Shown here piece by piece: positions 1-64,000 of a DNA stretch of 64,000 bases (its first letter is position 1; each line of letters begins with the position of its first letter). The notes beneath the pieces are model-generated. The model was not told where the DNA came from and searched no databases. It was given only the letters and a program-made list of their open reading frames with translations. The translations under genes were made by a program, and so were the position numbers. The stretch spans positions 25,276,412 through 25,340,411 of the forward strand of contig NC_045139.1 of assembly GCF_008831285.2 (NCBI RefSeq). Reading direction: 5' to 3'. This stretch comes from Nymphaea colorata. Taxonomy: Eukaryota; Streptophyta; Magnoliopsida; Nymphaeales; Nymphaeaceae.

Positions 1-229
1 TGAAGATATTATGGGAGACAAACAACAATGCAAGTGGTGTTCATGGGCCAACCTTTATAAAATTAAAGAATTTTTGTCTAAGCATAATGAGTTGGAGGGG
101 CAAACTCCTCCTCATGCAAATCAATTGAAATGTGATATGAAAGAGGTAAAAAAATGTGTATTTCATCCACTAGATATTCTGTTAATGAATATGTTATGTT
201 TATAGATAGCAAAGAGCCACAATCCTATC

Positions 230-1925
230 CAAAGGTACTAGATGATGTGCATAGAGATGAATGAATTCAAGTTATATAAGTAGAGATGGATTCTCTAAAT
301 AAAAATTATACTTATGATTTGGTAGAACTACTAAAAGGCAAGAAAATACCGCAAAACAAGTGGATCTACAAGCTTAAAATTGAAGGTCAAGCAATACAAA
401 GTCCAATTAGTGGTGAAATGTTTCAAGTATAAAGAAATGAATGGATTCAAGCTATATGGGAAGATAATTCTCTACACTAGAATTACATTTATGATTTGGT
501 ATAACTATCAAAAAGAAAAAAAGTGTTGCAAAACAAGTAGATTTACTTTAAAAATAAAGATGAAGGCAAGTTGAGATACAAAGCCTAGTTAGTGGTGAAA
601 TGTTTCATGCAAGAGAAAGGTATTAACTTTCATTTGGTGACATATCTAGATTTGGAGTTAGAGCAATTAGATGAAAAGACTAGTTTTTTTTATGAAATTT
701 AAAAGAAGATAGTTTTGTAGTTGCTAAGAAGAAGCACATAATTTGCAAACTAAGAAAGAGTGTATGAACTTAAGCAGACACCTAGGCAGTGGTACAGGAA
801 ATTTGATGCATCAAAAGTATTGTAGATCAATTCTAGATCATTGTGTCTACATCAAAGAGTTTTCATCAGGTAATTTCATTATCTTGTTGTTATTGAATAT
901 GATTTTCAGTTGATTGGCTAATTAAAAGAATGACATGAGCAAGTTCTTTGATATGAATGACTTGAGACTATCACAATGTTATTGTACATGATATGCTTAT
1001 TATTGGACATGATTGTTAGTTGATTGGTCAATTAAAAGAATGACATGAGCAAGTCCTTTGATATGAAAGACTTGAGAAGATTGTTTGTGATAGGAAGACC
1101 AACAAGCTATGGTTGTCACAAGAAAATAAGGTACTCAGCAAGTTCAACATGAAAGATGTAAAAATAGTAAGTACTCTCTTAGTTGCGCATTTCATATTGA
1201 AAAATGAACAATATCCATATTCAATAAAGAGACGGCGAGAAAGAAAAAATGAAGAATGTACCATATGCCTCTAGAGTATGAAATCTCACGTATGTTATGG
1301 TTTGCAAATGCCTAGGATTCACTTATGCAGTTGGTGTAATGATGATGTTTTTGTCGAATCCAAGCAAGGAGCATTGGGCAGCAATGAAGTGGATTCTAAA
1401 GTATCTTAAAAATACTTTCAGATATTATCTATGTTTTGGTAAATATAACCTAAAAAAACAAAAAATTGTTGATGCACACATAACAAGTAACTTGAACTGG
1501 AGGAAGTCACTTTCTAGTTATGTCTTTACTTTTGTAGGGGGGTTGTATCATGGCAATTCAAGTTGTAGAAGTGTATTGTTCTTTTCATTATAGAGACACA
1601 ATATATTGCAACAACTGAAGCTTGTAAAGAGTAATTGTAGATGAAGAATTTTTTTTATGATATCATCTTATTCAGAAGACCTATGTATTGCATTGTGAAA
1701 GCTGAAGTGCTATACACTTAACAAAGAATTCAGTTTTCCACTCAACAACCAAACACATTGATGTCAGATATCATTAAATTCCTAATGTACTTGAGCAAAA
1801 ACTAATGCAGTTAGAGAATATACATACAAAAAAAAAAATCATGTGGACATGATGACGAAGTCTTTACCTAAGGAGATGCATGACGAGTATAGAGACCTAG
1901 TTGGGGTAACTGCCTTTAAGGTAAT
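230..1925 (+). mobile_element. Degenerate Ty1/copia retrotransposon, RT and RNase H part
   Basis: Stops and frameshifts break the frame, but stretches in successive frames read as copia polyprotein in the right order. Near 230-390 is the pre-RT/RT start (NKWIYKLK). Near 740-820 is RT (ICKLRKSVYELK, RQWYRKFDA), and near 1085-1160 RT C-terminal sequence (NKLWLSQENKVLSKFNM). Codons 1350-1600 give SNPSKEHWAAMKWILKYLK and the RNase H region. DMMTKSLPKEMHDEY near 1850 is the polyprotein tail. The YVDD box is no longer readable. Two stretches are duplicated in tandem (see findings). Inactive relic. The LTR is presumably downstream of 1925, but I could not place its ends. Confidence 0.85.
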
Positions 1926-2634
1926 GCACTAAGTTTGTTTATTTTGTAAATGTGATCTCTCACCTGAAGCTGAAGAGAGAGTTTGTTTAGTTGAGTCCAA
2001 CCTCAAAAGAGGACCTAACCATCACTTTTGGTGAGGGCTCATAAAAAATATGATGGCACGAACAGTTGCCCCCTCTCACTTGACTTTTTTAAACCAAAAG
2101 AGGGGAAGTTCCTTCTTGCTTTCTCATGAGAAAATGAAAATGGGCAATGGTTGTGGCAACGTAAGGAGGAAGAAGGTAGGAAGAGAGCAGCAAGGAGGAG
2201 AAGAATGTAGCATTGTTGTGTGGGTTTTTTTAACAATTCAGGAAGAAAGAAAGGAAACAATGAAGAAAGAGAGAATGAAGGTAGCCTTCACCAAGTGATC
2301 GCTTTCTTATTTTTCTTGAAGTCCTTTCTTCCATTTGTATAAGAGAGTACTATCCATCTTTTCTGGTTTTTTTTTTAAAGGAGAGGTACTGCTGTTGGTA
2401 TATTTGGTCTCCTTTGATATATATAAAGTCTCCTTCACTGTAGTTTTTTACTTCATTATTGAGGGTTTTCTCAAACAAACTTGGAATGCTTATTTTTTTT
2501 TCTTTATTCCTGCAATATGTTGTTTTGTGAATAGTTTTGAACTTGGTATGAATAGTTTTGTGCAGTCCCTCTTATAAAACTAGCTTATTTTGGCTGTTAT
2601 ATTGATGCTAAAGGTTGTTGTTACGTGCGTAAAT

Positions 2635-2697
<63 letters not shown>

Positions 2698-3836
2698 GAT
2701 GTTAAAGAACTATTATGGCAGCATTAATGTTGAAATAAACTGGTTTTAGTCTCCTTAAGTATGTTTTTGCAGTGATATTCTATTCTTCACATGAATATAT
2801 CTATTTTGTGAGCGATTTTGTAAATTGTAAAGATTTGTGAGTTGGAACAGCCATAATAGACTTATTCTTAATTATATATTACCAGCCTTTAATAAGGTGA
2901 GGCCATTTATTTTTTTAAATTAATAGTAAAATAAATACGAATGTGAGAGACTTTTGAATAGTTTGGCATGTTACTATCTCTCATTTTCTTCTAATACTAA
3001 ATATTACATGCAAGCATATTAGATATACAGTGTGTGTTTTTTTTATAAGTGAACATTAATTGTATGTGTGCAGGCATGTTAAATCAGTGTCTATTACATG
3101 CATGAAAGATTAATTGCTGAATTTGGAAGATAGTATTCTTTGTTGATGGGAGTTCTAGAGAAAGGGAAAAGAAAGATAAAAGAACATATACAACTTTTAA
3201 AGAAGGTTTCTTCTTTTCCTTCCCTGTTATTCTTTTGCTGCTCTCTTTGTATTAAAGTTTGTCCATCTTTTTGTATGCTTGAGGGTTTTGATTGTACGTG
3301 TTATTGGAAAATGTCAAAAGGAAAATAAAGAAAAGAGAACTCGAGAATAGAAGGAACTAGATATAGCAAACTACCTTGACTAAGCCAGCATGAAATAGCA
3401 GAGCCTTCTCTGCCCATTCATGAAAGAGGAAAAGAGGAAAGAAGAAAAGAAGGAAACACAAATGACAAGAAGACAAAAGGGAGATAGAAGAAGATATGTA
3501 CTTGTTCTTCTGCAAAAGTCATTGTAGTTGACTTGTGTTGTAGTTAAAAAGTTGTAGCTATCATTTTTTCTAATGAGGTTAGCAGGAAAGAAAAAACACC
3601 CTCTTTGCTTAAGTCATTCTTTGTTTGTAGGGGTCTGCTTACTGTTTTGACCAACTTTTTTTGTTTCTTCACATCGTTGTGGTGCCACCAGTGGCTGGAA
3701 TCTCACTCGTTGCTCTTGTTCCTCTAAGAAATCCTTAAAAATCTCCAAGAAATCTCTATAAAAGCATTTCTCTTGCTATTCATGGATAAGAGGGATCAAG
3801 GCTTCTGTCTGTTGGCTCTCCAGCATTGGTCAATGG
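1926..3836. other. Non-coding stretch after copia relic, with (TA)n microsatellite
   Basis: No supportable gene. The part just after 1925 is where the copia LTR would lie, but no clear TG...CA ends with a target duplication were found. A (TA)n tract occupies about 2640-2692. The rest is AT-rich with purine runs around 3410-3500. Confidence 0.5.
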
Positions 3837-4164
3837 ATGGAATCATCCCAATCCCCTCTACAATATAGTAAGCCCTCAAAATTCAAAGGAGAAAATGAAG
3901 AAAAATGGAAACATAATGTTTTTTATAAAGAGGAGAGAAAAAGCAAAGTAAAAATGTTGGCAGTCATTTTATTACATTTTACTTATCAAAATATCAAAGA
4001 GGTTTGCAAGCCTTTTTCAGCAAAAGTTATTTATTTCGGCAAGCTGTTTTTAGTAAAATATATGGACAAACTTATGATACCCAAAGGGGCATAGCACAAC
4101 TTGGTGGCAAGGAAGCACGGACAAAAGGGAAGGTTTGAATCATGTGGTTTCCATGACATTCCAA

Positions 4165-4290
4165 TGTGTTAGTCCTTTAGACTGCAAATGGTAGGTACAC
4201 TCTACTGTAGTTGATGGGTGGCCCATTTTCCACCCCGGGCTCAAAGCGACCTTGGACCATGGGGGTGAGGGAGAAGGAGGGGAGGTTTTG
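4165..4290 (+). repeat. Headless copy of the SINE-like body
   Basis: Shares with 4457-4560 the order GACT(G/A)CAAATGGTA, then a CCCC-containing block, then a TGA/CGACCTTGGACC-like block and a purine-rich end. Divergent; it supports a repeated unit rather than chance. Confidence 0.35.
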
Positions 4291-4377
4291 GCCACTCATG
4301 CTAGTGGCATAAACAGAATTCTGACTTCTAAGCTTAAAACTTTGGCCCATCTCCTCATTAGCCATTGAATTTGCCTA

Positions 4378-4640
4378 AGAGGCATGGTGTAGCTGGTTGG
4401 GATAATGAGTTGGTAAAAGTCTAGTCACTAGTTTGATTCCCATAGGCATAATTCCCCTTGACTACAAATGGTAAAGTGCATGGCATTCTAATTGACATGT
4501 TGTACTATTCTTGCCCCAGTCTTGAAATGATCCTTGACCCTCGAGGCAAGGGGAAGGGAGGAGTCTTGACTTCCCTAGCATCATCCTTCGTTAAACATAT
4601 ATGCCTCAAATATTATTTTGCGACCTTCCAACTTTGTTAA
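4378..4640 (+). mobile_element. tRNA-derived SINE-like element
   Basis: The head has a pol III A-box-like TAGCTGGTTGGG near 4391 and a B-box-like AGTTTGATTCC near 4429, about 30 bases apart as in tRNA-derived SINEs. The body that follows (4457-4560) resembles 4175-4275 just upstream, so a headless second copy appears to sit in tandem. The box matches are about 10/12 and 9/11, so this is a candidate only. Confidence 0.45.
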
Positions 4641-4989
4641 TTTTTAATAAGAGATTCTAACAAAATTTTAGTTATTTTCCCCTATTAGACTGTTCAAAGT
4701 TCAAGATTAAGGTTGACAAATATTAAAAAATTACCTTTGATTGCAATGTTAATTTTTTTTTTGCTTAAATTCTTGGTACTCTATATTATTTGGTTGTCTT
4801 TGTTTTGCAATTTCTACACTAAGTGAAAAATGAGGAAGAAAAGAAAACTCATGAGAACATCTAATGGCTTCAACTATCGTGTTAGTAATATGGATGATAA
4901 TTAGAGTATTTGAGGACAATCAAACTGCGAAAGTGATTTATGACATTTCATTGAAATATGACATTGCATATGAGACACACATCCAATTA

Positions 4990-6060
4990 TGAGCAACATA
5001 ATCCTTACAAAATGAAGGAGTGAGATGGCATAGTGGCGAATCTCAACAAAATGTTGTTGATGGCTAAAGAACTAGCTGCAATAGGACATGTGAAATCAAA
5101 CAGAATGTAAATTTTTCCTGTCTTGAATAGTTCGTTTGCATTTTGGAGGATGGTTCCCACAACTTTAAGGATAATTTTTAAGAGTTTAAATCTGACTAAG
5201 CTCTACCTGGGTTTGCTATTGAGCTAGAATGTCTAACTAAGGACAAAATGTTAGAGCTTATGTTAGTTCAAGATAAACCATCTAGTAGCCTTGTTATTCT
5301 TGTGCATAAACAATTTAAAAGGAAAAATAATAATGGCAGCTTTAAATGCAAGAACCCAAGTTTTTGTAGCTTGAAGGGAAATAACGTGGTAAAATGATAA
5401 AGGGTTGGAAAACTAAAACATGTACATAATACAAAATAATTGTAGGGAAAAACATTAAAACAATGGGAACAACAATAGTTGGAGAAACAACAAGAGTAGA
5501 CCCAATCAACAACAATATAATAAGGAAGTGGCATGGTACATGTTTGCAAATAGTGAGCTAACTTGATAGTGCGTAAACTATGGAGCTACCAATCGCATCA
5601 CACCATAGATGTTACAATACAAATTAACAAAATTAAATTTTGGGCAACAAAAATTATGAAAGAGAAATCATTCATATTATGATGTGTTGGGAATTGGGGC
5701 TATACAGAAGCAATGGGAGTGGCACCAATATGCTACTCATTGATGTGTTCTTGTTCCTTGTATAACAAGGATTTGGCCATTTTTTTCCTGCCTTCATTGA
5801 GAAAGGATTTAAAGTCTAGTTTATCATGAGAAAAGTTGCCACAGGAAGGATGAGTAGGTATCATTTAAGGTTAAATATGTAAAGACTATAGAATGCTTAA
5901 ACTTCTTAAATGGATAAAGCTTAAGATCTTGCTAAATAGATGAAAATTTTTGGTATGAAGGACTAGGACATGTAAGTATAAAGCAAATAAAGAAATTATG
6001 ACATAAAGGAATAATACACTATTATGAACAATGGAAAAAAAAAACCTCTTCTATCTATTG
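4990..6060 (+). mobile_element. Degenerate copia gag/protease/integrase-start relic
   Basis: Broken frames read as a gag C-terminal part near 5180-5300 (LTKDKMLELMLVQDKPSSS). A protease-like DSGATNHIT site, split by small indels, is readable near 5565-5600. A GAG-pre-integrase-like GHVSIKQIKKL lies near 5970. The order gag, protease, integrase start on + matches Ty1/copia. It could belong to the same lineage as the 230-1925 block, but the order along the chromosome is wrong for a single element. Confidence 0.6.
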
Positions 6061-7879
6061 AACAATGGTAAAAAAACCTCTTCCCTTCAATTGTGATTTG
6101 AGTCATTGATTTATTGAAAATTATCTATACAAATATTTGTAGACCATTCATGATCTAAACTCACAGTGGCATGTTATATTTCATTACTTTTACTCATGAA
6201 TTCTAAAATCTTGGCTATTTGTATTTGATTAGACATAAATTTATAACATTAGAATGTTAAATAATATAAAAATAAGGTTGAAAGACAACTTGGTATATTT
6301 TATAAAGTAATAAGGATCTTATAGAATTGGTAAACATATTTGGAATGAATTTATAAAATATTTTAAAGGACTAGGACTATATATGTAGAAAATAGTGTCT
6401 AGATCACCATAATAAAGCGATGTCACTGAGAAGTGTAACTGAACCTTCTCTTAGATGGTGTTGATAGGAGCACAGTTGCCCAAAGTTTTTTAGCAAAACG
6501 TTGTACTAACTAGCACATATACTCTAAATTGGGTACTTCGTAAGGCAATCGAAGTCAATGTGCTTATTAAGATTGCCTCATCTTGAACATCAAGGTTTCT
6601 ATCAAGCATGATTCTTAAGATATTCAATTTTCTCACATATGGTTGGGGCCTAGATCAACCATGCTCTTATTTTAGGAGCTAGTTTCGTTGATCTTGATAG
6701 AAAATGTTACTTGTTCTCCTACATATCTAAAAATTATTAGTTTCTTGAAACAAATAAATGAAGGCTAGGGATCTAGTCTTACATTGGTTTTTATTCAAAC
6801 ATATATTTCTCTCATGCACTTTAAAAACCAATTAATGTAACAACAAATTGTCTTGAATTCATGCCACATAGTGGAGATATCCAATTCAATTTGCTTTTTC
6901 TATTTATGATCTCTTTCAAAAGTTCCACATGGTCATGAGAAACAGCCTCCAACACCTTCTAATACACTGCTTAAACTTCATTCTTTACCACCATTTCAAA
7001 GCCTCATTAATTGATATAAGAAGATCAATTTTTTATGAACTTGGCTCTCAAAAATCTGAAACTTGCTTTGCAAATTAGCATGAGAGAAAAAAAGTCCATG
7101 ATTTGACAAAGTTAACATCTATTATCCATGGATACACAGAATTTTTGGAGTCTATTCATAGCACATGTTTTTCCACGCAATATAGGAAGTCCATTTGGCT
7201 CTCAAAATATATTCTTTTCATGTCTCACTTTCTTCCACTTATTTGGACTTTCCTTCACTTAGATACAAACAAATATTTTTGCCTTCTGTTGTTGGATTGC
7301 CCTTATATCCCCAGGCCAAGTAGTTTGCACTCACTTAAAAATGGTGTTGTTCACTACATGGTAGACTCAAAGGTGAAAATAACATTCAACAATAATGGAG
7401 GTGGGCATGAGGACTTGTTTTGGTAAACAAAGCATCCTAGCTAGCAAATATTTAAGTGTTGTACTTTTAGAATGAAGTAAAGAAATTCCCCACTCCAATT
7501 TTGGGAGATTTACTAACATTATTCACACATCAGTAAATCTATAGCTTTTGGGTGTTTCCTTATCTTCTACATAGTGAGATGAATCATCTCTTCTTCGTCC
7601 ACATGAAAATCTTTTAGGACCATAATTTTTTACGCTTACCTACATGTCCAAAATTGTGTCCTCATAAGTACTTTTCATTTCACAAACTTTGTCCACGCAG
7701 AAACTTTTTTGAAGTTTAATCAAACAAGGAAGGTCATGTTGGCCTTGGAGAATGTTAAATCTTGTGTAGCCTCTCTTTCCTCTTCAAATGGATACATGGG
7801 GAAGTCCAATTCACAAGAAGGATCATATGATCCTCCTTCTAATTACTCTTTCAAAGCATTCTATAGTCTTTTCAAATTT
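6061..7879. other. Non-coding AT-rich stretch
   Basis: No gene recognised. ORFs here are short, with no family match on reading. It may contain the 3' part of the minus-strand LINE to the right, but I could not read convincing motifs. Confidence 0.4.
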
Positions 7880-8990
7880 TGAGATGCCACTATCTGGGAT
7901 CCTAAACTGAGGACGTCCTATTAGGCATACCATGCTTGAGAAGTTTAACAACTTTCTCTTCCGACTAGCTAGAAATTTGAAAAATTTTAATTATTGGGAT
8001 CCAACACTCTTTCTTACCCATCTTTCCCTCAAATAGATGGATACCTAAATAGGTGATAGGAAGGTCAGAATCTCTAACTCAACATTCTATGGAAATTGCA
8101 CATTTTCTCATAAAAAATCCCAAAAGAGATAACAATAGACTCTCTAGGTTAACCATGGTATCAGTTTCCTCTTCAACCTCAACTAAGAAATGTGATGTAG
8201 TCCATGGCTAATGGTCAACCTTGCAAAAGAGGATAATTTCATGGTGCAAAAGAGCATCTTAGCAAATAGACTATGAAGCAAAGATTCTTTCAGATTTTAA
8301 TCTTACACATAAACCTTTAAACTGCATGATGTTTTAGAACAAGGCAGATAGTAAGAAAGTGTGTAGGTGAGACATATGATCATATTGTGTACCTGCTGAC
8401 CATGAAACAAATCTTCCTCTCTTCCATAAAACACTACAATAAAGGAATGGGTAGACATGCAAGTGTATATTTTCAAAGCCGCTTTGTCATTAAAGCCAAA
8501 TCCATGGTACATCGGAACCATGGTCATGGATCCCAATCCAATACTATTAGACATTTTTTTTTTCAAATAGAGTTCCCTAGTGTATAAAGGAATGAAAAGG
8601 TGTTGTGGAACATCATATCTTAGTGCATGTATTTGATTTATCCAAAGCTATAAGAGGGGCGTTGATTTTTTAGGCAAAATTCCGTTGGTTCTCCAATATT
8701 TTTTGAAAATGCACTAACTGGATCCACTGGGCTTTAAAGCCTTATCCCTTATTATTGCTAATGCTGGAGATATCCCTTCCTATTTTCTCATTGTGATCAC
8801 TAAAGAGAAGCCAAGAACTCTCTGATCCATAACTGCATGGCCTAGACTAAATTATAAACAGAAAGCCTCAAAATTGTCATTCTCAAACAATTTTCTTGTA
8901 AAATTCCTTACACATGTCATGAATTTGCTCAGGTATGTTATTTTTGTTTCTTTTTTTTTCTTTTTTTCTTTTTTTGCTTCAAGGGTGTTT
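7880..8990 (-). mobile_element. Degenerate LINE-type (non-LTR) reverse transcriptase relic
   Basis: On the minus strand around 8130-7910 the broken frame reads LPITYLGIHLFEGKM followed by KKECWIPIIKI and EEKVVKLL. This is the LPxxYLGxPL...GK block found after the RT core of plant L1-like elements. Farther upstream on the same strand (8990-8620) is a degraded stretch fitting the earlier RT part. Many stops; inactive. Confidence 0.55.
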
Positions 8991-9532
8991 ACTTCTTTGT
9001 AAGAGGTTGACCCCACTCCTACCTGAGCGTATTATAATTAACATCACTTATATTGCCTTCTTTAAAGTTTTCTTGAATCTGGTCTAGTGCCTAATATTTG
9101 AATAAAAGGATGAGTCTTTTTTCTTCACACTGCTTTTGTTTTTGTTAGTTAAAATCAGTTTTCAAATTGGATCGGCTAAGCTGCCAATTTGATCAGTTGA
9201 ATATGTTCCTAAATTGAAAAATATAAAAAAGAAAAAATTATAAAACACCATTCCATGTTTGAGCGATTTACAAAGTATTGTTCTCCATTTGAAAAATAAC
9301 AACATGATACTTGGTTAACAAAATAAGTCACAAATGACTGCTTCAGTTACTGTTTTTGATGGAAAACATTATTGGTCCAAAAAATGTAGCAAAATGTCCT
9401 TCAACTATTTTCTAAACTACCAAAAGGCCTTTTCCCTAATCCCAAACTAGAGAGGTCTTTTTTTCTCTTTTACCTTCTTAGGGCGATCTTTTTCCTCTCT
9501 CATTTTCCAACTACCATCTTTGGTCAATCTTG

Positions 9533-9580
<48 letters not shown>

Positions 9581-11240
9581 TTCTTCACTTTTAGGTAACC
9601 TCTGGTACTTCACTTCTCTTTGTCCATGCTCTGCTCAAATAGGTTTGGAGGTATCGGGATGGTCCTTCCTTTCTACTCATATTGATGGAGGTTTTCGATT
9701 TTTAGGGTTTATGGTAGTAGTCTCATGAATTTTGGGCTCAACGATGCATTTAAACTTTTTTTTTTGTATATCTTTTGCAAGTTCTACCTGTTAAATTTGC
9801 ATGTGAATTTCTAATGGTTCCAGACGTGAGTTTGCCATTAAGCTGCCCATATTCTCGTTGGATAGTTCTAAATTTTCTGCCTCTGGCTTTAGGGATAATC
9901 TATTGTACCCTTTATTTACTTCTGGCTTTTGTTTTACCAAAGTTTTTGCAATTTGATGAGCTACCAAGCCTTCAAGTTGGTGGACATTTCTTTTTTCCTT
10001 TGATGTTGTCTCAATGAAAGCAAAATTAAGTGTTGCTTGATCTCATTATAGAAGATGGGATTCAATTGGTTGGCCCACACATTCCTCCAATGTCACTTTA
10101 AAATCAAAATCTATTCAACCTTCTTTTGTTTTTTTGGCTATGATGACAGTTTCTTTTTCTTGATCTAGCTCTTTGATGCAGTACTACGATGTCATATCCA
10201 CCATTGCTATTGTCAAGTCCAAATGTATGTGAATCCTCCTTTTTATAGATGGCCAGACTTTCTTTTCTTCATTTTCAATAAACGACTTCTACTTCCATTC
10301 ATTCTCAACTTGCTTCGACCCTCGCATCTTTGTATGTTGAGTGAGCAAGAGAAGTATTTCATCCTATTGCCTGACAAAAGGGTTGAAACTCCCAACCTTT
10401 CCCTTATTCTCCCAAGCTAATAGGCATGTATTCAATGCCTTAAGTAAGGGCTCTCACTATGCTTCAACTTGAAAATTGGTGTCTGTTTTTACAACATAGG
10501 AAATTGGCACCCGAGATATTCAAAACAAAGATTAGCCCCTACAGTCCCAGCCCCATCCCCGCCCATTGCACCAATCCCCTCAAAAATCCTCACCTCTTTG
10601 TATTTTTTTATTGTTGTCATATTCAAAACCTCTCCAAAAGAACAACCTCCAAAGCAAATGTATGTATCAAACTGAACAAATAAAGCCGTTTTGTCTATTG
10701 TTTCATGGCTACTATCAATTCACATTCTCATTCTAAACTTTCTTTCTAATTTAGAATAAGGGCAAATTTGTCAACCTCATAATTTAACTCTAGCAGCTAA
10801 ACAAATAGAGAGTGTTTGGTGGACACCCTCAAAAAGCTTGGTTTTGTAAAAACCAAGTTGTGTCAAAACCTAGTTTTGTAAACTTAGTTTAAATGTTAGG
10901 ATGAAAAGTGAAAAACTTGGTTCCCAAAAAACATTTGGGGGGAAGCCGAAAGGTATGAGAGAGGGGGAGAGATGGGGGCAGAACTTGATGTAAGCCTGTT
11001 TGAGAATTACCCACGAACGATGAGGACCTATTTGTTCACCATCGAAAACGAGCGGTGATTTGACAGCGGATGGAAGGTAAGGCAGTAATTTGAAATTTTT
11101 TATAAGAAAACATAATTTTTGAGCCTTGAGTCATGACTGCTGCGATCATCCATTGGACAGCAGCCACCCACCGATACGTACGAGGAAGAGGAGACCAAAG
11201 GGGAAAGGAAAAGCAAAGGCAGAGCCCGTGAAAGGTCGCC
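8991..11240. other. Intergenic, AT-rich, with (CT)n microsatellite and 5' flank of the next gene
   Basis: No gene supported. A (TC)n tract runs about 9537-9576. Around 10810-10940 is a partial Tourist-like element. The last 250 bases before 11241 become purine- and GC-richer, as expected for the 5' UTR of the CRAL-TRIO gene. Confidence 0.5.
10811..10940. mobile_element. Partial Tourist-like MITE
   Basis: Starts with GAGTGTTTGGTGGACACCC, resembling the terminal repeat AGGTGTTTGGCTGACACCC of the element at 43103-43376, and continues with the same kind of AAACC(T/A)AGTTTTGTAAA internal text. The right end is not recognisable. Confidence 0.4.
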
Positions 11241-14200
11241 ATGGAGAGCGGAGGGACGAGGGACGGAGGCGGAGGAGGAGAAGACGACGAGTTCTCGGTC
11301 ATGGTGCTGGCATCCGACCTAACGGTGGATGCACGATCCTTTCTGGAGCGGGTGAACGAGACACATCAGGAGGACGAGTGGTTCGACTGCCGCACCTCCC
11401 TCCTCGACGAGGACTTTTCCGACCTCGAGCAGCTGCAGGCTCTGCGTGTCGAGGGCCTGGACAAGCAAGGCCGCCCCATCCTCAGGATCGTCGGCAAGTA
11501 CTTCCCGGGTAACTTCATCCCCATCTTAACCCCTTCCTGACTCGATTCTCTTTGTCCCTTTTTGGTGGATTGTTTCAAATACGTTGATTGAGAAGATGAC
11601 TTGAGAAGATCGAACGATTCTTCCTTTTTAGTTTATGAATTGATCCTTCATCCTTCTGAATCTCGCTGTAATTAGTGTACCATTGAAGCACCATTAGTTG
11701 CTGATAACCATTTTTGAGGATAGGTCTCGCACCGATGATGAAGCGTTAATGTTAATCAGATTTTCTTGAGGCTGTTCCATGCTTTCAATCCCGAAGGGGG
11801 AAGTTCTCACAGCCCTGTTGATTTAAGGCCGTAACCTAGCTTCGTGATTCTTTCTATTCTACAATTTTTAGTATGGTTTACGGGCTCTGGTTGCGAATCT
11901 CCGACGAGACGTTAAACCAAGTTTCTAAATCAGGTTTCTGAAGAGGCTCTAGAGCTATGATTCACGTGTTATTCCTGGGCGAGCTCCTTTTTGTTATTTA
12001 CATTTGAGAAAACTAGTGAAAGATATGTATTGTGAGAGATGTGTTGAGTGAGGCAAGTGTGTTTTAAGCGGTGTGTGGAGCCATGGACTTAAGTCAGAGG
12101 GACGCATATTAGTCAGCTAGCCTAAAGATGCCCATTTGTTAAGAAAATGAGATCAACATTCTAACGTGGGAAAATGTGTCAATATTTGAGTTTTTTATGA
12201 AGGTATATCTAGTAAGACTGTTACATAGACCTTGAGTATAAGATCAGCGAAGCTTGTAAGTGAAGAACATTGATTGCTGCTTAAGATCAAAATTGAATAG
12301 CTTTATAGCAATCATTTGATGTTCATCAGTGCAACTTTTGATGTTCAAGTGATGTGAACAAAGCAAATGCCAAGGTTTCCAGGTAATGATGGTAGCTTTG
12401 TGTAGATTGATAAAAAATGCTGGCAAGAAATGTCAAAGCCCCAATACAAAAGCACTTATGAGAAGAGATCACACAATATACATGACGCTGAAAAAGAGAA
12501 GCAAATGATGGTGGCCGCCAAACAAGAAGTAATTTTAATAGGGCACCCTAAACCACTTTGCTCAAGGTTGCAAAGTAAAGATAGATGAAGCAAATTATGC
12601 CAAAATGAACAACTCGCACTATGGGTAATTGAGTAGAATGTAAAAATTATTTTCTATACTTAATGGAGGGTAAAGACTCACACAATGGGGCACAAAAATT
12701 TGTCAGCGTGCTTCCGACTATTGAGAAGAGAGGGTCAATTTATCATACGATTGGTTAATTGATTTTGGTAATGATATGTAACTAAACAAGTTCATTAATA
12801 TGAAGAAATATGAAGGTAATTGTGTTGTTGATACTGCCAACAACATAAACCTCGTGTTGTATGTCCTATATGTCAATACGGAAAGGCACATAGACAATGA
12901 TTCAATAGAGTCAAAAGGTTCAGAGAGCATTGGCTGAGCTTCCCAAAGCATTTTATGAGTTTGTACATATAATGTCCTTGGGAAGGTACATCGTGCATAA
13001 GCAAGTCACGCACACACATTGATTCTCTTATTTATTGGTTAGTATTTGGATTGCTATACTCTGTTAGGTTTGATAAAATAGTTTATGAGTAGAAACGTTG
13101 TTAAATTTTCATTTATGTAAAATTTTAAGTATATGCTTAATATCTACATCAGCTGGGTCCAGATTTTTCTTTACATGGCATTAGTGCTTATCTAATTACG
13201 ATATCAACATCTAGTGTATCGACTGATTATTGACGATAGCTAGATGAAAAATATTTAGATTTAAATTAGATAGGCTCTGTTACCATGTGAAGATGAATAT
13301 AAGATCTAGCTAATGTTGATTTCATAGTAATACTAATGTTAAGCATGTCCCTAAAAATTTACACAGCCAAAATTCAACAATGTTTCATCCCCATCTAACA
13401 ATTTTAGATTCACATTTAATAAAGAGTTGCCATCTGAATATTACTAATTATTAGTAGCAAGAGAAAGATATGCAATTTACCTCCTTAGGCAATAACTGGA
13501 GCTTACCAAACTTTAATTATGTCAACTTGTGGTGATCCATAATGGGTAGTGTTTAAGCACGATCCCAACTAGCTCAGAGATCAGAAGTGAATTAACTCAC
13601 GAGCAAAGGAGAGAGAAAACAACATATGCTGTGATGCAAAATTTGCATGAGCTGAAAGCAGCATACATACTATCCTTTAGTGTCACGATTCACTCATTTT
13701 CTCATTACTCCTGTCATAGCACATATTTTCTCTTCCTTCTATCATATATGCATGATACAACAGGATCTGCTTTTATTTATATTTTATAGTTTATGGTAAC
13801 CACAGAAAGAAAAAAGAAAAATACTTTTATTTATTTATTTCTTTGAGTGGACTCCATGTGAAGGTTATTGATTCTAATAGAGTTCCCAAATTAGAAGTCT
13901 GCAGATTCCTTTTAAGTTTTCAACTTTTCATCAGCGCTAGAGACCTCCTTATAGTCAATGGTGACTCTACAATGTCCCTAATTGGCAACTCTTAGTCAGA
14001 ATGTTGACTTGTGAGATAAACTTATGAATTCCTGCATTGACCTGGATGGATTATGAACTCAGTTACAAAATCTGGTGCTTTTGAACAAATAATCGAGGAG
14101 AATACACATATAAGGTATGTGAGGTAACATAGTGTTTAACTATTTATCCATTTATGGGTGCAAGTAGATTTCAGCATGTGTCACTCTGATACTCTTAGAA

Positions 14201-17200
14201 GAGTGTATCACCCTTGGTCCCTTGCTGACATGGCTAGGCACAAGTGGGGGTGTGAGACATGGTTTGGACGTATTTTGTACTTTTTGGTCTATTTTGGTAC
14301 TTTTTGGTTAGTAATTTATATTCTATGAATACAAATATGAATATATGTATTTGTTTGCTTAATATCTTAATGTCAATATATATATATGTATGTATGTATA
14401 TATATACTGTTTTCCATGCCTAAGTTTTTAAAAATTCTCTATACTTGTGTCTACACCCGCACCCATGTTACATAGATTTGACCAACATGGAATGACAAAG
14501 ATGAAAGAGTAACCATGTAATAGAAGCCTGTAGATATGATGCATGCAAAGAACATGCCACCTCCATTTTGGGCTGAGTGCATCACAACTGCTCACCAAGG
14601 AAGCCAAAATTTAAATTTAAATTCCTAATCATGTGCTTAACAATATAAAGGTATTGTGGTTTGCTTCCGAGTACTCAAATTTATTTGTTGATTTCCAGTC
14701 TCTTGAGACATTATCGTTGATGAGACATCATCTTGGTGCTTAGAAATAGCCACCTGCCTCAAGACTTAAATTCTTGATATAGATGTTCCAAAAGGATGCA
14801 ATTTGATGCTACTAATCATGATAAAAGAGAAATTGAGGCAGTAATTTGATAACTAGAAGCAGCTCAACAGAAAGTGCTACCTGACATTCCTAAGCACAAA
14901 CCATGGCAAGGGCAACTAGTAGATCCTTAGAAGATAAGAGTTAGTCCTCTTCGGCATTGAAGCTCAACATAAGAACATTCAATTACAACTCCAAAACCAG
15001 AAGAAGTGCCTGCAATATTAAGGAGATTATCTCAAATTAGAAATTGAATCTCAAGTTTTCATATGCCACTTGCACAATTATATGTTATTGTGCCAACTTC
15101 TTTTGAAGAAGCAAAAAGGCAAAAGTTGGTGGGTCAGTCTTATGCATTGTTGATTGTAGTTTGTACGGCTGGAGAGAATTAAGGGGTTTAAAGCTTCACT
15201 TAATGCCCAAGATCAGCGCAGATTCAGATTTTTCTTCAAAGGCAACCTTGGGAAAGAGGGTACCCGAACAAGCACTCTAAAAATGCAATACCCATCAATT
15301 TTGTAGTCCATTGTTTAAAGATGCAACATGAGGGTAATATTGACCCCAGAGAGAGAGGGGGAGAGAGAGAGCTGCTTGGAGTGGTTGCTGACGATGGATA
15401 AAATAGAGTATAGTGACAATATCATTCTTGGGCTTTATCTGCAAGATTTTTCTCAATAATTTTTGTGGAAATTTATTTTTCCCGAGAAAATCTTGGGAGT
15501 TTAAAAAAAAAATGAAAAGTTACAAAATTAGGTAAAAGATAAAGGGGAAGAAAGCAAGACAGTTCAGTCTTGAACTCCTGATACAGGAATTATTATAAAG
15601 AATACTGCACACTGCACAGAAAGTGATCCTGATCTGATATCTAGACTCGACCTTTCGAAAGTCAGCCACGGCTACTCAGTCATGTGAACAGATTTTAATT
15701 TAAATTTTTTCTCTATATTGATTATTTTGCAATGCATTGAGGTTATCCAGATTTTTTTGTTTGTTACCTATTTTTTCTTCCTTGCTTTCTCTTCCTTCTT
15801 TTTTATTTTCTTTTTCCTTTTTTTTCCCCACATTATTGCTGTTTTGCCCTCCCACACTACTGTCATTCTTCAAGTTTCTTCTCTCAGGTTGCTGCTACTG
15901 CTGCCTTGTGCATGCATGCATGTAGGAAAGCAAGGCCGTCCTCATGCTGCTCACTACCCTTTGCTGTTGCAGGCAGTTGCGTCATGCAATGAGCCCTGCT
16001 CATGCAGCAGTGTTTCCTATTTGCTGTTTAAAAGAGGCTCGTGTTTGCCCTAATTGATTGTTAAAAGATGGGTACAGCACTGCCCTTTAGTTTTTATTTT
16101 AGTTTTATATCCATGCCATTTTAAGTGTCCGTGTGTATGAAAACAAATTTTATTCCCAGATCATTTTATTTCAGGATTAACTAGACCATTCAAATGTCAT
16201 TTTATTCTCAGTTATTCTCTTGCTCCTATATAATTCACTTAGTTTCTTTCATTTTCGAATATGTTTCTTTTGTATTGGGTTCACTTTGTGGACTTCAGCT
16301 CCAGTCATCAGTGCAGAGCGGCTGAAGAAGTATGTATTCCACAAGATCCACACTGAATTGCCTGAAGGGCCATTTTGTATTGTTTACTTGCACAGCTGTG
16401 TTCAGAAAGAGGACAACTCTCCAGGGATGACCATTCTGAGGTGCATCTACGAAGATATTCCCGCTGCTTACAAGAGTAGGCTTGAGGTTGTATACTTTGT
16501 GCATCCTGGGATACGATCAAGGCTTGTTCTGGCTACCCTTGGCCGGTTCTTCTTGAGTGAAGGGTAATCCCTCTTTCATGTTCATACTGGAATGCTATTG
16601 ATTTGCAGCCGACTTAGTTTCCATTATCCTTTCCTAAGGTACTTAGTCTAATCATAAGATGCTCCATAGGTTGGCTTTTTCAAGAGACTGAATAGGGTGT
16701 TAATCTTCAGAACATCAATGCCAAGATATTCACATACATATGTGCACACTCATATATGCGCACATATACACGAATATCATGGAATGTACTAGAATCACGT
16801 TGCTGATAGTGCTGTTAGTCCAAACATCTGATAAAATGATTGGGTTTAGTTATTTTGATGTGAAATTGAATTTTTTTCTCCGCTACATGATTTATTGGTA
16901 ATTTATAACCTGATCCAGTAGAAGCATTGATTTTTCTCATTAGATGATGTTATTTGTAGATGGGTGTTTGGTTTCGAGTTCCTTTACAACCTGGACCAGG
17001 TGCCAAAGTCTTGTAGATCTAATACATGTTGATAGACAATCTGTGAGGTGGCACCTGTAATGGTTAGATCAGCAGAATACTTAGGGCAACTAAAATCAAT
17101 GAAATTAGCATATACTACGATATCATTGTTGCCGAATATAAGCAGTGTGTGTACGTGAACAGAAAAATATGTCTCTGAGAAATTGTTAGCTACTTTGCAG

Positions 17201-17432
17201 TTTGTACTGGAAAATCAAGTATGTTAGCCGTCTTCAGTATCTTTGGGATGATATCAAGAAGGGGCAGGTTGAAATTCCAGACTTTGTAAAACAACATGAC
17301 GATGTTCTTGAGAATAGACCATTGACAGATTACGGAATAGAGCCCGACATTCTTCCTGTAAATGAGGGGCCAATGGTGGGCTATTCGTTCATGAGGCATG
17401 AGGACAGATGGGCTTCTAGGGCATATTCTTGA
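11241..17432 (+). CDS. CRAL-TRIO (divergent SEC14-like) domain protein, three exons
   Basis: Exons 11241-11508, 16299-16563 and 17201-17432 join in frame through GT-AG introns (phase 1, phase 2) into 254 residues ending in TGA. The ATG at 11241 sits in GCCATGG, a good initiation context. An acidic N-terminal tail (about residues 1-60) leads into a single CRAL-TRIO_2 domain with LRIVGKYFP, the PEGPFCIVYLHS strand, a VYFVHPGIRSRL motif and LYWKIKYVSRLQYLW. This matches the small plant SEC14-like proteins of the Arabidopsis At4g35750 type; related proteins carry an added macro domain, absent here. Family members are thought to bind small hydrophobic ligands in the cytosol, but the substrate is unknown. 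There is no membrane segment or signal peptide. Intron 1 is unusually long (4.8 kb). Confidence 0.93.
11509..16298 (+). other. Intron 1 of the CRAL-TRIO gene (4.8 kb)
   Basis: Starts GTAACT and ends CTTCAG. No coding exon was recognised inside. It contains a T/C-rich stretch near 15760-15840 and short GA runs near 15350. Any internal transposon is too decayed to name by eye. Confidence 0.8.
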
Positions 17433-18060
17433 CGACACATCAAATGATGGTGATCCGTACTATATGTCCCTGTTCTACTTACTGCTAATTAGTATATCGT
17501 AGAATGACGTATGTAAATAATGTGTGCTGACCTGTGGGTTCTTGTTGCATAGTCCTCTTCATTAGAAGCCTTTGTTTGGCTTCCCTTGGAATTAAGAAGT
17601 TTTTGTTTGGCTTTATGGCTGTCTCATTGGATAACTTACCCACAGCACTGCATGTATATTTTCTTAAATTATTCTGCAATCGAGAGAGAGAGAGAGAACT
17701 GCATGGTTATCTATCTGTGTTGTGTGTGTGTGTGTGTGTGTGTGATGGGGAAGGGTCAGGGGAGAGGAGAGATACCTTGAGGAGGCCAATGCCTATCCCT
17801 TGCCCTAGGTGTTCAGGGTTGTTTCGGGAGAACTTAGAGGTGCGGTACATCCATCAACTAGAGTATTGTACATCTATTGTTCCTATCTATCATTCATAGT
17901 TCTGAAGGATATAATTTATAAGAATCAAATTGATGCCAAGACTTTTACAGGACGAACTACCCATGGAGCCAATACACCAATACAACTGTGATAAGTAGAT
18001 ACAAAATATAAATAGCAAGTGTAGCTAGTTTTCATGCTATGTGAAATCTAGTTTTTAGTT
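17433..18060. other. 3' flank of the CRAL-TRIO gene with GA and GT microsatellites
   Basis: Probable 3' UTR followed by spacer. (GA)n is near 17682-17696 and (GT)n near 17719-17744. No gene seen. Confidence 0.5.
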
Positions 18061-18063
18061 CAA

Positions 18064-18250
18064 GCCAGACATATATTTGAACCTTTTTCCCTAATTCCAA
18101 AGGGAAATAAACCTTCAAATTCCCTCGAGAAAGCCAGTGGCAGTTTCCATGTTTTCACCTCTAGTTGAGGGCTATTTAGCAAGTTCATCTCCAGGCAAGG
18201 CTGTCACGAACTCACGACGGAGAATCAAAGATGTGGAGGTGACTCAAAAT
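18064..18250 (+). repeat. Dispersed repeat, copy 1
   Basis: Same succession of motifs as 40275-40445: a CCTTTTTCC block, AAATTCCC, AGTGGC, a GGC...CTC(A/T)C(G/A)AACTC block and a final GTGGAG/CCTCCAC region. Divergent direct copy of unknown class. Confidence 0.35.
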
Positions 18251-18814
18251 TTGTGGAAAGTTTTTTATTCTTCGTAATCTGTAAACTTATCTTTTATCTT
18301 CCTAAGTATTTAAAATTAGTGAGGAAATGTTGAATTTTAACTTATTAAGTCTGTACCTTAATGACAACAAAGGCAACAATAAAATTGCTTTTTCCTTATT
18401 ATGTAGCTGTTGTAAGCCACTAAGCATGATTAAGAAAGCGAAAAACTCCGTATTAAGACTTAATAAGTAAGGGTGTAAATATCAATGCTAATTTAGAGGA
18501 ACAAAAAATGACAATGGCAAGGATGGTCCTTTCATTTGCATCTGTTTCTCCTTGTCCAAACATATCGGCATTTGATCAACGAAATGTCATCAAATTCTAT
18601 TCCTATGGATGTAAAGCAAATAGAAAGCTTCTTATCAATTTGATTTCCTTGGCTGTTAAACTTTTGGGGGCTGGAGGCAAGTTGGCTCTCTCTCTTTCAT
18701 CTCTATAAAACCGTAGCCTAAGAATGACCAATAAAACAAGAAGTTGTGTTTGTGTGAAAACTTGAAAATGTAAATATCAAGGCTAATTTAAGTTTTTCCA
18801 AAACTTAATTTTCC

Positions 18815-20300
18815 ATAATAAAAATGTAAGAAAATTTCAGGTTCGTTAGCATAAGCAAATGCTTCATGCGAAATTATTCGTTATTTGTCAACTATCATCA
18901 GTCAGCAGATAGAGCATCAGGCCCATTAAAAGAGCATTTATTGAATTGTTCCATTTGCATTTTTATTTTTTGTGATTTTCCAAGGAGACATATTTTCCTT
19001 ATGACATCTATCAGGAAATGTAATGTTTTGAATTAAGATCTACACTTGCCACAAAATTTATAAAGTAAAACTAAGTAAATATACATTTCTTAAGATATTA
19101 GTTGAATTGATAAAAATGTAATTTAGTAATGCCATGCTAATAAGAAGATCCTATCCAATGTTCTGTCGTTTATCATATTAAGGTAACGTTTGATGGGATG
19201 GAAATTCACTGTAGTCAAATTTTTAAAATTTTTCGAGTTTATCAAACATGGAAAAAAAAATTTTACCGTTGGGGCTGGAAACAGAAATAAATTTCCAAAA
19301 AAAAATTTTCAGAAAAAATTTTCTGGTTTTTTTTTTTTTTACCGTTACCCCTGGTGCCTCCCTCCTTCTTCCCTCGCTCCCTTCTTCCTGAGCTTCCCTT
19401 CTTCTTCCTCCTACACTTCCTTCTTCCTCTTTCTCCCTTCTTCCTCCTAGCCTTCCTTCTTCCTCCTTCTCCTTCATTCTTCCTCCTTTTCCCTTCTTCC
19501 TCCGCGTCACTTCTTCCTCCTTCCTTCTTCCTCCGCCTCCCTTCTTCCTCCTTCCTTCTTCCTCTGCCGCCTCCCTTCTTCTTCCTCTGTTGCCTCCCTT
19601 CTTCCTCCCTCCTTCTTCCTCTGCCTTCCTCTCTCCCTTCTTCCTACGACCCTTGCTCCCTTCTTCCTTCCTTACTCCTTTCTTCCTTCGCCTCCCTTTT
19701 TCCTCCGCCTCTCTTTTTCCTCCTTCATCCTTCCATTCTTTCTCGCTCTCTTTTTCCCCTAAACTTGAAAATTTATTTCTTTTTCGTCAAACTAAGAAAT
19801 AAATTTTTAGAAATTTATTTTTTAGTTTGATGAAAAAAAAAATATATTTCCAAGTTTATGAAAAAAAAGAAGCGAGGAAGGAAATTTATTTCTTAGTCAT
19901 TACACACACATTTAATATCAAAATGAACATCGAATTTTTTTCATTCAATTTTTTCAAAAAATATATTTTCAAAAATATATTTTTAATTGCATATTTTCAA
20001 CCACCAAACGTTACTAGGAAATTTCATTTCCACTTTTATTTGAATAGTTTTCACGAAGAACGATGCTTTTATTAAGAAATCACATTCCCTTTTATAATTA
20101 TAAGCAAAAGACGGACCTTAAAATAGGGGAAAAAACAATAAATAACAGTACTGCAATTAAAATTCTGACACCATTCAATCACTTCAAAGTTTTGGTTGAC
20201 CCAAGAAGAGAGGGACAAAACCGAAGCATATTGTGACTGATCCATATCCATGTTAAAAACCGATAGGCTTTCAGCTTACTCTCACACGCGTGTTTTTGGA
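18815..20300 (+). repeat. Dispersed repeat copy A, split by a Tourist-like insertion
   Basis: 18815-19010 and 20070-20300 match, in order, 24640-24850 and 25050-25290. Shared blocks include CATAAGCAAATGC, TATAAGCAAAAGA and ACCCAAGA(A/G)GA. The middle, 19182-20016, is a separate element absent from the other copy. Class of the repeat unknown. Confidence 0.55.
19182..20016. mobile_element. Tourist/PIF-Harbinger-like non-autonomous element with pyrimidine tract
   Basis: Ends are inverted: GTAACGTTTGATGG at 19183 and, on the other strand at the right end, GTAACGTTTGGTGG. The G-T-(N)-CGTTTGG start resembles Tourist-like ends. Inside is a roughly 400-base CTTCTTCCTCC-type tract (about 19350-19745), flanked by A/T-rich arms that are themselves partly inverted. 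A three-base target duplication could not be fixed. The ORFs across the tract are low-complexity artefacts. Confidence 0.5.
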
Positions 20301-21660
20301 CCCAAACGAAACCTGTCCTGGCATGAAGATGGTGATTCCCCAGAGGCAAAGCCACCCTTCTTTATAATATTTTATTTCTTTAATTTAAAGAATATATATA
20401 TATATAAAAGAAAAAATACCATGAATTACAATATAAAAATGAACACTTTTTTGAGCATGTGGGAGTCATTGCCTACACCAACCTATACCTCTAAGTTTAG
20501 GACTGTTTGAAGACTTCGGTGGTTCTACAATACACCATTTAACTCGAGTGTTGCACATGTCATTGTTTGTGGTTCAAATGAGTAGCACCCATAAAAACAA
20601 ACCGAAGTTGCATCATCTACACGACATCAGTTATATCATACCCCACAAAATATCCTAAATGGAGATGAAATGAAGTATGTTTTGCCATGCAGTCTTGCAG
20701 GTCTGATTTTGCTTCTTCATATGGTTCTGATATCTTGAGAGCTAAATTGGAGCCACATCCACTACAGTTTGTGAAGTATAATACATTCGCCTAACGCAAA
20801 ATTTCGTGGGACTCTTTCCTTAATATAATCCTACTCCTCAGCTCTATCAAGGTGAACCATGTTTGGTTATATGCCTATTTACATAAAATATTCTTTTAAA
20901 TCTGAGTGGTCCTTGATGAATATTTCAAGTTGAATCGTTGTGGTTAGATGTCCCCTTCAAGAGTGGTTTGTTTGTCATGAATGAGCAAAGTTTAGAGGTT
21001 CTTAAAGCATCACTCGATCCATTAATCATTTCTTAACAATGAGTGCAAACGATTGAGATATGAAGTGGGAGAAGGTATAAAATAAATGATTTTTATGAAG
21101 GAAAAGCACTAGGTCGAACCATTAAGATGGAAATCAGAAAGCATCTGATAAGAACGTCGTATTCTTTGAACACATATTATTATTATTATACACATATTTC
21201 AGGGCATATGTTGCAATTATATCCAGCATTTACTACTATATTTAAGCACAACATGATCAATTTAAGTTTCTCGAAATAATGATATAATATTTTTAAAGCT
21301 TGTATTTTGTGAACGTGAGGTTGGTGCAATAGGCAAAAATAATAAGCGGCTAATTTTTGTTCCTAATTTTTTGGAATGCTAATTTCTTATGCTACAAAAA
21401 AAAAAAAAAAGACTATTAACATGCAAGACCCTTATGTATCAAAAGCAGGTCATACATATATTTTATATATTTTAGAGAGATAAGAGATTAGGTGAAAAGT
21501 TTTGACCGTCTTTTTAAACTGTAAAATGAAATAAAATATTGATAAACGGTTACAATTCAGTTGTCTAAATAATTTATGCAACCTAAAGATTTTAGTTAAG
21601 ATTCATTAAACGAGTTTTATTTTTTAAGGCGTAGGTTTTGATTCCACCATTATCGGACCC
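20301..21660. other. Intergenic AT-rich stretch
   Basis: No gene or repeat unit recognised apart from short A and TA runs. Confidence 0.5.
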
Positions 21661-22092
21661 ACATTTCTCCTTCTCTCACGCGTACCGACTGGACCTCTGA
21701 GGCTCCGACGGCCGTGTTGGCTCACCCTTAGAAAAGTTGGTGTGCCCTCGTCGCCTCGCGCTCTCTGTCCCCGCTGCCCTTCTTCGTCGTCGCCCTTCTT
21801 CCGAGTCTCCTCCTCCGTCGCATCCTCTTAACGCACTTGGATTATATCTGTTTTATATTGGATTTCGATCTTGATTTTCGCGCGTCGGTCGCCCTTCTTC
21901 ATTTTCTACTGGAGGCGAGGAAACCCAATTTTTGGGGAGTTTCTTGCCCTCCAAGATTGCTGGAATCGTGGATGTTGGTTGTTCGCCGAGCAGAGTTCTG
22001 ATGATTCTGCCGATGTGGGCACTGGCTTCTTTCTCTTGCGCCGGATAGGAGGTCTGGTTGAAGGAAACAGTGAAGCGAAACGGGAGGACGAG
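21661..22092 (+). other. Probable 5' UTR exon of the MOS2-like gene
   Basis: A GC- and CT-rich stretch typical of plant 5' UTRs ends at GAG|GTAATT (22092/22093). The next good acceptor, TTGCTTACAG at 26025, lies 18 bases before the MOS2-like ATG. The link is inferred from splice signals and composition; the transcription start is not determined. Confidence 0.5.
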
Positions 22093-23436
22093 GTAATTAT
22101 TGATTTCTGCTGTTTCTTATACTTGGGCGTGGTTGCTTGATAGACCGAATTTTATTAGTTCCTTTTGTTCTATTGGACGTTGCAATCGAGTTATACGATT
22201 ATTCTTTCTGTATACCTGTCTTACTCCTTTGCCTTTTAGCGCGTTTCCATGTTTGGCTATTTGGATGTGTACTTTCCTTGGTAGTTTGTACCTAGACTTG
22301 TGCGTTTCGGGGGTCTTCTCGATAGTTGGTGGTTACGTGAAAGTTTGAGGTAGAAAATTTGAAAAAATTGTTGCTAGTAGCAACTACTCTACCACGCTTT
22401 TCCTTCCCATTGATGTGCTAGCATCGCCTAATTCTTAGTAGGCTATGGTGATCTTATGAGGCTTTGCATTTTTTTAACATTCTTCTCTACAAAATTTAAT
22501 CATATTCTTGCTAGAAGTGATGGAAAGGGGAGTTGAACGACAAAAAGATATAAAATAAAAAAGGTAATTAATTAAATGGTGTTTGTAATGATGAGAAAGA
22601 AACAACAAATATATTGCTCGATGCTGTAATTATAGAAAAGCAGGATTTGGCGGGAAATAGAAACTAGTGTTCAGATTTCTGATTGCAAAAAAGTCAGAAA
22701 TAAGCTTATAGGATCTAGGCTTGAACATGAATCATGTGCAACTGCTAGGAACTAAGATACTTGGGTCAATGGAAGTGGGAAACAGAAGGACGACTCAAAG
22801 TCTTTTATCTGTTAACGATATGTTCGAATTCTGTGAACCCTGTGGGATGTTCTATTGATTCTTCACCATGGAGACGTCTTAGCAATTTCACCACCTTTCA
22901 GATAAGTGGATATGACGTCCTTATATCCATTGATTCCTTAACTTTGAGCTTTGCGATGTCGCAGTCAACCCTTCTATTTGATTGTGAAAACTTGTTTCTT
23001 TGAATTTTTGATTGAGAATTAGAAAGGTTTGACAGAAGGATATAAGAGCACTAATCTTATCCTGATGTTGACTGGTATGATTCAATATGAATGACATATC
23101 TAGTTGTAGGGAAGAAAATAAAATCTTGCACCGTCCTCTAATGGGCAGTCCATTTCCACATCAATAAAGCATTAACTTTGTGTATCATTTGTAACCAAGG
23201 TAGTCTATAAAAATGGACTAAATGGCATCTTCTCCTGTTGCTTTTGTGGTTGACTGACAAAAAAAAAAAAAGAAGAAGACTGAAGTCTCTGCTCATGTTC
23301 ATGATGATGCCAACATGAGTCATCTTTTCGCAAGCATAGCTTGTTTTAACTTTTATGAACTGTTGGAACTGTATACCAAGCCGAGTTTCTATTTCATTCT
23401 ATTTTGTTTTGGGATTACTTTTACTCTTTTTCCTGT

Positions 23437-23473
<37 letters not shown>

Positions 23474-23580
23474 GATGGAGAGAGAGAGAGAGAGAGAGAA
23501 AACAGCCTGATTGACTCCTTAACAGTTCATCTAATAAACCTGATTGAGAAGACATTTGTATAATAAGTAATGGGTGCATA

Positions 23581-24350
23581 CAATGTTATCCGTATCGTAC
23601 GATACGGACGCGTATCGTACGATACGGACGCGTATAGGTCAAGAAAACCTATACGATACGTGTTTGAAACACGATACGCGTCCGTATCGTACGTGTATCC
23701 CCCGTATCGTGCGATACGGGGGTTGTATCGTACGATACGGGTGATACACCCCCGTATCGTACGATACGGGAGAAAACACATATTTCTTTATTTTTTAAAA
23801 GTTTAAACACTCCTCCCCCTCTCTCTTCTTGTATTTAAAGACTCCAATAGACGTAGGAGGGAGAGATTTTGCCCATTTTCATCAAAAATAACCAAGGATT
23901 CCTGAATTTGGGAGATATTATCGTTGAATCAGGAAAGATGATAACTATATGTTTTGAACTTGTAAAATTGTGATGTAATCTAAGTCCTAAAACTCCAAGT
24001 CCTAAGACTAAGTCCTAAGATTCTATAAAATTTTCAAGTTTAAAATCGTGATGGATGCTTATATGTTATTCTTGAAGATTTGATTTCTTATTTTTAAATG
24101 TATCGTTGATACACATGAATGTTCCTTATGTATGATGATCTTTTTTATATTTGAATACATTTTTCTTAATTTCTGATTTTTTGTTCATCTTTTCAGATTT
24201 TTAATGATTTTTCTCTATTTTTTATGATTTTTAAATATTTTTTAAAATTAAAAAATTAATTTTATGATACGCTACGTTTGCGATACTTTACGATACGGCA
24301 TATAGGTTGGTCCGACCGATACGCGATACGCTACGCCTTTTATAACATTG
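23581..24350. mobile_element. Non-autonomous hAT-type transposon with TATCGTACGATA palindromes
   Basis: Flanked by a perfect 8-bp direct repeat GGTGCATA (23573-23580 and 24351-24358). Ends are perfect inverted repeats CAATGTTAT / ATAACATTG, fitting the hAT pattern CARNG and the 8-bp hAT target duplication. The left 190 bases hold several palindromes built on CCGTATCGTACGATACGG (18 bases, from 23590). Degenerate CGATACG units recur at the right end near 24265-24335. There is no transposase ORF. Confidence 0.8.
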
Positions 24351-24639
24351 GGTGCATATGTCGAGTTGAAATTTGTGAGCTTGGTAAAATGATTTTTTAA
24401 CTTCTCCAAGTCTATATTGTTGTTGAAAATAAGACATTTATTTAAAAAAACTTTTTATCATTAATTTGTGACTGCTATTTGTGAAGATTTAACTGAAATT
24501 TCATCTAGAGATTAGGAAAAATGGTTAAAGTAATTTCTTATGCGGTTGGAGAACAGGAAAAGCCTATTTTGTATCAACAAAATCAGAAACTCTGGGCCTT
24601 CATTTGGAATTAAAAGTAATACCATTAAGAGATTCTTTT

Positions 24640-25290
24640 AAGAAGAGTGATTTTGCATAAAAAAATAAGAAAAGTATCATGTTTAACAACATAAGCAAAT
24701 GCGTCATGTGACACCTTTTATTATTTATCAGCGATCAGTAATCAGCAAACAGAGCAGCAATCGGATTAACAAGGAAACTCTGTGGGACTATTTATGTGCA
24801 TTTTAATTGTTTGGGTTTTCCCCAGCAAACATATTTTTCTATGAGGGGCTACATTTTCCATAAAAACTATCAACTAAGTACTTGAAACTTGCTTTTGTTA
24901 CCTATAAGACTAAAAAAAGGCCAAATAAAATGATAAAGATCCAATTTATTAATGCAATGTGATGCAAAGGTACAATTTTTTTGTTTATTGGGTTAGCAGA
25001 AAATTTTTATTTAATTTTTATTTGGCGCTTGGCAATTTGCATGAACAAAGAGGCTTTCATTAAAAAAATCCTTTTTTATAAATTATAAGCAAAAGATAGA
25101 CCCTAAAATAACAAAGTCAAAAATTAATAGTATTAAAATATTAATGCCCTCCAACATCTTGAGTGGTGCCCAATAAATGATTGCTCAAATACTTGAAAGG
25201 TTTCGGTTAACCCAAGAGGATAGGGATTAAGCTAGAATCTTATGGTGACTGAGCCATATACATGCTAAGAGCCGATCCATTTCCATCAAT
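24640..25290 (+). repeat. Dispersed repeat copy B (uninterrupted)
   Basis: Direct copy of the 18815-20300 repeat, lacking the Tourist-like insertion. See that entry for the shared blocks. Confidence 0.5.
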
Positions 25291-25674
25291 GAGGAATGAG
25301 GATGTGGGAACATAATCAAATGGGTTCACAAGTAGCTTGGAAATGTGCTTTTTTTCATGCTTTATGATGTTTGGTGCAATTCCAGATTCAATGGGTCTTG
25401 AACCTAACCCCTAGAAAACAATAAGAGGGCAGTTGTCAATTTGCAAGATTTGCTTCTCTATTGGAGGTTGTAAACTGCATATTGCATCTCATACTGGAAA
25501 CGTTAAATGGTAATAAATTGAAACATACAGGAAAATGCACATCTTAAAGAATCATACTGCGAAGAAAATAGTGTTTTAGATGCATGTCTTGGTGAAATAG
25601 GTTCGTTTCTTTTCTCATTTCAGGTAGGGTTAAGCCTTGTGAAGGTATGCCTCTTATAGAAGGGTCATGTCAAG

Positions 25675-25830
25675 ATTGTGCACCTCATCTGTAAGCAAAC
25701 ATGCCATACCTGGCTAAACGTGATACCGCTCTTATGGTTGTGCATGCATCTATGCATGTACAACTATGCTGTCTCTTTTGTTTTTTTATCATGGATGTTT
25801 TATTTTTTCCAAATTTGCTTTTGTTAAGGC
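25675..25830 (+). repeat. Dispersed repeat shared in inverted orientation with 39510-39660
   Basis: A 31-base block starting GTGCATGCATCTATGCATGT recurs on the opposite strand at about 39575-39605 with one mismatch. Flanking CATGGATGTTTTA and TTTGCTTTT blocks also match in order. Confidence 0.6.
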
Positions 25831-26043
25831 TCAATTGCCTTAATTATCTTTTTTGTATCTTGGCCCTTTTAGGCATGTTTATTACCACTGTTTTCCAGTA
25901 TAGGTTGTAACGCATGAACTATGCTTACATGTGTGTATATGATATATACTAGTTTGCTTTCTGCACTTAGCAATGATTGTATGACCTAACTGCTGCTGAT
26001 CCTTTTCCTTTCTTCTTGCTTACAGATAAGATAATCGGACATC

Positions 26044-26649
26044 ATGAAGTTCAATGCCTTTTCCATTCCTTCCAAACCATCTGCCGAAATCAGGAGACCC
26101 TCCACTTTCTGTGATGAGCCTGCTGAGATAGCTGAAGGACTTCAATACGTGACAGAGTTTGATGGCTCTGCTCCCTTAGTAGAACCCAAATCAATAACAA
26201 TCCCTAGGCAAGAGAATACATGGCGTCCTGAGAGAAGGATGAAGGACATCAACCTTGCCGGTGTCCAGTTTGATACTAAGGTTGAAAAAGATCTCAAAAC
26301 AGATACAGGGTATGGGCTAAACCTTAGGAACAGGGTTAATGATAGTAAGCAACAAGAAGAAACGACTTCGATTGCTAGGAAGTCTGTTATAGAGAGCCTC
26401 TGGGATCAAAAGTACAAAGAAGATGTGGTAAATTTGCCAGATGAGGATGGTCCAGAGAAGTATAAGGATGTCCCGGTTGAGAGCTTTGCATTGGCCGTGC
26501 TCTCTAGCTATGGATGGTCAAAAGGCAAGGGGATCGGAAGAAACGCAACGGAGGATGTGCCGATTTACAAGCATCCGAGGCGAATAGGAGGATTTGGAGT
26601 CACGGTCGACCTAGAGAACCAGAGACAGATGAGGCACGGAGTTTAGATG
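26044..26649 (+). CDS. Short MOS2/GPKOW-like G-patch protein
   Basis: Single coding exon of 200 residues plus TAG; ATG at 26044. The N-terminal half resembles MOS2 (MKFNAFSIPSKP start; ENTWRPERRMKD near residue 59; TGYGLNLRNRV near 91). It is followed by a G-patch of the Spp2/MOS2 type (about 142-190: VPVESFALAVLSSYGWSKGKGIG). MOS2/GPKOW proteins act in the nucleus in pre-mRNA splicing and microRNA maturation; in Arabidopsis, MOS2 loss weakens immunity. Known members are over 400 residues, with two KOW motifs after the G-patch. Here the frame stops right after the G-patch and no KOW is readable downstream, so the copy is truncated or a short paralogue. It may use a 5' UTR exon 4 kb upstream. 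Confidence 0.85.
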
Positions 26650-26879
26650 CAGAGTGAGATTGGTGGGTCGCAATGGTGAAGTGAAGAATTCTATCTGGTA
26701 GGAGTTACGGATCAGAAGGGCGAAGGAGATAAGCAGGACCAAATTGTGTTAAAGAAGCAAGGACTCATGGCAAGAAAAAAAATTGTACAAAACAGAACTA
26801 GTTTAATTAGATTTTGCCATCTTTATGACAAATCACGTGAAGTTTCTTAAATTTGTATGTGTCTGGGGTGTTACTAAAA

Positions 26880-27050
26880 ACCTCAAAACTGAAAACCTCT
26901 ACCGATGTGGGGGTGCTGTTGAGTGTGCAAAACCATGGGTCCGTTGCCTTGCCCTCGGGATAACGACCCACTTTGTGCTACATGTATGTAGGTTGTGCAC
27001 CAATGGGGTCGAACCTTCGACCACCTTCTGAGTTACACCACAATCCTGAG
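26880..27050 (-). mobile_element. tRNA-derived SINE-like element (minus strand)
   Basis: On the minus strand GTGTAACTCAGAAGG resembles an A box, and GGTTCGACCCC (near 27008-27018) is a perfect B box. The A-B spacing is shorter than in a tRNA, so a small deletion is likely. Candidate only. Confidence 0.4.
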
Positions 27051-27364
27051 AAGCTACTAGATTATGGAAGAAATTATATGTTTATCACATAGGTTGATGT
27101 TTTCCTTTTACTTGTTTTTTCTTCTGCACATTTTTTTGCTTGCAATAAACCTCTATACTAGCCCACAAACCTTGCATGACTCATACATGTCATATGGACC
27201 TATATTTTGCAAATAGATGTACACGAGTTCCCTCTCTAATTCTCATATGAGGAAATCATTTGGAGGAAATCATATGAGGAAACAAGCGGACACTTGTATC
27301 ATTCCCAGGTGGTGCGTCGCGCCGGAATATTCGTAATTTTAACGTTGGAACAACGAAAGCACGA

Positions 27365-27375
27365 TATATATAAAA
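27365..27375 (+). promoter_or_regulatory. Possible TATA box of the DHODH gene
   Basis: TATATATAAAA about 264 bases before the ATG at 27639, followed by GC-rich 5' leader sequence. Position plausible, not proven. Confidence 0.3.
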
Positions 27376-27638
27376 TATCGTCGATACTTTTGGCAAGCCT
27401 CCCTTTGAGCGGAGGGACAGCCGGACCGGCAAAGGAGCAAAAAAGAAAACGGAAGAAAAAGACGTTACGCGTTAAAAATCGAAAAGGAAAAGGAGGGGGG
27501 GGCGGGAGGGTTCTGGTTCTAACTTGACGGAATAAACGGAGTCTTTTTTGGATCCCCTTGGCGCCTTTCCCAGCGTCGTAGTTTCTCCCCCAACTTCTCT
27601 GCTTCGACGCCCAGACCGAGAGAGAGTGGGACAGAGAG

Positions 27639-30600
27639 ATGGCGCGCCAATGCAGCAGGCTCCTCCGGTTAGGGTTTACTTCCATGTCTTGCCTCTTTGA
27701 AAGAGGAAATGGAGGAGGAGCCCCATTTCGCGCCACCGCCCATAAATGGAGCTGCCGGCGCTTCACCGCCGCTCCTCCTCCTCCTCCTCGTCGGTCCGCG
27801 GATAGGCGCACTCGCGTCACCATGGTAAGGTCTCTTTCTCTCTCCCTCTCTCTCTCGTTTGTGATTGATAGCATCTGGGATGCTTTTCTCCGCCGCGTTC
27901 TTTTTGTAATAGGTTTCGGTTTTCTATACTCGGCTTATGTTGTCGTCGATGATTGTTTGTACAGCTTGTTAGCTGGTCGGTTTTGGTTAAATTTTATCAA
28001 TGAGCAGACTAGGATTTGGTGATTGAACGATCGGAGTATTTTTCTGTTGGAGGAATGAAATTCTCGGCTCTATTCGAGACGGCAGTAGTTTCTCTGATAT
28101 TAAATTTGATTTCCGTACGAGCTTCAGAGCTTGCGTTGTTAAGTTAATGGTTCGATATACTTTTGTACTCTGATGTGTTAATGGATGCATTACGCTGTTC
28201 TCCTAGTTGTTGGTCTGATTGATTCAAATCAATATAAGGCAACAGGATTTGCTTGTTATTTCATCTTCGCATTCGTAAATCAGCATTCGACTTTTTCAAA
28301 ATTTCTGCCTGTAGAAGGCACATAACGGCAAATAGCTCATATATTTACTATTTATCGTAGTTAACAACGGTTTTAGGTCATCCCTGAAGGAAGCTGATTG
28401 AAAACACTCACTTGAACAGGAGCTTTTGTCTCGTCTTTTGAGGCATAAGACGACTCTTATGACATGATAAGGTGTTACCCTACAGTTTACTGCGGTGTTG
28501 GACCACCGGGCAAGCAAACCCTGGAAAAGTTACCAGGGTTGTGTTGTTGTTGGACTGAACTACTAAATTGGACTTCCTACTACATGTCAATCAATAAAAT
28601 ATAAGCTCCATTATAAGCATGTATGTGGCGCACAAGTTAAAATGTCGGACCAGCTAATGCCAGGTTCTTCTTCTGGCTGTTTGATGTGTTATGGAAGGCA
28701 AACACCTGGTTACTGCTCGATTCGCGCAATGCAAACAAAACCAGTTCACCTCTTGCTCAAGATGGTACCAGGCTACTAGGCATTGACAATTGCAAAAAAC
28801 AATGTGCTATTTCGTATTTACTAAGTAATAGCAAAATGCAAATTACTCTCTCTCTTTTTCGCTGTCTCTCCCTTTGTCTCCAACTCATTAACAACAAATT
28901 ATATCAAATTACTCATTATGAATCTAATGTCATTATTCACGGTTCATAAATGCATTAAGCAAATTTGGAAGTAATTACTAATTAATGAAAAATTACTCGT
29001 TATGGATCTAATATCCTCTCTCTCTCTGTTATGCAAACTTGCTATTTCATGTTTACTAATTAGTAGCAAATTACTCATTATTGGTCTAATGTAATCATTC
29101 ACATTTTGTAAATGCATTAAGGAAACTCGTAAACAACAATTATGACATGGGAAGAAGTCAAATAAGATGTCTATATTTCTAAAGTTTTAACTAGGATAAA
29201 TATTCTATTACGTAAGCTAGTAATGCACACTGACATGGCTTAATTTTTCTTTCCTATTCTTTAGATAAAATTACATTTGTTGAAAATTGGCTGTCTAATT
29301 CTGAATGAAAAGTAGGTGCATTGACTGTATCCTGCATTCTGTCCTGCCATGTTGCTACTGGTTGGTTGCTGTTATAGTCTGTCCAACATAGTTTATGAAT
29401 TCTTTGATCTATTTCTTTGCCTTGGGCCTGAAAGAGATTTTTATAAGCTCAAATAATTAGTTCAAATTTTGGACAACGTGAATATTCTTGTCATTTCTGT
29501 TTTCTTCTAAATTTTATTCTTTTCTTCTTTATAGGTAGTTAAAAACATTAGTGTTGTGAATGTTGGGATCTTTGTCATTATTATTATATTTTGATTTGTA
29601 AAACAGTACTTAATGGCGTTTTACCTGTTGATTTGTTGGTCTCTTTAGTGGTGATCTTTCCTTTGTTATCTTGCATACCGAAATCCATATATACCATGTT
29701 GTCTTTCAAATTTGTTATGTTAGTTTTATGTTTTTTCAATAGTCTCCTATCTAATCTGATTAGACTGCAAATTTATACACTAGGGAAGGATATTGACTGG
29801 AACCATGTTGGGTGTTGTGATTGCTGGAGGTGCATATGTAAGTACAGCAGATGAAGCAACATTCAGGTAGATTGTCTAATCTTTGCTAAAAATACCCATC
29901 GTAGATCATAATTTTGTGTTCTAAACTTCTAATTGACTTGAAAAAAAATTAATGAAAAAATTTCTGCATTTAAATTCGGAATTCTGCAGTTACGCCTTTT
30001 GTTTATTTATGAAAATATGTACCACTTAATTCACATAAGATGTTAGTTCGTCTAAGTCAACAACAAGGTACTCTTGCTTGTCTCATACTTGAATGTTCTT
30101 GAAGGCATCTCCAAACTGCGAAGCCAAAAAAAAAAAAAAAGAGAGATGGTAATATTATTCCTACCAAGTTCTGAATCTTTTATTTCTTGTCTGCCGGTGG
30201 TTCTATAGGTCCCTTATTAGGGCATTATCAAGAACGTGGTCTCTTCATATGGCTTTTCTTTCATACATGTAATAAGTGATGATCTTTCAACAAGCTTCTC
30301 TCTTTGTTGTCACAATGATGCACAAAACCATCATTGCCATCACTCTTCATAAGAGAGTTGGATGGGAAGAAAACATGAGGTATGTTATCAAGATATCAGA
30401 GGTCTGACACCGCATTGTAAACCCTAAAACTTAAAAGACTAATTGGGACTAGTTAACTGACATAAGTAAATAAATACATATATTATGTGGAAATAAATAA
30501 AAAAACATATATGTATGCAAAGAATGCACTACATATCTATAGGTCAATACATAGTTGGCTGACCAACCATTAGGCTGATTAATTGACTAGTTTGACCAAC

Positions 30601-30822
30601 TAATAATTGGTTTGGGACATGGGTCATGGGTGGGTTGATGGCCTACTTAGTCAGGCCAGTTGACGACTAGTCAAGATTTTGACAACTAAGAGCATGAGAT
30701 ACATTCCTTAAGATATTGCTGCTTTTAGTGAGACGAGTGTCATTTATAGCTACCTAGTCATTGTCATTGTAATTTCTCTCGTCTTTGAGTAAATGTTGAA
30801 CTGTCACCCCCTAACCTTTGGC

Positions 30823-30864
<42 letters not shown>

Positions 30865-31254
30865 AGGAGGATATGTCTTTTAACAAATATGTGCAGAGGA
30901 ATATATAAATATGGGTATGTGTGTGTGTGTGTACACTGTTATTGGATGGCATACCAAACGAAGAAATTTATCACAAGGTAATTACTAGACATTTAGTTAG
31001 TATCATTGATAAAAAAAAATCGATTATTTTATATTTGAAATTTACTAGATTAAGGATTGAATTATGACCACGTAAAGGGAAAGTCTGTCGCTTGGTCTAT
31101 GGAAATAAACCCTTGTAATTTGTAATACTATTTACTATTTAGATTTTAGTGACTAAATCTCTCTTACATAATGGGTCTTTCTTCAATTCATTTTTTCCTC
31201 TCAATAAAACACAGAAACTGTTGAAAATAGAGGTGGCCTCTAGCCTAATCTTCA

Positions 31255-31285
<31 letters not shown>

Positions 31286-34200
31286 GTCTGTCATCATATG
31301 TGCATCTTTCATCTTCTATTGCTCCTCTCTCTACGTAAACCAACAGTATACTCCCTCTCTTTCTTTTTCATGTGCATCCTTATGTCTGTCCTTCTTCTCT
31401 TTCTTTGGTCACATCACATGTGCCTTTCAGCTCTCTCCTATTTCTCCATTAAGGTTATTGTCTGTTTCTCATCCATGAAAATATTCAAAATGCCTTCTCC
31501 ATCAAAGGTCTCTAACTTAATGTCGTGAAATTTCTTCAGGGTCCTCTATGAATTTGGTGATTGTGTTTGCTGAATGAGATATAACTCCTTTCACAACTAA
31601 GTACAAGCCATCAAATTGACCGTGTTCACTACTTTGGTAGGTGGGATCTTCTTGATTTATGTACTTCTTTATTCAAAATTTTATTTATGAAACAAAGATC
31701 TTAAAGTATACTGCCCATAACTTTCATGCTTTTATCCGTAAGATGAAAATCCCCTACATTGAATGGTATTGAGAAATTTTCCTTTAGCTTGGTGATTATG
31801 GTTGTTGAAGTATTGTAGGTATCAGCTTTTGAATATATGTTATTTTCAGATCAAAATCTAGCTATTAAATATAATTTCAATGTTCATTCTCTAGATAAGT
31901 TGACCTACATATCTTATGGCGATGCACATGCATGAGTTTTTTTCTACATGTGCTGTCGTGTATGACTATCTTGCCATTGGCACCAGTCTTTTCTCATGAA
32001 TCTAATCTCATAGATGAGGTTAAACTCTTCAAACCTATATCATATGTTGCTCAAAAGAAGTTGTTGAGTACGCTGTGTGGGTTTAATCTTAGTAAAGTCA
32101 TTCAATATGATCTCTTACGGAATTTGACCAATTTTTCTGATGATTTTTTATGCAGATAGATTTGAATAATTTGCATCCATCCATACACCTAGATTTCCAA
32201 AACCGGCCAGAGGATGGCCAAGGCAAAGGATGGTCGATATATATATATATATATAGCAGTAGATATTTCCCCAACAAATGTAAGCACCCAGAAAAACTTA
32301 CTTCAACATGTTTTTGACTTAAGACACATATATGTATTCATTGTCCCTTGTTGTAAACTACAATAAAACATTCTGATGTTATATTAGTTGGTCAATTTTT
32401 TTGGTTGTTTGATAAGGAAAAAAAAACTCTAAGCATGTATGAAGTTTAATAATTTTTTTCTTATTAAGTTCATTTTAAATAGTGTCCTGTTTAGATTAAG
32501 AAAAAAACTGCATGCAAAGCCACAGAGAAGAAGTGCTTCAACCTACTTGGGGATCTCTCTCTGGCTCTTTCTTTCTGTCTTTCTGTCCGTCACAGACACA
32601 CACACACACACACACACACATGTTGTATCAAGTATGTATATGGCATCATGGTTCTTGGGTGTTTTATCAGCAAGGTTTTCTCAGATATTGATTGGAGATT
32701 TTTTTTTTCTACCTCAAAACTCTGTAAATCAAGGAATTAAATACATCCATAAAATATTACAAAGAATTACAATTTTTTTAGTTTTTATTATTTTTCTTAC
32801 AAAAACACTGATAACATTTCAAAAATAGTTCTTAAAAATGTTAAAAAATGATAAATTATTTTTAAAATATGTATTATTAAAAATATCCCGCATAGCATAT
32901 TATTGCGTTATTTTGATGGAAAGTTGAAATTGGCAATATTTCAAAAATATGGTGACAAATTCTCGTTCTTTTTATTTTATTCTCTTTTCTGCATACGCCT
33001 TTATAGAGAGGAAGAAGAGTGTGACGTGCTGACACAGCAGGGTCTGTAATAAAGAGATATGTATGGTAGTATGTTTGTCACATAAAATGCATATTTTTAA
33101 AAAGAAAAACGTGTATAATACCCGAGAAATAAGTCAGGCGTATAAAACAGCAATTAGACGTCTTTTTAAAAAACACCATAAAATAAAAAACGTGAAAAAA
33201 ACGAATATTATACGCGTTTTTTTGTGTTCTTGCTTATTTTTATTAATATTTTTTTTAATAATTGTTAGGATTTATTAAATGTTTTAATTTTTTTTAAAAA
33301 TTGTCGAGATTTTTCCAAGATATACAACTTTGCCATATTATACCCGAGAAATTCCTCGTATAATACCCATACACGATATATGTGACAACAGTATGTAGGA
33401 CAGATTTGTGCTCACCTATTCCATACAACCTATCATAGATTTTCGTATCATCGAAATTATTGTAAGAATCTTCATCATGACGAGAGCATTTTGACTAATA
33501 TCAAATTTATAGTAATATTGGCAAGTTGATCCTTATGATATACATTTTTCTCTTAATGCTTGAATACACATTTTTCTCTTAATGCTTGAATATTGTACCT
33601 CATTGGGTTTATTGTTTGTGCAGTGGATGGCTCTTTGATGCAACAAAGCTTGTGAATCCTCTCTTTGCGTTGTTAGATCCCGAGACTGCTCATCGTTTGG
33701 CAATATCAGCTGCAGCACGTGGGTTCATCCCAAGGGAAAAGAGGCCTGACCCATCAATATTGGAAGTGGAGGTCTGGGGGCAAAAATTTTCAAATCCGCT
33801 TGGCCTTGCTGCAGGATACGATAAAAATGCTGAGGCTGTGGAGAGTTTGTTAGGACTTGGCTTCAGTTTCATTGAAGTTGGTTCTGTGACACCCATTCCA
33901 CAAGAGGGTACTCAAAAGCCTTGCATATTCAGAATACCACTAGAGAGGTATGCCTGTAGGTTCTGCTTTTTTAAATTTTCCCAAAATGAAATCTATTCTG
34001 AACTGTGGATATTTTTTTATCTTGCACTGATTCCACCTTCATAGCTTTCAGTCTTGTAGGTTAAACTTTAGTAGTTTTAAAGTGCTGACGAAAGTAGGAT
34101 TGGATTGCATCTTTTTAGATGTTCCAATCACTCATCTGGATTGCACTTGAAATTTCCTCTGCTCAGGTTTTTGGAAGCAATACAATGTGCTGGGAATAAC

Positions 34201-37200
34201 AAATTGTCTTATTTACTTTTTTCCTATAAAAGTTGATCCCAGTAATACCTAAACATGGAATCATATTGCACCAATAAAAATCTTCAAATGATTTCTTCTG
34301 CTTCTACCTGCTGGTGCACTCTGTGTATTTTTTTTTTATTACAATGATATTCGAGCATGCCTACTAGGCATGGATTTCTTCAGTAGTTTTCTTGGAGTCA
34401 GCATCAGGTTGTCTACCTATGTTACATGACATCAACATAGAGGGAATGCATATCTCTGGAAGATTCGGTCCTAAAAATGTCAGAACAGGACAGACAACCT
34501 GCTAAAGATGTGACTATAGGGCATATGAGACCTTATGTTGACTTATCATGTCATCACGACTCCAAAAAGGACATGAGAAGGTATTGCATGGAGCTTGTCT
34601 TTTGCACAAACATGAACGTGAAATGCTACATCTTTTGATTCTTTGTCATGCATAAGTCATTTTGTTGTATCTAATATTGTTGTTTATACTCTGGATGACG
34701 AGATGCAGCTTTCACATTCTGCATGTTCATTTGTTACATCCGCTTATCAGGCACTAAATTTCTCTGCTAAATTACATGATGCTTTTCTTATTTTTCTTTG
34801 AATGTAATTTAGTTATTTTAAGCAAAGATAATTCCTTATTCTGGTGAATTAACTTATTAGATGCTTCTTTTGTGTCAGAGCTATCATTGGCCGAGATTGT
34901 GTTAACAGTGAGGGTCTTGTAGCGGTTGTTGAACGCTTGGCTGGTCAATATGGCAAGATCAAATTTAAAAGGAAATCTGATGGTCCAGAACATGGAGGAA
35001 CAGCGGGACATGGCATTGTTGGTGTAAACATTGGCAAGAATACGACGAGTGAAGATGCAGCTGCTGATTACCTTCAAGGATTTCATACTTTGTGTCATAT
35101 TGCTGATTATTTGGTATTTGAGAGCTACTTTCCAATTATATAACATGAACTGTGGCCAGACTAGCAAATTTGCTGCTTTTGTGATCTACCTTTTATTGTT
35201 CTGTCCTGATGTCCAGCATGATCTTATCAAAAGAATAAATGATCAAATGCATGTTGGTGGCAGCAGAAATTTATTCAGTAGGTTGATGTTTGTTAGTTTG
35301 TTCAATAGCCAATGTCAATTGTTTCTGGAACGGATAGAAATCTGGCACCAATAACGTGGAACTAGAAATCTGTATTCATGCAGGAAGATAGAGAGAGAGA
35401 ATGAGACAGGGAGAGGCTGAGGAGAAGAGGCCGTGACCAGTTGGTCTACATGGCCCATATTTATAATACACTCTATCAGTTACGATTGCTGAATCCTAAG
35501 AGACTCTTCAATTGCAGAATCCTGGGAGACTTCTCACGTATCACAAGGATATACAATACCACAATACAGTGTATATCCACAATACAGTTTACAAGAACGT
35601 AGAATACAAGGACATAAAACGTTGTGCAACATTGTTTAACGTGCTGGATTTTGGATCCAGATGGAAGATCCAAAAATTTTATACTTCAACGAATGTCAAT
35701 TAGGCACTATGCATGGACATGGGAGCATGTAATTAATGAGTCTCTAGGCACTTGTCCTGGATACAACCGACAGTACAAAGCCCATTAAGTAGCTGCTAGT
35801 CCACCTAAAGAATAAAATAGACGAATAAGTGGCCTATGTCCTTGTCAAGCAGTTTGCCCCAAAACTATCAACCCAGGCCCATCGTTGCTCGGATCATCTA
35901 GCTGTTCACCTGTTACTGAACTCTTACTGATGGAGGCTAAGTTTTAGGCAAGAAATTGTAGGTCCATGCTTCACAGAATGTTGAATTCATTCCCAAGTTC
36001 ATGATTCATACTGTTTATTTTTAGTCAACTTTCCGAAGGCATGCCATGAAGTTTGTTCTTCAAAATAATTGACAATGAACATACATCCCAAAGATGACAG
36101 ACTTCCTTGGAGTTGCATTTATGTGTACTTGGGTGTTTGCACATGTTTGTGGATGTGTTCGAGTTAGTGATTTCACTGCCTTTTTTTACATCTCATCAGA
36201 ATTTCTTTCTTTTCTTCATGCTTATTGATTATGCAGTCCTAGTAGTGGCATTATAAAATGGCCAGGTGTATATACTAATGTAGGCTGGGCATGGACAATG
36301 TACTAATAACTAGTATCCAGAATATAGATTGACTTGTTTCTTATTATTATTTTTTTATTCCTATATTTTATGAGATCATAAGTTGTTTCCTCACGTTTGA
36401 GTCTTAGACTGGTTAGATGGCTAGTTGATTCTGTCATGTCAGAAGATTGCACACTGTAAACAGCTACTATACTCTTTTGATGGTAAACCATCGACCTGGA
36501 ATGCTTATTCGACCTAGAATGGTTATGAAGTATTAATAATCAAATACCTATAAGTACATAGTACGTTCTTTGCTCCACTAACATGGTTTTTACGAGAAGA
36601 AAGGAAACATAGAAACGTGTTTGGACTTTTAACGGAACTAGTTTTCCATCATAGTCTGGATCACGTACCTTTTATGCCTTTTTTCATGGTCAAGGTAGCA
36701 TGCTAATCATGTCTAGCATAGTTACCTCAACTTCATGTTTCTTGTGTGACAACTCTGCAGGTTATAAATGTTTCACCTCCAAATACCCCAGGCTTACGTA
36801 AACTTGAGGGAAGGAAACAACTTAAAGACCTCGTTAGAAAGGTTTACAGAATATGTAGATGATACAACTGGATTTAATTCAGAATAACATTTTTTGAGGT
36901 TGAAAAACTTATATCCTTCAGCTTTTACCTTTTTAAGATCCAATCTGCTCGTGATGAAATGCTATGGGGTGAGAGAGGGCCTCCTCCATTACTTGTAAAG
37001 ATTTCCCCTGATCTGTCTAGACAGGACCTTGAAGACATTGCTGCAGTATGTTTCTCTTAACACCGTGCATCTTTTATCAAATAAACTGCTGGCTTGTCAA
37101 TCTAATATGCACTGAATCACTGATATCGTCCACTCTTCCAGGTTGCTCTAACTTTGCGGCTCGATGGACTGGTAAGGCTTCATCCAATTTTTCGTTTGCT

Positions 37201-37993
37201 AGGATATTGTGTTCATTTTTCCCATTGCTGTTTTTTCTGGTATACTTCTTAAGTATTTGCAAATGCAGATTATATCAAACACAACCACTTCGAGGCCAGA
37301 ACCTGTAAATAAATACCCTGTGTCTAAGGAGTCTGGTGGATTGAGTGGAAAGCCTCTATTTAGTTTGTCTACCGACATTCTTAAGGAGATGTACATCCTA
37401 ACCCAGGTATGTTTCTATCATACTGACATTTGAGCTGCCACCTCTTGGGGAAACACAACCTTATGTTTCAAGTTTCTCATCTTCCACCAGGGGAAAATCA
37501 CTCTTGTTGGCTGTGGAGGGGTCAGCAGGTATTTGCCGCATTTGATTCTTGAATTTGCAACAGTTGCTGATTCTGTTCTTGAAGATCTTATGGACTTATT
37601 ACTGATATACTGTACTTGCTTTAGTGGTGAGGATGCATATAGAAAGATTCGGGCGGGAGCAACCCTTGTTCAAATCTATACAGCATTTTCATACGAGGGA
37701 CCTGCTTTGGTGCCACGAATAAAGGTATTGGTTGCTGGCTCCTGCAATTTGGCATGATCTCGTAGGTTTGCAATTTAGATCACGTTATTAGTAACGCTGT
37801 AGCTTGACTTATATTGAACTGATGCACGAACAACACTAAGCACTGTTGGGAACAGCATAAGCAACAGTTCTTCACGAAAGAAAATGATTGAGCTCACCAG
37901 TCTTTGTTTCATCTGCAGGCTGAGCTGGCAAGATGCCTGGAGGGAGATGGTTTTAAATCAGTCCACGAAGCTGTTGGTGCGGACTGTAGATAG
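27639..37993 (+). CDS. PYRD: Dihydroorotate dehydrogenase (class 2, mitochondrial), active site altered
   Basis: Eleven exons: 27639-27824, 29784-29866, 33624-33947, 34879-35113, 36761-36841, 36938-37045, 37142-37171, 37269-37406, 37491-37528, 37625-37724, 37919-37993. All have GT-AG borders and join in frame to 465 residues, near the Arabidopsis enzyme's length. The family oxidises dihydroorotate to orotate on the inner mitochondrial membrane (pyrimidine synthesis), using FMN and ubiquinone. An Arg-rich presequence (1-62) is followed by a membrane anchor (about 63-85) and the barrel. FMN-side motifs are kept: AAGYDKNAEA with Lys157, GSVTP, GVNIGKN, VKISPDL, SNTT, GGLSGKPL, GCGGVSSGEDA, GATLVQIYTAF. 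The NVSSPNT motif reads NVSPPNT, so the catalytic Ser is Pro282. NRYGFNSEG reads GRDCVNSEG (202-210), losing an orotate-binding Asn and the conserved Phe. The family call is certain; normal catalysis is doubtful. Confidence 0.93.
28800..29130 (+). repeat. Direct repeat in DHODH intron 1
   Basis: 28800-28975 and 29033-29130 share GCTATTTC, TTTACTAA, AAATTACTCATTAT, TCTAATGT and AAATGCATTAAG in the same order. Two diverged copies. Confidence 0.5.
29867..33623 (+). other. DHODH intron 2 (3.8 kb)
   Basis: GTAGAT...TGCAG. Contains CT/CA microsatellites at about 30823-30864, 31254-31285 and 32592-32621, and GT near 30918. A repeated TA(T/A)TATACCCGAGAAAT-type motif is at 33114 and 33336. No coding exon recognised. 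Confidence 0.8.
35340..35705 (-). repeat. Possible LTR-like fragment in DHODH intron 4
   Basis: Read on the minus strand it has the composition of a copia LTR: an AAGTATAAAATTTTTGG start region, short CCCAGGATTC/CTTAGGATTC direct repeats, and a final CT-rich stretch. Ends and target duplication were not resolved. Confidence 0.25.
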
Positions 37994-39155
37994 CTGTGGG
38001 TGGAAGCTGATTGTTTCTTCTTTTACCTTGAGGAAAACACAACATTGCTGCTCCAGTTGGAGTTTCTTCCATCTTTGCAGCCATCGGTATGACTATATAA
38101 GTGAGTTGCTTTCCCTGTTTCGAGGAATTTTGATTCGGAAATCTTCTAACGGATAGGATGATCCTGCAAATGGGTATCCAGAACAGTTGATTCTGGAAAA
38201 TTCTCTTTTTACCAAAAAGGAAAAGTCATTATAGGGTTTTCCCTACCTTGTCCATTTATTGATCATAAAGAGAAGTTGTATATTGATCTTGTATTCTTTA
38301 TCCCTGTTCATAAGTCCATGAACAAATGCATGGATTAGTGCGCTAATGATTGTTTATATGAGCGACATAAACAATCAATTTTTTATTATTCCCCATTCGA
38401 TGTTTGTGATCTGAGAATGAAATTTGCTTATTTTGTTAGAGGGAAAATACTGTCTCGTTTTTTGTTTGGGCGCACTTGAAACTGAAATGCTTCCTAAGGA
38501 TCATGTCCAGAATGATCCCAGGATTGATTATACCCCTAAGTTAGGTTGGTTATGAAGCGCCACCCGCTGCAGTTAAGCCTGCACATCGGGCTTGGGTGTA
38601 CTCGGTTCCTGGTTGGATGGGGCTCGATTCGGTCTGATTAATTTTTTATATTATTCTTATTTAATAATAATATATATATTATTTAAAATATATTTTATAT
38701 TCAAATTTTTTATTTTATATTTTAAAAAATATTTTTTTTATTTTAACCAAGCTGGGCTAGGGTTTAGGGCATTGGTTTCCGATGCCCAGGCCTAGCTGCA
38801 GCCAAGTTTTGCCCTTCGGATAAGCAAATTCAAACCCAGTTTTGAGAGTAGGATCAAGTTCAAAACTGAACCTAGTTAAATAGGATTTGATGTAGTCAAA
38901 TTTGGTAAGTTTTGATCCAATCGGAACTATTTACATTATTTACAATATGGAAGGCTAAAAAATTTTGTCAAGTAGAGCCTAATGCACAATTTGCATGTCC
39001 TCAATGCCAGTTTGTATTCTTAAATGCACATAGCATCAATTACAAATGAAACGAGAAAGGGCATGACAAAATATCGTTAATATGAGACCCGTAAGAGTTA
39101 ACCATTGTCTGTCTGCAGTATGTTGGAATGATGTTTAAATATTTCCTCTTATTGC
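37994..39155. other. 3' flank of DHODH and spacer
   Basis: Probable 3' UTR, then a G/C-rich patch around 38560-38640 and 38750-38810 flanking an AT-rich core. The patch (CATCGGGCTTGGG ... GATGCCCAGGCC) has the look of a decayed hAT-type element, but its ends are unclear. Confidence 0.4.
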
Positions 39156-39300
39156 TTCAAGGTGTTATTCAGACATGTTATATTCACAGCAAGGATCAGT
39201 TGGTAGATTTATTTACCAAGGCCTTGGGGAGAGAAGCATTTACCTGGGTGCCATCAATTTGCACACTCCAGTTGGAGGGGGAGTGTTAAGTTCCCGCATT
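39156..39300 (+). mobile_element. Copia polyprotein tail, polypurine tract and LTR start
   Basis: The frame reads IHSKDQLVDLFTKALGREAF, the hallmark end of plant Ty1/copia RNase H (VHTKDQLADIFTKALGR type). A polypurine tract (about 39272-39283) follows, then TGTTAAGTTCCCGCATTGG at 39284, the expected LTR start. The rest of the element upstream is missing and the LTR right end was not found, so this is a 3' fragment. Confidence 0.8.
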
Positions 39301-39509
39301 GGTCTCATCCAATACGGGAGGAGGATGTCCACTTTGATGTTCATATCCTAATGTGATCTCCTCGTTTAATCTTGGAAGGCTCTATCACCAATCCATCGTG
39401 ATCTTTATTCTTTTCTCTTGGAATACAAGGTACAGTTGGAAAGGTTGAAGTCTCAATATATGATGTTGCCTTATAAAGCTTTTTCCACTCGACCATTTTG
39501 TAACCAAGC

Positions 39510-39660
39510 TTAATATGTAAAGAGGATAGCATAGGAAAAGCAAAATTGAAAAATGTAAAACATCCATGTGAGAGAGAGCATAGTTGTACATGCATAGATG
39601 CACGCACATCAGATTTAGCTAGATATGACTGTGCATAAAAAATGAGGTGCAGGATCTTCA
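39510..39660 (-). repeat. Inverted partner of the repeat at 25675-25830
   Basis: See 25675-25830. It lies inside or just beyond the presumed copia LTR, so the shared piece may be LTR-derived. Confidence 0.6.
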
Positions 39661-39769
39661 TACGACCCATACACAAAGTAAATTCGGATCCTATGTTCAA
39701 AACTGAACTCTTATACAAATTTAACATGATGGTTCAGATTGTTCATAGCAGGTGAAGAAGTGACTGATC

Positions 39770-41090
39770 AGGGTTACCAATGGAGATGCATGTAAGCAAG
39801 TGTGCAATTTGTTGACTAAATTTTACTGGTGACTTTTTTACATATTCTAGTTCTTACGTAGTAGGAGGAGCACCAAGATTGGATACTATGTACAACGGAC
39901 TTATGTGCATTAAAATACAATGAATAATACAACGAACATGCACGAAAGTGGTGGAGACGGGTTTTATTTGATTGAGGGGTACAAGCTCAAGTTTAATGTT
40001 ATGTATTTTTTTAGTCATCGAATGAAAATTGAATGGTGACTCTAGTTTTTTAGAATCACTCAGCCATGTTTTTCTTTCAACCATCCATCTCCATCATATG
40101 AATTTGAGTAACTTTAGATAGCTATAGAGAGAGAGGGAGACCACGACTTATGGGGGATCAAGGGAGCCAACAAATTAATATGGACATGAAGCAAAAAATA
40201 GAAAACATGAAAGCTCATTTGCTGGATTTTCACCCAAATGCTGCGACTCAGTCTGTAAAAAAATTAAAATCTGGAATATAGGTTTCGACCCTTTTCCCCG
40301 GATCTGGTAAGGAAAACAAAATCCCCCAAATTCCCTTCCCAAAGTAAGTGGCCGTCATTTCGTGTCCAAGCGAGGAATATTCTGCATGTTTATCCCTAGG
40401 TATGGCTCTCATGAACTCTCGATAAGAAGCAAAGGCCTCCACCGCACCAAATTTAATATAGACAAAAATTTATTTTATGAAAAATGGATTTCTTTATTCT
40501 ATTGGCCGTTGACATATTTATTATGGCCGTTTAAAAATTTGCCTGCATAGACCCACATAAATGGGTTTATTTATATATTAATATTTTCGTCACTATCTAA
40601 GTTACGTAGTACTTTAATAAGGTTGCTATATTTGTGTTTAATGGTGGAACTCCTTCAAATTAAAACAGAAAAACATATAATTTTTTAAAAAATTTAATTT
40701 AAAAAATATAAAAAATTTGTAAAATTAGATTTTAGCCCTTGTTAATTTTGAAATTATTGTTCAATCCTTATAACGAAAAATTCATAGTTCCACCCCTGCT
40801 TGTGTTGTGCCACCGACACAACAAAATGAGTACTTAGACAAGCCTAAGTACTTTTTAGATCTAAGCTAATCGAAACTTCTTACTTAATTAATTTAGCTTG
40901 TTTGTAACATAGTTTTCATTTTGTTTTTGTGAGTTATTAGTCATTGCTATATGCTACTTGTTTATTTTGATGATATTTTCATTTTTGATGATGCACGTTG
41001 GAATCTGAATTTACATGTAAACATTAAAATATTTTCTATCTTGTAAAAATGAGTTTGAACTATGAACCCGTTTTTTACTCCAACTTTTAG
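39770..41090. other. Spacer, AT-rich
   Basis: No gene seen. It holds the second copy (40275-40445) of the dispersed repeat at 18064-18250. Confidence 0.5.
40275..40445 (+). repeat. Dispersed repeat, copy 2
   Basis: Diverged direct copy of 18064-18250. Confidence 0.35.
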
Positions 41091-41159
41091 CAATATCCGG
41101 ATAATCGCTTCCTGTTATCGAACTTTGAGTTTGACATCACTAAGTTTGAATCCAATTAA

Positions 41160-41867
41160 GCAATATCCGGTTAATCGAAATCCGATACGTTGACAAGCGG
41201 CCGCAGCGGCGATGACGGCGAAGGTGGTGGCGGCGACTGAACATGGCGCCATGAAGGGAAGACGTGGAGGCCTCGTCGCCTGGCAGGGTTGGTACGAGTG
41301 CAACTCCCCAGCTCTTCCATTTCGTCCTTTCCCGTGCCATTCCTGCCAGCATCACAATCACGCCGTCGACGACGACCAGCGACGGCCATTAAGCCCATTA
41401 GTCTTCGTCATCTCCTCTCTGGAAGAATAGAACCCAGAGTTGATAACAGGATACAGGGAAAGAAAGAAGAGAAGGAAAGAAATCGGCAAATAGGAAAAGA
41501 AAATCCAAGGTTCTTCTAATAACCTCCAATGTAAGCGAAAGTTTCTCCTTTTCATCGGCAGCATTTTGTGGTAACCTTCCTTTTTGCTTTGTGAGGATTG
41601 GCTCGTCTGTCAGAGTGACGGAAATTGGGATGACGGCGTTGGTTTCATGGCGTGGAAATGGAGCCTAAACATTTCTTGAATCTGCCATTGTTTCATTCTG
41701 CCTTCCATCTTCGAGAAGTTGGTGACTTTGTTCTGCATGAAGCTGCAAAAGAGGGAGAGGTTGGTTGAAAGTCAGACACTCTTCTGCTGCTGCGCGAAAT
41801 CGGGCTGAGGGTATGAGCAAGTTGGGGAGCGGCAGACTGCTTGGTTGAAGCTCTGCGGTAACTGCCA
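41160..41867 (+). other. Probable 5' UTR/promoter of the PRAF/RLD gene
   Basis: GC-rich patch at 41190-41420, then leader-like sequence up to the ATG. Just upstream the motif CAATATCCGG(A/T)TAATCG occurs twice (41092 and 41161), about 70 bases apart. A 5' UTR intron is possible but I cannot place one. Confidence 0.35.
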
Positions 41868-44800
41868 ATGGTGGATATTTCCAGGAATATCACCCCCGAG
41901 AGGGACCTCGGGCAGGTACAAGCATGCCCTGTTGTTTGTTCTTTTTTGTTTTTCCCCCATTACTTGGGGCTCGTTATTGCTGCTGTGGTCCATTTTGCTG
42001 TTCATTCTTCACCGAGGAAGACGATTACCAGTGCAAGGTTGCTGTATGATCATCTCCTGATATTGACCTCATCGTCGTTCAGGCCTCGACCTGACCTTAT
42101 TGCGAAAAAGGAACAAGCCAATGAGGCCAGCATCTTTATAGCAAGAGGCATTCAAAGAGAGCCTTACTCTCTGAAACCATGAAACCTGTTGTGGCTGCTT
42201 CTTTCTTCTCCGTTCTCTTATCTTCTTCACCATATGCACTAAGGTGTATCATTCGTACAATAGATGTTCAAAGGGTGTCCTTGCGAGTTGGTGGCCTGTG
42301 CACAGTAGACTAATTAATTCAATGGCAAAAGGCAAAGAGAAAGCCAATTTCAGTTGCAGTAATGCATTATTCTGAAAAATGTCAAAAATGGATCTGCAAG
42401 TTGTGATAGCCACCACATTTATCTTGATTCTTTCATCAGAGGAAGATTTTTATGTTTTTAAACTTTTAAATGTTGGAAGATTCTTTTGGTAAAACAAGTT
42501 GGCATATTCCGTCTTTTGTCTATGATTGCTGGATTATGCACCAGGATCTAGATCTTTCATTTCCTTAACAATAAGATGAATCTTGGAGCTCCTAACCTGC
42601 ATAAAGTGGCAGGTTTTTTAGTAATCATAAGAAAATTTGATCATGATCACTGCTTTGGTCTGTGGACTAACATTGTTCTTTTTAGTTGTAACTGTCTCTC
42701 ATAAAGATTTTACTGCAGTTAGCTATTGAAAGGTTTCTTTTCAACAGTACAAGATCAACGCTTATGTTCTTGATCACTATTTGCTATTAACATTTATTTC
42801 AGGCCATTACCACTCTTAAGAGAGGAGCTTACTTGCTTAAGTATGGTCGGAGAGGGAAACCCAAGTTCTGCCCATTCAGGCTGGCTAGAGTAAGTTTTGT
42901 TAAATCTTTAGGTTCAGCTGCTGCCTTATTTTTTATGTGCTTGGATCCAAATTAACCATGAAGTGGGTAGTGACTTCTAACAAACATTGTGAAATCAGAA
43001 ATTTCTAGCTGAGGGGTACTCTAAGTTTAATTTCAAACCTTAAGGAGCACTCGTATGTAAAAAACTGAAAATTAATGAAGTTTTTATCTGTAAACAGCAG
43101 CTAGGTGTTTGGCTGACACCCAAAACCTGGTCTTGCTTCCAAAACCAGGTTTTTTGGCATGTCTGGAGTGTCATCAAAATTAGGCATGAGAAAAATCCTG
43201 TTTTGACAAAACCTGGTTTTGTAAAAATGAGTGAAAAGCCTCGCCTTCTTTAGGTTATTCAAAAAAGCAGATTTTGGATTTGCCACCCAAACAAATAAAC
43301 TAGGTTTGTAAAACTCATTAAAAATTCATAAAACCAAGTTCATAACAAATTAGATAAGGGTGTCATCCAAACACCTTCTTAATCTTCTGCAATATCTCAT
43401 TTTAAACTTAACAGTTGCTATATTTTGCTACTTAGAAGCTTCAGCCTCTCTGAAAGAGCATGACACCTTATGCGAAGAGGATTCAGATTCTAAGTGTGTG
43501 TGCTTGCTTCAAGAGAAGCACAGTGTTCAAAAACCCAACGACCGGGAAAACCAAGAAAAAATATCATGACCAGGCCAAGTCATGCAAGTCTTGGCCGAAT
43601 GAAAAGTAGGTTTAACGAATCAACTATGGATATGAACTAAGTGTGCATATTGCGTATACAAATGTGCTTATAAGTTGCAACAATACCACGTCATATCAAA
43701 TTTTTAGTGCAGTATATAAAGCGCGCAAACACACACATATAGCATAATTGTAGTAAACATGTATCTAATATTTGCATATACATTATTATATATGTTGTAT
43801 TATATCACTTCTATAATGAATTAGAAGCATTTTGTTGTACATACGAAAATATAATTTATGCAAAAAATGAAGTTATCAAACGCAGGCCGAGTGGACTGAG
43901 TTGACCTGGCGAATCACGAGTCAATTGATTCTCAGTCTAGTCCCGAGTCACTGAGTTTTAAAACCTAACCTTGAGAGAAGTATACTCACAAAAAGAAAAT
44001 TCTTTTTACCTTTTAATAGATCATGAGATCTCCAATGTTTAAACGTTTGAGTTCCACTGCTATTTTCCCTATCATTAAGCCACACTCTTGTTAGTAGCTT
44101 GTCGGGTTTCATGAGATGAACACTCATAGCTTTAGTGAGTCTTTTAAACCATGTGACTTGGAAGTGGTGATAGTTGTGGTATGTGCCAGAATCCGGTTTT
44201 TATTTTAGTTTTGCTTGTTGGTAGAGTTGTACAACTAGCGAGTTGAGCTCGAGCTCGGCCAGCTTGAACTCGACTTGAGCTTGACTCGAGATTTATGAGA
44301 TGAGCAAGATCTGGACTTGCTTAACCGTGTCTAAGTTCGAGCTCAACTTGTTTAAGCTTGTGTCTCTTAATATATATTTTATGATTTCCAAGTGACTAAT
44401 GTATGATGAACTTTCCTATTTTCCAATGAAACAAAGTCAAATTTTTTACATTTTTATTTAAATCATTTTAAGTTTTTTTGAAATTTCAAAAATAATTTCT
44501 AGTGTTAAACGAGTCTAATTGAGTTCATCCAATTCAAAAACTTGAGTTATCGCTTAAGCTCAAACCCGAGTCTTTTAACTTACGAGTTGAACTCGAGTAG
44601 AGTTTAACTGAGCAAGTTCGAGCCGAGCTCAAGTTGACTCGACTGGTTGAACATCCCTACTTGTTGGTAGTCCATTTTTTAATATTGGATCCTTTTTTCA
44701 TAGTTGGCAAACTCGCAGGGTTGACTCAGGAATCACCCAAGTCAGCTCGAATAGTCAAAAATCCAGCCACGAGTCAACGTTGGCCCCGCTCACCCCTGAC

Positions 44801-47800
44801 TCAGCCTGACTCGGCCTCACTTGCCCTTGACTCAGCCCGACTTGGCCTGATCGCTCATGACTCACTCCGATTCAGCGAGTCCGTGTCATGAGTTTACCAA
44901 CTATGCTTTTTCAAACATGAATTTTAAGAAATCACTTTTGAGTGTAAGGCTTGTAAACCGATCCCTATAGAGGAATTGAAGGCAGAATCTAAATACCCAT
45001 CCTGCTTGGTACTCTTCAAATCTCTTGCAAGAGATAATTGCATCTACAACACATTTTAGTTCTAATATTGATGCCAGGCCATCTGGCCTTGTGTGGGCAA
45101 CTGCACACACAAACCCACCTAAAATGCTTATTTATATATATTAAAAATAATATTTCATATATATTTAATTAGTCGCACAAGTGTATAATTGAAGTATTGG
45201 TACTCCTTAACCAATAATTTCTGACTCAGCCAATGTCCTTCCAATCTCTGATACGCCAACAACTAGGAGTTTCGATTCTAGTATTTGCAGAAACAGGAAT
45301 CAAGTTCCTTCATCGGCGCACAACTTTTCTCCCACATTAGTTATTTATATGTGATTGCGTTATAGTATGGCTGCCAATGTATTGCACCATATGCATTTTG
45401 CACAGGATGAATCTGCTTTGATATGGTACTCTGGAAAAAAGGAGAAACGCCTTCAACTAAGCCTCGTCTCCAAAATCATCCCAGGACAACGTACTGTAAG
45501 TATCTCCATGCCCTTGAGCTTATATGCACCCATTGGCAACAACAATATTACGTACCATGTGTAGCTGCCGGAACACACGCTTGCACACACACACACACAC
45601 ATGCACATACATGCTTCGTGATATTCCGGACACACACACACACACACACATACTTGGTGATATTCCGGAACACACAGACACACACATGCTTGGTGATATT
45701 ATAGTGGTTGTCCATGAAGAGCTTTGTGATGACAAATTTGGCTTTTTGCTATAAGTTTCGGCTTGCTACAGATCTTTTCATGTTACCTTTGTATTTGTGT
45801 GTATGTGTGTTTTCACCCATGAAGCAAATTTAACTTTAACACTTGTGATAACCAAATACTTCATGTATTTCTCTCCCAATCAACTTTCTCTGTATATATG
45901 TATATATATAAATAATAAATTTAATTAATAAAAAATACTTAAAATTTTCAGGCCATATTGGCCAACATTGCTATAGCATATGGCCAATATGATGTATTGG
46001 AGATTCCAAGACTGATATTGATAACAATACTGGTAAGTATATGTTGGGAATTGGATTAGGATCTGCCAAGGATGGAAAAAAAGGTTCTGATTTGTTTTCT
46101 CAGATTCAAATTTGATTTTTTTTTTTCTAAATTCAAAGTTTTAAACAGGTAGAGGGAGTAGTTTCAGAAACTATTCCCTCATTTTTCTAAGGATGGTGAT
46201 TATTACAGAACCATAGAAGAAGGGTAGATATATGAGTTTTGACACATTGAAATAGTAAAAGTCAGTCCTTGTTTGCGGTAAAGTAATCTGAAAAAGAATG
46301 TGCATTGTCTGTTTTTTGTCAAATAGAATTGTAGACGGATACATCTAATCCGATTTGGATTTGACATATGACCGAATTGCTTCGAATAAGTACTTGGATA
46401 TTGAGAAAGATTAACATCTAATTAAGAAATCAGATCAGAGTCATATTAAAAACTAACATCTAATCAAATTCAGATTTTGATTTAAATAAATATTCAATCG
46501 GATTCAGATCGAATTTAATTTTAAAATCCTATATCCACTGTTCATACACTTTGAAAGTTGGTTTTCTAACACATTCTAATGCAGTTCAAATTCAGTTTAA
46601 AATGTAGATTCATATTTGGATGTGAATTTAAAAATCGGATTCAGATTGTAAATTTTAGATCCGAATTCAAGTACAGTTGTATTTGAATCTGAATACGTGA
46701 AAAACTGAAAAAAGGGAAACATGAAAAGCATACTTCTTTATTTGAGTTGCTGATGATATTCAAGATGTAAAGAAAATTCAAAACTGGGAATCGCATATTT
46801 AAATTTTAAAGTATACCATTTCCTCCTTCTTTATTCATTTTATTCTTCCCTCCAGGCGATCTATGATTCTATCGTACCTCACCTTTCTCGTTTTTCCTTC
46901 TGCCTTTGTACCCCTCTCGTGCTTCTATTTCGTTCATCATCGTAATCGTATGTGACTGTTCAGCTGGTTTTCTCTGTTAATCGTTGGCCATCTTTGTTTT
47001 CTCCAAGCTGACTCTACTTTTCCTCATCTTTCTCCTTTTTCTTCCTTCTCTTTATATTCTCCCATGTTCTGTTTCGTTCGTCATCCGTATGGTCCGCACC
47101 TGTCAACTTGTTCAGCAGGTTTTCTTGGCAGAATTGGAGATGTCAGGCACAATCTTTGTCTTATGGGATTCTTTAGGTGGACACAAGGGCCGCCATCGTG
47201 TAGTTTACGATCAAGGATTGTGGATAAGAGGAGAGGATTGTTGTTTACGTCAAGACATTGTTACAGGAATGTTCTGTCCATAAGTGGTACAACGATCGCA
47301 TCATGAACCTCTCGCAAGTTTGAACTCTCAGGGCCTAGGAATCTAACTCTATATGATAAAACTGAAACGTAGACGTCAAAATCATTCTTTAGGTTATTTG
47401 TTTTTGTGCAGGCAATATTTCAGAGGTATCCGCAACCAGAGAAGGAATGCCAATCCTTTTCTTTGATATACAATGACCGGTCGCTCGATCTGGTATGCTA
47501 CCAATCACAGTCAATCGTCTAGCTTTTTCTTCCTCTTATGAGTTTGTGTTGAACACATGTTGGCTTTTCCTTTTGTAATTATGTTGCAAATTTACTATCA
47601 GAAACCATTTATTGTTTTGTTGGTTTATTTTATCTTCACTTTATGATCCTTTGCCTGGTCTCAGATCTGCAAGGATAAACATGAAACTGAGGTGTGGTTT
47701 ACTGGTCTTAAAGCATTGGTTTCGCGGGGCTGCCACCACAAATGGAGTATTTTGGATGCAAGAAGCGACGCAGCTATGTCAGATACATGTAGCCCGCGAG

Positions 47801-50800
47801 CATTAACTCGAGGTTCTTCATTCGTCTCCCCATTGTGTATTGCAAATAGCTTACATAAGGTGTGGATGGCTAATTTTTTTCCTTTGCGATTTTTAGTTTT
47901 TCTTTCCTGCTATAAACTTCTTTGGATGCAGTTAATGTTTATGCGTGCTTAAACAGGATGGAGACGATCGCCGACCTCCTACACTGCATGGAAGCTCATC
48001 TAAGAATAGCGAAGATAAGGCATCTTCTTATGTTGGTAGCCCACCTAAGCATAGCGAAGTTAAGTCATCTTCTCATGTTTTATCGCCCAAAGCATTTCCG
48101 CCTAGAAACTTTATTGGTGGTTCTGCTCAGTCTTTGTCGTCAGGCATCTCAGATGGTGTAAATGAACAAATGAAAAGCTCTGCAACTGAGACAGTTAGAG
48201 TTAGTATGTCAAGTGTTGTGAGCTCATCAAGCCAAGGTTCTGGTCATGAAGATGCTGATGCAATTAGGGATGTTTTCATTTGGGGTGAAGATACAGGAGA
48301 AGGGGCTCTGGGTGGCGGAATTCACAGGGCTGGTACTTGTGCTGGTGTCAAAATTGACTCTCTTTTACCAAAAGCTGTGGAATTAACAGCATTGTTTGAT
48401 ATTCGGAGTATAGCTTGCGGTGGAAAACATGCCGCCTTGGTCACCAGGGAAGGGGAGCTCTTCTCTTGGGGGGAGGACTCTGGTGGCCGACTTGGGCATG
48501 GTGTAAATGTTGATGTTTCACATCCAAAGCTTGTAAATTCTCTCAGCGGCGTGAATGTTGCAGTCGTTGCTTGTGGTGAATATCATACGTGTGCTGTAAC
48601 TTTGTCTGGAGAACTTTATACATGGGGTGATGGTGCCTATCATTCTGGACTCCTCGGACATGGTGATGAAGTGAGCAAATGGATCCCCAAAAGGGTAAAT
48701 TTTCCTTTGGGGGCCTTGCCTGTCTCTTCTGTTTCCTGTGGCCCTTGGCATACAGCTGTCGTGACTTCAGCTGGGCAGTTGTTTACTTTTGGTGATGGAA
48801 CTTTTGGTGTTCTTGGACATGGAGACTGCAGAAGTGTGACTAGACCGAGAGAAGTGGAGACTTTGAGGGGTCTGCGCACGATATGTGCTGCCTGCGGTGT
48901 GTGGCATACGGCTGCGGTCGTAGATGTCATGTGTGGGACTCCTAATTCAAATGGTTCTTCTGGCAGGCTGTTTACATGGGGTGACGGTTACAAAGGTATG
49001 CTTGGACACGGTGATAATGAATCTAGACTTGTCCCTGCTAGTGTGGTAGCACTGGCAGAGTTCAACTTTAGCCAAGTAGCTTGTGGCCATCGCTTAACAG
49101 TCGCTCTCGCAGCCTCAGGTCATGTTTACACTATGGGCAGCACAGTTTATGGTCAACTGGGGAATGTCCAATCCGATGGGAAGATCCCTGCTCGTGTTGA
49201 GGGAAAACTACAGAACGGTTTTGTTGAAGAAATTTCCTGTGGTGCTTATCATGTTACAGCATTGACATCAAGAACGGAAGTATATACTTGGGGGAAAGGA
49301 GCAAATGGACAGCTGGGCCATGGGGACACAAGAGATAGGAATGCCCCATGTTTGGTTGAAGCCTTAAAAGATAAGCAGGTCAAAAGTGTTGTCTGTGGCT
49401 CTAATTTTACAGCAGCTATTTGTTTGCACAAACAGGTTTCTAGCATTGATCAATCCATGTGCTCTGGCTGCCATCTCCCATTTAATTTCAAAAGGAAGCG
49501 CCATAACTGCTACAATTGTGGGCTTCTATTCTGTAATGCATGCGCTGCAAAGAAATCAGTTAAAGCTTCCATGGCCCCAAACTGTAACAAACCGTATCGT
49601 GTCTGTGGGAGTTGCTTCAATAAGCTGAAGAAAAATCTAGATAAATTTTCTGGTTCTCATGCAACAATTAGTAGGACAGGAAGCACATATCTCATCTACA
49701 GTGGTTCAGTTGAGAAGGATGATATATTTGGGTTGAGATCTGAGGACCAGATGAGATTATCTTCTGCTGAATCCCTCACGCACGTTGAAGGAACATACTC
49801 GTCGAATGGAAAGAAGAAATTGGACTTAAACAGCACCCGAGTATCACCTGTTCCTCACTGTGGCAGTCAATGGGGTGGTTTTACTTCTTCAGGATCATTT
49901 AATCCAGTGTTTGGATCTGCACAGCCCTTTTTCTCAGATTGGGTTCCTGGGTCCAGAGTTGTTTCAGGAGAAACATCTATTTCTAGACTGCCCAGCCCCC
50001 TACGTTCTACAACACAAACAACTAGTCTGGTTCGGTCTTCTTCACCTAAAATAGGTGCATGTGATGCCAGGACAGATAATAGCTTGACCCACGAGGTTCT
50101 TCAGTTAAGAGTACAGGTAATTTCTTGAACCTTCAATACCTTCCTTGTCTCATTTAGGGAGTGAAAAAAAAAAAGATTAATGTTTTTGCTAAGGACGTGG
50201 ACGTATGCTAGCAAGCAATAGTAGCAGTAATTGTTACGGATTCCTCTCATTCCCATGCCTATCAATACTTATGGCATAGGCCCTGATTACATGGCCAACT
50301 ATATTCTTCAATTTTGACGGCTGATGCTTTACCTGCAGGCACTTGATAGTGTGCACTCCAATGTGTTTACTGTATCGGAGCCTCTTGCTCCTGTCCATTT
50401 CAATGATATTTACCAATGGTGAAGGCTAATAGAATTTTCTTGATCTTATGATGGTGCCTTTAAAGGTCCCCTCTGTAACCAATCAAGTGAAAGATTTTCA
50501 TGCATCACCTAGAGATTCATGAGATGATCTCAATTAGAAAACATTGAATGCTTTCTGAGTGCACAGTTAGTTTATGGATTTATTAATTGCATACCATAAA
50601 ACTCGAAAGGGAAAAGTTGGCTCATGGAGCACCAAATTCTGCTAGAGGAAATGATATTTTCTTAATAAACCAGAATCTTGCACCTTATACAATGAGAATT
50701 GGAACCCATATAGTCAAATGATCAGGGATTCTTTCTTATCGAATCCTACTGTTCTGAAGATGCATAGCTGCAGATAGCATGCCTGGTGAATCACGTGGAG

Positions 50801-53242
50801 CACCAGGGTCCTTTGGTGGGGTTTCTGAAAAAGCAAAGAAAGTGCCTAGAGAATTGACACTTGCTTCGTGGCATTTCATAAGCTTAATATGAGTTTTGTC
50901 TTTTTCTTCACACCTAAAATTGGGTTGTCAAGATTTTTGATCCCACATATTCAATAAAATGACGTAATGCTATGTATCTCTACATATCTTAGAGCAATAT
51001 ATGCTTGTCTTGTACCCGTGAACTTGTTTGCACTTGTATACCAAGTAAAAGATGTAAATGGGCATGATCTTTTGATTGGCAGTGTAGGGATCAAGTATGC
51101 TTGTTACAGTTTCAAAATATGTAAAGAAAGTCCTGCAGTACTTCTGTATGGTTTGGACAAGGTGTGGTTAAGAGCTGTTGCAAAACCATCTTCCTCTGTT
51201 GGACATCCAGTAGTGTCTATTTTCAAGAGCTCTTTTTTCTTGAGTAGAAACTTCTTGGAACTCTGAAGCTGTGGATTAGATGAGAACTACATCATCCAAG
51301 GATTACTACATTGTTTCCTATGATGATAAACCTCTTATGGATTAGCTAATGGATGTTTCTTTTTAATAATGTGCAGGTGGAACATCTCACCCAAAAAGCC
51401 GAGCTTCTGGAAGTTGAGCTTGAAAAGGCTTCAAAACAATTTAACGAAGCTATGACTATTGCCAGGGAAGAAAGAGCCAAATGTAAGGCTGCTAAGGAAG
51501 TCATTGAAGCTCTTTCCATTCAGGTAAATTGACGCATTTTTTAAAATTTCAACTCTTTTTTAATAGCAAAGTTGTGTACACTGCAGGCAATTGCTTATTA
51601 AATTTTTCATGTGATGGGATGATTATTTAATAACAAAGAATCCAAAATTAACATGAGACAAGTTTTTATTAACCTCATTGATAATATTTGTTTGCATTTA
51701 TTTGAAGTTTGTTGTGCTTGCATTATGATGAATCCATGTCCTTGTGGCATTTTACTTTTATTACTGTATTTATTCAGCATAACTAATAGGAAGAAACCTA
51801 TTACTGGGATCCTCAAAGAACTATAAACTTGCCTCTCCTCGCATCACTGGCCCTTTTTGCATGAAAGACATGCATTGTGCAATTGAAATGAGTAAAGGTG
51901 TCTCTTAAGAACTTGACAAATTACTGGCCAGCCTGCAATCCGTCGAGGTTAAATGGTTTAAAAGAATTAAGAGCTTTTGCCTTTTGTATGTTGAAAGAGC
52001 TTGGTTGAAGATGCATAATCTGCACCCATAGGGTCTTCAACTCACAAGGCCCAAGCATTATGCTAACAACTTGACTGGGTACTTTCCCTGCCAAAAAATT
52101 TACATGAGGCAAAAATTGCAGTTTGTGACATTGGCAGAAAGAAACAATATAGACTGATAGAATACAAGGTACCAAGAATGCACTTCCTAAGATGTGAACT
52201 GCTTTCAGAAATTTTGACTCTGTCCCTGAGATGGAAACTGTTTCTTTGGAAGCTTTGACTCTTGAATGAGTACAATATTCTCTATCTGTTCCTACTTCAT
52301 TGTCAATCCATAGACATGAAAGCGATCAACTAGAACAAATGGATTGTAGGATTTTAGGATCTGCTGGATCAAATATCTTCCCCGGAGTCTCTAGATGTCT
52401 CTGTATTAGATCCTATCTCATTATGCTCATTAACAGAAATGGCTAGATACTGATGATTAGGATGTTCATAATGATCCTAAGAGGGTCAGGCTGGTTATTA
52501 TACTTATGCATCTATACCACATGTTTTTGTACCACACCAAGGACGTGTCGTTCTTTTCCTTGATAAAAAAATCTTTGTTGTACTTGTTCAAAATGTGCAG
52601 TAAAGTTTCACTAAATTGACCAGCTGGTAATGTAATGTTTGGATGTTGAACAGTTTAAAGCAATGGATAAAAGGCTCCTCACTGGAGATGCCGATTTGAC
52701 TACGCCTGGTTTATTAATTAGCAAAGGAAGTTCAACTTTGACCGATGCCTTTGTCTTACATGCTGAAGAATTGAGCAGTGTAAGTACTCACTGTGTTGCT
52801 GATCGGAGTCTGACCATTATAAATAAGCCACCAGTTGCTCATGTTTCATCTTATAATACCATCCAGAGGGAAAATCATATCAGAGTAGGCAATTCAGGAG
52901 CTTCCACAAGAAATATTGTACAATCAAATCAAAGCCATGAACATGATGGAGAATGGGTTGAGCAAGATGAGCCAGGGGTATATATAACCCTTACTTCCTT
53001 GCATGGTGGCACTAACAATCTCAAGCGTGTCCGCTTCAGGTACAGGTCATTACTTTGTCAGTGTCAAATTGTAGGTTTAGTTGAAGACTAACTCAAAATA
53101 TAAATGCAGTCGGAAGCAATTCAGCAAGGAGCGAGCAACACAATGGTGGGCTGAAAATCAGACAAGAGTATGCAAACAGTACAATGTGCACATGGTTGAT
53201 AAATGTGGGATTTTTGTGGGCCATGATGCTGCTTCTTCTTGA
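41868..53242 (+). CDS. PH-RCC1-FYVE-BRX protein of the PRAF/RLD family
   Basis: Nine exons: 41868-41915, 42803-42889, 45406-45495, 47412-47492, 47665-47859, 47957-50116, 51377-51523, 52654-53039, 53110-53242. All have GT-AG borders and join in frame to 1108 residues, the usual family length. The ATG lies in GCCAATGG. Domains: PH (about 17-150; [33 protein letters not shown]); RCC1 repeats (about 200-660; repeated WGxGxxGxLGHG, CGxxHT); FYVE-like zinc finger (about 662-725) with four C-x2-C pairs (CSGC, CYNC, CNAC, CGSC) and the [10 protein letters not shown] core; coiled coil (888-936); and C-terminal BRX (about 1037-1095; [22 protein letters not shown]). In Arabidopsis, RLD/PRAF proteins bind LAZY1-like partners through BRX and guide PIN trafficking in gravity responses; PH and FYVE imply phosphoinositide membranes. 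Nothing is broken. Confidence 0.96.
43103..43376. mobile_element. Tourist-like MITE in PRAF/RLD intron 2
   Basis: 19-bp terminal inverted repeats with one mismatch: AGGTGTTTGGCTGACACCC at 43103-43121, and its near-complement ending at 43376. Length 274. Internal text holds several AAACC(T/A)GGTTTTG palindromic pieces. The target duplication is not resolved. Confidence 0.7.
43521..43973. mobile_element. hAT-type MITE candidate in PRAF/RLD intron 2
   Basis: Left end CAGTGTTCAAAAACCC. Right end, read inverted, CAAGGTTAGGTTTTAAAAC. Flanks AGAGAAGC (43512-43519) and AGAGAAGT (43974-43981) form a near-perfect 8-bp duplication, one base from the left end. Internal GAGTCA/TGACTCG motifs are typical of this element type. 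Confidence 0.5.
44222..44659. mobile_element. hAT-type MITE with perfect 8-bp target duplication
   Basis: Target duplication CTTGTTGG at 44214-44221 and 44660-44667. Terminal repeats TAGAGTTGTACAAC and (inverted) TAGGGATGTTCAAC match 11/14. Interior rich in GAGCTCGAG words. The same kind of sequence recurs at 56707-57050 and 60615-60981. Confidence 0.82.
44699..44905. mobile_element. Short hAT-type MITE candidate
   Basis: 16-bp inverted ends with one mismatch, CATAGTTGGCAAACTC (44699) against GAGTTTACCAACTATG (44890-44905). Interior full of GACTCAGCC words. Flanks CCTTTTTT and CTTTTTCA are similar, but the repeat is low complexity. Confidence 0.55.
45580..45690 (+). repeat. CA microsatellite interleaved with GTGATATTCCGGA units
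   Basis: In PRAF/RLD intron 3, about 85 bases after the exon 3 donor. Three (CA)n runs alternate with CTT(C/G)GTGATATTCCGG units, the last one truncated. Confidence 0.75.
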
Positions 53243-53414
53243 TCTTGTAATCCAGATGGTTTAACTGAAATGGAGCCTCCAGTTGTTCTCAAAGATGTTG
53301 CTGCAGATCCTGCTCCCATCTTCTATACTAGAGAAAGAGGATAGTCCTCCATTGTTCATTCTCATGGATTTAAAATTTTAACTACAGATGGTTCTCCCAT
53401 CTTCTAAACAAAGG

Positions 53415-53469
<55 letters not shown>

Positions 53470-54229
53470 GTGAGATAAAGAACTTGGTTGATCTACAGTT
53501 TAAATGGGACATGTAATTGACAAGCATATGTGCCTAAGGTAATTCTCTCTCTCTCTCTCTCATGCACACTATAACTTTGTTGGTTCCATCTTTTCTGATT
53601 GTGTATAATAAAATCTGAAGCACTGAGCATCTTGTTTCAACTTTCAGGAGGATGCTTGGAATCTGGTAGTTGTATTGGACTTCCACATGCTTCATGTATA
53701 GGTACACTTTTTCTCTTTGATATGAATGCCTATTTATTTTTTTCCTGATTTTTGACCATTACTGATTTTCTTGTAAGATAATCACAAAATGGTAATGGTG
53801 TTGCAGATGATAAAATGATTTTGTTGACTGAGTTGGAACTTTTGTTTCCTTTCAAGTCCTGAGTTTGATGCCCCTGCAGATCTAATAAACTTCTTCAGTG
53901 GTTTCAGTAAGTATTGTTCCAAAAAGCACAATCAAAGTATAAGTGCTGAAACGACTTCATGCAACCTACTTTGCCTAATAAGTCATGGTGCTCTACAAGG
54001 TAAACTTGAGGAGATGAAATGTGTGTACAGATATGTTTTTCCTCCAAATAGGCCTATGCATGTGATATCTCATGTGAATTACGGTGAATTGCTGAGTCAA
54101 ATAAGTAAAACAACTCATGCTGCCTAAAATTTTCTTTTCAAATTTAAATTTATTGATGGCACTTACTATTTTTTTAAAAAAGGAAATTTAGTGTGAGCAA
54201 GACGTGATCAATCTATTGTGAGTGAATGG
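53243..54229 (+). other. 3' UTR and flank of the PRAF/RLD gene
   Basis: (GA)n at about 53419-53467 and a (CT)n run near 53544-53558 lie within the presumed 3' UTR. AATAAA at 53607-53612 is a plausible polyadenylation signal, 365 bases after the stop. No further gene. Confidence 0.45.
53607..53612 (+). terminator. Candidate polyadenylation signal for PRAF/RLD
   Basis: AATAAA in an A/T-rich context, 365 bases after the TGA at 53240-53242. It is not clear which site is used. Confidence 0.35.
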
Positions 54230-54477
54230 TGACTCTGTCTGTCTAGAGTCACCAGTGCTCATTGATGAGGGTTAGTGCTCATTGATGAGGGTTTCTGATC
54301 CATTGTGATAGACGGTTAGACGGTTGAAAGAAAAAACAAAGAAAAATAGCATAATATATATATATATATATATATATCCAAGGCTCTACACGAGCAATTG
54401 GATGGCTCTGATGGATTGTCTCTAGGACAGCATGAACTCTAGCTGCGGGGTTATATATATATATAAAGAAAAACAAG

Positions 54478-54677
54478 AAAAAAAAGGTGTAAGCTAATAC
54501 TAGATGATCAGTCATTTTTTTGTCATGTTTTTCTCTCAACCATCCAACAGAATGGATTAGACGGCCTCATCAATGTGCATATTGATGAGGCCGTCTGATC
54601 CATTCTGCTAGATGGTTGAGAGAAAAATAAGACAAAAAGATGATTGATCATGTAGTATTAGCTTACACCTTTTTTTT
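54478..54677. mobile_element. 200-bp near-perfect palindrome (foldback MITE)
   Basis: Symmetric about 54577/54578 with no gaps. The left 97 bases equal the reverse complement of the right 97 except for about 9 positions. Arms carry GGTGTAAGCTAATACTA and TTCTCTCAACCAT. A related single arm lies at 54250-54335, and a smaller hairpin with similar words at 55387-55480. Bordered by (TA)n tracts on both sides. Confidence 0.85.
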
Positions 54678-54715
54678 TATGAATTGAATGGTTGTCATGA
54701 ATAAGCTGAGATTCA

Positions 54716-54718
<3 letters not shown>

Positions 54719-54775
<57 letters not shown>
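54719..54775. repeat. (TA)n microsatellite
   Basis: About 28 TA units directly after the palindromic element. Other TA tracts: about 2640-2692, 54355-54377, 55355-55386, 57489-57535 and 62147-62204. Confidence 0.95.
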
Positions 54776-54777
<2 letters not shown>

Positions 54778-55349
54778 TATGTAGGTAGGCAGGCTGGTGA
54801 AATGAGTTGTGATTGTAGTGGACATCATTTTGATGGATGGCACTTAGTTTTCTATATATACTTGTGTGTATTCTCCAAGGCACCTACTGACAAAATTATT
54901 TACTTTTATTTCATCCGGTCATACAGATATAAGACTAAATGAATTTTTTAGCTGTAAACAAGTTTTTGATAATGTAATTCTAACCTTACGATGTGGATCT
55001 TAAAATATCGAAGATAAATGGCCCACAATGTCTCAAATTTTAAGACTAGAAAATTATTATTATTATTATTATTTTTTTGTAAAAACTAAAAATAATAGCA
55101 AAATAATGTCGCTCTGTCGTCGACCTTTTCCTTTCCCTTTTTAACATATATAGTACAACAAATACAGCTTGCCCTTGTGAATACGGTAGGTTGTTTGGTG
55201 GATAAATGTACTTAGAGAATGATTAATTTTATTAAAGTAAAAATTATCCTACCCATCAATTGCCAACACCGGGTTTCATGTGGTTGTACCATTGGCTCTA
55301 GTTATTTCTAGAAGCACTTTATCATTACCTTTCTCTCTCACTCTCTTTC

Positions 55350-55386
<37 letters not shown>

Positions 55387-55391
<5 letters not shown>

Positions 55392-55480
55392 TTTCTCCCA
55401 ATCATTCTGCCTTAGTTAGATGGTTGAAATGACCAAAGTCATCATTCGTTGAAGCATATCAATGATTGGGAGAGAAACAA
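55387..55480. repeat. Inverted repeat, 20-base arms
   Basis: TTGTTTTTCTCCCAATCATT at 55387-55406 pairs with 55461-55480 with one mismatch. Sequence type similar to the 54478-54677 palindrome. Confidence 0.6.
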
Positions 55481-56214
55481 TGAGAAAAAGAAAGAAGTGA
55501 ATTAATACTGGATATAAAAAATGTTCATTACTTTTTTTTTTTCTTATTTTTCTTTTAACCGTCATTCATGTTTGATCGGACAGCATGACTTTGAAAAGCT
55601 ATAGTCGTTATACACACATTTAGAAACCATCCATTGTGAAAGATGTATTTGTGATGGCGCTTGACTATAATTTTTAATGACAGAATATGTTTTTTTTACG
55701 ACGGTTCAAAATCAAAAGTTAACTATCCTACCACAAAGGTTTTTAATCTTATACCTTCAAATACAAAGGTAGCCTGCTGATTTGAATTCTTTTGTATATA
55801 TAAAAAAATTAAAATTAGTCGGTTTTCTTTAGGCTTTATGGCTGGATGGTTGTCTTTTTAATTTTGTGTCACTAAAAAGCATCTCAAAACGTGTAAACAA
55901 TTGGTCATTGTAAACCATTAATATATATATATATATGGTAGGGGTTGTACTGTAGCATTTATTTGTTGGAATGACATCTGATTTGGCCGGTATGATCTTT
56001 AAATCGAATGTACTTTTTTGTTTTTTTTTTAATTTTTTTTTACCTCATTCCCTCTATCCCTCATCCACAAGCACGGGCAGCCGTCCATAGGCCTGCTCGG
56101 CCTCCGTTGGGATGACAGAGGCCTGTTGGGCTTAGCATCAAGGAAAGGCACTGGCGGCCGTCTTCCTCTCCTCAAATCCACTAGGTCCACCATTGTTTAA
56201 CAAAAGATGAGTAG

Positions 56215-56651
56215 ATTATTCACCCATCTCTGCCAAGACTCCACCGGTGAGGTGGTGGCAGAGATGGGTGAAATAATTCACCCATCTTCTTCCTCCCTCC
56301 CACCTGTGTTAAACCAAGGACGTCGCTGGTAAGGGGCGGAGGGAGGGGTGCTCGCTTAAGCCGTAGCCTCATCTCAGCTAATTGAAAAAAAAATATATAT
56401 TAAAAAATTAAAAATTTTAAATTGCATAATGTATTTTTTGGATTCGTGTTTAGTTTGGCCCTAATCGAATAAGTTCGTTGGAACGTTTAGTCGGCCCTTG
56501 AAAAAAATCTTCGTTTCGTCCCTGTTGCCTGTGGTATCGCCTAATGCTGGTGGGTCTGTCAGTCTTCGATAGAGGACTGGTGGGCCCATTGGCATCGGGG
56601 GATGCCGCCACCGGCATCCCTGGTTTAGCACAGGTAGGAGGGAAGAAGAGG
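56215..56651. repeat. Nested inverted repeats (foldback structure)
   Basis: An inner hairpin pairs 56215-56235 with 56256-56277. A wider pair joins CTTCTTCC...TAAACCA at about 56287-56320 with its inverted copy at about 56619-56651. GC-rich compared with its surroundings; likely a decayed DNA element. Confidence 0.55.
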
Positions 56652-56706
56652 GAAGGGAGGAATCGATAGAGGGAGGGAGGCATTGGGGAGAGATCGGACA
56701 ACTCAG

Positions 56707-57050
56707 TTTAGCTGCACACAAGCCGAGAAACTCGAGCTAGAACTTGAGCTCAGCTCGAGTGTAAAGTGTTGAGCTCGAGTTCGACTCAATTAACTCATTT
56801 ATATTAAGTTGTCTCGGTTATTTTGACTTATTTAGCCCATCAACTCTTTCAACTAACTCAACTATGATTAATTGGTTTCATGTAGTCAAGCTAAGCTGAG
56901 TTCTTAGTTTAAAAGAATCGAGTTCTTACAACTTGAACTACTAGACTTGTGTAACATTTCAAATATAAATATAAACTCAAGCTCAGATCATTTTCTTTTT
57001 TTTTCCCTAGTGAGTTTGAGTTGAGCCCGAATTGAACCTGTCGATGTAAA
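56707..57050. mobile_element. Degenerate member of the GAGCTCGAG-rich hAT-type family
   Basis: Starts TAGCTGCACACAAGCCGAG, like the element at 60615, and has the same CTCGAG-rich interior. The right terminal repeat is not recognisable. Confidence 0.5.
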
Positions 57051-57486
57051 AGAAACCTGCCATTCATGTTCCATTAATTACTTGCTTGTCTTCGTCGACA
57101 GCCCCGGGCCCATCTATAAAACCAACCATGCTAATAGTGGCAGTCATCCCCGAGGGTACCTTTCAGAGTATGAGAACACTAACCATCTCCACATGGACCC
57201 TATACGAAGAAGGGACGTTGGCTCACATTCCATAATAATGCGGGAAAACATTGGAGGAGAAGAAATTTTGAAAGTGAATTTTCATTATCCTTTGATGGAG
57301 AGTGTATACCAATTAAACTGGTTGGCTGGGATATGATCTACACCGAAATTTTTAGGTAGAAAACAAGTTTTAGACCATGTAATTCTAACATAGATATGGG
57401 TACCTTAGTATCCCCAGAAATCTACGTCCTCTAGTGTGCTAAATGCTTAAGCCTTGAAAAATTTATGATTTTAGTCAAAATGGCAT

Positions 57487-57538
<52 letters not shown>

Positions 57539-57900
57539 AATGTTAAAAAAAAAGGAGAAAATCAGAAAAACGTCAAAAAACAACAATGTTTTAAAAAAAT
57601 GGAAAATAAGTTTATCCCATTTTTTTTCTTTTTGTCTTTCTTACTTTAATATCATAGTGGATTCAAACTTAAATTTTAAAGTAAATTATTTATCATCATT
57701 AAAACATTGTTTTCATCATCTTATCTAGTTTTTTGAATGCCATCTTACTAGTTTTTTCACGTATTTAAAATTTACTTAATTTTTAGTTCTTTTTTAAAAT
57801 TTTCTAGAAAACTGCAGAGATTGTCCGAGAAGAGTAATTTTCCTACAAAATAACTGAAAGAAACCTTACCTTAAAAAATCCAAGAATATTTGGGACTGAT
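57051..57900. other. Spacer with (TA)n
   Basis: No gene seen. (TA)n at about 57489-57535, followed by A-rich and T-rich runs. Confidence 0.5.
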
Positions 57901-57924
57901 ATTGCCAACAAAAAAAGCCAAAAA

Positions 57925-58193
57925 GGGGGAAGAGAGAGAGAGAGAGAGAGAATAGGTGGGGGCGGTTGGGATTGGATTACTTTTTTCTGCCTTGATCTAA
58001 GAACCTAAGCATGTATACATAGGTCTAAGGATTCTGGACAGGTTTCAAAAAACCTTGGGCCTTTATAAGGCTGCCTGTAATATCAAGATGAACAATCAAC
58101 GGGATAACACCATCCAAGATTCGAACTAATGGCTACGTACCACTCGCCCATATCGGTTGTGCTAATCATCGAGCGAGATGTCAGCCCTTGATA
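57925..58193 (-). mobile_element. SINE-like element (minus strand)
   Basis: The minus strand starts GGGCTGACATCTCGCTCGAT and has a B-box-like AGTTCGAATCT (9/11). It ends, going left, at a CT repeat near 57930-57950. The A box is weak, so this is a candidate only. Confidence 0.35.
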
Positions 58194-58199
58194 AAAAAT

Positions 58200-59429
58200 A
58201 AATTGCAAGAAAATAAATTTTTACACCAAAAGTAGAATGAACATACACGCACACACAAGCTGGCCGCCGGCCGTATGCGGTATGCACTTTTTTCGGCTTG
58301 CAAAGTTCTTGACTGAATCTCTTCAAGTTGTAGCTTCGGTTATAGCCTACCATCTTTTCCACTAAATATATGTAGGAATTAATTGGCTGTTGTACCTCTG
58401 TAAACATGATCTAAGGTTTTCAACCTGACATCCTCTACATTTCCCTCTTGAATTGGTTTTCTATAGTTGATTATGTGCAAAGTTTATAACCCGTCAGTTG
58501 TCTAGGAATGGATTGAGGTAATGATGGATCTTCATTCATTTTTGTTCGCGAAGAAATGGTACTGAGTATTCTACATGATGAATTATAAGCTCATTTCCGA
58601 CACCTTGGAAACAGATGGTCATTGGCGGCTTCCTGTGAGCAGAGTTGAACAGACGAAGATGACGATCAGCATTTTTTTTTTTCTGTTAATATGAGAGAAA
58701 CTATGGCCATATCAAACACATCTATCGTTCAGCTGTTTTGGGGAGGTTGATTTAAGCTCAATGGCTAAGAGGATAAATGGTGGCAGTGTCGTGTCCAGAG
58801 CTTGTCAAGAAAATGGCTGCGATTTAGCATAACCATTAGATGCTTCATTAATTGTATCTTTTCGATCTTTCAATTATATAAAACTCATTATATTGCAAAG
58901 TATAATATTAGCATGGACCGCAATTCAGGAAACAAAATCACTGGGTATACGTCGATTCAGGATGTATCACTGAGTGAACATATAGATTAGTAGCTGTTTT
59001 GCTATATTATGATTGTTATGATAATGAAAGTGCATGCTACAGCCTACCATCGTGCATTCAAGAATACCAAGCAGGTTCTCTCTTTTCTCTTTTTTGACGT
59101 CAGATCGCCATGTAAACAAAGTACTCTTGTAAGTACTCTGTTCAAATACCAGATCTCCTCACCACAGAGGCACACAACTGGTAGTACGCTGTTGCTGAAG
59201 AAATTCATAAGAAGCCGCTGTCGACCAGAACTTCCTCTTGTCTCTTGGCCGTATACTGCAATGCATGTTTGAATGACGAACGCAAAGAAGTAAAGATCAC
59301 CATTTCTAATCAATTCTCAGTCCTTGATGACTGTAATTGCGCCTTCTCAGACATTACCAACTTCATGAAAACATAGATTTACAGGAGAGAAAGCAACTAA
59401 GATCATACATTATGCTCTGTCATTACCCA
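58200..59429. other. Spacer, probable 3' flank of the trihelix gene at its right end
   Basis: No gene supported. ORFs here are short and unmatched. Confidence 0.45.
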
Positions 59430-60182
59430 TTAATGAAGCAAACAGTGAAGGGCCGTCGCAGCGACGGAGATGGCAGCAGCCCCGTCGGGATCAAGTCTGT
59501 TAGTCTCCTTCCGCTTCCTTCCGCCGAGAATCCTCGCAATCTTCACCTGCGTCTTCGCTATGATCTCTACCCGCCTGATCTCCAGCTCCCTGTTCCGGGC
59601 CTCTGCCTCCGCCCGCGCGCGCTCCACCTCCCTCATCGCCTCCATCTTCACCGTCTCGGTCCTCATCATCGCGTCCGCCAGGCACCGGATGCTCCTCGCC
59701 AGCGCCCAACTGCTCTTCCCCTTCGCCTTCCTTCTCCTCGCTCCCTGTTCACCATCTGCCACCGGCGGGTCCTTCTCGGCGCTAGGACCGGGCTCGAGCA
59801 GCAAGAGCGGCGGCCGCGGCCTCGCCGGCGGCGACCGACAGCAGAGAAGCGAGTCGAGGCGGTGAAACAGGGGCCAGGAGACGTTGGCATTGTTGCATTC
59901 GTAGCGGTAGCGCTTCTTCATGGATTCAATCTTGTTCTTGCACTGCGTCAGCGTTTTCGGCGGCTTCGTGGAGTTGGCCCGAGACGATACCCGGCGGGCA
60001 ACGTCCTCCCAGTCCTCGGCCTTGAGCTTCGCACGGTTCCGCATGACCCACTTGGCCTCGTAGGCATCCAGCAGGTTCGCCACGGCTCCCTCGCTCCATT
60101 CGTCTCTCTTGGGACGATCCCTCTCCATTGAACCAACCAAGCTGGGAATGAACATGGCGGCAGTTCCTTCGCCTTCCTGCAT
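59430..60182 (-). CDS. Trihelix (Myb/SANT-like) transcription factor, SIP1/ENAP-like
   Basis: Intronless ORF of 250 residues on the minus strand, ATG at 60182, TAA at 59430. The trihelix DNA-binding domain (about 25-95) starts DEWSEGAVANLLDAYEAKW, continues LKAEDWEDVARRVSSR and ends KTLTQCKNKIESMKKRYRYE. This is the pattern of the SIP1 clade (ENAP1/ASIL-like proteins). The C-terminal half carries a basic RRRKAKGK patch and a long charged helix (about 165-220: MREVERARAEAEARNRELEI) likely to form a coiled coil, as in that clade. Such proteins bind GT-type promoter elements, and some act with chromatin factors. An internal ATG at residue 19 (MERDRPKRDEW) is an alternative start. The coding region is far more GC-rich than its surroundings, which gives long shadow ORFs on the other strand. 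Confidence 0.92.
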   Translation of the reverse strand: MQEGEGTAAMFIPSLVGSMERDRPKRDEWSEGAVANLLDAYEAKWVMRNRAKLKAEDWEDVARRVSSRANSTKPPKTLTQCKNKIESMKKRYRYECNNANVSWPLFHRLDSLLCCRSPPARPRPPLLLLEPGPSAEKDPPVADGEQGARRRKAKGKSSWALARSIRCLADAMMRTETVKMEAMREVERARAEAEARNRELEIRRVEIIAKTQVKIARILGGRKRKETNRLDPDGAAAISVAATALHCLLH

Positions 60183-60606
60183 TTTGTTGGTTCTCTGCGG
60201 TGAAATGGGGATGAATCACGGAAAAGGGGACGAGGGAGGAGAGGCCAAAAGGGGAGGAACCACTAGCGTGTAAATGGCCAGCAGCAATGGTGGGCAATCA
60301 GTCAAGCCGCGCAATCATCGACCACAACTCAGAAATTTTTTCTTCTCTACTACTTTGTGCTTGCTAGCGTGGAGTGGAAGACACTGTGGTCGGTCACTTT
60401 GTGGTGCGAACCTGGTGACCACTACCCACCTCAGACTAACCACTCAACTCCCTCGCTTTCTTCCCCTCTTATTCGCCTCTGCTTAGCTCAGCACATGGTT
60501 ATGGCGTCACGGTTGAAAGCATTTTTGGCTCGGTGGCCCTCCAACACTAGCGTTGGCCACTAGAGAAGTCGCCGTTTGACTGCAGTTAATGTTTCAAGAG
60601 CTGTAC
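60183..60606 (-). other. Upstream region of the trihelix gene
   Basis: GC-rich for about 100 bases beyond the ATG, consistent with a 5' UTR and promoter. No TATA box was assigned. Confidence 0.4.
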
Positions 60607-60614
60607 ATTACAAT

Positions 60615-60981
60615 TAGGCTTCACATGAGCCGAGTCAAGCTCCAGCTCGAATTCGAGTCTATGTCTATAGAATCAGCTCGAGCTCAATTTGACTATACAG
60701 CATTGAGCTCGAGCTCGCTTAAGTTCGAGCTTGCTTAACTCGGTGTAACTTGTTTCCGTTAACCTGTTTCATTCTTCTTAACTAGTTTAACTCGTTAAAT
60801 AATTTAATTACGATGAACTGGTTTTACATAGTTGAGTGGAGCCGAGTTTGAACAAGTCTAGTTCTTACGACTGGAACTTGACTTGTTTAACATTTTAGTA
60901 TAAATTTAAACTCGAGCTCGAGTCAAGTTTTTTCAAGTGAGTTCGAGTCGAGCCCGAGTTGGCTCGACTCATGCAGCCCTA
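60615..60981. mobile_element. hAT-type MITE, GAGCTCGAG-rich family
   Basis: Ends TAGGCTTCACATGAG and (inverted) TAGGGCTGCATGAG. Flanks ATTACAAT (60607-60614) and ATTGCAAA (60982-60989) agree at 6 of 8 positions, as an aged target duplication. The interior resembles 44222-44659. Confidence 0.65.
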
Positions 60982-60989
60982 ATTGCAAA

Positions 60990-61811
60990 ATTTATTCTTT
61001 AGCTTCTGATCTTTGCTGTACATTGGAAATTTGAAAGTGTTGCATCAAGAGCATGGCTCTCCAAATGGATGGTAATTATGCAAATTAAAAAATGCTGTTG
61101 CCTTCAACGAATATATCTTCAGTAGTGGTTAATTTCTTGAGAATTGTTGCAAAAATACGATCATTCATCTCAACTATTCTTTGATTTGCAATTCCTGTTT
61201 GTCTATCTTGTATTAATGGACACTCCGACCTCATTCCACGTGCTTTCATCTTGGTAGTTATTGTATCGATCTGATCTACTTGGGTTCCTTTGTACGACTC
61301 TTACAGGAAATTTTGTTGTTTGCTGGTCCAAAATTCTTGCTGAACTTGTTCTCCAACTACAGCAGCATTATAGGGAAGCATTAAGTACATGCAACATTGA
61401 CTGCAGTAAAATTATAAACTGTTGGCATGAAAAAGCTTTCTGTTTCCTGTAACCGAAAGCAATATAGAGTAGCTCAACTTCTAAGTTAATGACAAAAAGA
61501 TTGTCCTTAAAAGTCACAACTAGAGGAACAACAGAAAATCAAGGAGAGTCCAACAGCATGGTAGATGATTAAAGCTCTGAATGCTTATACAGAAAGAATG
61601 CCAAGATATGGTTAAAAAAGTATACAAAATAACCAGGGAAATAGGTACAAAATAATTTATGTTCTAGACCAGTAGATGCAAATATATTGACTCCACGAAT
61701 ATTCTCCACGGCTGATATGATTATTTACTATCGGTCAACAGAATCTATAGGGATCGTTGATAAGTATTAAGGAGGTATTGTAAGAATTTGAAAGAAATGC
61801 AGGGTTGAGTA
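60990..61811. other. Spacer
   Basis: No gene or repeat recognised. Confidence 0.5.
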
Positions 61812-62145
61812 TACGGCGGGGAATCGGGCCGGCCCAAGGCTCAACAAAGCTTGGCTCGGGCTGGCCTGAAGTCCTCGTTAGCGGCCCAAGCCCACCCCAT
61901 TGAGTCATTGGGGCCGGGCCCGACCGCCAACTTTGTGAGCATCGGGTACCACGTTTGATGTCCACTCATATTTGAAACTCTTAATCTTTCATATTTTAAT
62001 ATCTGAAAAAACCTTCTGGTGATGTGTCAAGAGTTTCTAAATGAGCCATCAGCGATACATGAAGAGAGTTTCTAAGGGAGTCATTGATGATGTGGTGAGA
62101 GTTTCTAAGTGAGCCGCTGCTGGCGTCATATGCCATGTGTGTGTG

Positions 62146-62204
<59 letters not shown>

Positions 62205-62352
62205 AAAGGGAGAGAGAGAGAGAGTGAGAGAGAGAGAGAACAAAATAAAAACTGTGAAGATATATATATATATATACTATATCAGGCCTCGGTTGGCTTG
62301 ACAAAGTTTTTTAATTGGGCCAGGTACCCAACTAGTCCATTGCCCACCCTTA
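61812..62352. mobile_element. hAT-type non-autonomous element with internal (TA)n
   Basis: Flanks GTTGAGTA (61804-61811) and GTTAAGTA (62353-62360) differ at one base. Ends TACGGCGGGGAATCGGG and (inverted) TAAGGGTGGGCAATGG are imperfect inverted repeats. Inside are three tandem units sharing AGAGTTTCTAA(A/G) (about 62025-62115) and a (TA)n tract. No transposase. Confidence 0.65.
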
Positions 62353-62479
62353 GTTAAGTATACTTGCTAAAAAAATAAGTATTTTTAACCTTCCAGTCAA
62401 AATATTTTCTTCTTTGAGAGAAGGCAGTTGCCAACACGCTACCTGGGCCTACCTCTATTCTAGAGGAAGATAAAGGTGG

Positions 62480-63620
62480 CTCACTTTGAGGTTCTAAATG
62501 AGAAAGTTTTAAATAAGATTAAAAGCTGGATAGGAACACTACTTTCTCTTTCAAGAAGAGTTTGTTTGCTAAATTTTTTTGTAAATCAATTAGTGAATTA
62601 GTGGATGGTGAAGTTCGGGTCCAAGATTTTGGAGTGATCCAGAAGGTGGAAGAAAATGCCATTTGATTGGGTGGTCATCTTTGTGTGGCATTGTGGAGGA
62701 GGACAGATCGGAATAGTGAATATTTTCACCATAAACAAAATCCACTTGATTTATCCTGGTCTAAAAATCTTTAATTCAGAAGTAAGTTGGATCAAGTTAG
62801 TGAAGTATCTAAAAAAGAGTAGTATGTGGACCTGTGCACAAAACATGATTAAGACGTGGCTTTGGAAAGGTATTATTTGGGGTTGAATGGAAGTCAGTCA
62901 TCTTATTAGATGGCATTTTTGGGAAATGGCAAGAAGCTTCAATTCTAGTAGGGAATGGAGATTTTGTTATTTTAGTCAAATGAAAGAAATAGGAGTGCGA
63001 TTAGAGGTTTAATAGATGAAAAGATTGAGGAAAGGGTGGTATCATCCAGAGAAGGGCCATTGGTTCATACATGTTTCCCATGGATCCATCATCATATTGT
63101 AGAGAGGACAATGACAGGCTGGTGTGGGGAGTATGGAAGTGGTAAGGTTGAAGTGGAAAGGCATTTATGAGAAGATAAGAAAAGTAGGAAGCGTGGAATG
63201 TTGGAAAAAGCTTATTTGGGACAATCATGCCATACTTTGCACAAAGTAGGGTTGTTTTTCAGCTTTTGAAGAGAAGTTGCCAAATTTTGACAAGATTACA
63301 AATAGTATTTCTCTTGCAAATAGGTGCTTGTTATGTAAAGAACAGGAGGAGTCTGTTTCACATTTATTTGTTAAATTCAAGATGGTGGGAAGGGTATGAA
63401 GATTTCTAGTAGATAGGCCTAGTGTTTGCCTAAAGCCATGAGACACTGTTTGGTGAAGCAGTTTCCTAGTGGAACAAGAGACCTTTCGTGGAAAGTTGGG
63501 GGAGAAGACTTTGGTGCATGGTGTTTCCTTTAACTACATGGAATACTTGGAATCAGAGGAGTTGAGGTGAAGAGAAAGGAGCTAGAAAGATGTATTTGGG
63601 ATGCCTGTGAAGCCTGCATT
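62480..63620 (+). mobile_element. LINE (L1-like) 3' part with zf-RVT, degenerate
   Basis: Broken frames read NEKVLNKIKSWIG near 62490, the block after the RT core. LWKGIIWG is near 62860. Near 63295-63390 is NSISLANRCLLCKEQEESVSHLF, the zf-RVT zinc finger found at the C-terminus of plant L1-like ORF2; its CxxC is present, but the later His/Cys half is altered. A decayed tail (PLTTWNTWNQR) follows near 63530. Inactive. Confidence 0.75.
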
Positions 63621-63659
63621 TTGCTTAAGCCTCCACCATTAGTGTTCCCCTGTTCATCG

Positions 63660-64000
63660 ATAATGGCGTCAGTATCTCAGCTCAATGGAATGCTGTTGCA
63701 TGTCCTATGTCCATCAAATTGGATAAGGGAAATTATCTCCTACGGTAGCGTCAGATTCAATCTGTCATGCCGTCACAAGACCTCATGAAGTTTGTAGACG
63801 GATCAATCATGTCTCCACCTAAGACTATATTACCAAGAGAATAGTTTACAAGAAGAAAATCCAAAATATGAAGAGCCGAATCAGTTAGACCAACTTGCCC
63901 TTAGCTGGATCAACGCCACTGTCTCCAATCAAGTCCTTGGGCAGATTCTTAATGTTGAAACGGCCAGGGAAGCTTGAGTTGAACTCGAGCATACTATGGC
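63660..64000 (+). mobile_element. Copia gag fragment, runs off the right edge
   Basis: The frame reads IKLDKGNYLL near 63715, MKFVDGSI near 63787, LDQLALSWINATVSNQVL near 63880 and a final VETAREA. This is the classic start of plant copia gag (KLxxxNYLLWR, GYVDG, WI.SSLS..VL, TAREAW). At least one stop or frame change is present. It continues beyond the window. Confidence 0.8.

Follow-up and report, generated by a model that had tools for sequence, protein, structure and literature searches.

Dihydroorotate dehydrogenase in plants

Dihydroorotate dehydrogenase (DHODH) occupies a central place in pyrimidine synthesis and is targeted by drugs and by the herbicide tetflupyrolimet. The potato DHODH gene is reported as a single copy of 11 exons encoding 460 residues, and S277, the catalytic serine of its product, is described as aligning with S175 of the E. 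coli enzyme and S215 of the human enzyme (PMC6611227). The class 2 enzymes are listed as monomers (PMC10395836). Two full DHODH genes of Nymphaea colorata, one on contig C2 in the window and one on contig C9, share with potato StDHODH, as described in that report (PMC6611227), the 11 exons, a length of about 460 residues, the N-terminal extension, the anchor and the FMN-site residues. Unlike both potato StDHODH and the C9 copy, the gene in the window has proline in place of the active-site serine and GRDCV in place of NRYGF.

Structure of the gene

The window is the whole stretch of 64,000 nucleotides that was analysed (C2:25276412-25340411). The gene, a class 2 DHODH of the plant type, occupies positions 27639-37993 of the window on the plus strand, and its sequence places its ancestry among the class 2 enzymes. 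Its protein matches the family profiles over the whole domain, scoring 426.6 bits with NF003645 (cut-off 366) and 365.6 bits with TIGR01036 (cut-off 200). Splicing the 11 exons directly from the window gives 465 codons without an internal stop, and all ten introns have GT-AG boundaries. The reading frame and the splice sites are intact, just as the original prediction had it, and the broken frame or splice sites of a pseudogene are absent.

Exon 1 (27639..27824) contains the start codon and encodes a basic N-terminus, the composition of which suggests that it is probably a mitochondrial presequence. Exon 2 (29784..29866), which is 83 nt long in both genes, supplies the membrane anchor region, GRILTGTMLGVVIAGGAYVS. 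An N-terminal extension and a membrane anchor are thus predicted from these two exons, and the anchor resembles that of the C9 protein. Exon 3 (33624..33947) encodes the FMN motif AAGYDK; a tandem pair of a 26-base unit is found just upstream of its acceptor, at 33538-33592. Exon 4 (34879..35113) opens with the altered substrate motif AIIGRDCVNS, where the C9 copy has AIINRYGFNN, and exon 5 (36761..36841) corresponds to VINVSPPNTPGLRKLEGRKQLKDLVRK. The remainder of the protein retains the familiar motifs: VKISPDL with its FMN-contact Lys in exon 6 (36938..37045), NTT and GGLSGKPL in exon 8 (37269..37406), GCGGVSS in exon 9 (37491..37528), and RAGATLVQIYT, with the Tyr and Thr that contact FMN, in exon 10 (37625..37724). 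Exon 7 (37142..37171) and exon 11, which ends with the stop codon TAG (37919..37993), were placed by splicing.

Several other features accompany the gene. Just upstream of it, at 26044-26643, lies an open frame of 200 aa with a G-patch and a stop soon after the G-patch, which could be related, in truncated form, to proteins of the MOS2/GPKOW type. Myb-like and CRAL/TRIO genes are also neighbours. A long low-complexity stretch at 19223-19830 has several frames open on both strands, the minus strand being rich in Lys, Arg, Glu and Gly.

The catalytic serine

From position 36761 the DNA reads GTT ATA AAT GTT TCA CCT CCA AAT ACC, which is translated as VINVSPPNT. Direct reading and splicing both bear out the prediction that proline occupies the position of the catalytic serine (human S215): the codon CCT at 36776..36778 is that of residue 282. 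The class 2 functional motif N-x-S-S-P-N-T is represented here by NVSPPNT, and human and rat have NVSSPNT in the same column.

The comparison set comprised 80 references, namely 78 bacterial loci together with human and rat. The bacterial sequences came from the best 80 of the 589 confirmed loci of a contig scan, mostly titled alphaproteobacteria, and the peptide patterns of that scan do not cover the serine. Two loci were left out of the alignment: one (L057) had been read in the wrong open frame, and the other, from Ehrlichia muris (L071), is divergent. The base residue is Ser in 79 of the 80 references, Thr in one and Pro in none. The sequence with Thr (NISTPNTPG) is an alphaproteobacterial class 2 DHODH (L039). 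Of 200 bacterial genomes, 70 contained a match to a codon pattern that admits Pro, Thr and Ala codons as well as TCN Ser; the 130 genomes lacking a match are uninformative. A TCN Ser codon was found in 70 of the 70 matches.

A single T-to-C change from TCT had been pointed out as a route to the proline codon. Such a change is possible, but the intact C9 paralogue has TCC as the corresponding codon. The suggestion that a different exon 5 might be spliced into transcripts finds no candidate in the window, where a scan of all six frames for N-[VIL]-S-x-P-N returned one site, the proline-containing one; an alternative exon 5 of this form is absent from the window. As the serine is the base of class 2 catalysis, its replacement makes loss of the dihydroorotate reaction in the window protein very likely. 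The same conclusion in the original prediction thus appears sound, and it is strengthened by the altered substrate loop described below.

Changes in the substrate site

The proline is one of several departures from conserved residues. Among the 72 columns in which at least 95% of the references agree, nine are altered in the window protein, none in the C9 protein, and one each in the human and rat proteins. The nine departures are G171S (33865-33867), N186T (33910-33912), R190C (33922-33924) and L194I (33934-33936) in exon 3, N202G, G205C and F206V in exon 4, and S282P and Q292E in exon 5; Glu292 (36806..36808) replaces a Gln present in 80 of 80 references. At a cut-off of 90% the window protein departs at 14 of 94 columns (C9 at 2, human and rat at 3 each), and at 98% it departs at 8 of 61, the other three proteins departing at none. 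With the two omitted bacterial loci included, the departures of the window protein number 9 of 70. The Ehrlichia muris sequence, a real and fast-evolving member of the family, departs at 7 of these 70 columns, none of which is changed in the window. It had been supposed that the proline might be an odd single codon, removable by resequencing; the gene is instead a diverged paralogue of long standing, in which nine conserved columns are affected.

The departures are clustered. Residues 186-206, encoded by exons 3 and 4, account for changes at 6 of 10 conserved columns compared with 3 of 62 elsewhere (Fisher test, 1e-4), and the cluster persists at the 90% cut-off (7 of 12 compared with 7 of 82) and at 98% (5 of 8 compared with 3 of 53). 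When a stretch of 21 residues, a length fixed after inspection of the data, could be placed anywhere, six changed columns were reached in 18 of 20000 permutation trials. Intron 3, which is 931 bases long, splits the cluster, which is therefore local in the protein and not in the DNA; this favours a cause at the level of the protein over a local mutational event. A compensated frameshift in exon 4 was considered and rejected, because the C9 sequence AAT CGC TAT GGT TTT AAT and the window sequence GGC CGA GAT TGT GTT AAC differ codon by codon.

The centre of the cluster is the substrate motif, INRYGF, which has become IGRDCV. Four of the five residues of NRYGF are changed in codons 202-206 (34889..34903), a point absent from the original prediction, and they include residue 204, which is Asp in the window protein and Tyr in C9, human and rat. 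The functional feature NRxGF, human N145 to F149, thus reads GRDCV. We take this segment to be the substrate-binding loop and the Asn and Phe of INRYGF to be the substrate contacts N145 and F149. Asn145, Tyr147 and Phe149 are named in one report as contacts of docked ligands, the ligands there being other than orotate (PMC12542235).

For further comparison, the residues that contact FMN, bind the substrate or line the quinone tunnel were taken from the human enzyme. In the window protein 5 of the 11 substrate residues are altered, in the C9 protein none, and the window protein is identical to the human one at 16 of 17 FMN-contact residues, the exception, T283S, being common to C9. Among six quinone-tunnel residues, which vary between species, the window protein differs from human at V134I, V143I and T360S, and C9 differs at V143I and T360A; R136, Y356 and P364 are retained.

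Other copies in the genome

The original prediction had proposed that a second, intact DHODH gene be sought. The search, which covered 407.8 Mb in 783 contigs, found one at C9:13665549-13675055, with 11 exons, 445 residues and both canonical motifs, NVSSPNT and INRYGF. Nine of the 11 exons are equal in length in the two genes; exons 1 and 4 differ. With this canonical copy present, the plant would not need to rely on the window gene, provided that the C9 gene is expressed.

A third copy, partial and rearranged, is located at C2:26803185-26804776 (L091, 7185-8776), in which exons 8-10 share one orientation and exon 6 lies beside them in the opposite one. It is 94.5-95% identical to the C9 DNA, introns included (94.5% over 1422 aligned bases), and this copy, at C2:26.80 Mb, is by its sequence a fragment of a recent duplication. 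Another fragment resembling exon 6 is present at C9:7.89 Mb. The number of copies is a lower bound, because genome searches score the best candidates only. A weak PF01180 match at C10:16.97 Mb (L093) gave no row in a tblastn comparison with the window protein, and we take it for a dihydropyrimidine dehydrogenase.

Age and constraint of the pair

Over residues 63-465 the window and C9 proteins are identical at 286 of 403 residues, so that 29% of the core residues differ. The corresponding dS, estimated by the method of Nei and Gojobori with the Jukes-Cantor correction, is 1.33, a value near saturation; dN is 0.174, and the dN/dS of 0.13 is an average across both lineages and not specific to either branch. 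These values indicate that the two full copies are old and, on average, constrained. The ratio is not uniform along the gene: it is 0.23 in exon 3 and 0.30 in exon 4, whereas those later stretches that allow its computation have values of 0.03-0.11. The rise extends over exons 3 and 4 in full and is not limited to the motif.

Polarisation of the changes by the human and rat sequences assigns 32 to the window lineage and 15 to C9 (p 0.019). In residues 171-206 the window has 11 and C9 has 2, and in residues 277-303 the numbers are 3 and 0; outside these two stretches they are 18 and 13 (p 0.47). The two-by-two comparison of both active-site stretches with the rest (14:2 vs 18:13) is marginal, with p 0.052, and that of residues 171-206 alone (11:2 vs 21:13) gives p 0.17. 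The faster overall change of the window copy could be due to relaxed constraint.

It is doubtful that the C9 copy is the partner of the window block in a whole-genome duplication. Among 930 open frames of the window compared with the 210 kb of C9:13566001-13776000, DHODH is the only one shared. An RCC1-FYVE-type neighbour of the window gene has a large exon at 47936-50128 and a BRX-domain frame at 52636. Its best paralogue lies on another contig, at C1:41212535-41214652, with a dS of 0.78. This value is nearer than the 1.33 of the DHODH pair to the KS peak of about 0.9 given in a published analysis (PMC7015852). The DHODH pair therefore does not readily trace to the whole-genome duplication, although this doubt stems partly from one neighbour pair, which is thin evidence.

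Possible explanations

An error of sequencing or assembly is the least probable explanation. One base change could in principle arise in this manner, but nine departures at conserved columns, spread over three exons with the frame undamaged, could hardly do so, and a difference of 29% of the core residues from the paralogue is implausible as an accumulation of base-call errors. It is also improbable, though somewhat less so, that the protein is a working DHODH with another base or a water network. Lys100, Asn212, Asn217, Thr218, Asn284 and Thr285 (human numbers) are all retained, and the base does differ in other classes of the enzyme, being Cys in 1A and 1B according to one report (PMC10395836). 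The side chain of proline, however, cannot take up a proton; human Asn145, Tyr147, Gly148 and Phe149 are all replaced as well; and proline was found at the base in none of the 80 references and none of the 70 pattern matches. Literature searches for kinetic data on mutants of the serine gave no result; the nearest published test found concerns a class 1A enzyme, in which replacement of the base Cys by Ala is described as abolishing complementation in yeast (PMC10395836).

The main rival is that the gene is a dying duplicate, which was a DHODH until recently and has lost constraint without yet acquiring a stop or a frameshift. The canonical C9 copy would make such a loss tolerable, the window lineage is the faster one overall (32 to 15), and DHODH debris exists in the genome, in the form of the partial copy on C2 and the fragment on C9. 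In a model of decay that assumes 2.25 replacement sites for each codon and 0.1 indels for every substitution, takes the C9 sequence as a stand-in for the ancestor and runs 400 trials per distance, an intact frame is likely enough at neutral distances of 0.01 and 0.02 (joint probability 0.22 and 0.05), but at 0.05 the probability that the frame survives drops to 7e-4. Uniform decay would change at least 6 of the 10 columns with a probability of 1.3e-6 at a distance of 0.02 and 2e-4 at 0.05, although the model is insensitive to decay limited to the substrate site. Had uniform neutral loss changed 6 of these 10 columns, more than 3 of the other 62 would be expected to differ and the frame to be broken. 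The pairwise dN/dS of 0.13 together with the clustering of the changes speak against a long decay. We regard this explanation as unlikely, yet it deserves more weight than the previous two.

The nine departures, the old and constrained pair, and the nearly equal numbers of changes outside the active-site stretches are consistent with neither an error in sequencing nor an even decay. By combining these observations, it is possible to propose what probably happened. The gene would be an ancient class 2 duplicate in which purifying selection has retained a folded, FMN-binding protein of the mitochondrial type, presumably expressed, while the dihydroorotate site was specifically remodelled by the change of the catalytic Ser to Pro and of INRYGF to IGRDCV. 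The protein would then be devoid of normal dihydroorotate oxidation, and pyrimidine synthesis would be sustained by the activity of the canonical C9 copy. The protein may have become a pseudoenzyme, serving as a regulator or a partner, or it may be an FMN oxidoreductase with another substrate. In the latter case, a flowering plant of a probably early-diverging lineage might have derived from DHODH, and long kept, a new mitochondrial quinone-linked FMN oxidoreductase by retaining the FMN site and rebuilding the dihydroorotate pocket for a different substrate; we offer this more specific idea only tentatively.

As both functional features, the serine and NRxGF, are lacking, the window gene should not carry the annotation of an active DHODH, and caution is needed before both copies are annotated as such. 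If the proposal is correct, a paralogue kept for a long time without the catalytic base represents a natural test of what the remaining scaffold is capable of.

Comparison with other systems

In the titles and abstract openings of the literature matches listed, a collection outside which most subscription journals fall, no plant DHODH pseudoenzyme or similar paralogue is described. In Arabidopsis, PDX1.2 is a pseudoenzyme of vitamin B6 synthesis with a known partner role. Like the window protein, PDX1.2 is a plant TIM-barrel paralogue without the catalytic residues, but it belongs to a different family. In trypanosomatids, deoxyhypusine synthase and the AdoMetDC prozyme likewise present a non-catalytic duplicate of a metabolic enzyme beside a catalytic copy (PMC3663545, PMC6221367). 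The dead paralogues are reported there to activate their catalytic partners (PMC3663545, PMC6221367), whereas a partner role of the window protein would be hypothetical, and class 2 DHODH is listed as a monomer (PMC10395836). The dihydrouracil oxidase of moulds, which had been taken for a class 1A DHODH, is described as a DHODH-like protein that uses another substrate; unlike the window protein, it has kept the catalytic Cys, and it resembles class 1A rather than class 2 (PMC10395836).
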